Source: an uncultured Ignavibacteria bacterium (GTDB lineage: Bacteria; Bacteroidota; Ignavibacteria; SZUA-365). Taken from it: a stretch of 64,000 nucleotides of DNA. The notes under the pieces are model-generated. The model ran no database searches, had not been told where the DNA came from, and saw only the letters and a program-made list of their open reading frames with translations. The translations under genes were made by a program, and so were the position numbers. Shown here piece after piece: positions 1 to 64,000 of this stretch (positions within the stretch are counted from its first letter, which is position 1; each line of letters starts with the position of its first letter). The DNA lies in NCBI GenBank assembly GCA_913061095.1, contig CAJXVM010000005.1:1-64000 (forward strand). The letters are read 5' to 3'.

Positions 1-375
1 TTTACCCCCCCCCCCCCCGGAATTGTTGGCACTGTTTTTGTGTGATTAGTTCCATAAAAACTGGAACAAGACGGCATCGCGAAGGCGGTACCAATTTGAT
101 AGACAAAGACGTTCGGGGTATTCGAATCGCGGAGAAAACGCTGTGATATGAGCAGGCCGGGCGGAGTGAGTTCGAAGGAGAGACTATGCAATCATATTTC
201 GAGATTGATTGCGAAGTTCAGCCGAAGGCGGTGTCGTCTGAAGTGTTCATATCGAACGTAAAGGATTTGTAATCTGAAGATATTCAATGAGATTTCGAAA
301 AGTGTATACGCATCAGCTCTGTGAACCGGGCATTATCTCAAATGCAAGCAACAACCCCAAAAAGGAGCAATCGAT
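1..375. other. AT-rich leading intergenic region with C14 tract
   Basis: No gene longer than about 30 codons can be supported here. Positions 5-18 are an uninterrupted run of 14 C. A 28-codon open frame with a good ribosome binding site lies at 186-272 and is listed separately. The base composition matches the AT-rich genes that follow and differs from the GC-rich bulk of the window. The upstream gene, if any, lies outside the window. Confidence 0.6.
186..272 (+). CDS. possible 28-residue small ORF
   Basis: The frame starts at an ATG preceded by AAGGAGAG with 4-5 bases spacing and runs 28 codons to TAA. The product begins MQSYFEIDCEVQ and contains one Cys; it has no signal peptide or membrane segment. 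The ribosome binding site is as good as any in the window, which is the main reason to list it. It lies about 100 bases before the small exported protein at 376 and could be a leader peptide or a chance frame. There is no family assignment. Confidence 0.25.
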   Translation: MQSYFEIDCEVQPKAVSSEVFISNVKDL

Positions 376-771
376 ATGAAAATTATGACAGCGAGCCTAC
401 TTATATTCATGATGGTCAGCTTCTGCATAAATGCAAAAGCTCATCATGAATACAAACTCTACAGTGAAGACAGATTATATAGTCAAGCAATGGGGCTTGA
501 AAAGTCATCGCTTGAAGAACCGATACAAGAGGCAGAGGGAGAGTTTCGTGAATTAATTGATGCGGGACCAGACAAATACACCATTAAATGTAAGCAAAAT
601 CCTCAAGCCGTCTGTTACGAATATAACACAGACGATAATTGGATCAGGCTATGTGACGGTTCAGGAACGATGATTGGATACGTCACCAGTGTTGAATATA
701 TGGGAAACTATGAAGATCCAAGCACTGGTGATATCATTGATATTTATGAAGTTCAGACCGGCACTGACTAA
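376..771 (+). CDS. small exported protein of unknown function
   Basis: A 131-residue protein starting MKIMTASLLIF, with a clear signal peptide (hydrophobic residues about 5-18, cleavage near NAKA-HH). The mature part is acidic and has three cysteines in a CKQNPQAVC...LCDG arrangement. The start is fixed by AAGGAG eight bases upstream. The gene is AT-rich and sits 62 bases before a protein with a CxxC redox-like motif and a propeller-like body. In Bacteroidota, short exported peptides next to TlpA-like or 6-bladed propeller proteins form recurring but poorly understood clusters (NVEALA/BF3164-type); this resemblance is by layout only. No function is assigned. Confidence 0.7.
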   Translation: MKIMTASLLIFMMVSFCINAKAHHEYKLYSEDRLYSQAMGLEKSSLEEPIQEAEGEFRELIDAGPDKYTIKCKQNPQAVCYEYNTDDNWIRLCDGSGTMIGYVTSVEYMGNYEDPSTGDIIDIYEVQTGTD

Positions 772-833
772 ATATTTATCAGCATGATTGAGAGATGCTC
801 GGTTCGCAATAAATATTTGTAAGAACGAGAATA

Positions 834-2381
834 ATGCATAGATACAATATGGTGAGCATTTCTATTATCCTGCTGCTTTCTTTGTGTTTTCCAGAGGACA
901 GTACAGCCAGCAAGGCAAGCGATAAATACATAATCATACAGAAGGATGTATTCGAGCAACTATATAAAGACAGGGAGCGGCTGGCAATCTTCGTTGTTAA
1001 CGGAAGTAGCTGCAGCAAATGTTATTTTGCCCATAAGAGACTGGCTAATAAAGTGCAGAATACCGGAACCGATGTTATTGCGGTGATAATGGTAAACAGG
1101 CTTGTGGATTCGGTTACGTATGCAGATTATATCGATACAGGTGAACATGCGTTCATGTCGAGAGGCGATATCAGGAACTGGATTCCTGAAAGAAATGAAA
1201 ATGCCTGGTATTTCTACTGTGCAGATTCTGCTAATTTGATCGGTGGTCGATATCTGGATGAGGGAAGCGGCGAGGCATTATTGACGTTGTGTCGCAGGCA
1301 GTTGAATTCGAAAAAGAAGGTTCGCAGAATGCAACTTTCAATTTTGGATGAGACATCAGGCCCCATAGTGAAACCCACATTCAATCAGTATATCAGTGAT
1401 AGTATTCTTGTTGTTGGATCGGATGCAGATTTGGTGTTGCGAGCTTTTAATGCATATGATGGTGCCGAAGTCTGGAATAGTCAATTTAGCGAAAATGATT
1501 TTTCGAATGCATTGGATTCAAATGAGTCAATAGCGCATGACAGGATGATGTTCCGGCCAGGTATTATAGCTGCAGAATGGTATTCTGATTCATCAGTCTT
1601 TGCCGTAGGAACAATTGTCAGCTCACGCTTTAATCCTGAAAGAGGCCGTACTGCCATAGGTGTGCGAAACTTTATTTCGGAAATCGATCCGAGGACAAAC
1701 AGAATAAAATGGGTGAAGTCGCCAGCTTTGATAAATGATGCGATAGCAGCGATGAGCATGTATAACGCCCAGATACGATATCCAAAGCTCTTTATTACAC
1801 AATGTCCATGGGACGCGAAAGGTGAGGCTGTGTATGAGTCGAATACTCTCAGTGTCGTGGATATTGCGTCTGGTGAGGTTATCAAAACATCACCACTTGA
1901 CAGCGCGTATAAAATTCTTGGGATAGAAGATAATATAGCCAATGGCTATTTTTGCTCATTGAACGGCGAATTGTGGACAGGCCAACCGCTGCGGCCATAT
2001 ATAAGGAATGAAGCGACCGGGCGGAAAATGAAGCTGATAGGTAGGCCGTATCATAACTATTATGATAAACTTTATCATATGTCAAGAAAGCACAACCTGT
2101 CCGGAATGTCGGCATACGAAAAATACAAAACGTATCATATTGAATCGCTGTTAAGTGGTATGTATTCCTTGGGCGATAATCATGTTGCAATCATGATGTA
2201 TAGAAAGGACGGGAATGGCGCTACACACGAATGGCTGGATGTCTATGATGTACGTGCAGAGAAGATGGTATGGAGTCAGGAAATGGTGCCTGGATGGACG
2301 ATTCAGATGGGTGAAACGGCGCTGATGAGAGTTGAGTTAGTGGACAATCGATATGTAGTAGCTACATATACTATCGATTGA
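834..2381 (+). CDS. exported protein with thioredoxin-like N-terminus and propeller-like body
   Basis: A 515-residue protein. Residues about 5-25 form a signal peptide (MVSISIILLLSLCF). Residues about 45-150 look thioredoxin-like: a beta-strand (LAIFVVNGSS) runs into CSKC, the CxxC position of a thiol-disulfide site, followed by a helix (YFAHKRLANKVQ). The rest (about 170-515) has repeated beta-strand patterns such as VVGSDADLVLRAFNAYDGAEVWNSQF and DVYDVRAEKMVWSQEM, typical of PQQ/WD-like propeller blades. It is AT-rich and probably co-transcribed with the 131-residue exported protein upstream. A role in handling that small protein's cysteines is conceivable but is inference. The ribosome binding site is weak, as is common in Bacteroidota. 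Confidence 0.6.
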   Translation: MHRYNMVSISIILLLSLCFPEDSTASKASDKYIIIQKDVFEQLYKDRERLAIFVVNGSSCSKCYFAHKRLANKVQNTGTDVIAVIMVNRLVDSVTYADYIDTGEHAFMSRGDIRNWIPERNENAWYFYCADSANLIGGRYLDEGSGEALLTLCRRQLNSKKKVRRMQLSILDETSGPIVKPTFNQYISDSILVVGSDADLVLRAFNAYDGAEVWNSQFSENDFSNALDSNESIAHDRMMFRPGIIAAEWYSDSSVFAVGTIVSSRFNPERGRTAIGVRNFISEIDPRTNRIKWVKSPALINDAIAAMSMYNAQIRYPKLFITQCPWDAKGEAVYESNTLSVVDIASGEVIKTSPLDSAYKILGIEDNIANGYFCSLNGELWTGQPLRPYIRNEATGRKMKLIGRPYHNYYDKLYHMSRKHNLSGMSAYEKYKTYHIESLLSGMYSLGDNHVAIMMYRKDGNGATHEWLDVYDVRAEKMVWSQEMVPGWTIQMGETALMRVELVDNRYVVATYTID

Positions 2382-2512
2382 GGCGTGTGTCTCAGGTACA
2401 ACAAATTCGCCTTTTCCTCTCTCGGCGGATTCGGAGGACAGGCAGCGTATAATCCACCTGGTCCGAAGACTGGGGGGAGATCATATTATCATGGTTTTTT
2501 AGAAGCCTGCTA

Positions 2513-2938
2513 ATGAGTTTATTCAAAACCGAGTGTACATTTCAACCCACCTCATGTCGCACCTCTATTGAGACAATAGAAAGGGCGCTAAAGGGCTTGG
2601 CAGATGGGCAATACATGCTTGAACTTGTTGATAAATCACAGAATAAACTAACACTGAGGATCAATCGTACGCATTCTGTTGGGATTATTTTACCAATCGC
2701 CAAGCCGATATTACATATTAAACTTGTCGACGAAGATAAGATTATGGAGTACTCGGTAAATTGGTACGATTACTGGACTCTGGGCCCAACTTCTGTATTG
2801 ATTTTCCTGCTCTACATCCTTTCTGATGTATTCGGCATATTTTTAGCGTTAACACTGCTTGCTGTTGCCACTCTCGTCGTAATTAGCGACCGGCGAATAA
2901 TATTGAAACAGGTAAATGAAGCCCTTCTAAAAATGTAG
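2513..2938 (+). CDS. small membrane protein of unknown function
   Basis: A 141-residue protein. The first 85 residues are soluble and beta-rich (YMLELVDKSQNKLTLRIN). Residues about 90-127 form two closely spaced hydrophobic segments (TSVLIFLLYILSDVFGIFLA and LTLLAVATLVVI) separated by very little, so the protein probably inserts as a hairpin with both ends on the same side. It ends with a short charged helix. There is no strong ribosome binding site. It shares the AT-rich composition of the two genes before it and is followed by a strand switch to GC-rich DNA, so it marks the right edge of the AT-rich block. Confidence 0.6.
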   Translation: MSLFKTECTFQPTSCRTSIETIERALKGLADGQYMLELVDKSQNKLTLRINRTHSVGIILPIAKPILHIKLVDEDKIMEYSVNWYDYWTLGPTSVLIFLLYILSDVFGIFLALTLLAVATLVVISDRRIILKQVNEALLKM

Positions 2939-3047
2939 TAAAAAAGAACAAGCCGCGCATTACTGCTTTGGTAACATAGGTGAAAATACAACAACGCCGG
3001 GAGCAATCGCCCCCGTCGCGTTTATAAAACAGCGACATCCTTCCGGA

Positions 3048-3677
3048 TTACTTCATCAACATCATGCGCAGCGTGAGCTGTCCGTCTCCGGTGCGGAGAC
3101 GGTAAAGGTATACGCCGCTCTGAAGCTCGGCGGCATTGTATTCGATGGAATAATCGCCGGGCTGCCGGTGTTCGTCGACGATGACATCCACCTTCTCGCC
3201 GAGCAGGTTGTAAACGGAGAGCCGTACGTGCCCGCCGCGCTCTAGGGAGTAGCGGATGGTGGTCGAGGGATTGAACGGGTTCGGATAGTTCTGATACAGG
3301 CGCATGACGTCGGGCAGCATGGCAGGGTCCACCGCGCTGGTGACGAAGCTGCCGCAGAACATGCATCCCGCGCCGGATGAGGCGGTGTGACTCGCGGCGG
3401 ATGCGACGTGCAGCACGGCCGCCTGGCCGATGATGGAATGCGCGTTGACGGCGGCGCCCGAAGCGGAGGACATTCCTCCGCCGCTGTCGAAGACGTCGAA
3501 GGCGATGGCGTAGCTCGCGCTGGACTGCGCAGACAGCACTCCCGCGGATGCGAGCAGAAGCGCCGCGCAGAGCAGCATGCGCCGAAGCAGTGCGGTCGGA
3601 TGCGGTCCGGACCGATGCCGCGCATGTGCGTCCCGTTCGGACAGCCGTGCCATGCGACTGAATATACTCCTCATCAT
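3048..3677 (-). CDS. T9SS-sorted secreted protein, small
   Basis: A 209-residue protein with an N-terminal signal sequence (hydrophobic MLLCAALLLASAGVLSAQ at about 35-51, after a long basic leader) and a C-terminal type IX sorting domain. The sorting domain starts at RLYQNYPNPFNPSTTIRYSL and continues with the usual VYNLLGEKV, PGDYSIEYNA and GVYLYRLRTGD elements. T9SS proteins with this domain are carried across the outer membrane and the domain is cleaved. The body between is short (about 90 residues) and contains CMFC. ATG at 3677 follows GGAGGTG and overlaps the stop of the collagen-like gene by four bases, so the pair is translationally coupled. The collagen-like partner has no sorting domain. 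Confidence 0.85.
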   Translation of the reverse strand: MMRSIFSRMARLSERDAHARHRSGPHPTALLRRMLLCAALLLASAGVLSAQSSASYAIAFDVFDSGGGMSSASGAAVNAHSIIGQAAVLHVASAASHTASSGAGCMFCGSFVTSAVDPAMLPDVMRLYQNYPNPFNPSTTIRYSLERGGHVRLSVYNLLGEKVDVIVDEHRQPGDYSIEYNAAELQSGVYLYRLRTGDGQLTLRMMLMK

Positions 3678-5668
3678 TGTGTCACCTCCCGCGGCGCGCC
3701 GGATTCCGGTGCGGTGAATTCCTCCATGCGCGCATCCTCGTAATTGCGGCGCTTCGCATTGACCTCCCAGTCGAAGGTCGCGTCCGATGTGCCGTCCATC
3801 AGCTCACGCACGATGAAGTAATCCTCGCCCTTCTCCGCGACGTACAGTCCGTTGCACTGCGCGGTCGGGGTCAGGCGTACGTGGATGGGATGCGCGTCAT
3901 CGACATGCGCGGTCTCGAGGAACATCGGATCGAGCGCGATGCGGATTTCACCGTCCTCGAGTTTGCCGAATCCGCGGTCGCTGAACCACAGTTCGGTGGA
4001 TTCCTCGACGTACATTTTGCGCATGCCGTAGGATTCGGTGCTGACCAGGGCGTTCTTCTGTCCGGTGAACAGGGAGTTGCCGTTGGGATCGATATGCGCG
4101 ATGTATTGATTCGATGGCGGCGCGTTGGGATCCTTGATCGAGAAACCGTCGAAGGGACTCAGCTCCATGATGTAGCCGTTCGTCAGCGGCAGGAACATGC
4201 CGAAGGGCGTGAATTCCAGCCAGGCGCCGGTCTCGAGCAGGATGCGCAGTCCGAGCATGAACGACACCAGGCGGAAGAATTCCGACTGTCCGTTGCGGTT
4301 GAAGTTGATCTGACGGCTGCCGGTGGAATCCACCAGATGCAGGCTGCGGAAATAGCCCTCGCCGTCGGGCGCGATGACTGCCGAGGGCATGCCCGTCGCG
4401 GGATCCCGTGTGACGAATCCGCGCGACGATACGCCGCTGCCCGTCACCACGGTGGTGTCGCGCTGCGTGGGATCCTGCGGATTCTGCGAGATGAAATACT
4501 CCGGCTTGTGATGCCAGGAGCCGTTGGTGTCGAGGCGGGCGATTTCCTCGCCGGAGTGGGGATTGACGATGCGCACGGCCGGCGTGGATATGCCGTCGCC
4601 GCGCACGACGGTCGTGTCGGATTCCTGCGGATTGCGGGGATTGAAGGTGATGTAGCGCTCGGGCATGCGGTGGACGGAACCGGACGAGTCGAACTCCACC
4701 ACGCGGTTGAAGTCGTAAAGTCCGCTCACGTCGGGATCGATGATGTGCATGCTGCGCGCGTAGATCTCGCCGGTGGAGTCGATGCGCAGCTTCGCCCGTG
4801 CGCTGTCCTGTCCGCCCACGGTAATGCCGCGGCGGAAGTGCTCGTTGCCTTCGTGCATGGAGCGCCCGGTCACGGTCAGATCCTCGACGACGATGGTGTC
4901 GCCAACGCCGCCCGGCGGACCCGGATCGCCTTTGGGTCCCTTGCAGTCGCTGGCATCCCACACTCCGTCGCCGTTTGTATCCTCGCCGGGATCCTTGACG
5001 CCGTTGCCGTTGGTATCCCAGCAGTTGATGCCGTCTTTTCCGTCTTTTCCGTTTGCACCGGCAGGTCCTCTCGGTCCGCGCGGACCCATGGGTCCCTGGC
5101 AGTCGGCCACGTCGACGACACCGTCACCGTTGATATCCTCGGTGGCGAGGTCTTTCATGCCATTGCCGTTGAGATCCCAGCAGCTGATGCCGTCCGCGCC
5201 CGGCGGTCCCGCGGGTCCGCGGGGTCCTTCCGGCAGCGGCTGTTTGAGCGAATCCGCATACAGCGCCACCATGGCGACCGGAGCGGGATAGATCGGGATG
5301 GGCGGATTGAGTGTCTCGCCGTCGACGGTCAGGCGCAGCGCAACGCGCTTCTGGAAGATCAGCGGCGGCAGGGGATTGTTTGTCGTGTCCACGCTGCCGA
5401 TGGCGTGTTCGAATATGCCGTCTTCGACCTGCAGGCTCTGCACGGTCTCGCTGAAGAGCACGGCGAGCGGACTGCTGTCGAGATCGACGATTTCAAAACG
5501 GATGGTGCGCTGTCCGTCGATCTTCACGCCGCTCGCATCGGTCAGGCAGCCCTGGTAGTGGAACACCCGCTGCACGGGCGGCGACGGCTGCTGCGCCTGC
5601 AGCCGGACGACGGCCGGAAGCAGCAGCATTGCGGTGAACAGAAACAGACTGTATCGGAATACATGCAT
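3674..5668 (-). CDS. exported collagen-like protein with calcium-binding-type repeats
   Basis: The chosen start gives 664 residues; ATG at 5668 is preceded by GGAGGAG, and upstream in-frame codons lack this. Residues 1-25 are a signal peptide (LFLFTAMLLLPAVVRLQAQ). Residues about 140-265 are Gly-X-X collagen triplets (GPRGPAGPPGADG, GPMGPRGPRGPAG) interrupted twice by near-identical Asp/Asn modules (CWDLNGNGMKD..., CWDTNGNGVKD...) each ending in DC. These modules resemble EF-hand, dockerin or thrombospondin type 3 calcium loops. After them come repeated YITFNPRNPQESDTTVV / YFISQNPQDPTQRDTTVV units and a C-terminal domain with FDWEVNAKRR. It probably forms a trimeric surface stalk. The role is unknown. 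Confidence 0.8.
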   Translation of the reverse strand: MHVFRYSLFLFTAMLLLPAVVRLQAQQPSPPVQRVFHYQGCLTDASGVKIDGQRTIRFEIVDLDSSPLAVLFSETVQSLQVEDGIFEHAIGSVDTTNNPLPPLIFQKRVALRLTVDGETLNPPIPIYPAPVAMVALYADSLKQPLPEGPRGPAGPPGADGISCWDLNGNGMKDLATEDINGDGVVDVADCQGPMGPRGPRGPAGANGKDGKDGINCWDTNGNGVKDPGEDTNGDGVWDASDCKGPKGDPGPPGGVGDTIVVEDLTVTGRSMHEGNEHFRRGITVGGQDSARAKLRIDSTGEIYARSMHIIDPDVSGLYDFNRVVEFDSSGSVHRMPERYITFNPRNPQESDTTVVRGDGISTPAVRIVNPHSGEEIARLDTNGSWHHKPEYFISQNPQDPTQRDTTVVTGSGVSSRGFVTRDPATGMPSAVIAPDGEGYFRSLHLVDSTGSRQINFNRNGQSEFFRLVSFMLGLRILLETGAWLEFTPFGMFLPLTNGYIMELSPFDGFSIKDPNAPPSNQYIAHIDPNGNSLFTGQKNALVSTESYGMRKMYVEESTELWFSDRGFGKLEDGEIRIALDPMFLETAHVDDAHPIHVRLTPTAQCNGLYVAEKGEDYFIVRELMDGTSDATFDWEVNAKRRNYEDARMEEFTAPESGAPREVTQ

Positions 5669-5783
5669 GGCATCTCCTCCATGGTGATTGATGGATACGT
5701 GGTGTTGAAGGTGCGATATCAGGCAATGCGTACGGCCGTGGCGCCGGATTCCGGGCCGCGGCTGATGAACGTCTGAAAATGTA

Positions 5784-5811
5784 TTGGACAATAGGATATT
5801 ACAGATATGAA
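5784..5811 (+). promoter_or_regulatory. possible sigma70-type promoter for the lipoprotein gene
   Basis: TTGGAC at 5784-5789 and TATGAA at 5806-5811 are 16 bases apart, about 100 bases before the lipoprotein start, in the divergent region. FCB housekeeping promoters often depart from this consensus, so the call is weak. Confidence 0.25.
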
Positions 5812-5912
5812 TTGGCAATGTCAAGCATCACCGCATTGTTGCTCTTTTTCCCTTTATTTTCTCCCGGAATTACAGTAGGATGCAGGCGTGTATGACATCA
5901 CGCGAGGCTGAT

Positions 5913-6434
5913 ATGCTGAAACACACCATTGTGCTCGTCCTGCTCGTGCCGCTGCTGGGAATGATCTCCGGTTGCGGGGACGATGGCGGAGACGCGCCGG
6001 TCAACGTGCCGGAGACATCGGAGATGACCGTGTCGCTGGTCGAAGTTGAGGGATGCAAGACGTTCACGCGCGGCGAAGCGGGCAGCGACCGTTCCTGCGT
6101 GCAGTACACCTACGATCCCGCGCAGCGCACGCTGCGGATGCTGCATGTGAACGCCGGTTTCAACTGCTGTCCGGAAGAGTTCGGCATGGACGTGCACCTC
6201 GATGGGGATGTGATCACAATCACGGAATCCGAGGTGGGACCGAACTGCCGCTGTAACTGCCTGTACGATCTGGATATCCTCATCGAGCATGTGCCCGCCG
6301 CAATATACCGGGTCGTCTTCGAAGAGCCGTACCGCAGCGAAAAGGAGGAAGCGATTGATTTCCGCATCGACCTCACCGCGGAAACCGCCGGCGAGCATTG
6401 CGTCCCCCGCTCGATGTACCCCTGGGGTATGTGA
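5913..6434 (+). CDS. Cys-rich lipoprotein of unknown function
   Basis: From ATG at 5913 the product has 173 residues. An in-frame ATG at 5880 would add eleven residues before the signal peptide and has a poorer context. Residues 1-20 form a lipoprotein signal (LLVPLLGMISGC), and the lipobox Cys is followed by GDDGG. The mature protein has paired cysteines (FNCCPEE and CRCNCLYDLDI) and alternating beta strands (DVHLDGDVITITESE). The cysteine pattern, with NCC followed about 35 residues later by CxCxC, occurs in other small FCB lipoproteins of unknown role. The gene stands alone between a divergent collagen-like gene and a convergent glycosyltransferase. Confidence 0.7.
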   Translation: MLKHTIVLVLLVPLLGMISGCGDDGGDAPVNVPETSEMTVSLVEVEGCKTFTRGEAGSDRSCVQYTYDPAQRTLRMLHVNAGFNCCPEEFGMDVHLDGDVITITESEVGPNCRCNCLYDLDILIEHVPAAIYRVVFEEPYRSEKEEAIDFRIDLTAETAGEHCVPRSMYPWGM

Positions 6435-6494
6435 GCAACTGAAAAACGAATATCGAGCCCTCACAACCTAACACGCTACGGAACGCTGGAGTGA

Positions 6495-8066
6495 CTAAGG
6501 GCCGGCTTCGATAACGATGACCTTCCCCTTGTAATGTTCCTTTTTTGTATATCGCTGAATAAGTTTCAAATAGTTCTCCGGGTACGTAAGAAATGTGGTT
6601 GTATCAACATTTTTATATGCTCCCAGCAATCTATCGAGTTCCCTTTGATTCAATTCAGACTCTGTCGACATTCTGTCCGTCAGTATGATGTTCACACAGG
6701 GCTTTTTCTGAGCAACTCCATGCGGTTCATTCCTGATAATAGCATCAGCGGTCTCGAGTATGTCAATCGATAAACCGTTGTGCTTCTCGTAGTATCGCAA
6801 AACATGAGATTCGTCTGATACAACGGGACATCCACTGTCCACAATCTGCTTTGAGATATCGCCCCACGGTGTAGCATACACTGGCATAAAGAAATGCCGG
6901 TCATTGATGTAGTTGTACCAACCATATGTCAGCATAATAATCCACAAGACAACTCCCGGCAGGTACTTTCTGCTGCTGCCGGTAATTGGCGATATAAGCA
7001 CGACAAAAAGATGTGGGTACACATAGAGAGACCGGGATGGTGTGTAGACAAAGCTTGTATGAGTCGATATGTATGTAGTGATTATTGATGTCATCATCAA
7101 GCCTGTGATCGCCACCAGCAACAACGGCCACTCTCTTATGGCCCTCTTCCATGAACGATTATACATGTATACAGCGACCAGCGCGGTAATCGCTGTCGCG
7201 GCGATCGTCAGATCAATAGCCTCAGTCGGCAAGATTGTCTCTCCGATCAAGTATGAGTAGAATGAATATGCATATTTAATTAATATGGAATATGCTGATT
7301 CGTTAAAATGCGCAGTGCTGCCCGCTTCGGTAATTTGCTTCAGCTGCCCGAATAGAATGTTGCCCCACGGAGCGAACAATGTAATGGCCCCAACAATCGT
7401 ATAAGAATATATTATGATATGCCTCCTGGCGCGGATGAGCACAATAATAACGTGCGCGATCATGATCATCGCACTTGGATAATCTGTATACAGTAGCAGC
7501 GCATACATCACAGCAACATATACTACATATTTTTTATTTTCGCTGTTCAGAAACCGTAAAAGATAATATGTAGAGAATACCGCAATGGATGCGGCCATGG
7601 CATAATATCTCAACATCACACCATACAGGAGGATGGGCATACTCAGAGCGAATACGATCGAATAGATGTATTTGCGATCATCCACCCGGTATCTGATAAT
7701 AATAATACTGGAATACAGCAGCATTACCAGATTCACGCCCTGGAATATCTTCAGACTAATAATGCTGGCGCCAAATATTTCTATCCATATTTTTAGAATA
7801 ACAAAATACAGTGGCGGATGATAATCACTCGAAAGCTTATCAAACAGCATTGACCACGTCCCATCTGCAAATTGTACGCTGAGAACTTCATCTCCCCAGA
7901 GGTCTTTCGTCAGAAAGTTTACAAAAACAAGCAGTGCGGCTGCAGCGCATGCGATGAGTAATGCATTTTTACTATTATTTATGCCGCTGTGGGGGGGGAT
8001 TTGTTTTCGGGCAGGTGTTCTCTTGGCATCGAGAAACTCTCCAATATAGAAATGGAACGAACTCAT
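6495..8066 (-). CDS. GT39-family glycosyltransferase, polytopic membrane protein
   Basis: A 523-residue membrane protein of the ArnT/PMT (GT-C) fold. It transfers a sugar from a polyprenyl-phosphate donor on the periplasmic side. After TM1 (about 34-52) comes the family signature LWGDEVLSVQFADGTW, with the acidic pair D59-E60 in the first loop, and then DYHPPLYFVILKIW before TM2. About ten further hydrophobic segments follow, then a soluble periplasmic C-terminal domain of about 130 residues. The gene is AT-rich compared with its neighbours. There is no clear ribosome binding site before 8066. A run of eight C (coding strand) lies in codons 24-26, before TM1, so slippage there would shut the gene off. 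Substrate unknown. Confidence 0.8.
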   Translation of the reverse strand: MSSFHFYIGEFLDAKRTPARKQIPPHSGINNSKNALLIACAAAALLVFVNFLTKDLWGDEVLSVQFADGTWSMLFDKLSSDYHPPLYFVILKIWIEIFGASIISLKIFQGVNLVMLLYSSIIIIRYRVDDRKYIYSIVFALSMPILLYGVMLRYYAMAASIAVFSTYYLLRFLNSENKKYVVYVAVMYALLLYTDYPSAMIMIAHVIIVLIRARRHIIIYSYTIVGAITLFAPWGNILFGQLKQITEAGSTAHFNESAYSILIKYAYSFYSYLIGETILPTEAIDLTIAATAITALVAVYMYNRSWKRAIREWPLLLVAITGLMMTSIITTYISTHTSFVYTPSRSLYVYPHLFVVLISPITGSSRKYLPGVVLWIIMLTYGWYNYINDRHFFMPVYATPWGDISKQIVDSGCPVVSDESHVLRYYEKHNGLSIDILETADAIIRNEPHGVAQKKPCVNIILTDRMSTESELNQRELDRLLGAYKNVDTTTFLTYPENYLKLIQRYTKKEHYKGKVIVIEAGP

Positions 8067-8403
8067 CTACAGTACGGCATCAAGCATTTCACTACAACGC
8101 ACGATGCGTAATGCAATTGCGTGGTATTATTATAGAAAGATTTTTGGCCTGTACAAGGCTCGTCACACGAATCTGTGCGTAGAAAGTGCGTCTGAATCGT
8201 TTGTACCCTATTGAAAATGGACGGACTGTCTCCGCTTTTTCAGAGCGACAAAACTGATGATCAATCCGATGCAGTCTTCATGTCCGGGTGGTCTTGATCG
8301 GCCTCAAACCATCAACAGATTCATGTGAGGAGCCACAAAAAAAGGCGCCCGGTCTGCAGCGACCCGGGCGCCCTGGCTCGTATGCCGTTTCCCCCATGGG
8401 CTG
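8067..8403. other. intergenic region with terminator
   Basis: There is no gene in this stretch. Its right end holds a strong minus-strand terminator (8337-8372) for the VIT-VWA operon. The left part is the presumed upstream region of the glycosyltransferase gene; no convincing promoter is visible. Confidence 0.6.
8337..8372 (-). terminator. Rho-independent terminator of the sigma/VWA operon
   Basis: A perfect 9-bp stem (GGCGCCCGG at 8344-8352 with its complement at 8364-8372) encloses an 11-base loop. On the minus strand it is followed by seven T (8343-8337). It lies 30 bases past the stop codon of the VIT-VWA gene. Confidence 0.9.
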
Positions 8404-10503
8404 TCAACGCATGACGCTCATGCGCAGTGTTTTGGTGACGCTGCCGGACTGCAGACGCAGGAAGTATACGCCCGGGGTGACGGCATGGCCATACATGTCC
8501 CTTCCGTCCCACGACACCGAATGTGCGCCGGCGGACCGCATGCCGTCCTCGAGTACGCGGATCACTCGTCCGAGAATGTCGGTGACGACGATGCGCACCG
8601 GACGCGCGCTGCCCAGCGTGTAGGGAATCACGGTGACGGCGGCTGATGAAAGGGAAAAGGGGTTGGGATAGTTTCGTCCGAGCGAAACCTCTTCGGGGAT
8701 GACCTCGGCGACGGCTTCCGCGGATGTCGGGGGATCGATGGGATTGTTTTCCAGCACGAGAAACGCGGTGAAGGGCGTCAGGATGCGGTGCTTGATGCTG
8801 AGCGCGATGATGCTCTCCTTCAGCTCATCGTTTGGCGTGCGTTCATACTGCTCAAGCAGCGAGCCGATGTGCGCCGCCGCCCAGTACGAGGCGATCTGCT
8901 CCATGTCGGTGCGCATGGCGGTGAAATCCACGCTGCGCAGACGCTCGACGGTTTCATTCGCGGCGTTGCGGTAGGTGAGACGCACCGGTTCCGGCGCGGT
9001 GCCGACCAGGCGTCCGGTGGTGACGAGGCGGTCCACGCCGGCATAGGGTGGAAAGCTTTCGGGATACACCAGCCATGTCTGACCGCCTTCGTATGTCACC
9101 ACAGGACTCGAAATCGCTGCGATGTCCAGTTCGAGCATGATGCGGGAGATGACGGTTTCGAGTCCGTCGCCGTTCTCCACCATCGTCACCTTTCCGCCAC
9201 GCGCGTCCGCGATGTCGTAGAGAAGATCGATCCGGTCGCTGTAGACAATGACGGGATAGATGCCGACACCCAGCTCATCGTTATCCTCGATGATGCTGAG
9301 CAATCCTTCCTTTGACGTCTGGCCCGTATTCGGCATGCCGTCGGTGAGGAACAGCATGCGCCGAACGGCCTCGGGTCGGAACTCCGCGGCGAGTCCCGCT
9401 CGGAAGGCCATTCCATAATTCGTCGATCCTCCGGCGGCATAGGCGCGTTGAATGAAATCCACTCCTTCCTCGATGTTCTCCGTGGTGGCGGCGCGCAGCT
9501 CCGCGAGCGCCGGCCAGGCGATCGCGGTATTGCTGAACAGCACGATACGGAAGCGGTCAATGCTGCGCAGCTTCCGGAGAATGGATATCACGGCGTCGCG
9601 GACGGTGCCGATCTGCTCGGTGCCCATGCTGCCGGAGGCGTCGAGCACGAACACGAGATCGCGCGCCTGCGTGCTCGCCGCTTCGGGCTTCTCGGGGTGC
9701 CAGCAGATGAAGTATGACTCTTCGGCGGGATCCTCCGGATCATGCCAGCTCAAGGCCGGGAATACGCTGTATACGCCAGCGGGTTTGTACGCCAGTTCGA
9801 AATCCTGCGAGTAGAACGTATTTTCGTCTCCGAAATCGATGCGGAATTCGTGATCCCCGAATATCGTCTTCCGGCAGAGCAGGGGATTGTCGTCGAAGTT
9901 GGTGGTGATGTCTTCGACGGGGAGTTTGGACTCCACGTTGATGCGCAGCGTGGTGCTTTCGACGGGGGTGGACTGATATCCCTGCAGGTTCAGCGGGTAG
10001 CGGTAGTGCACGGTGCCGTCCTCGGTGAGCGGCAGCGTGTGGAAGTAGCGCATTTCGATGCGGCGCGAGCTGAAGGGACCGATGGGAAAAACCTTCAGCT
10101 GGAAACGGTTCTTGCCGAGGGATTCGAGGATGGCGGGATCGCGTCGCTGTCCGACGACCACGCTGTCGTACAGCCGCTCGGCCTCCTCCTTCTTTTTCAC
10201 CACGAAGATGCGGCGTTCGCCGTTGACCCACAGCCAGAGGCCGTCGACATGGGCGCCCTCGGGCAGCTGGAAGGCGTAAAAGCCCTCGAGCGTGGAGTGA
10301 TTGTCGTTGAAGAATTCCTCGTCCACATGCGTCACGGCCAGCTGTCCAGCGATGGTCACCGTCGTGCGGATGTGACTGATGCGCAGGTTGTAGACAGGGG
10401 ACTCGGTGCCCGGCCGGCGCGCGTACAGCACGCCCGCCGCGGCGCTCTCCGCGGCGCCGGCGAGGATGAGGATAACAAGCAGCAGCTTCCCAAGCGATTT
10501 CAT
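8404..10503 (-). CDS. VIT and von Willebrand A domain protein with T9SS sorting domain
   Basis: A 699-residue exported protein; ATG at 10503 with GGAG about eight bases upstream is preferred over an in-frame start at 10554, because the signal peptide (LLLVILILAGAAESAAAG) begins directly after it. Residues about 25-150 form a VIT domain (VTHVDEEFFNDNHSTLEGFY). Residues about 283-460 form a VWA domain with the metal-ion site DASGSMG (D288, S290, S292). The C-terminal 100 residues are a sorting domain starting GRNYPNPFSLSS with a FlgD-like segment. VIT-VWA proteins are the inter-alpha-trypsin inhibitor heavy-chain architecture. It is the last gene before the terminator, so it should be the distal gene of the sigma-factor operon. 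Confidence 0.9.
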   Translation of the reverse strand: MKSLGKLLLVILILAGAAESAAAGVLYARRPGTESPVYNLRISHIRTTVTIAGQLAVTHVDEEFFNDNHSTLEGFYAFQLPEGAHVDGLWLWVNGERRIFVVKKKEEAERLYDSVVVGQRRDPAILESLGKNRFQLKVFPIGPFSSRRIEMRYFHTLPLTEDGTVHYRYPLNLQGYQSTPVESTTLRINVESKLPVEDITTNFDDNPLLCRKTIFGDHEFRIDFGDENTFYSQDFELAYKPAGVYSVFPALSWHDPEDPAEESYFICWHPEKPEAASTQARDLVFVLDASGSMGTEQIGTVRDAVISILRKLRSIDRFRIVLFSNTAIAWPALAELRAATTENIEEGVDFIQRAYAAGGSTNYGMAFRAGLAAEFRPEAVRRMLFLTDGMPNTGQTSKEGLLSIIEDNDELGVGIYPVIVYSDRIDLLYDIADARGGKVTMVENGDGLETVISRIMLELDIAAISSPVVTYEGGQTWLVYPESFPPYAGVDRLVTTGRLVGTAPEPVRLTYRNAANETVERLRSVDFTAMRTDMEQIASYWAAAHIGSLLEQYERTPNDELKESIIALSIKHRILTPFTAFLVLENNPIDPPTSAEAVAEVIPEEVSLGRNYPNPFSLSSAAVTVIPYTLGSARPVRIVVTDILGRVIRVLEDGMRSAGAHSVSWDGRDMYGHAVTPGVYFLRLQSGSVTKTLRMSVMR

Positions 10504-10599
10504 GGCATTGCTCCGGGATATGAATTGAACGTGTCTTTCGTCGATGGACATCACGTAGACACGCCAATGCCGGGATCGTTCCCCGGGAGTGCAGCAAGT

Positions 10600-11820
10600 T
10601 TATGGAATCACGGTAAGCGTCCCCGTTCTCATCCCCTCCCCGCTGACGAGGCGGTAGAAGTACACGCCCGGACGCAGTCCAGCGGAGGACCATGCCACCA
10701 GGTGGCTGCCCGGCGGAAAACGGCGGTCGAAGACGCGCGCGACTTCGCGGCCGAGGCGGTCGAAAATCTGCAGGCGCAGCGGCAGCTGGCGCGCGGCGTC
10801 GATGTCGAAACGGAAATGCAGCTGGGCGTTGGCGTGCACGGGATTGGGGTAACTCTGTCCGAGCCGGAAGGAAGTGGGCGGAGGGAGTTCTGATGCGGAT
10901 GTGACGTTGGGATTGAACAGCCGCGAGACCCAGACGCTGTCGTCACAGGCCTCGAGACGCATGCTGATATGAAGATTCTGCATGATGACATCGCGCGTGC
11001 GCCGCACGATGCGATGCTCGTCGAACTCCCGCTGCACGAAGCCTGCCAGCTCCGTGTAGCGTTCCGGCAGCGCTTCGGCATCGGCGACGGGGAAGTACAG
11101 TCCGCCGGTCTCCGTGCACAGCTCGCGAAGCGGCTCCTCGAAAATCCCCGATCCCAGTCCGACAATGAACACGCGGATGTCGTCGCGATGTGCCGTCTCG
11201 ATCAGCCATTCGGCGGGATTGCCGCTGGCGTTGTCGTTGCCCGTCGTGAGCGCGAGCACGACTTTCAGCCGGGCGGTGCCGTTGGTTGAGAGCTCGAGCA
11301 TGCCCTGGAAAATGGCGTCGTAGAGTGCGCGCTTGCCGCCGGGCGCCATGCCCTCCAGCGCGTCATGCAGCGCCTGGCGGTCTTCGGTGAGGAAGGAGCG
11401 CAGAGTGGGACGATCGGCGAAGGACGCGATGGCCGCCCGCTGGCAGTCGCGCGCCATGGTGTCGACGTAGGCATGCGCCGCGGTGATGCTGCGGGAAAGC
11501 GCGTCGGCGGAGATGCTCGACGAGTTGTCCATCACCAGCACGAGGTCGTAGCAGGAATTCCGCGCCGGGGATGCGCGGCGATCGATGGTATAGCTGTTCG
11601 TGTCGATGCGGCCCAGGGTTTCCTCGTAGATGAGCTGATGCTTCTGCAGATCGTAGATGACGCTGTCGGCGCAGTACGCCGCGATGTAGAGCTGGTAATA
11701 ATAGTAGTCCGGCGTGTTCGGCTTGAGATGCCGCAGCTCCAGACGCGGCTGCGCGTGCAGCTGCGTGACCGGCGCGGCGCCGGCGAGCAGAAGCAGGATG
11801 AGGATACAGGTTCGTTTCAT
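10600..11820 (-). CDS. von Willebrand A domain protein with T9SS sorting domain
   Basis: A 406-residue protein; ATG at 11820 follows GAGGAG and begins a signal peptide (TCILILLLLAGAAPVTQLHAQ). A VWA domain spans about residues 90-270, with the metal-ion site DNSSSIS (D98, S100, S102) and a later LALTTGNDNASG strand in place of the usual threonine/aspartate loops. The C-terminal part carries the sorting signature GQSYPNPVHANAQLHFRF, followed by GREVARVFDRRFPPGSH and GVYFYRLVSGEG. The protein should be exported to the cell surface by the type IX system. It is 96 bases upstream of the VIT-VWA gene and 20 bases downstream of a lipoprotein gene, all on one strand. Confidence 0.88.
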   Translation of the reverse strand: MKRTCILILLLLAGAAPVTQLHAQPRLELRHLKPNTPDYYYYQLYIAAYCADSVIYDLQKHQLIYEETLGRIDTNSYTIDRRASPARNSCYDLVLVMDNSSSISADALSRSITAAHAYVDTMARDCQRAAIASFADRPTLRSFLTEDRQALHDALEGMAPGGKRALYDAIFQGMLELSTNGTARLKVVLALTTGNDNASGNPAEWLIETAHRDDIRVFIVGLGSGIFEEPLRELCTETGGLYFPVADAEALPERYTELAGFVQREFDEHRIVRRTRDVIMQNLHISMRLEACDDSVWVSRLFNPNVTSASELPPPTSFRLGQSYPNPVHANAQLHFRFDIDAARQLPLRLQIFDRLGREVARVFDRRFPPGSHLVAWSSAGLRPGVYFYRLVSGEGMRTGTLTVIP

Positions 11821-11840
11821 GGCATCAGCTCCTCGCGCTG

Positions 11841-12524
11841 TCATCGCAGCAGCGGAGTTGACACGGGCCAGGGATACGGGATGTCGTAGGATGCGGCATC
11901 CCCGCGCACGTGTATGATGAAGATCGTTGCGAGGTAATCAGGCGAGGACTGAAAGTACTGGCCGGGCGCTCGTTCATAGCGGATAAGCACATTGGAGTTT
12001 GAATACAGGCTTTCAAACGGTTCGCGCGGAATCGTGTTGAGATTGCCCTGCGCGAAGGCGTAGATGCTCTGCTCGTCGGCACCGACGACGTTTTCACCGG
12101 GATCGAAGCGTCCATTGTCATTCCCGTCGCGATAGACGAGGATGACCGCCGCCGCAAGACGGGCGCAGTTGTACTGCCGGAAATACTCCGGCGGGATTTC
12201 CGCGTTGAAGGGAAGCCCCGCCGCCGGGATGTCGAGATAATTCGCCGAGACGGAATAGATGTCGCGGTAGGGCAGCGAGTCGGTATCGGGTGGAATGCAC
12301 ACCATCGCGACGCGCAGGCCGCTTCCGGAGAACCGTTCGATCTTGAATGTCGTCGTGTCCACGATCGCCTCGAAGCGTATGGTCGTGCGGATGCGCGCCG
12401 TGTCATCGCGCCACTCGTCGCGGCAGATATCCTCGCCGATGATGTCGACCGGATTCGCATCGTCCGGCGGCGAACATGCGAAGAGGCACAGCAGTATCGC
12501 CGATGTGAGCAGGAGTGTCCACAC
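11841..12524 (-). CDS. lipoprotein in the sigma/VWA operon
   Basis: A 227-residue protein from a GTG start, with GGAGG 13 bases upstream (a rather long spacing). Residues 1-17 form a lipoprotein signal with lipobox LFAC. The mature protein has alternating beta strands and one calcium-loop-like segment, DGNDNGRFDPGENVVG, of the kind found in bacterial surface proteins. There is no recognised family. The other minus-strand frame across the same DNA (11825-12568) encodes a low-complexity Arg/Ser product and is rejected. It lies 74 bases after the anti-sigma/barrel gene and 20 bases before the VWA gene, so it is probably part of the same surface assembly. Confidence 0.75.
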   Translation of the reverse strand: MWTLLLTSAILLCLFACSPPDDANPVDIIGEDICRDEWRDDTARIRTTIRFEAIVDTTTFKIERFSGSGLRVAMVCIPPDTDSLPYRDIYSVSANYLDIPAAGLPFNAEIPPEYFRQYNCARLAAAVILVYRDGNDNGRFDPGENVVGADEQSIYAFAQGNLNTIPREPFESLYSNSNVLIRYERAPGQYFQSSPDYLATIFIIHVRGDAASYDIPYPWPVSTPLLR

Positions 12525-12598
12525 CGGAATCGGAGGCCTCCCCGGCGGCTGCAGGCGCGGGTCGGCATCCGTGGCGTTGCTATGACATCGCGATGTCG

Positions 12599-14098
12599 TC
12601 AGAAGCGGTAACGCAATCCGTATGAAAGTCCGAGACTGTGACTGGTGAAGAGTTTGTCTTTGTAACGATACGCCAGCAGCGCCCCGTTCGCGCCGAGGAT
12701 GATGCTGACATTGTCGAAGGGAATGAGCTGCACGCCGATGCGGCCGCCGAAGACGGGACCGAGGTCCGAGCCGCCGAGCTGCAGCGTGATTTCCGGAACG
12801 ATGCCCGTCGTGACGGGCAGGGAGTAGCGGTAGAATCCGCCGCCGTACACGAGCGCGGGCTGCTGCTGGAAAAGATACAGCGAATCGCCCTGGATGCGGT
12901 AGTATTCCATGGCGAAGGATTTCTCGCCCGCCATGAGTCCGGCCGTGTGATTCCGGTCGAACATGTACCCGGCGGAGACGGCGAACTGCTGCTGCGCGCG
13001 CTCCGCGCCGACGCGGTTGTAGTCGATGTACGGCCAGGTGTTGAGATGCTCGCGCTGCACCTCGACCACGAAACGTCCGGGCAGCGGAAACTGCAACTCC
13101 TGGCGCGGCGCCTCGCGGATGATCAGCGGACGCTCGTTCGGCACGCGTTGCATGAGCGCGATGGAGACGGTGTCCACCCGCCGCACGATGCGCGTTGTGC
13201 CTGCGCCGCTGTCGGCGTTTACGGTGTGACCGGCGCCAGCGTCACCTGTGGGCGTCCTGCGCACGGCATCCGCGATGCCGGCACCTTCGGTCCTGTCGCT
13301 GAGATACACGGTGTCCACGCGCGTGATGTAGACGTTGCGGTACACGATGCGCTCACCGCCCGCGGTGTGTCCCCCGCCTGTTGCCCGATCACCGGATCCG
13401 TCGTCGCCGGGGTGTCCGGACGGGCCGCCCGTCGCGGAGGGAGTCATTCCCGTCGCATCCGAGCCTCGCGTATTGGGTCCGGTGGCCGATGTTTCGGGGG
13501 GATTGATGTCCGTGCGCCCGCCGCGGGCGCTTGCAGCAGGATCCCCTGCTGCGGGGATGCCGGTCTGTGTTCGTTCGTCTGTCGTCCCGCCCGGGATGCT
13601 GAGGGTTTCCGGGTCTGCGTCCGGGGCACTGCTGTCGTCCAGCAGCGTGGGAAGGAAATATCCCGCCCCGAACAGGGAGAGGCCGAGAATGACGGCGGTG
13701 ATGACGCGCGATGCCGTCCACCACCCCGCTGCCGCTGCAACGCCGCTCGCGGCCGCCGTGCTTCCTGCTGCCGCGCCACCTGTTGCTGCGCCGCCTGCCG
13801 CCGCGCCGCCGCCTGCTGCCGCGCCGCCTGCCGCCGCACCGCCGCCTGCTGCCGCGCCGCCGCCTGCTGCCGCGCCGCCGCCTGCCGCCGCGCCGGCCGC
13901 ACCGAGGACGGCCCGGTCGAGATGGCCGGGAACGGCGGAGCCGCGCGCGTCGGCCGTGATGGCGGAGCGCACGCCCATGTAGGAATGGAAAAGGGCGCGC
14001 TTCTCCGGCGAGACGGAGAGGATGTGCAGGAATTCTGTCTCCTGCTCGGCGCTCAGCGCGCCGTCCATGAACGCGGATATCTGTTCTTCGAAATTCAT
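12599..14098 (-). CDS. anti-sigma factor fused to an outer-membrane-type beta-barrel domain
   Basis: A 499-residue protein, four bases after the ECF sigma gene. Residues 1-55 resemble an anti-sigma N-terminus (EEQISAFMDGALSAEQETEF...SVSPEKRALFHSYMGVRSAI), without a zinc Cys/His set. Residues about 65-125 are an Ala/Gly repeat (AAAGGG units). Residues about 126-153 form one membrane helix (WWTASRVITAVILGLSLFGA). A Pro/Gly/Thr-rich linker runs to about 330. The last 165 residues show alternating strands and end SLGLSYGLRYRF, with the terminal Phe typical of outer-membrane barrels. One polypeptide may thus link cytoplasm and outer membrane. Anti-sigma/barrel fusions beside ECF factors are known in FCB bacteria; this one's signal is unknown. 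Confidence 0.78.
   Translation of the reverse strand: MNFEEQISAFMDGALSAEQETEFLHILSVSPEKRALFHSYMGVRSAITADARGSAVPGHLDRAVLGAAGAAAGGGAAAGGGAAAGGGAAAGGAAAGGGAAAGGAATGGAAAGSTAAASGVAAAAGWWTASRVITAVILGLSLFGAGYFLPTLLDDSSAPDADPETLSIPGGTTDERTQTGIPAAGDPAASARGGRTDINPPETSATGPNTRGSDATGMTPSATGGPSGHPGDDGSGDRATGGGHTAGGERIVYRNVYITRVDTVYLSDRTEGAGIADAVRRTPTGDAGAGHTVNADSGAGTTRIVRRVDTVSIALMQRVPNERPLIIREAPRQELQFPLPGRFVVEVQREHLNTWPYIDYNRVGAERAQQQFAVSAGYMFDRNHTAGLMAGEKSFAMEYYRIQGDSLYLFQQQPALVYGGGFYRYSLPVTTGIVPEITLQLGGSDLGPVFGGRIGVQLIPFDNVSIILGANGALLAYRYKDKLFTSHSLGLSYGLRYRF
13724..13906 (-). repeat. low-complexity Ala/Gly codon repeat inside the anti-sigma gene
   Basis: A 183-base stretch built from GCC/GCG/GGC codons encodes (AAAGGG)-like units with variable Ala and Gly counts. 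It lies between the cytoplasmic anti-sigma segment and the membrane helix. Such a tract is prone to length change and its length probably varies between strains. Confidence 0.8.
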
Positions 14099-14102
14099 TG
14101 CC

Positions 14103-14654
14103 TTATGTCCGTGCTGAACCGGTGGTGAACCAATCGCGCAGCTTACGGCGTGCCCGGAAAATGCGCTTGCGAACAGTACTGAGCGGAACGTCGGTCAGTT
14201 CCGCGATTTCCTCATAGCTGTAGCCTTCATATTCGCAGAGCAGCAGCGCCTCGCGGTTGTCCGCGGGAAGGCGGTTTAGCGCGCGCTGCAGGTCGTCGAT
14301 TTCGCCGGCGTCGGGAGCGTCCTCGCCCGGCAGGAAGTCCTGCATGTCATCGACATCCGCGGGGTATTTGCGGTTGCGGATGCTGTTGAGGCAGCGGTTC
14401 CGCGCCGAGCGCACCAGGTAGGCCTCCACGTTTTCTATTTCCATCCCGCCCCGGATTTTTTCGAGCACGTTGAGGAAGACCTCCTGGAAGATATCCTCCG
14501 CTGCGGGACGTTCGCCGAGGAAGCGGGTACAGTACAGGTAGACTGCCTGCTTGTGCCGGCCGTAGAGATCCGCGAACGCAGCGTTGTCGCCCTCCCGGAT
14601 CCGCCGCTGCAACTCCAGATCCTGCGAGACGCTCTGACTCACTTCCTTGATCAC
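14103..14654 (-). CDS. ECF-family RNA polymerase sigma factor
   Basis: With the GTG start at 14654 (AGGA five bases upstream) the product has 183 residues, the usual length for this family. A GTG at 14732 in the same frame would add 26 unlikely residues. Region 2 is clear (DNAAFADLYGRHKQAVYLYCTRFL, then AAEDIFQEVFLNVLEKI). Region 4 has the helix-turn-helix EYEGYSYEEIAELTDVPLSTVRKRIFRARRKL. Such factors direct RNA polymerase to a small regulon and are usually held by a co-transcribed anti-sigma factor. Here the next gene, four bases away, fits that role. The sigma factor probably drives its own operon, which continues through two VWA surface proteins. Confidence 0.92.
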   Translation of the reverse strand: MIKEVSQSVSQDLELQRRIREGDNAAFADLYGRHKQAVYLYCTRFLGERPAAEDIFQEVFLNVLEKIRGGMEIENVEAYLVRSARNRCLNSIRNRKYPADVDDMQDFLPGEDAPDAGEIDDLQRALNRLPADNREALLLCEYEGYSYEEIAELTDVPLSTVRKRIFRARRKLRDWFTTGSART

Positions 14655-14819
14655 GTCATTCCTGCATTCCGCCGTTCGGTCGTTGTCCGTGTCACCACCA
14701 AGACACCGCAGAAGGACATTCGTTCCCTCCACGCGGAAAAAATCTGTATCGGAGTCGTGTATCCGGAGAAAACATAGCGGAAAAGGCAGGCAAAAGCAAC
14801 GGAAAGGAGAATCCTAGGT

Positions 14820-14844
14820 GGTAGCCCCACGCGTGAGCGTGGGG
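14820..14844 (+). repeat. REP-like palindrome, family 1
   Basis: GGTAG is followed by an 8-bp stem (CCCCACGC / GCGTGGGG) around the loop GTGA. Three further plus/minus copies with the same GGTA foot are at 58864-58888, 58947-58971 and 59812-59836. Stem bases differ between copies but stay paired. Confidence 0.8.
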
Positions 14845-14900
14845 AACGGAGAGCGCAAATTGCACTTGCCACATTCTACGGCTCTGCCGTATATTTGTGC

Positions 14901-15209
14901 ATGGTTTTCATCGAGACGACCGCATTTTCGAAGCACCTCCATTCATATCTGTCCGAAGAGGAGTTTCAAGGACTTCAATCGTTGCTCATGCAATTTCCGG
15001 AAACCGGTAGAGTCGTTCCTCGATCCGGCGGCGTTCGTAAACTCAGATGGAATGTTTCAGGAAAAGGAAAACGTGGTGGTGTCCGAGTAATTTATTACTA
15101 CAAGGGCAAGGATGACGAAATCTGGCTTTTGTCGATTTACAGCAAGAGCGAAGCGATTACGATTCCAGCACATGTATTGAAACAGATTGCGAAGGAGATA
15201 GAAAAATGA
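14901..15209 (+). CDS. higB: RelE/HigB-type mRNA interferase toxin
   Basis: A 102-residue protein (start MVFIETTAF at 14901; an ATG two codons upstream is possible). The fold pattern is that of the RelE superfamily of the HigB/YoeB-like type: two helices (AFSKHLHSYLSEEEFQGLQSLL) and then strands GRVVPRSGGVRKLRWN, GVRVIYYYKG and EIWLLSIYSKSEA, with a final helix HVLKQIAKEIEK. The family cleaves mRNA at the ribosome. The toxin comes first and its stop overlaps the antitoxin start by four bases (ATGA), the usual HigBA order. A REP-like palindrome lies just upstream. Family assignment is firm, the symbol less so. Confidence 0.85.
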   Translation: MVFIETTAFSKHLHSYLSEEEFQGLQSLLMQFPETGRVVPRSGGVRKLRWNVSGKGKRGGVRVIYYYKGKDDEIWLLSIYSKSEAITIPAHVLKQIAKEIEK

Positions 15210-15493
15210 CTGAACGTGATATTGGCCGGGAGATTCTTGAAGGAATCCGTGAGATCAAAGAGCATAAGGCCGGAAGGAAGCAGCTTCGTGTGCATGAACT
15301 GAAAGCGCCGTCCACAGTGAAGGAAATCCGTTCGAAGCTCAAACTTTCGCAAAGCGCGTTTGCCGGATTGATGGGTGTCAGCCTGCGGACTGTTCAGGAC
15401 TGGGAGCAGGGAAGGCGGAAACCCAGCGGCCCCGCGCTGGCATTGTTACGCATCGCCGAACAACAGCCCGAGGTGTTTGCCCGGCTGTCGTAA
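15206..15493 (+). CDS. higA: HigA-type helix-turn-helix antitoxin
   Basis: A 95-residue Xre-type regulator. Its helix-turn-helix is at about residues 42-70 (IRSKLKLSQSAFAGLMGVSLRTVQDWEQGRRKP), followed by ALALLRIAEQQPEVF, a combination frequent in antitoxins of RelE/HigB-type toxins. It should neutralise the upstream toxin and repress the shared promoter. The N-terminal 40 residues are basic and helical and probably contact the toxin. The start codon ATG overlaps the toxin stop. Confidence 0.88.
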   Translation: MTERDIGREILEGIREIKEHKAGRKQLRVHELKAPSTVKEIRSKLKLSQSAFAGLMGVSLRTVQDWEQGRRKPSGPALALLRIAEQQPEVFARLS

Positions 15494-15580
15494 TACCCGA
15501 GTCATTTGCCGCTACCTGGAACGAATCATGTTCTCATGGGTACGCGCCGGGTTTTGCCGGCGTCTCCGCATCGAATAAGA

Positions 15581-17569
<1,989 letters not shown>

Positions 17570-18020
17570 GGTTGAATCATTAAGGGGAATTTCCGGACAA
17601 CTTCCAATATGGATTATGGCAGATTACGCGGAGAAATCATATCACAGATTTTCGCAGAGGACACGCAGATTTCCACAGATTGGTCTTCGAAAAAGCTATC
17701 TGCGCAAATCTGTGCATGAATCTGCGCAAATCTGCGATATGATTCTCTGCGGAATCCCTGTAAACTGCCGGTTTCACCTCGAAAATAGGTGGTACTACCT
17801 ATAAAAATGTGTAGAACTACCTATTGATTCTGCCTGTTGCGTTGGGTTTTTTGTCATCAGGTCAAAATCCGAAAAGTTTTCTGAGTCCCGGTCACGCAGG
17901 TGGGTTTTTCCGTTCCCACGAATTCGCGAGACGGGGAAGATTACGCGTCTATGATATGGTCAGGTACGAACTGGAGAATCCAGGAAACGAATGTATGAAT
18001 CGAGACGAGGAGATGAGGCA
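17570..18020. other. intergenic region with long inverted repeat
   Basis: There is no supported gene. It contains the long hairpin at 17628-17752 and a downstream AT-rich part that should hold the promoter for the small exported protein at 18021. A plus-strand frame at 17824-18024 lacks a ribosome binding site and is rejected. Confidence 0.6.
17628..17752. repeat. long imperfect inverted repeat (125 bases)
   Basis: The arms (about 17628-17658 and 17722-17752) are inverted copies sharing AATCATATC and CGCAG-rich ends. Inner inverted copies of CAGATTTCCACAGAT and its complement extend the hairpin. The motif CGCAGATTT recurs four times. No open frame is inside. It resembles non-coding intergenic hairpins seen in many environmental bacterial genomes. 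Confidence 0.7.
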
Positions 18021-18452
18021 ATGATGCGTATTCTGGCCGGAACGGTTCTGCTGCTGTTCATGGTCACGGGTGCGGCGGCACAGGCGGATGAAACGCCCAT
18101 CGTGATCAAGAGCTGTGACGGAGATATCACAATAACGGAGGATCGCTTGAGCGTGCGTGGCTATGAGTTCCTTCCCGTCGGATGCGTGGACGGTTCACAG
18201 ATCCGTCTCGCGGCGACTGACGGAAGCGCGGAAGCCGTGCTTGACATCGGCTCTGTCGACTCCCTGTGCTTTACCATCATAGAAGGCAGCATGCGGATGC
18301 GCATGAATTGCTGCTGGAAGAAGGTCTTCATCGGCGATGAAGCCGTGATGGCGGAGGGCATGGTCAGCAGCGAAAGACATCAGCAGATCACTGCGATGAT
18401 CCACCATACACTGAAAACGGAGAATGTCGAACCCCAACGAGGCGGATTCTGA
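18021..18452 (+). CDS. small exported protein of unknown function
   Basis: A 143-residue protein starting at ATG 18021, preceded by GAGGAGATGAGG. Residues 1-20 form a signal peptide (MMRILAGTVLLLFMVTGAAAQ). The mature part is beta-rich (ITITEDRLSVRGYEFLPVGC, QIRLAATDG) with cysteines at SCDG, GCVDG, LCF and NCCWKK. The NCC motif is shared with the lipoprotein at 5913. No family is recognised. A terminator follows at 18582-18615. Nothing obvious links it to the S9 peptidase on the other strand. Confidence 0.65.
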   Translation: MMRILAGTVLLLFMVTGAAAQADETPIVIKSCDGDITITEDRLSVRGYEFLPVGCVDGSQIRLAATDGSAEAVLDIGSVDSLCFTIIEGSMRMRMNCCWKKVFIGDEAVMAEGMVSSERHQQITAMIHHTLKTENVEPQRGGF

Positions 18453-18520
18453 CCCGGTACATTCCGAGCGTCGCATCACAACCCATGGCGCGGGTATGAT
18501 GTGGATGATGAGGCGAGATG

Positions 18521-18622
18521 ATGAAGCAGGAGACAAATACCCCGCGCCGGAAATACCTCAAGGCAGCGGCGTTCGGAATCAGCGGAGACGGCAGCAAAAC
18601 CGTCTCCGCTTTTTTAATCTAG
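18521..18622 (+). pseudogene. truncated twin-arginine leader remnant or 33-residue small ORF
   Basis: The frame from ATG 18521 encodes 33 residues beginning MKQETNTPRRKYLKAAAFG. RRKYLKAAAFG is a good match to the twin-arginine signal consensus (S/T-R-R-x-F-L-K). The hydrophobic core then stops, and the rest of the frame is the terminator hairpin itself, ending at TAG. This reads as the 5-prime end of a Tat-exported protein gene whose body has been lost, or as a chance frame. The window also encodes TatC at 21854. Confidence 0.35.
18582..18615 (+). terminator. Rho-independent terminator
   Basis: A perfect 10-bp stem (GCGGAGACGG at 18582-18591 and complement 18600-18609) with an 8-base loop is followed by six T. 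It should end transcription from the small exported protein gene at 18021 before the convergent S9 peptidase gene. Confidence 0.88.
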
Positions 18623-18672
18623 TGGTGTCGGCATCCCCCGTGCATCGGCATCCCTGATGGACTGAAATCCCC

Positions 18673-20832
18673 CTATTCCTGATCCCCCTTCATCAGGTGC
18701 TTCGCGAACCAGCGGTGAAATTCGCCGTACCAGAGCTGGGAGTTGCGCGGCTTGAGCACGAGATGACCCTCGTCGGGGAAGTAGAGGAAGCGGCTCTCGA
18801 TGCCCTGGCGCTGCAGGGCGGTGAACAGCTGCATGCCCTGCGTGACGGGGACGCGGAAGTCGAGCTGTCCGTGTGAGACGTAGGTCGGCGTTTTGAAATT
18901 GCCGGCGAGACGGCTGGGGGACCATTTCTCGTACATCTCGGGGTTGTCCCACGGCGTGCCCTCGAATTCCCATTCGGGGAACCACAGCTCTTCGGTGGCG
19001 CCGTACATGCTGACGAGGTCATAGACGCCGGCGTGACAGAAGAGCGCCTTGAAGCGACCGGTGTTGCCGAGGAACCAGTTCATCATGTAACCGCCGTAGG
19101 ATGCGCCGGCCGCGCCGACGCGGTTGCGGTCGATGAAGGGGTACTCCTGCAGCACGAAGTCGAGGCCGGCCATGAGGTCCTTGTACGGTGCGCCGCCCCA
19201 GCTGCCGTTGACGCCGTCGGTGAACTCCTGGCCGAAGCCGACCGAACCGCGGCAGTTGACGGCAACGACGACGTAGCCGGGCGCGGCGAACAGCTCGAGG
19301 TTCCAGCGGTAATGGAAGTCGTCGTCCCACACGCCCTGCGGTCCGCCGTGCACGAGGTAAATCATGGGGTATTTCTTTGAGGGATCGAAGTCCGGCGGCG
19401 CGACGATCCAGCCCTGTACATCCACTCCGTCGAAACTCGGGAAGGTGAAGCTCACCGGCGCCGGCATGTTGATTTCCTCGATCAGCTCGGCGTTGGTGGT
19501 GGTGAGCTGACGGATGTCGAAGATGCGCTGGCCGTCGTACTTGATGGACATCACTTCGGCCGGATGGTTCATGCGCTCGCCCATGAAGACCAGCGTCTCG
19601 CCGTCGGGATGCAGGCGGAAGTCGTGCCGGTAGGTGCCGAGTTCGATGGTCTTGACCGTATCCATGTGTGCGTACTGCAGTTCGAGCACGCCCTTGAGCA
19701 CGCGCAGCACATCGCCGCCCTCGACGGGAACGTCGAACAGCGATTTGTACGGACCGTCCTGCGCGGTGAAGAGAATGCGGCGGCTGTCGTTCGACCAGAT
19801 GATTTCATCCACCGAACGGTCGACGCCTTCGGTCAGCGTCCATGTGCGTCCGCTCGCGCGCTCGTACACCTTGAGATCGTACTTGTCGGCCTCGTATCCG
19901 ATGCGCGACATGGCGCGGTAGGCGATGTACTTGCCGTCGGGTGAATACACGGGCTGATTGTCGTTTGCCCTGTTGTCGGTGGTGATGCATCGCGCGTTTT
20001 TCCCGTCGATGCCGACGAGCCAGATGTCGTTGTTCGTGCTGGCGGCGAGCATTTCATCGGTGTTTTTCACGAACGCCACTTCCTTTCCGTCGGGCGAGGC
20101 GACGAAATCCTGGTGTCCGCCGAGATCGATGGGCGGCGTGTCGTACGGACCGGGTGTCAGTTCCACCGGAACGCCACCGGCCGACGGGATGGCGAAGACA
20201 TGGCTGACTTTGCCGTCGCGCCAGTGATTCCAGACGCGATAGGGCAGCTGTTCGATGAGCCGTGCCTTGACCGGATTGTTTTCCTTCGCCTCTTCACGCG
20301 CTTTGTTGCAGGCGTCGGTCTTGCAGTCGGGATACACGCGCGAGCTGTAAAGGAAATGCGAGCCGTTCGGTGTCCATGTGAAGGACCCGATGCCCGTGGA
20401 TATGTCTGTGAGCCGTTTCTGACCGCTGCCGTCGGGGTTCATCGTCCAGATCTGCCGGCCGTTTTCACGGGAGGAAATGAACGCGATGCTCTCGCCATCG
20501 GACGACCAGCGGGGATTGACGTCCGAGGCGGGATGATCGGTCAGGCGCACGCTCTCCTCGCCCTTGATGTCGATGGCCCAGATCTCGCTGTTGGAGTTGT
20601 TGTTCTCGATGCTGTACTGTGTCACCACGTACAGCACGGTCTCTCCGTCGGGCGACACCTGCGGATCGCTCACGCGTCCGAACGCGTAGAGGTCTTCGAA
20701 GGTCATCGGGCGCCCGGGATCGTCCTCGAGCATTTCGATGCGTTCGACCTGCGTCTGCGCGTGCAGCGGAGGGGCGGTGAACAGAATGATCGGGATCAAC
20801 AGGATGAAGGGGAGCAGCGGGATTCGTTTCAT
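18673..20832 (-). CDS. exported S9 family prolyl-oligopeptidase-type peptidase
   Basis: A 719-residue protein with a signal peptide (LLPFILLIPIILFTAPPLHAQ). Residues about 35-440 form a TolB/DPP-like propeller, with blades such as SPDGETVLYVVTQ, WSSDGESIAFISSRENG and SPDGKYIAYRAM. The C-terminal alpha/beta hydrolase has the nucleophile elbow GASYGGY (S578), the acid in HGQLDFRVP (D658) and the base in DEGHLVLKP (H690), which is a complete triad. The family (dipeptidyl/acylaminoacyl peptidases) releases short N-terminal peptides, here in the periplasm. It is 28 bases downstream of nothing on its strand except the polyprenyl synthase gene to its left, so it is probably its own transcript. Confidence 0.93.
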   Translation of the reverse strand: MKRIPLLPFILLIPIILFTAPPLHAQTQVERIEMLEDDPGRPMTFEDLYAFGRVSDPQVSPDGETVLYVVTQYSIENNNSNSEIWAIDIKGEESVRLTDHPASDVNPRWSSDGESIAFISSRENGRQIWTMNPDGSGQKRLTDISTGIGSFTWTPNGSHFLYSSRVYPDCKTDACNKAREEAKENNPVKARLIEQLPYRVWNHWRDGKVSHVFAIPSAGGVPVELTPGPYDTPPIDLGGHQDFVASPDGKEVAFVKNTDEMLAASTNNDIWLVGIDGKNARCITTDNRANDNQPVYSPDGKYIAYRAMSRIGYEADKYDLKVYERASGRTWTLTEGVDRSVDEIIWSNDSRRILFTAQDGPYKSLFDVPVEGGDVLRVLKGVLELQYAHMDTVKTIELGTYRHDFRLHPDGETLVFMGERMNHPAEVMSIKYDGQRIFDIRQLTTTNAELIEEINMPAPVSFTFPSFDGVDVQGWIVAPPDFDPSKKYPMIYLVHGGPQGVWDDDFHYRWNLELFAAPGYVVVAVNCRGSVGFGQEFTDGVNGSWGGAPYKDLMAGLDFVLQEYPFIDRNRVGAAGASYGGYMMNWFLGNTGRFKALFCHAGVYDLVSMYGATEELWFPEWEFEGTPWDNPEMYEKWSPSRLAGNFKTPTYVSHGQLDFRVPVTQGMQLFTALQRQGIESRFLYFPDEGHLVLKPRNSQLWYGEFHRWFAKHLMKGDQE

Positions 20833-20866
20833 GGCGCAATCGTAAAGAGGTGAAGAGGTAAAGAAT

Positions 20867-21838
20867 CTATTTTTTGCGGGCGACGACGAAGTCGGCGAGG
20901 GCGACGAGGGAGCGCTTCGCCTCGGATTCCGGGATGGATTTCAGCATGTCGATGGCCCGGTCGCGATGGTCGTTGGCGACGCGTTCGGCGTAGGTGATGC
21001 CGCCGTATTTCTGGACGAAGGCGACGATCTCCTTGATGTCCTTGCGGCGCACGCCGCTTTTGAGCGCGCGGATGACGCGCTTGCGGTCCGACGACGGCGC
21101 GTTCTGAAATGCGTGAATCAGCGGAAGCGTCAGCTTTTTTTCCTTCAGATCGCCGCCCACGGGTTTGCCGATGGTGGCCTCGGTGCCGAGGAAATCGAGC
21201 AGATCGTCACGGATCTGGAAGGCAATGCCGAGCGTCTCACCATAGGTACGCATGGCGTCGACGATCTGTTCGTCGCGCGTGGCGCTTAATGCGCCGATCT
21301 CGCAGCAGGTCGCCAGCAGCGAGGCGGTTTTGTCGCCGATGATACGGAAATAGGTTTCCTCATCGGTGTTCATCTGCCGTGATTTCTGTATCTGCAGCAG
21401 CTCGCCCTCGCTCATGCGTTTGACGGCGGTCGAAGTGCTCTGGAGGAAATCGATATCCTCGTTTTCAAGTGAGAGCAGCAGTCCGCGCGAGAGCACGTAA
21501 TCGCCGAGGAGTACCGACACCTTGTTTTTCCAGATGGCGTTGATCGAGGGCCAGCCGCGCCGCGTACCGGCGTCGTCGACCACGTCGTCGTGGATGAGTG
21601 TCGCGGTGTGCAGCAGCTCGACCAGGGCCGCGCCGCGATACGTTGCCTCGTCAATGCCGCCGCTGGCAGCGGCGGAAAGCAGGACCAGGGCGGGACGAAT
21701 ACGCTTGCCCTTGCGCTTGACCATGTAGCGCACGACCGTATCGACGATGCCCACATCCGAGCGCAGGGCACGACGGAAATGCTGCTCGAAATGCTTGAGC
21801 TCGCTCTGGACGGGGGCGATGATGGCGTCAAGTTTCAA
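20867..21838 (-). CDS. polyprenyl diphosphate synthase (trans-isoprenyl family)
   Basis: A 323-residue enzyme that extends allylic diphosphates with isopentenyl diphosphate, giving a long chain for quinones. The first aspartate motif DDVVD is at 84-88 and the second, DDLLD, at 211-215. KGKRIRPALVLL near residue 42 and the KxxS-like GDKTAS at 168 are also conserved. The residue five places before the first motif is Ala79, small, which fits a long-chain product (hepta- to octaprenyl). The start is TTG at 21838. It follows tatC by 15 bases and precedes the S9 peptidase, all on the minus strand. Confidence 0.92.
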   Translation of the reverse strand: MKLDAIIAPVQSELKHFEQHFRRALRSDVGIVDTVVRYMVKRKGKRIRPALVLLSAAASGGIDEATYRGAALVELLHTATLIHDDVVDDAGTRRGWPSINAIWKNKVSVLLGDYVLSRGLLLSLENEDIDFLQSTSTAVKRMSEGELLQIQKSRQMNTDEETYFRIIGDKTASLLATCCEIGALSATRDEQIVDAMRTYGETLGIAFQIRDDLLDFLGTEATIGKPVGGDLKEKKLTLPLIHAFQNAPSSDRKRVIRALKSGVRRKDIKEIVAFVQKYGGITYAERVANDHRDRAIDMLKSIPESEAKRSLVALADFVVARKK

Positions 21839-21853
21839 CGATCAATCCGGGGA

Positions 21854-22639
21854 TTATTCTTCGGCACGTGCTTTGCGTTTTTTGTAGCTGATCTTGCTGA
21901 TCAGGATGCTGAGTTCATACAGGAAGACCAGTGGAATCGCCATCAGCAGCATGCTGAAAGGATCCGGTCCCGGCGAGATCAGTGCCGCCACGAAAAAGCT
22001 GATCACCATGGCGTGCCGCCAGTACTTTCGCATCAGCTTCGGGGTGACGATGCCGAGGCGGGACAGGAAGAATGACAGCATGGGCAGCTCGAAAATTGCT
22101 CCGGCACCGATCATCAGCGTGAGAATGAACTCGAAATAATATTCGATGGAGATGATGTTCTCGATGTCCGTGGTGCCGAAGGTCGAGAAGAAGCGGAATG
22201 CGGCGGGAAGCACGAACATGTAAGCGAACACCACGCCGATCAGGAAACACAGCGATGTGAATATCACGATGGAGCTGATGTACTTGCGCTCGTGAGGATA
22301 CAGCCCCGGCGCGATGAATTTCCAGATCTGGTAGACGGTGTTAGGGATGCTGAGGATGATGCCGCCGAAAATCGCGACCTGCATGTAGAGGAAGACCTGT
22401 CCGAAGGGACGCAGGTTCTGCAGACGCATGTCGAAGTTCTTCGCAGGCTTCAGAAGCACATACTCCATAAGGGGATCGATGAAGAACCACAGCACGACGG
22501 CGCCGACCGCGATGCCGATCAGCGTGTAGATGATTCTCCAGCGCAGCTCCTCAAGATGGTCCAGAAAGGACATCTCGTTTTCGCCGCGCTCCTCGTCATT
22601 CGAAGACTCGGAGGACTGTTCCTTTTCCTCTTCGCTCAT
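21854..22639 (-). CDS. tatC: Sec-independent protein translocase TatC
   Basis: A 261-residue membrane protein with six hydrophobic segments. The first 22 residues are a Glu/Ser-rich cytoplasmic tail. MSFLDHLEELRWRI at about 23-36 is the family N-terminal signature. Other conserved blocks are FIAPGLYPHERKY, FAYMFVLPAAFRFF and GAIFELPMLSFFL, whose glutamate is part of the signal-binding region. TatC recognises twin-arginine signals and with TatA exports folded proteins. No tatA is seen nearby. ATG at 22639 follows AGGA. It is followed by the polyprenyl synthase gene 15 bases later. Confidence 0.95.
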   Translation of the reverse strand: MSEEEKEQSSESSNDEERGENEMSFLDHLEELRWRIIYTLIGIAVGAVVLWFFIDPLMEYVLLKPAKNFDMRLQNLRPFGQVFLYMQVAIFGGIILSIPNTVYQIWKFIAPGLYPHERKYISSIVIFTSLCFLIGVVFAYMFVLPAAFRFFSTFGTTDIENIISIEYYFEFILTLMIGAGAIFELPMLSFFLSRLGIVTPKLMRKYWRHAMVISFFVAALISPGPDPFSMLLMAIPLVFLYELSILISKISYKKRKARAEE

Positions 22640-22727
22640 GAATTCCTGTCATTCAACGGTATTCAAGGTCTCGCAACCCGTCAAAATACAAAATTCATCG
22701 CTGGCGTTGAAAAGAAGGCAATATACT

Positions 22728-22758
22728 GTAGCGCCGAGCCAACGGCTCGGCGAAGGGT
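22728..22758 (+). repeat. REP-like palindrome, family 2
   Basis: GTAG is followed by CGCCGAGCC, a 3-base loop AAC, and GGCTCGGCG, then AAGGGT. A matching copy is at 44283-44313. A degenerate second GGCTCGGCG half follows at about 22776. The gap between tatC and osmC also holds two copies of GGATCACAGGGA (22809 and 22827 areas). Confidence 0.7.
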
Positions 22759-22837
22759 GTGGCTCCGAACCAAGCGGCTCGGCGGGTCGATCGGCGACAT
22801 ACCTTCGGATCACAGGGAGGATACGGATCACAGGGAA

Positions 22838-22886
22838 AAAAATACGGGACAACGGGAACGCGGATATCACGTCCGCGTTCCCGTAT
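22838..22886 (-). terminator. hairpin after osmC, probable terminator
   Basis: A perfect 13-bp stem (ACGGGAACGCGGA at 22854-22866 with its complement at 22874-22886) lies 10 bases past the osmC stop on the minus strand. A run of seven T follows on that strand, but nine bases away from the stem (22844-22838), so it is not a textbook terminator. Confidence 0.5.
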
Positions 22887-22896
22887 CCGAAACAGA

Positions 22897-23319
22897 TTAG
22901 CCGAGAGTGGCAGTCATGGAGATGTCGGTATTGAGCACGCGGCTGACGGGACATCCGGCCTTTGCCTTGCCCGCGGCATCCTGCAGCGTGGCGTCGTCGA
23001 GTCCCTGCGCCTTGACCGTGACGTCGAGGTGAATGGCCGTGATCGTGAATCCGGCATCCGTCTTTTCAAAGTTCAGTGTGGCCTTTGTCGCGATGTCGTC
23101 GGGAGTGACATCGGACTCGCCGAGCACGTTCGAAAGCGCCATGGAAAAACAGCTGGCATGCGCGGCGGCGATGAGCTCCTCGGGATTGGTGCCGGGATCA
23201 TCCGCGAAACGCTTTCCGAAATCATAATTGATGCTCGACAGCACACCGCTGTCGGTGCTGAATGTTCCCTTGCCGTCCATGAGTCCCCCCTGCCACTGGG
23301 CCGATGCAAAACGCTTCAT
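22897..23319 (-). CDS. osmC: OsmC-family peroxiredoxin
   Basis: A 140-residue protein, the usual length for OsmC. ATG at 23319 follows AAGGAG; an upstream in-frame start would add 49 unrelated residues. The reactive cysteine is C57 (AAAHASCFSMAL) and the resolving one C123 (KAKAGCPVSRVL), both in their family contexts. The family reduces organic hydroperoxides, usually as a dimer. KRFADDPGTNPEELIAAAHA is the conserved block. Probably monocistronic, with its own hairpin terminator. Confidence 0.93.
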   Translation of the reverse strand: MKRFASAQWQGGLMDGKGTFSTDSGVLSSINYDFGKRFADDPGTNPEELIAAAHASCFSMALSNVLGESDVTPDDIATKATLNFEKTDAGFTITAIHLDVTVKAQGLDDATLQDAAGKAKAGCPVSRVLNTDISMTATLG

Positions 23320-23499
23320 GTAATGCTCCTTCTGAAATGATGAAATGATCGGTGAGAGTAACGTGCTTCCTCTGTACTCGGGCAGATTTTCATTCAGGCG
23401 CAGCACCGCCTGTGGGCGGTCTGCCTGCGTACCGTCTTGCCGGAGTTCGTGGATGTATCCACGCAATCACAACATCGAAGGAGGCCGGGGAGTTCGCGC

Positions 23500-24132
23500 T
23501 TATCGTACAAGAGCGATTTTTCGAATCGCGACTCCTTCCGGTGATGTCAGGATCAGATAATACGTTCCGCTGGCGAGGTTGCGCGGCGTGAACACGACGC
23601 GGTGTCTGCCCGCCGGCGTGTACTCGTCAACCAGAGTCTCCACCGTCGCGCCTGTAAGCGCACGTACTTCCAGCCGCACGTGCGCGGCGTAGGGCAGCGT
23701 GTACAGGATGAGCGCGGACGCTGCCGAGAGCGGATTCGGGTAGCCGGCCTCGATGGCGAATGCGGAGGGAGCCGGAAGTGCCTCCGCATCGACGAGCAGA
23801 CCGGGATCAACGGACAGCGCCAGAAAGTCGGGATCCATGCCGTCGAGCGCCGTACCAGCGATGATCAGCGTGTCCGTCGCGGCATACAGGAAGCGCGGCA
23901 GGATGTCCGGCGCGTCTGGCAGCCGGAGCTCACCCGCCCGGGATCCGTCGGCATGGTACGAGAGCAGCCACAGCTCCGGCGCGCCGGATGCGTCCGTGGC
24001 GGATGCGGCGACATATAACGTGCCGCCGGACGTGGATGCCACGGCATGCGGCACGGTCACGGACTGTCCCCGCACCGCCGGGGCGGCAGCAAGGAAACAG
24101 AGCGTAAATGCGAGAATTGCTGAAATGCGCAT
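23500..24132 (-). CDS. small secreted protein with T9SS sorting domain
   Basis: A 210-residue protein; ATG at 24132 follows GGAG and starts a signal peptide (ISAILAFTLCFLAAAPAVRGQ). An ATG at 24144 would add four residues. Residues 22-120 are beta-rich with VASTSGGTLYVAASA and LLSYHADGSRAGEL, similar to one or two propeller strands. The rest is a sorting domain with AGYPNPLSAASALILYTL, TLVDEYTPAGRHRV and SGTYYLILTSPEG. It is 29 bases downstream of the 1632-residue adhesin-like gene, so the two are likely one transcript. Confidence 0.8.
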   Translation of the reverse strand: MRISAILAFTLCFLAAAPAVRGQSVTVPHAVASTSGGTLYVAASATDASGAPELWLLSYHADGSRAGELRLPDAPDILPRFLYAATDTLIIAGTALDGMDPDFLALSVDPGLLVDAEALPAPSAFAIEAGYPNPLSAASALILYTLPYAAHVRLEVRALTGATVETLVDEYTPAGRHRVVFTPRNLASGTYYLILTSPEGVAIRKIALVR

Positions 24133-24161
24133 GTGTATCTCCATGGTGTCGATTGAACGGA

Positions 24162-27100
24162 TCATGGATCGAAGACGATGATCTGAACTTCCCAGTGATC
24201 ATAACTGACCGGGGCGTCACTGCGGATAGAGACGTCGTCGAAGCTTTGCCCCTGTGGGGCTGCGATCGTTACCTCATAATTCGTCGTGGCAGGATCGAGG
24301 AAGATTTCCTGCGAGGCGATGGTCGTGCCGTTGTCGGAGCCGACGAAGGAGAACATGCCGGGATTCGTGGCATTCAGCTGGAAGCGCAGGGTGAATTCCG
24401 TTGCATACCAGTTTCGGGTGGGATCCACGATATCCTTGAGCGACGTCATGTCGAAGGAAATGCCGCCCGACTCGATGAACAACTGCGGCCCGGCCTTGAA
24501 GTAGCCGTTGGGGGCGGGCATCCCGGATTCTGCATCCGTCATGAAATGCACATCCACCTCTCCGATCTGCGTGCCGAGATCTTTGTCAGTGTAGGTGCCG
24601 AGCGTGTAATCCTGTCCGGGCGCGATGCTGCCGTCGGGGATGCTGCTGAAATAGATGTACCAGGAATCGAAGATGTAACACCACTCGCCGTCCTTGCCCG
24701 GTGCGCCGTCGATTTCGAGGCCGCCGCTGCCGTGGCTGGTTGCCGTACCGGCCGGACCGCCCTTACCGGGACCCTTGCCGTCACCGCCGTCGCCACCGTC
24801 ACCGCCCATGGCGTCCGCTGTGGCTCCGTTGGGTCCGGCAAACGCATCGGCATTTCCGCCCGCGCCGCCGTCACCGCCCACCGGTGCCGGTGGCGTGCAG
24901 CAGTGTCCGCCGGTGCCGCCGTTTCCGCCGAGTGCGGCGGAGCTGCCGTCCGAGCCCTTGTTCTCTACTTCGGAGCCGCCGCTTTTCGCGCGCGCTTCGG
25001 TGTCTCCGCGCATTCCGCCGTGTGCCGCAGCCGTCCCGCCGTTTCCGCCGTCACAGTCGCAGTCGGTGCCCTCGCCGCCGTCACCGCCGGTGGCATCCGC
25101 GATACCGCCATTGCTGCCGTTGACCGTCGCAGTGCCCGGATCGGCGTCCTGTCCCTGGCCGATGAGCCGACCTTTCTTTCCCGTGACGGCGAGCCCGTCA
25201 CCGCCGCGTCCCCCGGTTGCAGTGGCGCTTCCGCCGTCCTCGCCCGGACAGCCGTCCTTGCCCTTTGCCGGATTCGGTGTCGCTGACGCGTTGCCGCCGT
25301 CACCGGGACTGGCGTTGGCGTCACCGCCCGCCCCCGGCTTGAAGTTTTCAGCGCCGCTGACAGACGCACCGCTGTGGCCGGAGTTGCCTCCGTCACCTCC
25401 GAATGCGCGGGCCCAGCCACCGAGTCCACCCACGGCAGTAGTTTCGCAGTTCGCGTCTCCGCCCCTGCCTCCGTTGGCTGTCGCGGTGCCGCCGTTACCA
25501 CCCTGTCCGCCGGTCAGCGTGACATTTCCCATGCCACCGACATTGCCGCGAATCGTGGCTCGTTTATTCGCCTTGCCGCCGGCACCGGCTCGTGCGAGTG
25601 CCTTGCCGCCATCCTGGCCCTTCGTGCAGCGGCTCTGTCCCGGACCACCGGTGGCCGTGGCGTTGCCGCCGCGTCCACCGTTGCCGGTATGAATCGTGAC
25701 CGATCCGCCGAAGTTGACGGAGTTCGTGCCCTGGATGCGGACGCGTCCGCCGGCGTTTCCACCCCGTTTTGCGAACGCGCGCGCGGTGCCCGGTGCCGGC
25801 ACGCTGACCGACACGTCACCGCCGTCACCGCCGTCACCGGCAGCCAGCGTCGTGCCGCCACCGATCCAGACGTTCCGGCCCCGCAGGATAAGACTTCCTC
25901 CCTTACCGCCTTTGGTGCCGCTCGAGCGGTTGGGGGCGTTTGATGCGCCCGCGCCGCCGCTGCCGGCACTGATCCGCGCACCATTGACGATGAGCCAGCC
26001 GGGAGAGTAGGTCGACAGTCCGCTGCCCGATCCTCCGCTGATGCCTGGTATGCCAGGACGTCCGTTTCGCGTGGTGATGACGGCGTTCGAGTCGACGCGC
26101 AGATGCTGGAATCCCCGGTACACGATGCGGCGTGTCACATGGACAGGCGCATCCACCACGGCGGTGCGCTGACCCTGTGGTGCGGCGGCGATGCGTGAAG
26201 CAGCGCCGGGCGAGCGGACCGCGTTCGTATCGGGATCATATATATAGATGGAGCAGAGTGTCAGTGCGGAATTTCCCGAGTCGTCAATGGCCGTGCAGGA
26301 GACCGCGTACCGCCCGGCCTGCGCATAACGATGCGCGGGATCGGCGTTTGCCGACGTGTTTCCATCCCCGAAATCCCACAGAACGGAGGCGAGTGAAGTC
26401 ACCGGTCCCGTTCCCTCGTCCAGGGTGAAATACACCGAGTCCTGACGTGCCGCAAGCAGCCAGTCGGGCGCGATGGAGGCGCCGAGCGCTTCCGATCCGT
26501 CAGAGAGGCTGTCGCCGAGAAAGATCTGCGTCGTTGCACCACTTGAGCGCCCTTCGTCATCCTCCACGGTAAGGGTGACGAGATAGGTGCCGGGTGTCAT
26601 GTATTCCTTGTCAACATCAAGCCAGGGACCGATCTCGGGGGCAAGTCCGCTGCGGATGTCTCCGTCACCGAAGTCGATGGAAAACTCCACCGGACCGCCG
26701 TCGGGATCCGCGCCTTCGCAGCGGAAGCTGATGAAAGCGCTTTCACCCGGAGCGATGATATCATTGAGCACATCGGCGGTCAGCGAGGCAACGGGATCCA
26801 CAGGCACCGCCGATTGAGCGTCCGGTGTCACGACGGTTCGCCATTCCGCGATGGTGGTGTCGTCGGTGAGCTGGAGTCCGCCATGGGAGAATAACCCCGA
26901 AGCCGGATTGCCCTGCTCGAGGATGAATTCCCCGACATTGCTGAAAAACATCAGAGATCCGCCCTGCGTGGAGTCGCCCGTGACACATCGGTTGTCGATG
27001 CGTCCGTGGATCAGTGCCACGCGGTAGTCGAGGAAGGTGAGGTCGGCGCAATCCGCTGTGATCTCACCGAGTACGACGAGCGAATCGGAGCAGCGGATCA

Positions 27101-29060
27101 TGGCCGGACCCTCGAACGCGAGACGTGCGCCGTCATCGACGTAGAGGGTGGAGAAGCAGTGCGTGCCGCCAGGCAATGTTTTGTCGCCGATGACATGCAG
27201 GCGCTGCGCGGGTGTGATGGTAAGCGTCAGCTGTTTCGTCTCCGTATTCTGATTCGCATCCTCGACGCCGACGATGAAGGTGTGGATGCCGGGGAAATGT
27301 GTTTCACCGCTGAGCGTTCCGTCTTCGGCGAGGTCGAATCCGTTCGGGAAACCGCCGCCGAGAATAATCCATTTATACGGTGGCGTTCCGCCGCTCGCCT
27401 GCATCGTGGTGAGATAGGGACGGCAGACCTCCGCGTCCGGCAGCGAGTCGGTGACGATGGTCAGCTCCGGTGCCGCGATGTCGATGGTGTACTCCGCCGC
27501 GTCGGTGGAATCGTTTGTATCGGTGACGGTGAGCGTGAAGGTGTAGGTGCCTGCCAGTGTCGGCGTGCCGTCGAGTACGCCGGCGGTGTCAAGCGTGATG
27601 CCCGGGGGAAGTGCGCCCGCGGTGAACTCCCAGCGGTACGGCGGGAGGCCGCCTTCCGCCTGCAGGGGTACCGTATAGTTGATGCCCTCAGTGCCGTCTG
27701 GAAGCGAGGCAGTGGTGATACGCAGACTGCCGGTGCCCGTGGTGAGCCGGACTTCGCGTGTGTTGTCATCCTGATTGCCCGTGCCGTCTTCGGCGCGCAC
27801 GACCACGTAGTAATCTGTATTGGGGATGAGTCCGCCCAGCAGAGCGTGCATGCCTCCGTGCACCCGCAGGTCGGGTGTGCCGAAGTTCTGTGCACCCGGA
27901 GTTGCTGCAACATAGATGGAATAGATGATTTCATCCTCCATGCTGACGACGTCGCGCGCCGGTGCCCAGTCCACCCGCAGGGCGTCAGATCCAACCGTAT
28001 TGCCGCCCGCGCAGCCGCCGAAGAGCGGTGGCCTGTCATCCCCATCGCCCGTGCCGCTGCGCGTGTCGCTCCAGAGCAGGTTGCCTTCGAAGTCGAACAT
28101 ACCGATCAGGGCGTCCATCCCGCCCTGCATGTTCTCGATGCGTGCGGATATCGCGATCCCGGTGCCGGGCATGAGGCGGATATCCGTGCAGCGGTTCGCC
28201 GCATAGGCGGAATGCAGGGTATGGAAGGAGGTTGTTTCATCGCTCTGCCAGCGGAGCATCGTCATCAGCACATCGCTGCCGGTGTCGGGGATGCGCCCTG
28301 CGGCAAACACGTCGCCGCCGTCGGAGACGCACATCGAGAGCGCGTCATCCATGTCAGCTGAGGCCTGGAGGGAAATGCTGGCGTCGCGTGTGCCGTCGGC
28401 CATGTAGCGCACGGCGTACATGTCCTGCTGTCCGGTGCTCGAGATGCTTCCCACGGCCGCCACGCCGGTGTTCCAGCGACAGAGGTCGACGAGCGTCGCG
28501 CCGGTTTCCTTCGCCTCCCAGAGCGGTCCGCCGTCGGTGCCGGTGGCGACGAGCAGGCTCGATGCGGCGCTGCCTTCGTATCCGCTGCAGAGCAGCACCG
28601 ACGAGCCGTCGTCGAGCAGTTCCAATGTGCGGGGATACTGTGCGGCGGAGGGGAAGCCGAAGCTGACCTGTCTTCGCCATGAAACGGTGCCGTCGGCGTC
28701 ATAGCGCAGGAGCATGCTGCGCCAGGACTGCGGTGTCCACCACGCAGCTGCGACCAGCGCCCCGCCGTCGGAGGTGATGCGAATATCCGTGCCGAACGCG
28801 TCATGCGGCATTGTTTCCCGGCGCTGCCAGAGTGTGTCGCCCCGGGCGTCGAGAAGCACGGTGAGGATCGAAGACATCCCATCCTGTCCGATGGATCTTC
28901 CTGTCATCGCGGTGATGCCCGCGCGTTGATCCGCCGCTTCCATGATTTCCGTACCGCCGCCGTCGGCGCGCGCGGTCCAGTATTGAGAATGCACGGCCTG
29001 CGGGAGAAGCAGCAGGCCTGCCGCGATAATCAATCGCGCTGCCATGTACATGTGTGTCAT
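24162..29060 (-). CDS. 1632-residue PKD/Ig-type surface protein with long glycine-rich region
   Basis: ATG at 29060 follows AGGAG and starts a signal peptide (LIIAAGLLLLPQAVHSQ). Residues about 20-340 are propeller-like repeats (VGSISSTGQQDMYAVRYMADG). Residues about 350-440 look like an FN3-type domain. Two putative-Ig domains (LPDGTEGINYTVPLQAEGG) occupy about 440-620. Two PKD domains (IDFGDGDI; LWDFGDGNTSANADP) lie at about 770-930. Residues about 1000-1457 are about half glycine (GGDGGDGG, GGNGGTGG). The final 175 residues form a beta-rich domain. No membrane anchor or sorting domain is seen. It is a likely adhesin or matrix protein. A 210-residue T9SS protein follows directly. Confidence 0.82.
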   Translation of the reverse strand: MTHMYMAARLIIAAGLLLLPQAVHSQYWTARADGGGTEIMEAADQRAGITAMTGRSIGQDGMSSILTVLLDARGDTLWQRRETMPHDAFGTDIRITSDGGALVAAAWWTPQSWRSMLLRYDADGTVSWRRQVSFGFPSAAQYPRTLELLDDGSSVLLCSGYEGSAASSLLVATGTDGGPLWEAKETGATLVDLCRWNTGVAAVGSISSTGQQDMYAVRYMADGTRDASISLQASADMDDALSMCVSDGGDVFAAGRIPDTGSDVLMTMLRWQSDETTSFHTLHSAYAANRCTDIRLMPGTGIAISARIENMQGGMDALIGMFDFEGNLLWSDTRSGTGDGDDRPPLFGGCAGGNTVGSDALRVDWAPARDVVSMEDEIIYSIYVAATPGAQNFGTPDLRVHGGMHALLGGLIPNTDYYVVVRAEDGTGNQDDNTREVRLTTGTGSLRITTASLPDGTEGINYTVPLQAEGGLPPYRWEFTAGALPPGITLDTAGVLDGTPTLAGTYTFTLTVTDTNDSTDAAEYTIDIAAPELTIVTDSLPDAEVCRPYLTTMQASGGTPPYKWIILGGGFPNGFDLAEDGTLSGETHFPGIHTFIVGVEDANQNTETKQLTLTITPAQRLHVIGDKTLPGGTHCFSTLYVDDGARLAFEGPAMIRCSDSLVVLGEITADCADLTFLDYRVALIHGRIDNRCVTGDSTQGGSLMFFSNVGEFILEQGNPASGLFSHGGLQLTDDTTIAEWRTVVTPDAQSAVPVDPVASLTADVLNDIIAPGESAFISFRCEGADPDGGPVEFSIDFGDGDIRSGLAPEIGPWLDVDKEYMTPGTYLVTLTVEDDEGRSSGATTQIFLGDSLSDGSEALGASIAPDWLLAARQDSVYFTLDEGTGPVTSLASVLWDFGDGNTSANADPAHRYAQAGRYAVSCTAIDDSGNSALTLCSIYIYDPDTNAVRSPGAASRIAAAPQGQRTAVVDAPVHVTRRIVYRGFQHLRVDSNAVITTRNGRPGIPGISGGSGSGLSTYSPGWLIVNGARISAGSGGAGASNAPNRSSGTKGGKGGSLILRGRNVWIGGGTTLAAGDGGDGGDVSVSVPAPGTARAFAKRGGNAGGRVRIQGTNSVNFGGSVTIHTGNGGRGGNATATGGPGQSRCTKGQDGGKALARAGAGGKANKRATIRGNVGGMGNVTLTGGQGGNGGTATANGGRGGDANCETTAVGGLGGWARAFGGDGGNSGHSGASVSGAENFKPGAGGDANASPGDGGNASATPNPAKGKDGCPGEDGGSATATGGRGGDGLAVTGKKGRLIGQGQDADPGTATVNGSNGGIADATGGDGGEGTDCDCDGGNGGTAAAHGGMRGDTEARAKSGGSEVENKGSDGSSAALGGNGGTGGHCCTPPAPVGGDGGAGGNADAFAGPNGATADAMGGDGGDGGDGKGPGKGGPAGTATSHGSGGLEIDGAPGKDGEWCYIFDSWYIYFSSIPDGSIAPGQDYTLGTYTDKDLGTQIGEVDVHFMTDAESGMPAPNGYFKAGPQLFIESGGISFDMTSLKDIVDPTRNWYATEFTLRFQLNATNPGMFSFVGSDNGTTIASQEIFLDPATTNYEVTIAAPQGQSFDDVSIRSDAPVSYDHWEVQIIVFDP
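24690..26060 (-). repeat. glycine-rich tandem repeat region within the adhesin gene
   Basis: About 1.37 kb encodes GGX-type triplets and short motifs (GGxGG, GGDGGDGG, ATGGRGGDG). Cysteines occur as SRCTKG, CETTAV, GCPGE, CDCDGG and HCCTPP. The long open plus-strand frame opposite it is an artefact of this composition. Confidence 0.8.
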
Positions 29061-29619
29061 AACCCGGCTCCTGTAAGATCCAGCAGAGAAAAGCTCTATA
29101 TAAGGAGTGTATAATCCGCTGTCTGAAAGTGGAATGACAACTATTCCGGTTTGACGGTTGGGCGGAGATTGCACGGCGTTTTGAGTGAACGAAGGCATGG
29201 TAGCATTTCGTGTATCGAAAGTCAAGGATATTATCATCTGCAATACAGCATGTTCTGAAACCGTATTTCGGAAGTATCAGAAGTGTGAGCCTGTGGATGT
29301 CCGCCGGCGTACTTCTTCAGGGAAGTGGGGGGATATAAGGAAGCAACTCCCTTGCTGCGGCAGTAAAGGAGACGTTTTGTGAGTATAACTGTGTGATGAT
29401 TACAGAATTCCGTTGTTCAGAATCCATCCTTTTCCCCTCGCGCTGTTGTTTGGAATCCGAACAGCCGGATTTTTCCCGCTGCTCCCACAGGCTGAAATAT
29501 GCCATTTCCTGCATTTTTCGAGGATTTTTCTAATCTGGCACGGTTTGTGAATGTATTCAGGGTGGAAGTAATGAGGAGATACAACATGAACTGAAAAATC
29601 AAATACTGAAGTGATAAAG
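29061..29619. other. divergent intergenic region, AT-rich
   Basis: This 559-base region lies between the adhesin gene (minus) and the first of two paralogous T9SS genes (plus) and must hold both promoters. Several short frames occur on both strands (for example 29185-29382 and 29317-29514) but lack ribosome binding sites or a signal peptide. A GAGGAGATACAAC ATG at about 29586 opens a frame of two codons only. No terminator is visible. Confidence 0.6.
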
Positions 29620-30882
29620 ATGACACGCCTGAACATCCTTGTTTTGTTCGCCCTCCTCGCTGCCCCCATTTCATTATCAGCCGCCGTTCCGGCCGTATGG
29701 CCCGCTTCGACATCCGCGCATCAGTGGGTCGCCTACCGCGATGCGAACGGAATCATCATCCAGGATCCGGATGACATGTCCCCGGATTATCTCGATATCG
29801 TCCATTCCCTGGCCGATCCCGCTTCCGTGCGCGTGGCGTTCGATGGCAGCACCGCGTTTTTCCGCATGCAGCTCCAGGAATCCCCGATCGCCGCGAATGG
29901 CTCGTGGGTGAACGGTACATGGCTCGTGCAGTTCGGCACAGCCTCAAGCGGGCTTGCAGGCACGTTGTATGTGAACGTCAACGGACAGAGTGGTGTGGTC
30001 GGTGTCACTGATGGGACGAATAGCGATGTGATTTACAGCTTTCCCGCCTCGAACAGCGCCCCGCAGGGTGTGTGCGTCCTTCCCGTGGCGGGCGCTTCGA
30101 CATGGTACATCGATTTCCAGGCACCTCTGTCGGCCCTCAGCAGCGGCACGAACGTGCATCTCGGACTGACCGAGACTTCGGTGATGTCGTTCTATTACGG
30201 AACCAGCACCGCGTCGGGGAATCCGAATCAGATCAGCAAGGACCTGATGTACGGCACGGCGGTGAATTTCAGCAGCCTGACATCGTCGACATTTTCCAGT
30301 ATCGGCGGCGGAATTCTTCCGGTCGAACTGACGGCATTTCAAGCATATGCGAAGGGAACGGACGTGCAGCTGCGCTGGACCACGGCAACGGAAATAAACA
30401 ATTTCGGTTTCGCGGTTGAGCGTTCAGCTGACGGCCGGAACTGGAAGGAGATCGGTTTCGTGGCAGGCGCCGGCAACAGCAGCATCGAACGCCGGTATGC
30501 ATTCAGCGATACGCGCATCGAAGCAGCACCGGCATACTTCTACCGTCTTCGCCAGATTGACCGTGACGGCAGCGAGGAATTCTCCCCCGTCGTCATGGTG
30601 ACATTCCGTGTGGTGAACGCCTCCGTCATCACGGATGCCTATCCCAATCCCTTCAATCCCACAACCACGGTAAATTTCACACTCGACAGTGAATCCATGG
30701 TCACACTGCAGCTTTCCGATGCGGCAGGACGCATCGTGCAGACAGTGCTCAGTGACGCTGCGATGAGTGCCGGCACTCACGCAGTTACACTCAACGCGGC
30801 GCAGCTCCCGAGCGGCCGGTACTTCGTGCTGCTGAGCACCAGGGATACCAGGAACGTATATCCAGTCATTCTCGCAAAATAA
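29620..30882 (+). CDS. T9SS-sorted secreted protein (paralogue 1)
   Basis: A 420-residue protein from ATG 29620; a GTG three codons upstream is possible. Signal peptide LNILVLFALLAAPISLSAAV. The first 200 residues are a beta-rich domain (VAFDGSTAFFRMQLQESP; DFQAPLSALSSG) followed by LPVELTAFQAYAKGTDVQLRWTTATEINNFGFAVERSADG, a hallmark of FCB secreted proteins. The C-terminus is a sorting domain (ITDAYPNPFNPTTTVNF, PSGRYFVLLSTRD). The next gene encodes a paralogue of nearly the same length and plan. Function unknown; surface or secreted. Confidence 0.85.
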   Translation: MTRLNILVLFALLAAPISLSAAVPAVWPASTSAHQWVAYRDANGIIIQDPDDMSPDYLDIVHSLADPASVRVAFDGSTAFFRMQLQESPIAANGSWVNGTWLVQFGTASSGLAGTLYVNVNGQSGVVGVTDGTNSDVIYSFPASNSAPQGVCVLPVAGASTWYIDFQAPLSALSSGTNVHLGLTETSVMSFYYGTSTASGNPNQISKDLMYGTAVNFSSLTSSTFSSIGGGILPVELTAFQAYAKGTDVQLRWTTATEINNFGFAVERSADGRNWKEIGFVAGAGNSSIERRYAFSDTRIEAAPAYFYRLRQIDRDGSEEFSPVVMVTFRVVNASVITDAYPNPFNPTTTVNFTLDSESMVTLQLSDAAGRIVQTVLSDAAMSAGTHAVTLNAAQLPSGRYFVLLSTRDTRNVYPVILAK

Positions 30883-30930
30883 ATACGGAGAGTCAGCGAC
30901 AGCATATTCCATTTTTGTGTGAAGAGAGAG

Positions 30931-30969
30931 CCCCGTCCTTCCGGCAGCCCCGGAGGGACGGGGTTTTTT
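30931..30969 (+). terminator. Rho-independent terminator
   Basis: A 14-bp stem (CCCCGTCCTTCCGG at 30931-30944 with its complement at 30950-30963, one G-T pair) and a 5-base loop are followed by six T. Confidence 0.92.
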
Positions 30970-31098
30970 ATGCTATCTCACCTCCGCCAAGTCTTAATTT
31001 CTTTTCATTTCGTATTAATCCAATGTTCAGGCAGCGTATGGGAGCGGTGCGTAGATTGCCGCTGTGTCAATTGCCTGATATGACGCGCGGTGAGAAGG

Positions 31099-31166
31099 TC
31101 GGCTTCCTGAACCGGCATGTTCCATGGCGAATCCCGGTGACCCCGCAACAGCGGGGATACGGCCGA
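31099..31166 (+). ncRNA. candidate structured 5-prime leader RNA
   Basis: Three nested pairings are visible: TCGGC (31099-31103) with GCCGA (31162-31166), ACCGG (31111-31115) with CCGGT (31134-31138), and CCCCGC (31141-31146) with GCGGGG (31151-31156) around AACA. An outer stem enclosing two hairpins, with AATCC and CCCCGCAAC segments, loosely recalls the core of a cobalamin riboswitch but lacks other parts. It lies 63 bases before the ATG of paralogue 2. No known class is assigned. Confidence 0.4.
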
Positions 31167-31228
31167 AAGTTCAACGATCAGCAAGGTAGTACATACGAAA
31201 ATCAAGAAACACGAACGAGGAGAGTGCA

Positions 31229-32500
31229 ATGACTCACAACAACGCAGTTACGGTGATGCTGCGCCGACTTGCAGCGGTGGCAACACTGCTGCTGTTTTCG
31301 ACGGTGGCCGGTCACGCACAGTACACGCCGGGCAGCTGGCCGGTCACGTTTCTGGACTATACCGACAGCACAGGGGGGTACATTCAGGATATCAGCGACT
31401 ACTCGCAGGCGGAAATGGATGTGATCTATTCATCCTCCACACCAAGTTCCGTGGCAGTTGCAACGGATGGCACACATGCGTTTTTCCGCTTCCAGCTTGA
31501 AGGCAATCCGCTGCAGAACAACGGTCAATGGGCGCAGTGTTCCTGGATTGTTACACTCAGTGATCCGACGGGACAGGGAGCGCCAATCGGTTGGATCTAC
31601 GTCACCGTTTCAAGTGGATTAACCGTCGAAGTCCGGGATCAGACCACGACGGATGTGATTTATTCGTACAGCAAGAAGAATACGACACCGGGTGCCGTCA
31701 GGACACTGCCGGCCGGCAGTTCCGGTTTCTTTTATATGGATTTCCAGGTTCCAATTGCGGCACTGACTTCACGCCTCGGTATCACTACCAGCACCCCGGT
31801 TCGTTTCTTCTATGGAACCTCAACCTCCGGCAGTGTCATCAACAAGGACTACATGTCTGGCAGCACAGTCAGTTTTCTCGGTCTGGCTACCACATCGCTC
31901 GAATCCATTGAGAACGGTTCACTCATTCTGCTACCGGTTGAGCTGATCTCGTTCAATGCATTTTTGAAAGGAACAACGGCCGAACTGCGCTGGAGCACGG
32001 CGACGGAGGTGAATAATTACGGTTTCGCCGTTGAGCGTTCAGTGGGTGCCGGACCGTGGAGGGAGCGCGGATTCGTGCACGGGCATGGCACCTCGAGCAC
32101 CCCCAGGCACTATGTGTGGAGAGAGGACCTTACGCAAGCGGGACAACTCGTTGCCTACCGTCTGCGGCAGATTGACCGGGACGGAAGCGAAGAACTGCTC
32201 CCCGCCGTCGAGCTCAATCGGTCGCATGCCGCCGTTCAGGGGATCGGCAGCGTGTATCCGCAGCCGGTGGGGGGAAGCGCAAACATAGAATACACTCGCC
32301 TGGGAGATGGACCACTTTCCATTACACTGCACGATCTCTCAGGGCGCATGGTGCAGCGATTAGTCGATCTGGATGCCGGTAGCACGGGATCCGGAACCGT
32401 ACGATTGTTGTCGCAGGAACTGCCTGCCGGAACATACCTGCTTCTCATGCACGAGAGCGGAAGGCTGGATTCCCGCAGAATCATCATAGACGGACGCTAA
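31229..32500 (+). CDS. T9SS-type secreted protein (paralogue 2)
   Basis: A 423-residue protein; ATG follows CGAGGAGAG. Signal peptide AAVATLLLFSTVAGHAQ. It is co-linear with paralogue 1: FRFQLEGNPLQNNGQWAQ matches FRMQLQESPIAANGSWVN, and LPVELISFNAFLKGTTAELRWSTATEVNNYGFAVER matches the corresponding block. Its C-terminal domain is divergent: the motif reads VYPQPVGGSANIEY, without NPFNP, and ends MHESGRLDSRRIIIDGR. It is still a plausible sorting domain. It has a structured leader and its own terminator, so it is separately regulated from paralogue 1. Confidence 0.8.
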   Translation: MTHNNAVTVMLRRLAAVATLLLFSTVAGHAQYTPGSWPVTFLDYTDSTGGYIQDISDYSQAEMDVIYSSSTPSSVAVATDGTHAFFRFQLEGNPLQNNGQWAQCSWIVTLSDPTGQGAPIGWIYVTVSSGLTVEVRDQTTTDVIYSYSKKNTTPGAVRTLPAGSSGFFYMDFQVPIAALTSRLGITTSTPVRFFYGTSTSGSVINKDYMSGSTVSFLGLATTSLESIENGSLILLPVELISFNAFLKGTTAELRWSTATEVNNYGFAVERSVGAGPWRERGFVHGHGTSSTPRHYVWREDLTQAGQLVAYRLRQIDRDGSEELLPAVELNRSHAAVQGIGSVYPQPVGGSANIEYTRLGDGPLSITLHDLSGRMVQRLVDLDAGSTGSGTVRLLSQELPAGTYLLLMHESGRLDSRRIIIDGR

Positions 32501-32526
32501 TCCTGCTGTTTCCTGCGTTCACTGGA

Positions 32527-32557
32527 CGGGCTCCCATCTCCGGGGAGCCCGTTTTTT
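32527..32557 (+). terminator. Rho-independent terminator
   Basis: A 9-bp stem (CGGGCTCCC at 32527-32535 with its complement 32543-32551) and 7-base loop are followed by six T, just past paralogue 2 and before uvrA. Confidence 0.92.
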
Positions 32558-32661
32558 GTTCGTGCACTCCAGGTCACTCCGAGGGTGTTTTGTGCAATAG
32601 CTTTGATTTCCGATTTTAGAAGATTGAATTCACTTCACCGGAAGGACCGGTCCTGGCGCAG

Positions 32662-35592
<2,931 letters not shown>

Positions 35593-35596
35593 GCAC

Positions 35597-36259
35597 TCAG
35601 AGACTGTTTTTGTGCTGAAGGGCGAAGCGGACGAGCGCGTACTGTCCCGACAGACCCAGTTTCCCAATGATATTCGAGCGGTGATGCTCAACGGTGCGGG
35701 GGCTGATATTGAGCTCCTCTGCAATGTGTGAGGAGGTCATCTCGCGCGATATCATCGTGAGAATCCGCTGTTCGGCGGGTGTGAGCTGCATGAGCCCGGC
35801 CTTTTCATCATTCGCACCACGCATCGACGAATTCTTTTTCATGACCATGCCCGAGAGGACGGGACTGATGAAATACCCGCCGTCGGCGACGACTTCGATC
35901 CCCTGCACGATGTCGTCCGCAGCCGAGTCCTTGAGCACATAGCCGGTGACACCGATTTCCATCGCGCGGTTGAACAGTGATTCGTCGTCATACATTGTCA
36001 GAATGACCACATTGGTCGGAAGCTTCCTGCTGTAAACCTGCTTCGAGACATCGAGCCCGTTCATCCGCGGCATATCGATATCGAGCACCGCAACCGTCGG
36101 ATTATGCCGTGTGATCAGCCGCAGGGCTTCATCCCCGTCACCGGCTTCACCCAGAATATTGAGGTGATCTTCTGCTTCAAGCACATCCCGAAGTCCCTTG
36201 CGAAACAGCGGATGATCGTCGGCAAATACGATATCAATAGTGTTCTTGCTGTCAGGCAT
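35597..36259 (-). CDS. NarL/LuxR-type response regulator
   Basis: A 220-residue two-domain regulator; ATG at 36259 overlaps the end of the sensor kinase gene by eight bases. The receiver domain has acidic pocket FADDHPLF, phospho-acceptor D60 (VLDIDMPRMNG), and YVLKDSA with its conserved Lys. The output domain at about 156-205 is a LuxR helix-turn-helix (LTPAEQRILTMISREMTSSHIAEELNISPRTVEHHRSNI). Together with the kinase it forms a two-component system that probably controls transcription. No target is visible in the window. Confidence 0.95.
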   Translation of the reverse strand: MPDSKNTIDIVFADDHPLFRKGLRDVLEAEDHLNILGEAGDGDEALRLITRHNPTVAVLDIDMPRMNGLDVSKQVYSRKLPTNVVILTMYDDESLFNRAMEIGVTGYVLKDSAADDIVQGIEVVADGGYFISPVLSGMVMKKNSSMRGANDEKAGLMQLTPAEQRILTMISREMTSSHIAEELNISPRTVEHHRSNIIGKLGLSGQYALVRFALQHKNSL

Positions 36260-38411
36260 ATCTGCTCTGCTCTGCAAATGAAATGGAATTCCGGTTTTCC
36301 TGAACGGGCAGGAAGACAGTGATGCTGGTTCCGGAACCGGGTGTTGATTCGATATTGATATTGCCACCCAGGATTTCGGTGCGTTCGTACAGACCGCGCA
36401 GACCGAATCCTTCATGAGAAGTGTGGCCTCCATCGGTAAATGTGGTCACATCGAAACCCGATCCGTTGTCCTGGATCAGGATCTGGATATCATCATGTTG
36501 TCGCTGAATGGTGATATTCGCCTCGGTGGCCCCGGAGTGCTTGATGATGTTGTTGAGTCCCTCCTGGATGATGCGATAGATGTCGATCTCGCGTTCTTTG
36601 CTGAACAGATCGTCAATGTCGTCCAGGGCGGAGTTGATTGCGGTATCACCCGTGTCGCGGACGGTGCGTATCATCGCGTCAATGCTGCTGGTCAGTCCGA
36701 TGCGGTCGAGCTGAGTCGGGCGGAGGTTCCGTGAAATGCGGCGGATATCCTGCAGCGAAGATGATATGGCAACGGCGATTTCTTCCAGTTCGTGAGACGG
36801 ATCGGCGCCGCGCCCCTGTTCCCGCAGCGCGAGTGTCAGACGGTTTTTGATGACCAGCAGATCCTGCCCGATGCCGTCGTGAAGGTCTGCGGCGATGCGC
36901 TTACGCTCCTGTTCCTGCGAATCCATGAGCAGATGAGTAAAGTGTTTCCGCGCTTCGAATTCTCCCCGACGCTTTTCCGATTCGAGTGCGGAGGCCCGCG
37001 CTTCCGCGATCTGTGCCTTGAGTTCGACGGCGCGGCGGCGGTCCTTGACGCGGTGCAGGAGCAGGAAACCGATGATCAGCAGCAGAACGATGCCGCCGAT
37101 CAGAAAATTCCGCAGCATGATTTCCCGCTGCCGGGCCTCTTTCTCGAGTTGAGATGTCCGCTCCGACAGTTCGAGTAGTTCTTTACGTTCCTTGCTTCTG
37201 ATGCGCTCGCGGTCGAGCCACGCATCCGTCACCTCCAGCTGCATCTCACTCATTTCATGTTCGCTTTGCAGCAGCTGCAGGTCGCGTTCACTGCGTTCCT
37301 TCTCGAGCTGAAGCCGCCGTGCGCTTTCCCGTTCTCGGGCAAGCGCCAGTTCCTGCAGTTTCTGCTGTTCCAGGAGGAGAAGGAATTCTCGCTCATGCCT
37401 GCTGGTTTCATGCTCGAATGTCAATCCGACCGCATACCGCATCTCCATCCTGTCTGTCGCAGCCGCGTCAGTTTTCCGTGTCTGCGGTAATGCGTTCCCC
37501 GCCCGATGCATCGGTAGTGTGCTGACGAATCCTTCATGTGCTTCATCCATCAGCGTTGCGTCCCTGATCTTCGATGCCCGGGAAAACGCTTCCTCGAAGT
37601 GCTTTCGGGCGGCATCAGCGTTGCCGGCGTCACGATTGGCGGCTGCGAGATTGATATTCAGGTGGATCAGCTGGCGCGCATTTCCGGTGATGCGTGCCAG
37701 GGTGAGGGCTCGGGAATAATTCATGACGGCGTCACCATACTGCCCGCGGGCGTGCAGGATTGCGCCGATGTTATTGATGCAGCTGCTGTGAACGCCATTG
37801 AGCCCATTGCGCTCCGCCACCGCAGCACAGCGGCGGTACATTGTCACGGCCTCGTCATGCCGGCCCTCCAGCTGCCGCAGTGCTGCAAGACCGAACAGTG
37901 CCGAACAGGTCGGTTTCGGCACGCGGTCTTCCGGGAGCAGATCCAGCGCCGCGTGATACGACGCGCGGGCCTGCGTCAGATCACCGGCATAACGGTGGAC
38001 ATCGCCCATGCTGCTGAGAATGTTCGCCATGCTCGCGGAATCCGCAAGGGAACGGAAGCGGTTCAGGCTGTTCCCGTACCAGCGCAGCGCCTCCCGCCAG
38101 TGCTTTGATTGTACATGCACCATCGCACGGATCGCTGCGGAAAGTGCCAGCCCGGCCTCGTCATTTTCCCGTTCCGCGAGTTTCATCGCTTTCCGCGTGC
38201 ATTCCAGTGCGCCCTCGTGGTCGATGGATGCCATCCGGCTGGCCTCCTCACAGAGCAGACGGATCTGCTGCTGCAGATCATCTGTTGTATCCGCTGCGGA
38301 CGGGCGTTCCTGTGCATCTGTCGCCGCTGCGCAATGCAGGCAGGCAATCACGATCGCCAGCCGGAAAATCCGGCGCCGGATCAGTGTGAAGCTGCGCTTC
38401 CTGTCATCCAT
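36252..38411 (-). CDS. TPR-containing sensor histidine kinase (HisKA_3 type)
   Basis: A 719-residue protein with an N-terminal signal or membrane anchor (RLAIVIACLHCAAATDAQ). Residues about 45-300 form tetratricopeptide repeats (ALRWYGNSLNRFRSLADSASMANILSSMGDVHR, YNSRALTL-type pairs). A coiled coil follows (about 340-430), then one membrane helix (FLIGGIVLLLIIGFLLLH). The dimerisation domain has phospho-acceptor H511 (ERKRIAADLHDGIGQD). The ATPase has N box EGLNNIIKHSGA, G1 DNGSGFD and G2 GFGLRGLYER. The periplasmic TPR sensor is typical of FCB kinases. The gene overlaps the cognate response regulator start. Confidence 0.94.
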   Translation of the reverse strand: MDDRKRSFTLIRRRIFRLAIVIACLHCAAATDAQERPSAADTTDDLQQQIRLLCEEASRMASIDHEGALECTRKAMKLAERENDEAGLALSAAIRAMVHVQSKHWREALRWYGNSLNRFRSLADSASMANILSSMGDVHRYAGDLTQARASYHAALDLLPEDRVPKPTCSALFGLAALRQLEGRHDEAVTMYRRCAAVAERNGLNGVHSSCINNIGAILHARGQYGDAVMNYSRALTLARITGNARQLIHLNINLAAANRDAGNADAARKHFEEAFSRASKIRDATLMDEAHEGFVSTLPMHRAGNALPQTRKTDAAATDRMEMRYAVGLTFEHETSRHEREFLLLLEQQKLQELALARERESARRLQLEKERSERDLQLLQSEHEMSEMQLEVTDAWLDRERIRSKERKELLELSERTSQLEKEARQREIMLRNFLIGGIVLLLIIGFLLLHRVKDRRRAVELKAQIAEARASALESEKRRGEFEARKHFTHLLMDSQEQERKRIAADLHDGIGQDLLVIKNRLTLALREQGRGADPSHELEEIAVAISSSLQDIRRISRNLRPTQLDRIGLTSSIDAMIRTVRDTGDTAINSALDDIDDLFSKEREIDIYRIIQEGLNNIIKHSGATEANITIQRQHDDIQILIQDNGSGFDVTTFTDGGHTSHEGFGLRGLYERTEILGGNINIESTPGSGTSITVFLPVQENRNSISFAEQSRYA

Positions 38412-38556
38412 TCCATTACGTCAGTACGGTATGAACTGCGTGTATCTTCAGCAATACCGAATGATACGGGTTTATCTGCATTTTGTCCAGAAGATCGGAA
38501 CAGCTTTTCCTTCAGAACTGTTTTTATGATACACCCGAATAATCAGCAGAGATACC

Positions 38557-41328
38557 ATGGCGGAATCGCATCAAGACGTAATCCCGGGAGACAAGGAATT
38601 CCTGTTGCGCAGGGACATTCGCGAACTCGGAGCAATGCTGGGCGACGTCCTGACCGAACAGGAGGGGCGAGAGTTCTTCGAACTGGTCGAGCGCATGCGG
38701 CAGTTGACGAAATCGTACCGGCGCGATGCTGACGCGGAAATGCTGCAGTCCATTCGCAGCCTTGTCGAGAAACTCGACCTCGATACGGCGTATAAACTCA
38801 TCCGTGCCTTCAGCTTTTTCTTTGTCATCGTGAACGCAGCCGATGAAATACATCGCATCCGCCGCCGCCGCATTCATGCGGGCGAAGACGACAGCGCGCA
38901 GCCGGGATCACTGCGGGCGGTACTCGAGCAGATGGCGCTGGAAGGACTGCAGACAGGCGATCTGCGGGCGGTGCTGCACGCGATGCAGCTCAATCCGGTA
39001 TTCACCGCTCATCCCACCGAGGCCACTCGGCAGACTATCCTGCGGAAGATTCTTCGTATCGGTGAGCTGCTGCTCCGTCGTGAAATAAGCACGCTGACCG
39101 GAGACGAGCAGGAAGAAATCCGCGAAGAAATCCGTATGGAGCTCACCATTCTCTGGCAGACAAGCGCGATTCGGACCCATAAAATGTCGGTACGCGACGA
39201 GGTCCGGCGCGGACTGTTCTATTTCCGTGATATCATATACGACGCCGTGCCGCGGTTCTACCGCGAGCTCAACCGCGGTCTTCGTACAGTGTTCGGCGAC
39301 ACGCGTCCCGCTCCCGTCGTCATGCGCTTCGGATCCTGGATCGGCGGCGACCGCGACGGACACCCCTTTGTCACGCCCGAGGTGACACGCATGACGTTCG
39401 ACCTGCAGCGGCGTCAGATCCTGCAGCTCTATATTGCGGATACGGATCACCTGTTCAACGCGCTCAGCAATTCGCTGCGACTGGTCGGTGCCAGCGATGC
39501 GCTCCGGGAATCGTTCGCGCAGGATCGAGCCCTTCTTGCCGAGCAGGTCACCGACGAGGACCTGCGTGATCAGTCGGAAATCTATCGCGTCAAAACGTTG
39601 ATGATATGGACGAAGCTGCGCAACACCCTGAGTGGAACCGCCCCCGGGTATGCTTCTGCCGAGGATTTCCTCACGGACCTCACACTGATGCATGACAGTC
39701 TCATGGAGCATCGGGGTGAGCTCATTGCGCACAGCCGCCTCCTTCCGCTGATATACAAAGTGCGCACATTCGGTTTTCATCTCGCGTCGCTTGATATCCG
39801 CCAGAATTCCGAACTGATCGGCGACGCCGTGTCTGACCTGCTCGATCGCACGGACGTCGCGGGACAGTACGATCATCTGGATGAAGAGGAACGCAGCGCA
39901 CTGCTGACGCGCGAAATTCTCAACAGCCGGCCGCTCGTCGGTTTACGGCACGATCTTGAAGGCACGACACTGCAGGTGCTCGATGAAATGACCGTGCTGC
40001 GCGAGGGGAAAGATCATTACGGAGAGGATGCCTGCGACGATTTCATCATCAGCATGAGCGAAGCGCCGAGCGACGTGCTGGAGGCCCTGCTCATCGCGCG
40101 AGAGGTCGGACTCGTCCGGGTTCGCCGGGGCGAGGTTCTCTCTTCACGGCTCGACATTCTGCCGCTGTTCGAGACGATTGACGATCTGCGCAGCGCCGGT
40201 GATGTCATGAACCGGCTGTTTCACAATCCCGCCTACGCGGAGCATCTTGCCTGCCGCGGAAACGTGCAGAAGATCATGATCGGCTATTCCGACAGCAACA
40301 AGGACGGCGGTATTGTCACATCGAATTACGAACTGTACCGGGCGCAGATCGCGCTCAAGCGCGTCTGCGACGAACACGGTGTGCGCATGGTCATCTTTCA
40401 TGGCCGCGGTGGCAGTGTCTCACGCGGCGGCGGACCATTGAATCAGGCGATCCTGGCGCAGCCGGCAGGTACGATCGACGGCGCGATCAAGATCACCGAG
40501 CAGGGAGAAATGATCTCGGCGAAATACGCCATGCCGGAAATCGCCGAACGCAATCTCGAACTCGCGGCCTCGGCCGTGCTGCAGAGCACGGTTGAATGCA
40601 GCTACCTGCCTCGCCGCATCGAATCCGAAGAGAACCTCCGCATCTTCGAAGGCATTTCGAAGGATGCGATGGCAGCCTACCGGGAGCTGCTGCAGGAAGA
40701 ATACTTCATTCCGTTTTTCCGTCAGGCCACACCGATCGATGTGATTGAAAAAATTGAAATCGGCTCTCGTCCCCCGTCGCGCAAGAAAAGCGATTCCATC
40801 TCGAACCTCCGTGCGATTCCATGGGTGTTCTCATGGACGCAGTCGCGCAACATCCTTTCCGGGTGGTACGGGTTCGGATCCGCGATGGAGAAGGCGGTCG
40901 GCGATGGACGCATTACCTGGAAGCAGCTCGCCCGGTGGTATCGCGAATGGCCATTTTTCTCGACCCTCGTCAGCAACATCGAAACGACGCTGCTCAAGGC
41001 CGACATGGGGATTGCGGCAGAGTATGTGCAGCTCTGCGACGACAGGGAACAGGCAGAGGCGCTTTTTGCCCGCATTCGGGAGGAGTACCGTCGCAGCCGT
41101 GACAGCATCGTGCGCATTACGGGCGGAGATCTGCTCTCAGACAACGAATCGCTGCAGCGCTCCATCCTGCTGCGCAATCCCTATATCGATCCGATCAGCC
41201 ACATCCAGGTATCGCTCCTGCGACGATACCGCGCGCAGGGACTCGACGACAGCGAACGAACGCGAATCCTCAATGTGCTCCGTGCTTCCGTTAATGGCAT
41301 TGCCGCCGGGATGCGCCGCACGGGCTGA
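38557..41328 (+). CDS. ppc: phosphoenolpyruvate carboxylase
   Basis: A 923-residue enzyme that carboxylates phosphoenolpyruvate to oxaloacetate, replenishing the citrate cycle. Conserved blocks are [14 protein letters not shown] (catalytic His at about 150), [35 protein letters not shown] (about 575) and [14 protein letters not shown] (about 615), the last being the flexible active-site loop. The end is [11 protein letters not shown], so the C-terminus has the usual G near the aspartate inhibitor site. The gene is divergent from the sensor kinase gene. Confidence 0.97.
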
Positions 41329-41439
41329 GCGTTGTCACGACTTTCATCGCGGAGGACATCCTGCGCCGACAGGAAGGCGGCTGTCGCGTTCCTGTAATAC
41401 GGAACACTACCGCACTGGCATTTTCTCTGCGGCTTTCGG

Positions 41440-42477
41440 ATGTTCCATGTCATGACGATGTCCGAGACCGATCTTCAGCTCGCCCTCGATCTGGTTCTTC
41501 AGTACGGCTGGAATGCCACGTCCTACCAGATCATCAATCCGGGCATCCAGCACTGGTTCTCCGCACATCACGATGCGGTGATCGGGTACGTGCGGCACTA
41601 CGGCGTGCGCGTGGTCGCCGGCGCGCCGGTGTGTCCGACGGCACGTCTCGCCGATGTCGTTGCGGAATTCGAGTCCTCGGGCGGATCGAGCACGGTGTGC
41701 TATTTCGGTGCCGAACAGCGGCTCGTCGAAGCGCTGCCCTGCGGACGCACGCATGCACGCATCGTGCTGGGGGCCCAGCCGGTATGGGATCCGATGGACT
41801 GGCCGGGAATGCTCGCGCAGCACGCCTCCCTGCGTGCCCAGCTGAACCGTGCGCGCAACAAAGGTGTCGTTATCACCCGCTGGGAGAATGACCGCGCTGC
41901 GGAGCATCCGGACCTGCTCCGTTGCCTGCAAGAATGGCTGGAGACACGCGGTCTGCCGCCGCTGCATTTTCTCATCGAGCCGCAGACGCTTTCCCGGCTG
42001 TTCAACCGCATGGTATTTGTCGCTGAGCGGAATGGCCATCCGGTGGCGTTCTGCATTGCATCGCCAGTGCCGCTTCGCGGCGGATGGCTGATCGAGCAGC
42101 TCGTCCGCGGCCGCGATGCGCCGAACGGCACTGCCGAAGCCCTCATCGACACTGCGGTGCGCACCATGGCCGAACGTGGAAGCCGGTATGTCACTCTCGG
42201 ATTATCTCCCATCTCGCGGCATGCAAGACTCGACGAAGAACTCAACCCTGTTATGCTGCGAAGCCTGCTTTCGTTCGTTCGCGGATTCGGTCGCCGTTTT
42301 TACAATTTCACCGGATTAGACGATTTCAAGGCGAAGTTCCGAGCACCACGGTGGGAAACGGTATACGCAATCTCGAATGAACGCGGCATGTCGCTGCGCA
42401 CGCTGTATGCGACGGCTGCCGCGTTTGCGGGAGAAAATCCGATTCGGACCCTGTCACGCAGTGTGTGGAGACGATGA
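41440..42477 (+). CDS. DUF2156 / MprF-type synthetase-domain protein without membrane part
   Basis: A 345-residue soluble protein; an ATG at 41452 is an alternative start. It matches the C-terminal cytosolic domain of phosphatidylglycerol lysyltransferases (MprF) in layout: YQIINPGIQHWFSAHHDAVIGYVRHYGVRVVAGAPVC, then LRAQLNRARNKGV with the basic helix, and YVTLGLSPISRHA with FNFTGLDDFKAKFRAPRWETVYA. These form two GNAT-like domains that use aminoacyl-tRNA. In MprF they follow a flippase of about eight or more membrane helices, which is absent here, so a different acceptor is possible. The gene is 111 bases after ppc. Confidence 0.8.
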   Translation: MFHVMTMSETDLQLALDLVLQYGWNATSYQIINPGIQHWFSAHHDAVIGYVRHYGVRVVAGAPVCPTARLADVVAEFESSGGSSTVCYFGAEQRLVEALPCGRTHARIVLGAQPVWDPMDWPGMLAQHASLRAQLNRARNKGVVITRWENDRAAEHPDLLRCLQEWLETRGLPPLHFLIEPQTLSRLFNRMVFVAERNGHPVAFCIASPVPLRGGWLIEQLVRGRDAPNGTAEALIDTAVRTMAERGSRYVTLGLSPISRHARLDEELNPVMLRSLLSFVRGFGRRFYNFTGLDDFKAKFRAPRWETVYAISNERGMSLRTLYATAAAFAGENPIRTLSRSVWRR

Positions 42478-42607
42478 GGATCGTGAGGTCATGAGTGCCG
42501 GGGATTCGCCGCCACCGAGATCAGTAGATCAGCAGGATCCGCAGGATTGACGAGGTCCGAGGCGTGGTGAATCGGAGATGCGCCGTGCGTCAATAATCGC
42601 GCACCGC

Positions 42608-44224
42608 TTATCTCATCAGAATCCACAACTGCCGTGTGCCGGCCGGTGTGCGCAGTGCGGCGATGAACAGGCCGCGTGCGCGCACCCCCGCATCCGTGAT
42701 TCCGTTCCACTCCAGATACGTGTCACCGGCATCAATCAACACGTCACGTTGATGCAGACGCCGGCCAGTGATGTCATACACGGTAAGGCTGGCGGGCAGG
42801 GGCTGCTCCGCGACGATCTGCAGGTGGACCATTTCGTATGCAGGATTCGGATACGCCTGCACCGTGAACGCGGATACGACGGCGGGGGGTATCATACCTG
42901 TCGACGACTGGTATTCACAGGCGCCGATATCCACCGCTGAGCCGTCCGGACGCGGATTTCCGTCGAAATCGGTCGACGGAGCGTCCGCACCGAGGCCGGC
43001 ATCTCTCGCCGGACTCGCCGCGGAGAGATGCAGGTCATATCCCTCCGCATCCACGTACAGTCCGGCATCCGTGGTGAGGGCGATGGAGTGCGCATCCTGC
43101 CCAGTTGCCGTCTGCCATGCGCTGAACATGGCCGGTGTGTACTGATCCTCGTATCCCACGCTGATCATTCTGTCAGGATCGTCGTTGTGATAGATATTGT
43201 AGTCGCCGAAGAAATTTCGGGTATTCTGCTGCTCGAAGGCGAGACCGAGCCGATCCCCGCCGGAGACGATGCAATTATACATGAACAGCGAATCTCCGCT
43301 GTTCTCCACCCAGATGTTGAATGTTTCGGTGTCGTGGAAGGTACAGTTCCACATCGTGACCGAACCCGCATCCCCGTCCCAGTCGAGTTCGACATTCGTC
43401 ACCTCGTTGTGATAGCTGAGACAGTTGACGAGCAGGATTTCATCCTGCCACAGCTTGTACCCGCCGTTCAGGCAGTCATGTGCCGAGCAGCGCTCGAGGG
43501 TGGTCTCGCGTGAACTGATGTCGAAGCCGTCGTAGACGCCGTAGGTCTCACAGCGAAGGAAATGGAACCCGTGCTGATTGCCGTGGCCGAGCGCGAAACC
43601 GTCGACGTTCTGCGAAGGATCCCGTCCGGTATGCGATACGCAGTCGATAAAGGTGCCGTTGTAGCACGGACCGGTCCCCGGCGAGGCGTCGAATCCGTAG
43701 AGGTCAAAGTGATGCATGACCACGCGTTCGAGCACGAAATCATGGCATCCGTCAGTCATGCCGATGCCGTAGAAGACGTGATGGACCTCGCAGTCACGGA
43801 TGAGGATGCCGGCACCGCCTTCGAACCACATGCCGTTGTCGCTCCAGTTGCGGATCTCGAGTCCTTCGAAATGCACCCAGGAGTGCGTGGATACAATGCC
43901 GTTGCTCCCAGGATCCCCCGTGCCGCCGTCGATGACCGCCTGAGCCCCCGGTGCCGCGGCGAAGACGATCGGTGCGCCGTCGCTTCCGCCGCGATCGATG
44001 AATAGTGATTCGTTGTACACCCCCGTGATGAAGACTGTGTCGCCGGTGTGCGCGAGTTCCGTGCCGCGCTGCAGGGTTTTCAGGGGCAGGTCGGGTGTTC
44101 CGGGATTGCTGTCGGACGCGGACGCATGGTTCGTGTTGACATGGTAATTCGTGGCGGCGCAGGGCAGGGTCAATGCAAGCAGCACACCCACCCACGCCAG
44201 CGTGTGGTGCATCATGCGATTCAT
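42608..44224 (-). CDS. right-handed beta-helix protein with T9SS sorting domain
   Basis: A 538-residue protein; ATG at 44224 follows AGGAGG. Signal peptide MHHTLAWVGVLLALTLPCAAT. Residues about 25-450 are beta-helix rungs (VHFEGLEIRNWSDNGMWFEGGAGILIRDCEVHHVFYGIGM, TLERCSAHDCLNGGYKLWQDEILLVNCLS), with frequent Cys and aromatic ladders. The family includes pectate lyases and other polysaccharide-active enzymes and also plain adhesins; I see no catalytic set. DIGACEYQSS ends the repeats. The sorting domain starts VQAYPNPAYEMVHLQI and ends RGLFIAALRTPAGTRQL. It is next to another beta-helix gene in the same direction. Confidence 0.85.
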   Translation of the reverse strand: MNRMMHHTLAWVGVLLALTLPCAATNYHVNTNHASASDSNPGTPDLPLKTLQRGTELAHTGDTVFITGVYNESLFIDRGGSDGAPIVFAAAPGAQAVIDGGTGDPGSNGIVSTHSWVHFEGLEIRNWSDNGMWFEGGAGILIRDCEVHHVFYGIGMTDGCHDFVLERVVMHHFDLYGFDASPGTGPCYNGTFIDCVSHTGRDPSQNVDGFALGHGNQHGFHFLRCETYGVYDGFDISSRETTLERCSAHDCLNGGYKLWQDEILLVNCLSYHNEVTNVELDWDGDAGSVTMWNCTFHDTETFNIWVENSGDSLFMYNCIVSGGDRLGLAFEQQNTRNFFGDYNIYHNDDPDRMISVGYEDQYTPAMFSAWQTATGQDAHSIALTTDAGLYVDAEGYDLHLSAASPARDAGLGADAPSTDFDGNPRPDGSAVDIGACEYQSSTGMIPPAVVSAFTVQAYPNPAYEMVHLQIVAEQPLPASLTVYDITGRRLHQRDVLIDAGDTYLEWNGITDAGVRARGLFIAALRTPAGTRQLWILMR

Positions 44225-44282
44225 GATTCCTCCTGGAAAGACGTTCGGAGGCAAATATCGCGGATAAATTTATCTGTTTCAA

Positions 44283-44313
44283 GTAGCGCCGAGCCACCGG
44301 CCCGGCGAAGGGT
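44283..44313 (+). repeat. REP-like palindrome, family 2 (second copy)
   Basis: GTAG, CGCCGAGCC, loop ACC, GGCCCGGCG and AAGGGT match the copy at 22728-22758, except for an A-C mismatch in the stem. A further perfect complement, GGCTCGGCG, follows at 44318-44326. It lies between the two beta-helix genes. Confidence 0.7.
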
Positions 44314-44337
44314 CACCGGCTCGGCGGAACCGGCTGT

Positions 44338-45861
44338 TTACCGGACGATGCGTACGGGTATGCTGGATGCTCGCGTGTCGTCGATCACGGAAATGATATA
44401 CCATCCCGGTATCGCATCCGCAAAATCGAGCGATGCGGCTGCAGCGCCAGTCCTCGTCGGAAGCGATGCATCCAGGTGATTGAGGCGGCGGCCGGCAAGG
44501 TCGTGTACAAGCAGACGGACCTCTGGCGAGCGGAGTCCCTCAATGCGAATCCGCACGATGTCGCGCGCGGGCTGCGGATGTATCGTTACGTTCAGATCGC
44601 GGGCAAGCGGTGGGACTCCCGCACTGTTCACTGCCGGATCACCCTCGACTGCGCCGATGGACGGCGGAGAATTGAATGGCACACCAAGGAAATCCGGGAG
44701 TTCCTCCGGCATGGCGAAACCGGCGCCGATGGCTGGTGAACCGGCACCCGGTGTGAAGTCGCCACCGGTCATGCCGGGGGATGCAAGCAGGGGATCACTG
44801 CCGATGATGGACTGCGCATCGAGCACAGGGGTGTTGGGTCCCTGCCAGTTGGCATCATCGATGTTATACCAGAGGTTGTGGCTCAGCGCGAAGGTTTCTG
44901 GCCGCGTGTTCGGTCCGATGTTGAACGTGGGCGCAGCCGCGCGGCTGTCGAGCACGATCAGATTGTTGCGGAAAAGATTCTCCCCGCAAAGCTGAAAACG
45001 CGGATCGGTGTTTTCCTGCAGGATGCGCACCGCCCATTTCTCCGGCATGTACATCGTGTTGTGCACGACCGCGCAGGCCACAGCGCCCACGTACGCGACC
45101 GGGGCCATCGAACCGGTGAACACATTCGCCCATACCATGATGGACGTCGCCTCGTAATCGGCGTTCTGCGGACGGAAATATGGAAGTCCCGTCGAGCCGC
45201 CGATGTTGATGGCCCGCTGTCCGCCATAATAAAAACCGTTGCGCGTGATGAGAATATCGTGCGTCCCACCCTTTGCCTGAATGCTGTTCGACCCGCCGTT
45301 TTCGAAGCGGTTGCCGGAGATCATTCCGTAGTGGCATCCCACCATGTCAATCATGCTCCCGCCCGGCGACCCGTTGCGGAACGTGCAGTCCCGGATCTCG
45401 AAATATTCCACTCCCGACATTTTCAGCTGATCATTGTTGCCGGTTGCGTCAATGCCTCTCCAGGTACAGTAGGCGATGAGGATGTTGTTCGCCGGTGTTT
45501 CGAAACTGCCGCCGTCGTCGATGTTTACACCGTTTCCGGTCTGACGGTCAAAGATGAGATGCATGATGCGCAGATGCGCGGGATCGCTGAACTGGAAAGC
45601 GTTTGTTCCGCCCTCGATGATCGATCCTCCCGCCGGATCGCCCATGATGGTGATGGGCGCAGACGCGCTTCCCTGCAGGTTTTCCACGAAGGCGCCTCCC
45701 GCATGTGTGCCCTGCAGAAAATACAGCGTATCACCCGGCTGCACATCCGCGGCGGCGGCGGTGAGATCCGCATAGCCGCCGGGACCGATGGGAAGAATGC
45801 GTGCATACGCTGCCGATGTGATGGAAAGAACGAACAGCGGAATCAGGATATATCGACGCAT
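44338..45861 (-). CDS. right-handed beta-helix protein with T9SS sorting domain
   Basis: A 507-residue protein with signal peptide ILIPLFVLSITSAAYA. Residues about 25-400 have beta-helix rungs (LRIMHLIFDRQTGNGVNIDDGG, YFEIRDCTFRNGSPGGSMIDMVGCHYGMISGNRFENGGSNSIQAKGG), which resembles chondroitinase B/alginate lyase folds. AYADLTAAAADVQPGDTLYFLQGTHAGG is the typical N-terminal entry. No catalytic residues can be assigned by reading. The C-terminus is a sorting-type domain (NVTIHPQPARDIVRIRI, AGRRLNHLD) without the canonical PNP. It lies 113 bases upstream of the second beta-helix gene. Confidence 0.82.
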   Translation of the reverse strand: MRRYILIPLFVLSITSAAYARILPIGPGGYADLTAAAADVQPGDTLYFLQGTHAGGAFVENLQGSASAPITIMGDPAGGSIIEGGTNAFQFSDPAHLRIMHLIFDRQTGNGVNIDDGGSFETPANNILIAYCTWRGIDATGNNDQLKMSGVEYFEIRDCTFRNGSPGGSMIDMVGCHYGMISGNRFENGGSNSIQAKGGTHDILITRNGFYYGGQRAINIGGSTGLPYFRPQNADYEATSIMVWANVFTGSMAPVAYVGAVACAVVHNTMYMPEKWAVRILQENTDPRFQLCGENLFRNNLIVLDSRAAAPTFNIGPNTRPETFALSHNLWYNIDDANWQGPNTPVLDAQSIIGSDPLLASPGMTGGDFTPGAGSPAIGAGFAMPEELPDFLGVPFNSPPSIGAVEGDPAVNSAGVPPLARDLNVTIHPQPARDIVRIRIEGLRSPEVRLLVHDLAGRRLNHLDASLPTRTGAAAASLDFADAIPGWYIISVIDDTRASSIPVRIVR

Positions 45862-46015
45862 GATGGAATTTCTTTCGGGGTGATGAATTCTTCACTTGAA
45901 GAATGCATGGAAAATGGAATAGGTTGCATTGTCCGGTATATACGGGAGAATGTCAAAAAGTTGCCGTCCCCGGACACGGCAGCTGCACACCAACATACTG
46001 CATGGGGAGATCATC

Positions 46016-46237
46016 ATGAGCCAGGAACCGTTCATCGAATTCATGGGTATTTTCGACGACGATGGAAACCGTATTCCCGTGGAAAGCATTCCGAAGCCGT
46101 CGCTCTGCGAGCAGTGCCTGCAGGACGACAATGCGAAAGGCATGGAAGAAGTGCTCTGCCTGCTGGCGCGCTGCGGACACATGCTCGACACGGAAGACGA
46201 GGTGTTCGTCTGCCACGCCTTCCGGCCGAAAAACTGA
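46016..46237 (+). CDS. small Cys-rich protein, possible zinc-binding
   Basis: A 73-residue cytosolic protein; ATG at 46016 follows GGGGAGATC. Cysteines occur as LCEQC, LC, RCGH and VCHAF, enough for one zinc site. It has an acidic start (IEFMGIFDDDGNRIPVES). No family is recognised. It sits 97 bases upstream of a membrane-protein gene on the same strand. Such small proteins are easily missed; the good ribosome binding site is the main support. Confidence 0.6.
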   Translation: MSQEPFIEFMGIFDDDGNRIPVESIPKPSLCEQCLQDDNAKGMEEVLCLLARCGHMLDTEDEVFVCHAFRPKN

Positions 46238-46334
46238 GCGAAGTCTCACCGCAGGAAGCTGCGCCGTTTGCATTGACGATCAATATATCCGATATTCTGG
46301 TACTGTCCCAGTTTACCATGTGAGAGGTCGGACC

Positions 46335-47240
46335 ATGAGCGACGAACATCCCGCCGGTATTCTGCGTGTGCGCGAATTGTATCGGGTCGGATGGAAGATC
46401 CTCAGGGCCGCGCGATGGCACCTGCTGGTTCTCACGGCACTCCTGATCATTCCCGGAGCGCTGATCGATACCGCGCTCTTTGACGCCTTCGATGTGAATC
46501 CGGACGACATCTCCGACACGCGCTTCGATATGCTTGCCAGTACAGGAGGTTTTCTGCTCACTCAGCTGGCGATCATATACGTCACACTGCTGACAGCCGC
46601 ATACCTTCGTACCGACGCATACAGTGCCGAAACGGATGGCCGGGCCGCCACCGCTGCAGACAATGCGATGACGGAACCCGGAATGACGGACAACGGGATG
46701 ATGGACAACGGGAGGGAAGGAACCGGGCTCCCCCGCCGCGACATCCTGCGCATGGCAGAGGATGCGGAACACGCTGGCGTTCCGGTATTCTCCCGTCTCA
46801 TGACACGGGCGCTGCGGAAGTATCTCCCCGTGCTGCTTGCGGGCATCATCGGGGGCATTCTCTTTCTGCTCGGCCTGGTGCTGCTTATCGTTCCCGGCAT
46901 CATCGTCATCGTCTGGCTTGCGTTCTACTCGGAGTTCATCGTTCTTGAAGACGATGGTCCCCTCAGGTCGCTGGCCAGCAGCAGACTGCTCGTGAAATGG
47001 CATTTCTGGGATGTACTCAATCCGGCGCTCGCGCTGATGCTGCCCTGGCTGGTTCTCGAATATGTCATTGGATTCATGTTCGAACCCGTCACGGCGCGCT
47101 TCCTTGCCTCGGTGACCTCGGGAGTCGGTATGTTGTTCGCCACCATCGCATGGACAGCCCTGTTCCTCAATGTCCGGCTGATGTGGAAGATACCGCCGGA
47201 GCCGAAAAAGGGACTGATGAACAGAGAAATCGGCGGGTGA
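46335..47240 (+). CDS. multi-pass membrane protein of unknown function
   Basis: A 301-residue protein; ATG at 46335 follows GAGAGGTCGG. About five hydrophobic segments are visible: WHLLVLTALLIIPGALID, TQLAIIYVTLLTAAYL, LLAGIIGGILFLLGLVLLIVPGIIVIVWLAFY (two), LALMLPWLVLEYVIGFMF and FATIAWTALFLNVRLMW. Between the second and third is an acidic, repetitive, cytosolic loop (MTEPGMTDNGMMDNGREGTG). The segment PGIIVIVWLAFYSEFIVLEDDGPLRSLASSRLLVKW resembles membrane proteins of the YciC/DUF975 kind. Function unknown. Confidence 0.75.
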   Translation: MSDEHPAGILRVRELYRVGWKILRAARWHLLVLTALLIIPGALIDTALFDAFDVNPDDISDTRFDMLASTGGFLLTQLAIIYVTLLTAAYLRTDAYSAETDGRAATAADNAMTEPGMTDNGMMDNGREGTGLPRRDILRMAEDAEHAGVPVFSRLMTRALRKYLPVLLAGIIGGILFLLGLVLLIVPGIIVIVWLAFYSEFIVLEDDGPLRSLASSRLLVKWHFWDVLNPALALMLPWLVLEYVIGFMFEPVTARFLASVTSGVGMLFATIAWTALFLNVRLMWKIPPEPKKGLMNREIGG

Positions 47241-47265
47241 AAACAAAAAGTAAAGGACACGGAAG

Positions 47266-48105
47266 ATGATTTATATCGTCGCAGCCATCATCATCATCGC
47301 GGGAATCACCGCCTACTTCTACGTGCAGAATCACGGCTTCAACAGCATGATCTGGAAGGAGGTCGACCGCATTGCCGAAGGTTCGGTGGTGCATCCCGAG
47401 GCCGTGCGCGATGTGGCCTCGCTGCCGGAGCCGATACGGCGCTACCTCCACTATGCCAATCCCGGCGACCGCGCCCCGGCGGGCTTCGCCCGCCTCAGGC
47501 ACGGCGGACGATTCAAAATCAAACCCGGCGCGGAATGGCTCGACATCCGCGGAGAGGAATATTTCCTCTGCTCGGCACCGGCGCTGATCTGGAGCGGCAC
47601 AGTAAAGCAAAACGCCCTCGTGTGGATCCGGGCGCGCGATAAATACATCGACCAGGCGGGAAACATGCTCATCAAACTCCGCGGCGCGCTGACGCTCGGC
47701 GATTCGCGGGGACGCGAAATGGACGTTTCCACGCTGCTGCGCTACCTGAGCGAAATGCCCTGGTACCCAACGGCCTTTCTGACCGTGCCAGGCATCGAAT
47801 TTGAGGAAATCGATCCGCATACGGTCGCTGTCATCATGACCGACGGACCGCATACCGTCACCGGTCACTTCAGCATCAGCGACGAGGGCGCGATCACACG
47901 TTTCCATTCGGAGGATCGCTACCGCGAGGAAAACGGCAGGCAGATACAGTCCCCGTGGTACGGAACCTACGATGATTATCGCGTGGCGGACGGACTCCGC
48001 GTCCCGCATCACGTCAAGGTGTTCTGGGAACTGCCCGAAGGTGAATTTCAGTACGCGGATTTCCATATCACCGAAATCCAGTACGACATCCCGGCGCCGT
48101 TCTGA
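47266..48105 (+). CDS. DUF6544/DUF6920-type protein
   Basis: A 279-residue protein with an N-terminal membrane anchor (MIYIVAAIIIIAGITAYFYV). The motif LPEPIRRYLHYA (about 53-64) and the pattern GGRFKIKPGAEWLDIRGEEYFLCSAPALIWSG are typical of a family of uncharacterised membrane-anchored proteins. It is 25 bases after the membrane-protein gene. The last residues PAPF and the bases after the stop are repeated downstream at 48187. No function is known. Confidence 0.75.
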   Translation: MIYIVAAIIIIAGITAYFYVQNHGFNSMIWKEVDRIAEGSVVHPEAVRDVASLPEPIRRYLHYANPGDRAPAGFARLRHGGRFKIKPGAEWLDIRGEEYFLCSAPALIWSGTVKQNALVWIRARDKYIDQAGNMLIKLRGALTLGDSRGREMDVSTLLRYLSEMPWYPTAFLTVPGIEFEEIDPHTVAVIMTDGPHTVTGHFSISDEGAITRFHSEDRYREENGRQIQSPWYGTYDDYRVADGLRVPHHVKVFWELPEGEFQYADFHITEIQYDIPAPF

Positions 48106-48202
48106 GTCCGGGTCGGTTTGGCGTCGCGTATGCAGCCCGGCGTCGCGTATGCAGCCCGGCGTCTCCAGCGCGGTTCGTGCATCCCCGCGCCGTTCTGAGT
48201 CC
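48094..48202 (+). repeat. small duplicated segments after the DUF6544 gene
   Basis: GCGCCGTTCTGAGTCC, including the stop codon, occurs at 48094-48109 and again at 48187-48202. Between them a 19-base unit GGCGTCGCGTATGCAGCCC is repeated twice (48120-48138, 48139-48157), with a partial third. No reading frame uses it. Confidence 0.75.
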
Positions 48203-48316
48203 CTGGCATTGACGGCGGCTGAAACAAACAGCTTGAAATTCCGTTGTAAGCACATATGCAATCACGGGGAGAGCGGACGTCGCTGCTTCCCATCATCATC
48301 ACAGCGTGAGAATGGC

Positions 48317-50212
48317 ATGAACGGAATACGATACCTTGTGCCCCTGCTGCTGCTGTGCGCATCCGGCCTGATCGCCGGCGGGCATGGCGACGAGCTATAC
48401 ATGCCGCGTGACATCCGGCGCGCATACGAGAACGGCACCCGCAGCATGACCGGCGTTCCCGGCGAGAACTACTGGCAGAACGAAGCGGATTACAGCATCC
48501 GCGTGCGCATCAAACCGCAGAGCCGCCTGCTCAGCGGCGAGGAGACGATATCCTATCGGAACAACAGTCCCGACACATTGCGCCGTCTGGTGCTCAAACT
48601 GCATCAGAACATGAATCGTCCCACCGCCGCCCGCGGCAGCGCGATAGGCGAGCGCGCCGTCACCGAGGGCATGCTGCTCAGCGAGCTGCAGCTGAACGGC
48701 GCCCCGATCAATCTCGAAGACGGGAATGCGGCGCGCGTCGATGGCGGCAATCTCGTGCTCACACCCTCCGCTCCGCTCCCGCCCGGCGGCAGCGCCGAAA
48801 TTGCGGTGACCTGGGAATTCACCATCCCCGTCGCCACCGGCGAGGGCGGCGGCAATCCCCGCATGGGGATGTATGAAAACGGTTCGATGTTCCTCGCGTA
48901 CTGGTATCCCAAAATGGCGGTGTACGACGACGTGCACGGCTGGGATATGTATTCCTACGAGGGCGAGCATGAATTTTACAATGACTACGGCGACATGAAC
49001 GTCGAGATCGACGTGCCGGAACAGTACGGCGTCTGGGCCACCGGCACGCTCTGGAATCCCGAGGACGTGCTTCGCGCACCGGTGCTCGCGCGCTACCGCA
49101 CGGCACAGGCATCCGACACGGTCGTGCAGATCATCGGCAGGGCGGAAGCGGACGCCCGAAACGCTTTCATCGGAACGGACGGACGCACAACCTGGAAATA
49201 CAGGGCCCGCAATGTCCCGGATTTCGCATTCGGCATCGCGCGCGGGTATCAGTGGGATGCCGTGACGGCGGCCACCGGTGAGCGCCGCGTCTTTGTCGAC
49301 GCCGCGTACGATCCTCTCGCCGAGTCCTTCCGCACCGTGGCGGAGGAGGGACGCATCACCGTGGAGATGCTCTCGAGGGATTTCCCCGGTGTTCCTTTTC
49401 CCTATCCATCCATCACCGTTTTCAACGGCTACTACGGGATGGAATTCCCCATGATCGTCAACGACGGAGAGTTCCCCACGCGCAGGACGAACGTGTACGT
49501 CCATGCGCATGAGATCACACACAGCTACTTTCCCTTCATGGTGGGAATCAACGAAACGCGCTACGCCTGGATGGACGAGGGCATGGCGTATTTCCTGCCG
49601 ATTGACATCCAGAAAAAGCTCTCGAACTACGATCATCTGATCCGTGCCGCGCGCGCGTACGAGCGCTTTGCCGGCCGTGAGATCGATTATCCCCTGGCAA
49701 TTCCGGCCATGGCGGCGGACGGTATGCATCTGCAGATGCTCGCCTACATCAAGCCCGCCGTTGCGTTCGCCGTGCTCCGCGACCTGATGGGCGAAAAGAA
49801 GTTCACCGAGGCGCTGAAGGAATTCATCCGCCGCTGGGAAGGGAAGCATCCGCTGCCGTGGGATTTCTTCCACACGTTCAATCACGTGAATGAAGAGAGC
49901 CTGAACTGGTTCTGGAACCCATGGTTCTTTGAATTCGGCTGGCCCGACCTCGCAATCGAACGCGTGGACCGGGAAGCAGCCCATACCACGATCACGGTTC
50001 GGAAGAAAGGACAGTTGCCCGTTCCCGTTCGCATGCGCATCATGCTCGAGGGCGGACAGACAAAAGACATCGAGCAGAGTGCGGCGGTGTGGAAACAGGG
50101 TGGTGACCAGGTGCAGTTCCGTCTCGATCACGATGTGCCGATTCACTCGATCCGGCTCGGAGCCGACTGGATACCCGACTCAGATCCCTCCGACAACGAA
50201 TGGACGCCCTGA
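48317..50212 (+). CDS. exported M1-family (gluzincin) metallopeptidase
   Basis: A 631-residue protein; ATG 48317 directly precedes a signal peptide (NGIRYLVPLLLLCASGLIAGG). The zinc site is HEITH (398-402) with the third ligand E421 in WMDEGMAYF, exactly 18 residues between. The exopeptidase loop is YYGMEFPMI, in place of the classical GAMEN. An N-terminal beta-domain (residues about 40-290) precedes it, as in M1 enzymes. It should cleave N-terminal residues from peptides in the periplasm or at the surface. There is no sorting domain. The neighbours are uncharacterised. Confidence 0.93.
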   Translation: MNGIRYLVPLLLLCASGLIAGGHGDELYMPRDIRRAYENGTRSMTGVPGENYWQNEADYSIRVRIKPQSRLLSGEETISYRNNSPDTLRRLVLKLHQNMNRPTAARGSAIGERAVTEGMLLSELQLNGAPINLEDGNAARVDGGNLVLTPSAPLPPGGSAEIAVTWEFTIPVATGEGGGNPRMGMYENGSMFLAYWYPKMAVYDDVHGWDMYSYEGEHEFYNDYGDMNVEIDVPEQYGVWATGTLWNPEDVLRAPVLARYRTAQASDTVVQIIGRAEADARNAFIGTDGRTTWKYRARNVPDFAFGIARGYQWDAVTAATGERRVFVDAAYDPLAESFRTVAEEGRITVEMLSRDFPGVPFPYPSITVFNGYYGMEFPMIVNDGEFPTRRTNVYVHAHEITHSYFPFMVGINETRYAWMDEGMAYFLPIDIQKKLSNYDHLIRAARAYERFAGREIDYPLAIPAMAADGMHLQMLAYIKPAVAFAVLRDLMGEKKFTEALKEFIRRWEGKHPLPWDFFHTFNHVNEESLNWFWNPWFFEFGWPDLAIERVDREAAHTTITVRKKGQLPVPVRMRIMLEGGQTKDIEQSAAVWKQGGDQVQFRLDHDVPIHSIRLGADWIPDSDPSDNEWTP

Positions 50213-50380
50213 CACCGGGTGGCGAGACCCTGCCGTGACACCAGGCGGTGACGCCGGGCGGTTACGCCATGCGGTAAATTCGTGGGGTGACACCGTGTCG
50301 TGAGCCGGGCGGATACCATAGCAGACGCAAATACGCTGATGCAACGAAACACGAATCGATTGAAAAGCAGGAGCAGAAAG
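50213..50380. other. gap with degenerate GTGACACC repeats
   Basis: Several degenerate copies of GTGACACCGGGCGG-like units (about 50213-50312) lie between the M1 peptidase and the lipoprotein gene. No hairpin or gene is clear. They might be decayed intergenic repeats. Confidence 0.45.
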
Positions 50381-51193
50381 ATGAAACGATGCCTCTGGAT
50401 ACTGACAACACTGCTCATGATGGGATTTGCCGCCTCCGGCTGCAACGCCACCGGTGACGGGATACCGATATTCGGCAACCGCATCGAGGGTTCGGGAAGC
50501 CGGAGCGAAGAGGTGCGCAGCTTCGACGGACTGCGTGGCGTGCATCTCGCCACGATCGGCGAGCTGCGCGTGGAACTCGGCGACCGCGACGAACTCACGA
50601 TCAGTACGGACGACAACCTGCTCGAGTATTTCGAAACCGAGGTGCGCGACGGTATTCTGCGCATCGACGTGAGGGACGGCACCAGCCTGCACACGAAATC
50701 GGATGTGCGCTTTCACCTCGTCATCCGAACGCTGGAATCCGTACGGGCCAGCAGCAGCGGTGATATTCTCATCAAGCGCTTTGACGCACCTGAGGTGGAT
50801 ATCACGCTGAGCAGTTCCGGTGACGTCCATGTGCGCGAGGGGAAGGGAGAGCGTGTGCGCATGAATCTCAGCAGTTCCGGTGATCTCGAGATGCAGACGC
50901 TCATCGCGCGGGAGCTGACGGCGGAGCTGAGCAGTTCCGGAGATGTGGACATCAAGCGCGGGCGTGTCGAAGAGCAGGAGGTTGCGATCAGCAGTTCGGG
51001 CGATTACGATGCGCTGGGGCTTGAAAGCCGTATTGCGACGGTACGCATCAGCAGCAGCGGTGATGCTCACCTATGGGTGACCGAACGTCTGCGGGCCGCC
51101 ACGAGCAGCAGCGGTTCGATTTACTATCGCGGCGATCCGCAGAGCGTGCAGGCGAAGGAGAGCAGCTCCGGCGACGTCGTGCGGATGGACTGA
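50381..51193 (+). CDS. GIN-domain (DUF2807) lipoprotein
   Basis: A 270-residue lipoprotein; ATG follows AGGAG. Lipobox MGFAASGC. The mature part has the head-domain pattern SFDGLRGVHLATIGELRVELGDRDELTISTDDN, followed by eight or so SSSGD turns (ASSSGDILI, LSSSGDVHV, LSSSGDLEM, LSSSGDVDI, ISSSGDYDA, ISSSGDAHL). These are the stacked turns of a beta-helix; the GIN domain has this fold. It sits on the periplasmic side of a membrane. The function of the family is unknown; it is common in FCB bacteria. Confidence 0.88.
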   Translation: MKRCLWILTTLLMMGFAASGCNATGDGIPIFGNRIEGSGSRSEEVRSFDGLRGVHLATIGELRVELGDRDELTISTDDNLLEYFETEVRDGILRIDVRDGTSLHTKSDVRFHLVIRTLESVRASSSGDILIKRFDAPEVDITLSSSGDVHVREGKGERVRMNLSSSGDLEMQTLIARELTAELSSSGDVDIKRGRVEEQEVAISSSGDYDALGLESRIATVRISSSGDAHLWVTERLRAATSSSGSIYYRGDPQSVQAKESSSGDVVRMD

Positions 51194-51221
51194 ACCTGCC
51201 TCACGCGCAGTGCGCGCACTG

Positions 51222-51251
51222 TTGACTTGTAACATCGGCAGATTGTATATT
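51222..51251 (+). promoter_or_regulatory. promoter of tRNA-Phe
   Basis: TTGACT at 51222-51227 and TATATT at 51246-51251 are 18 bases apart and 15 bases before the tRNA 5-prime end. Confidence 0.7.
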
Positions 51252-51266
51252 AAATACTCTGTCGAC

Positions 51267-51339
51267 GGACAGGTAGCTCAGTTGGTAGAGCAATGGACTG
51301 AAAATCCATGTGTCGGCGGTTCGATTCCGCCCCTGTCCA
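51267..51339 (+). tRNA. tRNA-Phe (GAA)
   Basis: A complete 73-base cloverleaf: acceptor GGACAGG/CCTGTCC, D-arm GCTC/GAGC, anticodon arm ATGGA/TCCAT with loop CTGAAAA (anticodon GAA), T-arm GGCGG/CCGCC with loop TTCGATT, and discriminator A. CCA is not encoded. A terminator follows within ten bases. Confidence 0.98.
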
Positions 51340-51345
51340 CCCCGA

Positions 51346-51377
51346 GGCCGTCTTTTCCACCGGGAAGACGGCCTTTT
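51346..51377 (+). terminator. terminator of tRNA-Phe
   Basis: A 9-bp stem (GGCCGTCTT at 51346-51354 with its complement 51365-51373) is followed by TTTTCTT. Confidence 0.85.
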
Positions 51378-51481
51378 CTTGTGTGGTCAGTCCTGCCGCC
51401 GCGATGCGGCATTGACCTGCGATTGCGTACTGACATCCGTATATTATTGATGACTTGTCATGCTGAATCGAGGAGGATTTC

Positions 51482-52261
51482 ATGAGACCGTACGTCGTTG
51501 CCGGAAACTGGAAGTTGAACACGGATGTGAAGAGTGCCGCTGAGCTTGCCATGGGTATTCGTGACGGCATGCAGGGGCGTCACCGTGACGACGCTGTGCG
51601 TGTCGTGCTGTGTCCCCCGTATCCCATGCTCGGTGTCGTCCGTGACGCCATCGCGGGCACGGTAATCGGTCTCGGAGCGCAGAACATGTATCCCGAAGAC
51701 AGTGGCGCGTACACCGGTGAGGTGTCGGCGCCGATGCTGCGCTCGGTCGGCTGCACGCATGTCATTCTCGGTCACTCCGAGCGGCGGCAGTATTTCAACG
51801 AACGTGACGCCTTCATCAACAAAAAGGCGCATCAGGCATTTGCGCACGATCTCGTTCCCATCGTCTGCGTGGGTGAAACGCTCGAGCAGCGCGAAGCGGG
51901 CGTCACCTCCTCGGTTATCGACATCCAGGTCAGACAGTGCCTGGCGGGTCTCACCGCCGAGCAGGTCAGGCGGATGATCATCGCCTACGAACCTGTCTGG
52001 GCGATCGGCACCGGCAGAACCGCCACCCCCGGGCAGGCCCAGGAAGTGCACGCAGCCATCCGCGCGCTCGCTGCCGAATTGTATGGTGATGAGACAGCGG
52101 ATGCGCTGGTGATCCAGTACGGCGGTTCCGTCAAACCGGATAATGCGGCAGACCTGTTCATGCAGGAGGATGTCGACGGCGGACTGATCGGTGGCGCGAG
52201 CCTGAAACCGGATCAGTTTCTCGCCATTATCGCCGCCGCCGCAGAGCGATCAGGGTCGTGA
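51482..52261 (+). CDS. tpiA: triosephosphate isomerase
   Basis: A 259-residue glycolytic enzyme that interconverts dihydroxyacetone phosphate and glyceraldehyde 3-phosphate. Catalytic residues are K11 in GNWKLN, H98 in LGHSERR and E170 in IAYEPVWAIGTG, with the phosphate loop IQYGGSVKPDN and GLIGGASLKP. Length is normal. ATG at 51482 follows GAGGAT. It is monocistronic as far as can be seen. Confidence 0.98.
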   Translation: MRPYVVAGNWKLNTDVKSAAELAMGIRDGMQGRHRDDAVRVVLCPPYPMLGVVRDAIAGTVIGLGAQNMYPEDSGAYTGEVSAPMLRSVGCTHVILGHSERRQYFNERDAFINKKAHQAFAHDLVPIVCVGETLEQREAGVTSSVIDIQVRQCLAGLTAEQVRRMIIAYEPVWAIGTGRTATPGQAQEVHAAIRALAAELYGDETADALVIQYGGSVKPDNAADLFMQEDVDGGLIGGASLKPDQFLAIIAAAAERSGS

Positions 52262-52338
52262 TGCCGGGCATCGGAGCGTCTAAGCTGTTGAAATAAAAGG
52301 GTTTCCGGTGTCCGTGGTACCCGTTCTTCACCTTGACT

Positions 52339-52366
52339 TTGGACGCCCAAACTCCTACTTTATATG
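52339..52366 (+). promoter_or_regulatory. possible promoter of the uppS-bamA operon
   Basis: TTGGAC at 52339-52344 and TATATG at 52361-52366 are 16 bases apart, 34 bases before the uppS start. An overlapping TTGACT at 52333 has too long a spacing (22). Confidence 0.4.
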
Positions 52367-52400
52367 ATCTTCATTCCTGAGTGACCGAAAGAGGTTGATT

Positions 52401-53237
52401 TTGGCTTATTTCTCGAACAGGAAAGACCGGACCTCCCCGGAGATCGAAGCGATCAAGGCTTCCGGGAGCATTCCCGAGCATATCGCGATCATCATGGACG
52501 GCAACGGGCGGTGGGCGAAATCCCGCGGGAAATCCCGCGTTTTCGGGCATCGTGAGGGTGTTCGGTCGGTTCGTGAGATCGTGGAATCCAGTGCTCGCAT
52601 CGGCGTGAAACACCTCACGCTGTACACGTTTTCCACCGAGAACTGGAAGCGGCCGAAGGATGAAGTATCCACCCTCATGCGCCTGCTCGTCACGTCGCTG
52701 CGTCAGGAACTCGATAATCTGCATGAGAACAACGTCCGTTTCATGATCATCGGTGATCATTCCCGTCTCCCGGTCGATGCACAGAAAGAAATCGACCGTG
52801 CGATTGCGCGGACACGCAACAACACGGGACTGACACTGAATCTGGCGCTCAGCTACAGCGGGCGGTGGGACATTGTGCGCGCCGTTCGCAAAATCGCTCT
52901 CGAGGCGCGCAGCGGGAAGATCTCTCCCGAAGACGTCGATGAGGATCTGATCGCAGCCCATCTCTCCACCGCCGCCCTCCCCGATCCCGACCTGCTCATC
53001 CGTACCAGCGGTGAGCTGCGTCTGAGCAACTTCCTTCTCTGGGAACTCGCATACACCGAACTCTATATAAGTGACTGTTTCTGGCCGGAATTCCGTACAC
53101 CGGAGCTCTGTGACGCCATCCGCGCGTATCAGAAGCGCGAACGTCGCTATGGTCAGGTCAGCGAACAGATCCAGGAAAAGACCGGTCGGCTCACTTCTCT
53201 CAACGAAGAACGTATTAATGCTGTTACGAGTCTCTAA
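52401..53237 (+). CDS. uppS: isoprenyl transferase (undecaprenyl diphosphate synthase)
   Basis: A 278-residue cis-prenyltransferase that makes the undecaprenyl carrier for peptidoglycan and other envelope polymers. The start is TTG at 52401, six bases after AAAGAGG; a TTG at 52395 is too close to it. Motifs are [11 protein letters not shown] (D33), [37 protein letters not shown] and the C-terminal [27 protein letters not shown]. Its end overlaps bamA by 20 bases. Confidence 0.97.
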
Positions 53238-55599
53238 ACGCATTCTCCTCCCGGTGCTCGCGCTGAGCGTCTTCGCCGGTGTGCAGGCGTACGCCCAGGA
53301 GAATCCCGCCCAGCGCAGCTTCAGGATTCTTGGCATCTCCGTTGAGGGGAATGTCACATCCGATGCATCAACCATTATCCTTACGTCGGGCCTGCGCACG
53401 GGAGACCAGATCACCGTGCCCGGCGATGCCACACAGAAAGCAATAAGCAATCTCTGGGATCTTCGCCTGTTTTCCGATGTTCAGCTGTTGATCGACCGCA
53501 GCGTGGGAGACGGCATCTATCTCAAAATCAAGGTCGAGGAATACCCCCGTCTCGAGCGCATCACCATTTCCGGGAACGACGAGTTCAGCGAAGAAGATAT
53601 TGAAGGGAAAATCGGGCTGATCAAGGGGCAGATCCTTCGTCCCACCGATTTCAATCGCATCAAGCGAAAGCTGATGAAGTCCTACGAGGAAGAGGGATAC
53701 CTGCTGGCGGATGTTCAGCTGAAGACGGATATCCTCAATGTGCAGGATAACCGCTCCGAACTGATCGTCGATATCGAGGAAGGACCGGAAGTGACAGTGA
53801 AGCGCATTACCTTCTCCGGCAACGAGACCTTCGACGACGGCGACCTGCGCGGCGCGATGGACGAAACCTCGGAGTCCAGCTGGTGGAAATTCTGGAGCAG
53901 TGCGCATTTCGACCGTGAGGCCTACCGCAAGGACAAGGAACTGATCATCGCCAAGTACCGCGAGGAAGGGTTTCTCGATGCCCGCATCCTCAATGATTCG
54001 ATCTGGTACAGCGACGACAAGCGCGAGATGTACATCAACATCGACGTCGAGGAGGGACAGCGCAGTTACGTGCGCAATATCATCTGGAAAGGCAACACGG
54101 TGTATCCCGACTCGCTGCTGAGCGAACGGCTGGGTTTCGAGCGCGGAGACGTGTTCAACATGAAGCTCTTCGAGGAAAACCTGCGCGGCAATCCCGATCA
54201 GACCGATGTCGGCTCGCTGTATCTCGACAACGGCTACCTGCGTTTCTTCGCGATGGACGAGCGGCTGCGGGTCGCGCCCGATTCGGTCGACGTGGTGATC
54301 AACGTGCAGGAGAACAACAAGTCGCGCATCGGACATGTGTACATCCGCGGCAACAACAAGACGCATGACAAGGTCATCCGACGGGTGCTGTACACCATGC
54401 CGGGCGACTATTTCAACCGTTCCGCCATCATCCGCAGCATCCGCGAACTCGCGACGCTGAACTATTTCAATCCCGAGACGATCCGTCCCGAGCCTTCGAT
54501 GGTCAACGATTCGACGGTGGACATCATCTACTCGGTGGAGGAACGTTCCAGTGACACCTTCAACGCGTCGGTCGGGTACAGCGGCACCTTTGGTGCGACC
54601 GGCGCCTTCGGACTGACATTCAACAATTTCAATATTGCCGAACCGTTCCGCGGGGGGGCCGGCCAGGTGCTGAATTTCACCTGGCAGTTCGGCGAGGCAT
54701 CGCGCTTCCGGATTTTCTCGCTGTCCTTCACCGAACCCTGGTTCATGGACACGCCGACGTCGATCGGGTTCTCGCTGTACGACGAGCGGCAGCAGTATGC
54801 GTTCGACATGCGCCGCACGGGTGCCTCGATCAACCTCGGCCGCCGCTTCCGCTGGCCCGACGACTTCACACGCGGTGACTGGTTCCTCCGCTTCCAGGAG
54901 CTCGACGTCAAGGACGGCGGCAGCTTCTACGATACCGGAAATTACACGCAGGTGAGCCTGACGCAGGTCATGTCCCGCAATTCGCTCGACAGTCCGATTT
55001 TCCCCAGCGCCGGTTCCCGCGTCGCGCTGACGACGGAAATCAGCGGTGGTTTTCTGCCCGGGTCGGTCGACTATCACAAGCATCAGCTCGAGTTCAAATG
55101 GTTCACGCCGCTGATGCGCATCGCGGATCAGAATCGCCTGACACTGTATACCGGCACCGAGTTCGGCATCGTCAAGGGATTCACGTCGGATTCCTACCTG
55201 CCGCCGCTTGAGTATTATTTCATGGGTGGCAACGGACTGCAGTATCAGACCATGCCTCTGCGCGGATACGAAGACCGCAGCATCGGTCCCCGCGTGCAGG
55301 GTTTGATCACCGGTGGCACGCTGTATGCGCATTATGTCGCCGAGCTGCGTTTCGCGCTGACGCTCAATCCCATGCCGCTGTACGTGCTCGGCTTTGCCGA
55401 GGCGGGAAATGTCTGGCTGGATGAGCGTTTTCTCGATCCCTTCGATCTCAAGCGCAGCGCCGGGCTCGGAGCGCGTCTGCTCATCCAGGGTGTCGGCCTG
55501 ATCGGTTTCGACTACGGGTATGGCTTCGACGACGTCGAGCCGCTCGACGGAGAGCCCGACGGCTGGCATTTCCATTTCCAATTCGGACGCGGTTTTTGA
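53218..55599 (+). CDS. bamA: outer membrane assembly factor BamA
   Basis: A 793-residue Omp85 protein; the ATG overlaps uppS by 20 bases. Signal peptide [19 protein letters not shown]. About five POTRA domains (residues 25-400: [105 protein letters not shown]) precede a 16-strand barrel. [11 protein letters not shown] matches the conserved (V/I)RGY lid-loop motif. The last residue is F (QFGRGF). It inserts barrels into the outer membrane and is essential. Seven G in a row occur within the barrel coding region at about 54654. Confidence 0.97.
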
Positions 55600-55657
55600 T
55601 ATATTTGTCGTAATACGCAAACACGATTCTTCTCATAGCACAAGCACAGAGGTCATT

Positions 55658-56191
55658 GTGAAACCTATGCATCTTCTCCTGACGGCGGCGTGCATGCTGC
55701 TTCTTGTCAGCAGCGCCGGCGCGCAGGCCCTCAAACTCGGTTACGTGGACTCCCAGAAAATCTTTGAAGGACTGCCCGAGGCGAAAGAAGCCCAGGATCA
55801 GCTCGACGCACGCCTCCAGGTCTGGCAGGACAGTCTGGACATGCTCAGCAAGCAGTACCTCCAGGAGTTTGAGGCCTATCAGTCCCAGCAGGGCATGATG
55901 TCGGAGACCGCCAAGGAAGAGAAACAGCAGGAGCTGCTGGCGCTGCAGCAGGTGGTGCAGGAGTACCGCACGGCGAAGTTCGGGCAGGGCGGCGAGGCCG
56001 CGCGAATGCGCCAGAGCGTGCTCGCGCCGCTGCAGGACAAAGTCCTGAAGGCCATTCGCGAAGTGGCAAAAGAAGAGGGTCTGAATTTTGTCTTTGACAA
56101 GATCGAGGATGCTTCCATGCTGCTGTACGCGGAAGAGAAATTCGACTACACGTTCAAGGTCCTTGACAATCTGAAACGAGGGTCAAAGTAA
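55658..56191 (+). CDS. Skp/OmpH-family periplasmic chaperone (first copy)
   Basis: A 177-residue protein from a GTG start with GAGG upstream; an ATG three codons later is possible. Signal peptide MHLLLTAACMLLLVSSAGAQ. The mature N-terminus LKLGYVDSQKIFEGLPEAKEAQDQL is the OmpH signature. A long charged helix (QVWQDSLDMLSKQYLQEFEAYQSQQ) forms the tentacle, then LNFVFDKIEDASMLLYAEEKFDYTFKVLDNL. The family holds unfolded outer-membrane proteins as trimers. It is between bamA and a second copy, the classical order. Confidence 0.92.
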   Translation: MKPMHLLLTAACMLLLVSSAGAQALKLGYVDSQKIFEGLPEAKEAQDQLDARLQVWQDSLDMLSKQYLQEFEAYQSQQGMMSETAKEEKQQELLALQQVVQEYRTAKFGQGGEAARMRQSVLAPLQDKVLKAIREVAKEEGLNFVFDKIEDASMLLYAEEKFDYTFKVLDNLKRGSK

Positions 56192-56215
56192 CACGTTGTA
56201 TCAGTGAGGAAACCC

Positions 56216-56923
56216 ATGAACAGGTTCATGCTTGCAGGATTGATGGTTGTGCTGTTTGCCGCGGCGATCAGGCCGGCGGCCGCCCAGCAGAACATCGCAT
56301 ATGTGGATATTGCCGCCATCATGAAGGAGCTGCCCGAGTCACAGGAGGCCCAGCGAATGCTGGATGCCATGGTCGACAAGTGGCAAGCCGAACTCCAGGA
56401 AATGGAGGAAGAATGGCAGATGATGTTCAACGACTACGACAAGCGCAAACTGATTCTCACCGAACAGGGACGCGCGAAGGCGGAGCGCGAGCTGCAGGAG
56501 CTCGATGCGCGCATCATGCAGTATCGTGATGAGAAATTCGGCCAGGACGGCCAGCTGTTTCAGGAAGAAGACCGCCTCATGCGTCCGATCCAGGACCTGG
56601 TGTTTTCGCAGGTCCAGGAGCTGGCGCAGGAGAGGGGCTTCGATTACGTGTTCGACAAGAGCGGCGGTGTCATGATCATCTACGCGAAAGATGAATATGA
56701 CCTGACCAAGGAGGCGATCGAGCGTATCAAGTCGTATCTGCCCGCACGCGAGGCTCCCGGCGATGCAGCCCAGGGCCAGCCTGGCGGTGGTGTCGGCGGC
56801 GGTGTCGGCGGTGCCGGCGATCGCACTCCGACAGGACGCACGCCTCCTCCATCCACTCCCCCGCGTTCGCCTGATGAGCGGACGGATCCTGACGGTACGA
56901 TCGATTCAGATCGTCCACGGTAA
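56216..56923 (+). CDS. Skp/OmpH-family periplasmic chaperone (second copy)
   Basis: A 235-residue protein; ATG at 56216 follows GAGGAAA. Signal peptide AGLMVVLFAAAIRPAAAQ. QNIAYVDIAAIMKELPESQEAQRMLDAMV parallels the first copy, with the long helix and FDYVFDKSGGVMIIYAKDEYDLTKEAIERI. It differs by a disordered C-terminal tail of about 55 residues (QGQPGGGVGGGVGG, RTPPPSTPPRSPDERTD). Two adjacent Skp copies are common in FCB bacteria; specialisation is possible. It precedes lpxD by 14 bases. Confidence 0.92.
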   Translation: MNRFMLAGLMVVLFAAAIRPAAAQQNIAYVDIAAIMKELPESQEAQRMLDAMVDKWQAELQEMEEEWQMMFNDYDKRKLILTEQGRAKAERELQELDARIMQYRDEKFGQDGQLFQEEDRLMRPIQDLVFSQVQELAQERGFDYVFDKSGGVMIIYAKDEYDLTKEAIERIKSYLPAREAPGDAAQGQPGGGVGGGVGGAGDRTPTGRTPPPSTPPRSPDERTDPDGTIDSDRPR

Positions 56924-56937
56924 GGGGCCCCGATATC

Positions 56938-58005
56938 GTGACAAAGACACTGAAAGAGATTGCAGAAATTCTCGGCGCGGAACTCCAAGGAGATCCGCGT
57001 CGGGAAATTTCCGGTCTCGCGCCGATCGAGGATGCGGTGGAGGGAGAGCTCACGTTTCTCGCAAACAAGAAATACCAGAAATATCTTTCGACCACGCGCG
57101 CATCGGCGGTGATCGCCGCGCCGCATACCGAGGTGCCGACTGACAGGCTCGCCGTTCTGCGCCTGGAAGACCCCTATCTCGGATTCGTGATGGCGCTTCG
57201 CGCCTTCCATCCCTGGAAGCGATATGCAGCGCCGGGTATACACGACAGCAGTGTCGTCGATCCCAGTGCCGTACTCGGAGAGGATGTCACGATTGGTGCG
57301 AACACCGTGGTCGGACGCAATGCGCGCATCGGTGCCCGTTCGGTCATCGCCGATGGAACGGTCGTCCGCGACGGTGTCATCATCGGCGAAGACTGCCTCG
57401 TATATCCCAACGTTTCTCTGCTCGACGGCACGCAGATCGGCAGTCGCGTCATCATTCACGCCGGAGCGACGCTCGGAAGCGACGGCTTCGGTTTCGCGCC
57501 ACATGAGGGCATCTACGAGAAAATTCCCCAGGTCGGCCATGTCATTGTGGAAGACGATGTGGAAATCGGCGCGAACTGCGCCATCGATCGCGGGACCATC
57601 GGTCCGACACTGATCCGCAAAGGCGCGAAGCTCGACAACCTGATCCAGATCGCGCACAACGTCGAGGTCGGCGAGCACACTGTCATCGCGGCTCAGACCG
57701 GGATCTCCGGCAGCACGGTACTCGGGCATCACGTCATTCTGGCGGGACAGGTCGGTCTCGTCGGACATATCGAGATCGGCGACCGCGTTACCGTCGGCGC
57801 ACAGGCGGGCGTTTCGAAGGACCTCGGCGGCGAAGGAACAATGTATCGCGGCACGCCCGCGCGCGAGATTCACGAGGAGCTTCGGCTCGAGGCCGCCCTG
57901 CGGCATCTCCCCGATCTGATCCGGACAGTGCGCAAGCAGGAAAGCCGCATTGCCGAACTGGAAGCGGCGCTCGATGAGGCCATCGAACAGCGCGAGGCGA
58001 AATAG
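56938..58005 (+). CDS. lpxD: UDP-3-O-acyl-glucosamine N-acyltransferase
   Basis: A 355-residue enzyme of lipid A synthesis, adding the second acyl chain to UDP-3-O-acylglucosamine. The N-terminal uridine-binding domain (LKEIAEILGAELQGDPRREISGLAPIEDA) is followed by left-handed hexapeptide repeats (IGANTVVGRNARIGARSVIADGTVV, IGSRVIIHAGATLGSDGFGFAP) with the catalytic H240 (LIQIAHNVEVGEH). The C-terminal helix QESRIAELEAALDEA resembles the trimer coiled coil. Start is GTG. It ends the envelope operon; a terminator follows. Confidence 0.97.
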   Translation: MTKTLKEIAEILGAELQGDPRREISGLAPIEDAVEGELTFLANKKYQKYLSTTRASAVIAAPHTEVPTDRLAVLRLEDPYLGFVMALRAFHPWKRYAAPGIHDSSVVDPSAVLGEDVTIGANTVVGRNARIGARSVIADGTVVRDGVIIGEDCLVYPNVSLLDGTQIGSRVIIHAGATLGSDGFGFAPHEGIYEKIPQVGHVIVEDDVEIGANCAIDRGTIGPTLIRKGAKLDNLIQIAHNVEVGEHTVIAAQTGISGSTVLGHHVILAGQVGLVGHIEIGDRVTVGAQAGVSKDLGGEGTMYRGTPAREIHEELRLEAALRHLPDLIRTVRKQESRIAELEAALDEAIEQREAK

Positions 58006-58032
58006 GCTCCGTCCCCCGAAATCAGACTGAAG

Positions 58033-58060
58033 AAGCGAATGTTACCGTTCGCTTTTTTTT
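58033..58060 (+). terminator. terminator of the envelope operon
   Basis: A 7-bp stem (AAGCGAA at 58033-58039 with TTCGCTT at 58048-58054) and an 8-base loop, with eight T following (58053-58060), past lpxD. Confidence 0.82.
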
Positions 58061-58084
58061 ATCCCGATAATCGAGAGGAATATC

Positions 58085-58864
58085 ATGGCATCCATCAGAA
58101 CCCGGACCGTCTTCATCACCGGCGCAAGCTCCGGCATCGGCCGCGCCTGCGCGCACGCCTTCGCTGCGGAAGGCACACGGCTGCTGCTCTGCGCGCGCCG
58201 GCGGGAGCGTCTCGAAGCGCTTGCGGAGGAGCTGCGCATCGAGCACGGCGTGGAGGTACATACTTTCGTGCTCGACGTGCGCGAACGCGCGGCCGTCACT
58301 GCGTCCATCGATGCGCTCCCCGATGCGTGGAAGGAGATCGACATTCTCGTCAACAACGCCGGACTCGCGCGCGGGCTCGACAAACTGTACGAGGCCGACG
58401 TCGAGGACTGGGAGGAGATGATCGACACGAACGTGAAAGGATTGCTGTATGTCAGCCGTCATGTGATTCCGGGGATGGTCGAGCGGCGCAGGGGACATAT
58501 CATCAACATCGGTTCCATCGCGGGGCTTGATCCGTATCCCCGCGGAAGCGTCTATAACGGCACCAAATTCGCCGTCGACGGTATCACGCGTGCGCTGCGC
58601 ATGGACCTGGTGGACACGCCGCTGCGCGTGAGCAGCGTTGATCCCGGCCTGGTGGAAACGGAGTTCAGCGAAGTCCGTTTCCATGGCGACCGCGAAAAGG
58701 CGGAAGCGGTGTACACCGACATCGACGTCTGCACTCCCGACGACATCGCCGATGCCGTTGTATACTGTGCCACGCGTCCTCCGCATGTCAGTGTCAATCA
58801 GATTGTCATCATGCCCACCGCGCAGGCATCGTCGATCGTCAAGCACGTCGGGCCGTTGAAATAG
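58085..58864 (+). CDS. short-chain dehydrogenase/reductase
   Basis: A 259-residue SDR. The cofactor motif TGASSGIG is at 12-19, CARRRERLEAL suggests NADP(H) use, NNAG follows at about 90-93, and the catalytic set is S in NIGSIAG and YNGTK (YxxxK). The overall pattern is like YdfG-type 3-hydroxy acid/serine dehydrogenases (SSVDPGLVETEFSEVRFHGD). Substrate is inferred only. ATG 58085 follows GAGAGGAAT. It stands alone between the terminator of the envelope operon and a REP-like cluster. Confidence 0.9.
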   Translation: MASIRTRTVFITGASSGIGRACAHAFAAEGTRLLLCARRRERLEALAEELRIEHGVEVHTFVLDVRERAAVTASIDALPDAWKEIDILVNNAGLARGLDKLYEADVEDWEEMIDTNVKGLLYVSRHVIPGMVERRRGHIINIGSIAGLDPYPRGSVYNGTKFAVDGITRALRMDLVDTPLRVSSVDPGLVETEFSEVRFHGDREKAEAVYTDIDVCTPDDIADAVVYCATRPPHVSVNQIVIMPTAQASSIVKHVGPLK

Positions 58865-58888
58865 GTATCCACACGCGTGAGCGTGTGG
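58864..58888 (+). repeat. REP-like palindrome, family 1 (copy 2)
   Basis: GGTAT, stem CCACACGC / GCGTGTGG, loop GTGA. It starts at the last base of the SDR stop codon. Confidence 0.85.
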
Positions 58889-58901
58889 TGCGCGTGTCTC
58901 C

Positions 58902-58921
58902 CCCCACCCTCACGGGTGGGG
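58902..58921 (-). repeat. related palindrome with the same loop, reversed
   Basis: The stem CCCCACCC / GGGTGGGG surrounds TCAC, which is GTGA on the minus strand. The stem differs at four positions from the other copies but pairs fully, so the hairpin rather than the sequence is conserved. Confidence 0.6.
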
Positions 58922-58946
58922 TTTCGCGTATTGTACTGCAAGGTGT

Positions 58947-58971
58947 GGTATCCACACGCGTGAGCGTGTGG
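58947..58971 (+). repeat. REP-like palindrome, family 1 (copy 3)
   Basis: Identical to the copy at 58864-58888 (GGTAT, CCACACGC, GTGA, GCGTGTGG). The three copies in 110 bases form a small cluster. Confidence 0.85.
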
Positions 58972-59026
58972 GTGACGGGGCGGGATGCGGTATCCAGAAA
59001 TCCGGGTCCGCGCCACCGGACGAGGC

Positions 59027-59623
59027 TCAGGCGGAGGGGCGATGCAGGAGGCCGTGGAGGATGATGCGCTTGATTTCCGATCGAACGGATTGAAGGGGGA
59101 ACTGGCGCGGGGCACGCGCCCACTGGTGGAGGAGCTGACGCACGCCGCCGAAAACGAGGTTGGTGAACATGCGCGCGTCCGTGTCGGGATGAAACACGCC
59201 GCTGCGCATTCCCTCCCGGACGATGCGCTCACCCAGCTGCAGAAAATCCACGTAATACTGCATGAATTCTCCCGTGCCGTCGCGCAGCAGGAGATGCTGT
59301 TCATTGACGAACAACAGGGCGAGTGAGGGATTCTTTTCGAACTGGTCGAGCAGGCGGTCGATGATTTCCTCGACCTTGGCGCGTGCGGAGAGGTCCGCGC
59401 GGTACACCTCGGCGAACGCCGTATGCAGTTCCTGCCAGAGCCGGTCAAAGAGATGGTGAAGGATGCTCTCCTTGTTGTGAAAATACAGGTACACGCTGCC
59501 CGTCGCGACGCCGGCCTCCTTCGCGATGTGTGTGATCTTCGCACCGTGAAATCCGTCGCGGGCGAACACCTTCACCGCCGCCTCCGCGATGCGTCTTTCC
59601 TTGTCCCCGGTCTTTCTCCGCAT
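59027..59623 (-). CDS. TetR-family transcriptional regulator
   Basis: A 198-residue regulator. The DNA-binding domain is at about residues 9-55 (ERRIAEAAVKVFARDGFHGAKITHIAKEAGVATGSVYLYFHNKESILHHLF), with the recognition helix in TGSVYLYFHNKE. The ligand-binding domain is divergent (MQYYVDFLQLGERIVREGMRSGVF) and resembles FadR/YsiA-type regulators. The neighbouring palindrome TTGAA-N6-TTCAA at 59639-59654 is placed to be its own operator. The target might be the divergent genes or itself; the SDR lies downstream but on the other strand. Confidence 0.9.
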   Translation of the reverse strand: MRRKTGDKERRIAEAAVKVFARDGFHGAKITHIAKEAGVATGSVYLYFHNKESILHHLFDRLWQELHTAFAEVYRADLSARAKVEEIIDRLLDQFEKNPSLALLFVNEQHLLLRDGTGEFMQYYVDFLQLGERIVREGMRSGVFHPDTDARMFTNLVFGGVRQLLHQWARAPRQFPLQSVRSEIKRIILHGLLHRPSA

Positions 59624-59638
59624 GCTCCGCCATGTTAA

Positions 59639-59654
59639 TTGAATCGCCGTTCAA
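59639..59654. promoter_or_regulatory. possible operator of the TetR regulator
   Basis: TTGAATCGCCGTTCAA, an inverted repeat with 5-bp arms, lies 16 bases upstream of the regulator start codon on its strand. A symmetric site here is what a TetR autoregulator would need. Confidence 0.4.
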
Positions 59655-59811
59655 AATAGTTCACGACGGATGGAAATCCAATTGGAGGGGCTGTGGATTC
59701 TGGGCTGTGAGCCGTGGGCTATGGGCGATGCTAGCCACATGTAAATCGGTGGGCGTCGCCTTCCATCACGTGACGTGGTGGACATGGAGGGAGTGGCGCC
59801 TGCAGGCTGAA

Positions 59812-59836
59812 CCGCACGCTCACGCGTGCGGCTACC
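59812..59836 (-). repeat. REP-like palindrome, family 1 (copy 4, minus strand)
   Basis: On the minus strand it reads GGTAG, stem CCGCACGC / GCGTGCGG, loop GTGA. It is just past the DUF5916 stop, in the intergenic space. Confidence 0.8.
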
Positions 59837-59864
59837 GCAGCAAGCAGCGGAAAGCGAATCACGA

Positions 59865-62072
59865 TCAGAAATAGTACAGATACTTCACCTTCAGCACGGC
59901 CGCCCGGTCGATGACATGCATCCGTTCGGGCATCAGGCGCCCGGCGCTGTCGTAGCGTCCGCTGCGGTCGCGGATGTCGTTGATCGCGAAGTAAATCCAG
60001 CTTTTTGGAAGGAAATTCCAGGAGACGAGAAAGCCAGTGATGATCCGCTGCATGCGATCGGCGGAGCGCACAAAGACGTTGTCGACGTACAGGCGGAAGC
60101 TGAGATCGTTGACGGGCGTGACAGTCAGTGCGGGTCTCGCATTCCAGGTAATGTCTTCAATCCCGCCATCGGGATTGCCCTCGATCCACTGGCCGAGATC
60201 GGCTGTGAAATACAGTGCGTCGGAAACATGCCAGCCGATCCATCCGCCTGTCCACGAATAAAAGGCGAGCCAGTCGCGGTCGAAATTGTAGGTGCGCGCA
60301 TATCCGCCCCAGAGACTCGCGTCCCAGGTCGGACTCGTATGAATCCATGTTGAATACGTTGCTTCGAACGAAGTGAACTTCTGGTCAAGCTCCCGGACCT
60401 TTCCCATGGTAAGATTGATCTCATATCCCCAGTTCGCGCGGAATTGCATGTTGAAACCCAGGAGTGCGAGCGCGTCAGTGTACAGATCGGCGTGTTCGTA
60501 GTTGATGCCGCCTCCGCCGTAGACAAGAACCTGACTCACGGTTCCCGCATTGAAATACCAGCGTGGACCGGTAAAGCCGATGAGTTCCGCCGTGCCGCGC
60601 CACGGAACGAATCCCACCTCATCGATGTCGAAATGATTCCCGATTGCACGTCCGCGCAGCGCGGAGAGCCATGTTTCACCGGGAACGGTAAGACCGGCGG
60701 AAGCAGCGTAATCCCCGTCACCGTTTCCGAAGCTGCGCGCGACCTGGTACGCCAGCTGCCATCCGGATCCGCGCAGCGCACCGTCGATATCGATAACGCC
60801 GCTGCTGCCGCTGCGAGTGTTCTTCCCGACCATCAGCACGCCGATATCGGAGTTGTCCAGGATGCGCCGCTTGAGTCGTCCCGATGCAAATGTGGCTCGT
60901 TCCTCCGTACGGTGCTCACCGTCCTGCCGGTAGTCGGTCTCCCCGGTAGCTGCCACGAAACCGCCGTACTCCCATCCGGCCGCACGGCCGAAGGCCTTTG
61001 ATCCGAACAGCAGAGGTACCTCCTGTCCGTCGGGAAGCCTGCGTCCGATGCGACGTGAATAGAACAATTCCAGTGGGGTGTAGAAACCCATGTTCCGCTG
61101 CCTGCCCGAAGCCATGAAAATTTCATTGCCTTCGGTGAAGAAGGGGCGGCGCTCATCGAAGTAGGTTTCGTAACGGGAGATGTTGAAATCGTAGGGATCC
61201 GCCTCGATCTGCGCGAAGTCGGGATTGCCGGTCATCTGCAGGGTCAGGCGGGGTGAGGGGTTGTAAAAGAGGTCGACGCCGACGCTCGGTGAGATGTCAT
61301 ATACGCCGCTGCGTACGTAATCGGCTGATGACATGGCGACAGGATAGACCTCCAGGTTCATACCGCGCACCGAAGGACGCGAACCCGCGAAGGTCATCCG
61401 ACCGAACTTGGAGATGCGCTGTCCCTCGTTTTCTTCGTAGGGACTCCAGTAGATGTCCTCCGACGTCGCAGGGATCCAGCGGTCGAAGTCGAGTCCCCAG
61501 CTGTCGAGGTTCTCATCGTATTGAATCGACCGGTAGGGGATTTCCATCTCGACGACATATCCCCACGGATGCACACGAGCTTCGGCGAACCATACGCCAT
61601 CCCACGAATAATCACGGTTGCGCGCATCGTCGAGCAGTCGCGCGTCACTGCGGACGCCACCGGCGGTGACGGCGAACTTGTAGGCGCTCTTTCGGTCCCC
61701 GAACGTGTCGAGCATGAGCGAAACGAAATCGCCGCTCGAATTATCCAGGAAGCCGTGCTGGCGCTCGATGCGATGCTCCGGGGCATAGGCGACGATCAGA
61801 CAGTACAGCGACTGATCGGTCGTGAGCAGTCGCGCGACGGTACGGTACGTGGGTGCTGCGCCGTGATAGGGCGACTGCTGGGTGAATTCCGTGACCGAGT
61901 CGGCCGCTGTCCACGCGGGGTCGATCGCGCCGTCGAGGATGATCGGTTCCGGTGCGCCGAAGACGCGTATCACGCGCGGTTGCGCGGGGAGGGCAGCGCA
62001 TGCGAGAAAAAAGAATGTCGCCGTGAGCGCGGATATTTGCAGCGATTGCAGGCGCGGTGGACGAAGCCGCAT
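59865..62072 (-). CDS. DUF5916-family outer membrane protein with CBM9-like domain
   Basis: A 735-residue exported protein with signal peptide LQSLQISALTATFFFLACAALPAQ. Residues about 30-205 form a carbohydrate-binding (CBM9-like) domain (PEPIILDGAIDPAWTAADSVTEFTQ, YCLIVAYAPEH, WGYVVEMEIPYRSIQYD). The remaining 500 residues are repeated amphipathic strands (FIASGRQRNMGFYT..., SRRIGRRLPDG, LRITTD-type patterns) and the protein ends VKYLYYF, so a barrel is likely. In the family it is usual to find TYFDERRPFFTEGNEIF. A role in binding or uptake of glycans is inferred. It is divergent from pncB. Confidence 0.88.
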   Translation of the reverse strand: MRLRPPRLQSLQISALTATFFFLACAALPAQPRVIRVFGAPEPIILDGAIDPAWTAADSVTEFTQQSPYHGAAPTYRTVARLLTTDQSLYCLIVAYAPEHRIERQHGFLDNSSGDFVSLMLDTFGDRKSAYKFAVTAGGVRSDARLLDDARNRDYSWDGVWFAEARVHPWGYVVEMEIPYRSIQYDENLDSWGLDFDRWIPATSEDIYWSPYEENEGQRISKFGRMTFAGSRPSVRGMNLEVYPVAMSSADYVRSGVYDISPSVGVDLFYNPSPRLTLQMTGNPDFAQIEADPYDFNISRYETYFDERRPFFTEGNEIFMASGRQRNMGFYTPLELFYSRRIGRRLPDGQEVPLLFGSKAFGRAAGWEYGGFVAATGETDYRQDGEHRTEERATFASGRLKRRILDNSDIGVLMVGKNTRSGSSGVIDIDGALRGSGWQLAYQVARSFGNGDGDYAASAGLTVPGETWLSALRGRAIGNHFDIDEVGFVPWRGTAELIGFTGPRWYFNAGTVSQVLVYGGGGINYEHADLYTDALALLGFNMQFRANWGYEINLTMGKVRELDQKFTSFEATYSTWIHTSPTWDASLWGGYARTYNFDRDWLAFYSWTGGWIGWHVSDALYFTADLGQWIEGNPDGGIEDITWNARPALTVTPVNDLSFRLYVDNVFVRSADRMQRIITGFLVSWNFLPKSWIYFAINDIRDRSGRYDSAGRLMPERMHVIDRAAVLKVKYLYYF

Positions 62073-62326
62073 GATTTCACCATGTTCGTGCAGGGAGCAT
62101 GTGGTCCGAAGGTGAAAGGATCACAGACATGTTCATCTACGGAATCACGAGTTCAAGGTTGCATAATCGACAATTCAGCCCGGAGTGATGAACGCTGCGT
62201 TTTTTCCAGTGCACCACATCGACTCACTCCCCGCGCCTCCGAATACTCCCGGAAAGGAAACCATTACCGGTCCGCATCACGTTGAAATGATATAGGGAAT
62301 ACTGTTCCAGGACTGAAAGGAGCCGC

Positions 62327-63823
62327 ATGACCGACCATTCCCATCTCCGTTCGCGACTGCTCGAAAGACAGGCCGCGTTGTATACCGACAAGTATGAACT
62401 GACGATGGCGGAGGCGTATTTCAGGGAAGACGTGCACGAGGCGCCGGCCTGTTTCGACTACAGCTTCCGCTCGAATCCCTTCGACAGCGGATTCGTGGTG
62501 TTCGCGGGACTGCAGGACGTGCTCGACGTACTCGCGGAGTACCGTTTCGATGAATACGACATCGCCTTCCTCGCCAATGACGGCTTTGATGAAAGATTTC
62601 TTCGATATCTCGAGGAATTCCGTTTCCGCGGCAGCGTGCGGTCGATGCGGGAAGGTGAAATCGTTTTCCCCGTTGAGACGGTGCTGCGCGTAACAGGGAC
62701 GCTGCTGGAAACGCAGATCGTCGAAACCATGATTCTCAATATTCTGAATTTTCAGTCTCTCGTCGCGACCAAGGCCGCACGCATGCGCATGGTGGCAGGG
62801 GAGCGGGGACTGAGCGATTTCGGACTGCGACGGGCGCACGGACTCGGCGGCATCTCCGCGAGCCGCGCAGCGATCATCGGAGGGTTCGACAGCACATCGA
62901 ACATGGTTTCCGCCGAGCGGTATGGACTCCTCGCCGCCGGCACCATGGCGCACTCTTTCGTACAGAGCTACAACGACGAACTGCAGGCCTTCCGCGCCTT
63001 TGCGCGGACACTCCCGGATTCCTGCATTCTCCTCGTCGACACGTACGACACGCTGCGCAGCGGCATCCCCAACGCCATCCGCGTGGCAAAGGAAATGGAA
63101 GAGCGCGGCGAGCGGCTGCGCGGTATCCGCCTCGACAGCGGCGACCTGGCCTGGCTTGCCCGCCGGGCGCGGAAGATGCTCGACGACGAAGGACTCGAAT
63201 ACGTAAAGATTGCCGCTTCCAATCAGCTCGACGAGCACGTCATCCGCAGCCTGCTGCAGCAGGATGCGCCGATCGACCTTTTCGGTGTGGGAACGTCACT
63301 GGTGACCGGCGATCCCGACGGCGCGCTCGACGGCGTCTACAAGCTCTCGGCCGCGCATGGGCAACCGCGCCTGAAGATCTCGGAGACGCGTGCGAAAATC
63401 ACGTTGCCCGGACACAAGACCGTACTCCGATACACCAACGGCCGGAACATGTTCGAGGCCGACGCCGTCATACTGGAAGCCGAACGCAGGGGCAGTATCG
63501 GCAGCAGCGGCACCGACCACCCGCAGGCGCTGGAGTCCTCGCCGATCGAAGAGATGGAACACCCCTTCGAAGAGGAAAAGCACAAATCCCTCCGGCAGTA
63601 TTCCTGCGAGGAACTGCACGGGGAGGTGATGCGCGATGGGAAGATAAGCGGCCAGGACTATTCCATCGAGGATATCGCCGATTACGTACACTCCCGCCTC
63701 GCGCAGCTGCCGATAGAATACAAACGCTTTGAAAATCCGCATGTGTACAAGGTGGGAATCAGCGCAGAGCTTTCGGACCTGCGCACGACACTTGTCGAAC
63801 AGCATCAGGAGAAGGCATCATGA
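62327..63823 (+). CDS. pncB: nicotinate phosphoribosyltransferase
   Basis: A 498-residue enzyme that makes nicotinate mononucleotide from nicotinate, PRPP and ATP in NAD salvage. ATG follows AAGGAG. Motifs are YTDKYELTMAEAYF, DFGLRRAHGLGG with the likely phospho-histidine region, TMAHSFVQSY, LLVDTYDTLRSGIPNAI, IRLDSGDLAWLARRAR, and FGVGTSLVTGDPD. Its stop overlaps the start of pncA by four bases (ATGA), so the two enzymes, which act in succession, are translationally coupled. Confidence 0.96.
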   Translation: MTDHSHLRSRLLERQAALYTDKYELTMAEAYFREDVHEAPACFDYSFRSNPFDSGFVVFAGLQDVLDVLAEYRFDEYDIAFLANDGFDERFLRYLEEFRFRGSVRSMREGEIVFPVETVLRVTGTLLETQIVETMILNILNFQSLVATKAARMRMVAGERGLSDFGLRRAHGLGGISASRAAIIGGFDSTSNMVSAERYGLLAAGTMAHSFVQSYNDELQAFRAFARTLPDSCILLVDTYDTLRSGIPNAIRVAKEMEERGERLRGIRLDSGDLAWLARRARKMLDDEGLEYVKIAASNQLDEHVIRSLLQQDAPIDLFGVGTSLVTGDPDGALDGVYKLSAAHGQPRLKISETRAKITLPGHKTVLRYTNGRNMFEADAVILEAERRGSIGSSGTDHPQALESSPIEEMEHPFEEEKHKSLRQYSCEELHGEVMRDGKISGQDYSIEDIADYVHSRLAQLPIEYKRFENPHVYKVGISAELSDLRTTLVEQHQEKAS

Positions 63824-64000
63824 TCATGGACGCACTGCTCGTCGTCGACATACAGAATGACTTCCTTCCCGGTGGGTCGCTGCCGGTTCCTCAGGGGGAT
63901 GAAATCATTCCCCTCGTCAATGCCATGCAGCAGAACGCCGGGCTGGTCGTCGCCACGCAGGACTGGCATCCTTCGAACCACAAAAGTTTCGCCTCGGAGC
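63820..64000 (+). CDS. pncA: nicotinamidase, 5-prime part (cut by window end)
   Basis: The first 60 residues of a nicotinamidase/isochorismatase. The start ATG at 63820 follows AGGAGAAGG and overlaps pncB; ATG 63826 is possible. The product reads MDALLVVDIQNDFLPGGSLPVP, with the nucleophile-supporting Asp in VVDIQNDF. TQDWHPSNHKSFAS is the metal-binding segment (D and two H). It deamidates nicotinamide to nicotinate for the upstream pncB. The C-terminus is outside the window. Confidence 0.95.
   Translation, partial: MIMDALLVVDIQNDFLPGGSLPVPQGDEIIPLVNAMQQNAGLVVATQDWHPSNHKSFASE

Follow-up and report, generated by a model that had tools for sequence, protein, structure and literature searches.

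Anti-sigma factors of the Dma type, in which an anti-sigma domain, a transmembrane helix, a disordered tether, and a C-terminal barrel are joined in one protein, were described only recently, in Bacteroides (PMC13088901), and little is known of their signals or direct targets. In the Dma/Das systems of Bacteroides thetaiotaomicron, the anti-sigma gene lies next to an ECF gene and the pair's own operon is among the targets; the genes induced most strongly on deletion of dma2 include the dma2 operon (PMC13088901). A comparable pair, M0N98_03760-61 of Phocaeicola vulgatus, includes an anti-sigma factor predicted to span the periplasm and to end in an outer-membrane barrel; this pair is induced by envelope damage, its regulon involves O-antigen length and NigD-like proteins, and EcfO of B. 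fragilis is cited as similar to it (PMC9308784). Taken together, these Bacteroidia pairs answer envelope damage, with vesicles or surface glycans under their control (PMC13088901; PMC9308784). A further ECF circuit, PorXY-SigP with PorA in Porphyromonas gingivalis, is tied to the T9SS: SigP acts via a two-component system and controls the T9SS machinery, and in the PorA pathway a surface protein with a T9SS tail feeds the ECF signal (PMC7712824).

The locus considered here lies in a 64,000-nucleotide stretch of DNA from an uncultured Ignavibacteria bacterium (positions 1 to 64,000 of contig CAJXVM010000005.1; “the window”) and is probably a Dma-type envelope-signalling system, whose ECF sigma factor would read a promoter motif at its own operon, at a VIT-VWA gene, and at other genes for T9SS cargo. 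The layout of its anti-sigma/barrel protein is already known, matching that of the Bacteroides Dma factors (PMC13088901) and that of the Phocaeicola vulgatus pair (PMC9308784). With the Dma/Das systems it also shares the adjacent ECF gene and the predicted inclusion of its own operon among the targets, the likeness being one of domain layout. Unlike those systems, its class-level relatives fall outside the Bacteroidia, a lipoprotein gene and VWA and VIT-VWA genes are conserved beside the pair, and the predicted targets are exported by the T9SS; the accessible part of PMC9308784 does not report such a VWA/T9SS set for M0N98_03760-61. As in PorXY-SigP, an ECF sigma factor appears tied to the T9SS, but here through a Dma-type anti-sigma factor and a predicted control of cargo. 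The initial annotation knew of no earlier account of the exact gene set. A search of open-licence papers found neither the set nor the regulon described; as far as searched, the novelty lies in the VWA partners and the predicted T9SS-cargo regulon. Comparative genomics in this way supplies a promoter motif and a set of conserved partners for a Dma-type system, predicts its regulon, links it to T9SS-exported surface proteins, and provides testable targets for an envelope sensor.

The five genes lie on the minus strand, separated by gaps of 4, 74, 20, and 96 bases with the starts listed here, as originally annotated. The strong terminator said to close the set is likewise present, as an intrinsic terminator (8337-8372, minus strand), with a GC-rich stem at 8344-8372 followed by seven U and supported by folding. 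The first gene (14103-14654; about 183 aa, GTG start) is confirmed as an ECF sigma factor by Pfam (Sigma70_r4_2, 2.5e-21; Sigma70_r2, 2.1e-12), and its best NCBIfam matches, TIGR02985 and NF058625, are Bacteroidota-type families, both under cut-off. The GTG start is supported because conservation begins there and because the predicted promoter P1, discussed below, falls inside the longer open reading frame. Upstream of that promoter, a RelE-like gene followed by an XRE-type HTH gene (14895-15493, plus strand), probably a toxin-antitoxin pair, sits between it and an ABC-F ATPase gene (15581-17569); in the upstream DNA of relative G001, an ABC-F-like reading frame seems to reach almost to the ECF gene.

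The second gene (12599-14098, minus strand) encodes the Dma-like anti-sigma/barrel protein, and the cytoplasmic, membrane, and barrel-like parts predicted for it at the outset are recovered in alignments of nine orthologues and of 29 family members. In the orthologue alignment an N-terminal domain (residues ~1-60) is followed by a Gly/Ala-rich linker (~62-125), a membrane helix (~131-150), a disordered tether (~151-340), and a C-terminal part resembling a barrel (~345-499), whose last residues are RYRF. RseA_N is the sole anti-sigma domain match, at 20.6 bits and so under the Pfam cut-off of 24; across the 29 family members, Pfam at E<=0.1 finds zf-HC2 in nine, RseA_N in five, and OMP_b-brl in two. 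The hydrophobic stretch at 131-150 is conserved in orthologues, and relatives show a hydropathy peak near residue 100. In an AF2 model built from nine sequences the N-terminus is helical (pLDDT ~80), and outside residues 1-43 the model is poor (mean pLDDT 37). The Gly/Ala-rich repeat between the anti-sigma domain and the membrane helix, expected to be cytoplasmic, varies in length among orthologues.

Because of this poor model, assignment of the C-terminal part as a barrel rests on the sequence pattern and on the weak OMP_b-brl matches in two of 29 members. An improbable alternative is that this part is a periplasmic sensor domain, making the protein a one-membrane anti-sigma factor, as might be suggested by the lack of confidence in the barrel model and by a PDB sequence search with the barrel profile that gave no match. 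However, the C-terminal domain is conserved, its last residue is aromatic, and a strand-like alternating pattern recurs in 25 relatives; these features, the two OMP_b-brl matches, and a tether that resembles that of Dma (some 190 disordered residues, of low complexity, little conserved, and low in pLDDT) point instead to an outer-membrane barrel. The Dma layout is common within the class, being found in about 36 ECF-linked proteins; of the 40 ECF loci fetched from it, nearly all encode a protein of this layout behind the ECF gene. In a sample of 296 genomes of the phylum, the barrel profile found members in the same class only and none outside.

The third gene (11841-12524, minus strand) encodes a lipoprotein of unassigned family. 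The lipoprotein call is upheld by Cys17, which is invariant across ten orthologues and is followed by (S/A)PP; about 63 residues in all are invariant. When 60 relatives were searched, the protein was present in ten genomes from three genera, the window's own included, with none outside the window's family at E<=1e-3. Pfam, NCBIfam, and PDB sequence searches gave no match, and Foldseek, run with a poor AF2 model from ten sequences, returned nothing at E<=0.001.

The remaining two genes, VWA1 (10600 to 11820 or 11844) and VIT-VWA (8404-10503), both on the minus strand, were described as encoding VWA proteins with T9SS sorting domains, one of them with a VIT domain, and Pfam and NCBIfam confirm this description. 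The VWA domain matches at 5e-13 in VWA1 and 6e-14 in VIT-VWA, the VIT domain of the latter at 6e-18, and the type A sorting domain TIGR04183 at 29.6 and 24.8 bits in the two proteins, against a cut-off of 23. Both proteins have signal-like N-termini, as judged by eye, and the genome encodes SprA and PorU. The metal-ion ligand site attributed to the VWA domains is borne out in one protein and not in the other: the MIDAS of VIT-VWA is intact (DxSxS, T, D), whereas VWA1 and its aligned orthologues retain DxSxS but have K/R in place of T and T in place of D. Since the MIDAS of VWA1 is degenerate, metal-site ligand binding would be plausible for VIT-VWA only.

Conservation of gene order among relatives, fixed in the initial annotation as a test of the gene set, was assessed by searching 60 relatives for orthologues of the locus proteins and mapping these onto the fetched loci. 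All five genes prove to be conserved in order, which contradicts the refuting outcome named there, an order shared by relatives at sigma and anti-sigma alone. Orthologous loci, some in MAGs called Ignavibacteria or Bacteroidetes bacterium, include seven with the ECF gene on the contig and two more (G003 and G004) that start after it because the contig ends there. The order ECF, anti-sigma/barrel, lipoprotein, VWA1 holds in relatives that span three genera of the family, with identities of 45-70% across genera, and continues into VIT-VWA in G001, G002, G006, and G009; the loci of G010 and G011 stop within or after VWA1. VIT-VWA is thus in place in six relatives and displaced in a seventh, G008, where the first four genes stand together and VIT-VWA lies about 10 kb away. 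With orthologous loci of this kind, neither the genes nor their order can be put down to chance, and on these comparisons the locus is a real, conserved system. In G006 (L045), a frameshift or an assembly error divides VIT-VWA between two reading frames.

A further conserved feature is a motif, (G/A)GGAAY-N15-GTGTC, with one copy ahead of the ECF gene and another within the 96 bases that separate VWA1 from VIT-VWA. In the window both copies, the predicted ECF-type promoters P1 (14702-14727, minus strand, 72 bases 5' of the ECF start) and P2 (10558-10583, minus strand), read GGGAAC-N15-GTGTC. When the DNA upstream of the ECF gene was aligned for eight orthologous loci, the motif was found in all eight amid variable intervening sequence, with a spacer of exactly 15 bases in seven and of 16 in G010; in 2000 shuffles, never more than two of eight loci carried it. 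The -35 element varies to AGGAAT in G008 and GGGAAG in G010, the latter a genome with few sites, whose ECF protein has 51% identity. Seven in-place VIT-VWA genes are preceded by the motif (in the window and G001-G004, and as AGGAAC in G006 and G009), as is the displaced copy in G008. No such motif was found before the lipoprotein gene or VWA1 at the locus; a scan for sigma-70 promoters is uninformative for promoters of the ECF type.

These sites make control of the locus and of VIT-VWA by its ECF sigma factor, as first proposed, the most likely arrangement, given a conserved ECF-type promoter before both. The idea of one operon is too simple, since VIT-VWA has a promoter-like site of its own of the same type: what stands is the common sigma-type promoter, and what does not is the single unit, VIT-VWA having its own site and standing apart in G008. 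The gene set is therefore predicted to form at least two transcription units under one control.

Comparison with paralogues suggests that such associations are not confined to this locus. The first search turned up two more ECF-Dma pairs in the window's genome. One, on contig 14, is followed by a VWA lipoprotein gene and a gene for a VWA protein with a sorting domain, with relatives in six genomes, so that VWA genes recur behind ECF-Dma pairs; behind the other, on contig 1, a gene for a lipoprotein without VWA comes next. In paralogous ECF-Dma operons (L088, L089, L096, and L098), the third genes encode lipoproteins that have in common the mature start C-x-SP-(L/I)-x-x-(D/E)TPR. It is very improbable that the locus is only an ordinary autoregulated ECF pair with VWA genes linked by chance or by general housekeeping. 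Although VWA domains (30 matches) and T9SS tails (at least 150) are frequent enough in this genome to make chance neighbours conceivable, the order persists across genera at the identities given above, the contig 14 operon also has two VWA genes, and the displaced VIT-VWA of G008 retains its promoter. This explanation was rejected as largely refuted by conservation.

Beyond the locus, sites were sought with a refined, strict pattern, consisting of the motif and one more conserved position, T17, with the reversed pattern as control. In the ten genomes with the system it gives 70 sites against 2 for the control; for 51 genomes that lack the system, the corresponding figures are 19 and 15. The window's genome has six strict sites, every one of them ahead of this operon or of a T9SS-tail gene, the downstream genes being this ECF, this VIT-VWA, a second VIT-VWA, and those for a 1403-residue VWA protein, a 328-residue protein with a concanavalin-like domain, and an FG-GAP protein; all but the ECF encode sorting domains. 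Among the 86 genes that follow sites of the unrefined pattern, 41 carry a T9SS sorting domain, compared with 252 of 4000 for random positions treated alike, an enrichment that is not circular. With strict sites the proportion is 35 of 59 (Fisher p 3e-26 against the same 252 of 4000), which is partly circular since T17 was picked on tail-bearing sites; VWA domains are found in 8 of 59 versus 67 of 4000 (p 1e-5). Sites counted in this way are not fully independent, as a sequence common to orthologues enters the count once for each genome. For about half of the motif sites, no T9SS tail was detected in the gene that follows. For grouping of the target genes, sorting domains were cut off, since the shared domain otherwise joins genes under single linkage. 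The predicted targets thus extend past the locus and include other genes with T9SS tails.

That another sigma factor reads the motif, with this ECF gene merely one target and the locus a downstream branch, is unlikely. Room for such a factor exists in the 17 sigma70-region-2 matches of the genome, of which promoters were examined for the three ECF-Dma pairs only. Yet the motif precedes the ECF gene in all orthologous loci and is unenriched in genomes without the system, and the two examined paralogues use other -35 elements: in the paralogous ECF groups TGTAAC and TGMAAC replace GGGAAY, at unchanged distance to GTGTY, as expected if each ECF reads its own promoter. The different -35 elements may thus keep the paralogous ECF-Dma pairs apart.

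In the favored scheme, of Dma-type signalling through the locus ECF, the cytoplasmic N-terminal domain of the anti-sigma factor would hold the sigma factor, while the protein would cross the inner membrane and extend by its long tether to the outer membrane, where the C-terminal barrel would lie. Some change at that membrane would free the sigma factor, which would contact and transcribe from GGGAAY-N15-GTGTC promoters: from P1 the operon of sigma, anti-sigma, lipoprotein, and VWA1, from its own promoter the adjacent VIT-VWA, and elsewhere other genes, many coding for proteins presumably exported by the T9SS. The lipoprotein and VWA proteins might be outputs of this circuit and possibly also parts of the sensor. 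Sensing by the barrel and a physical VWA-based surface complex, both put forward in the initial annotation, are inferred. It is possible, though doubtful, that the tethered barrel watches the deployment of T9SS surface proteins, perhaps via the lipoprotein and VWA1, and adjusts the production of VIT/VWA proteins and other T9SS cargo.

In G005, which lacks the system, none of four VIT genes has a motif site, whereas the genomes with the system contain 20 VIT genes, of which 13 carry a site immediately upstream and four more have one before the preceding gene. The gene for the 328-residue T9SS-tail protein (L193:3479-4462 and orthologues) has a site in nine genomes; in several of these a VWA gene is a neighbour, and the site faces away from it.
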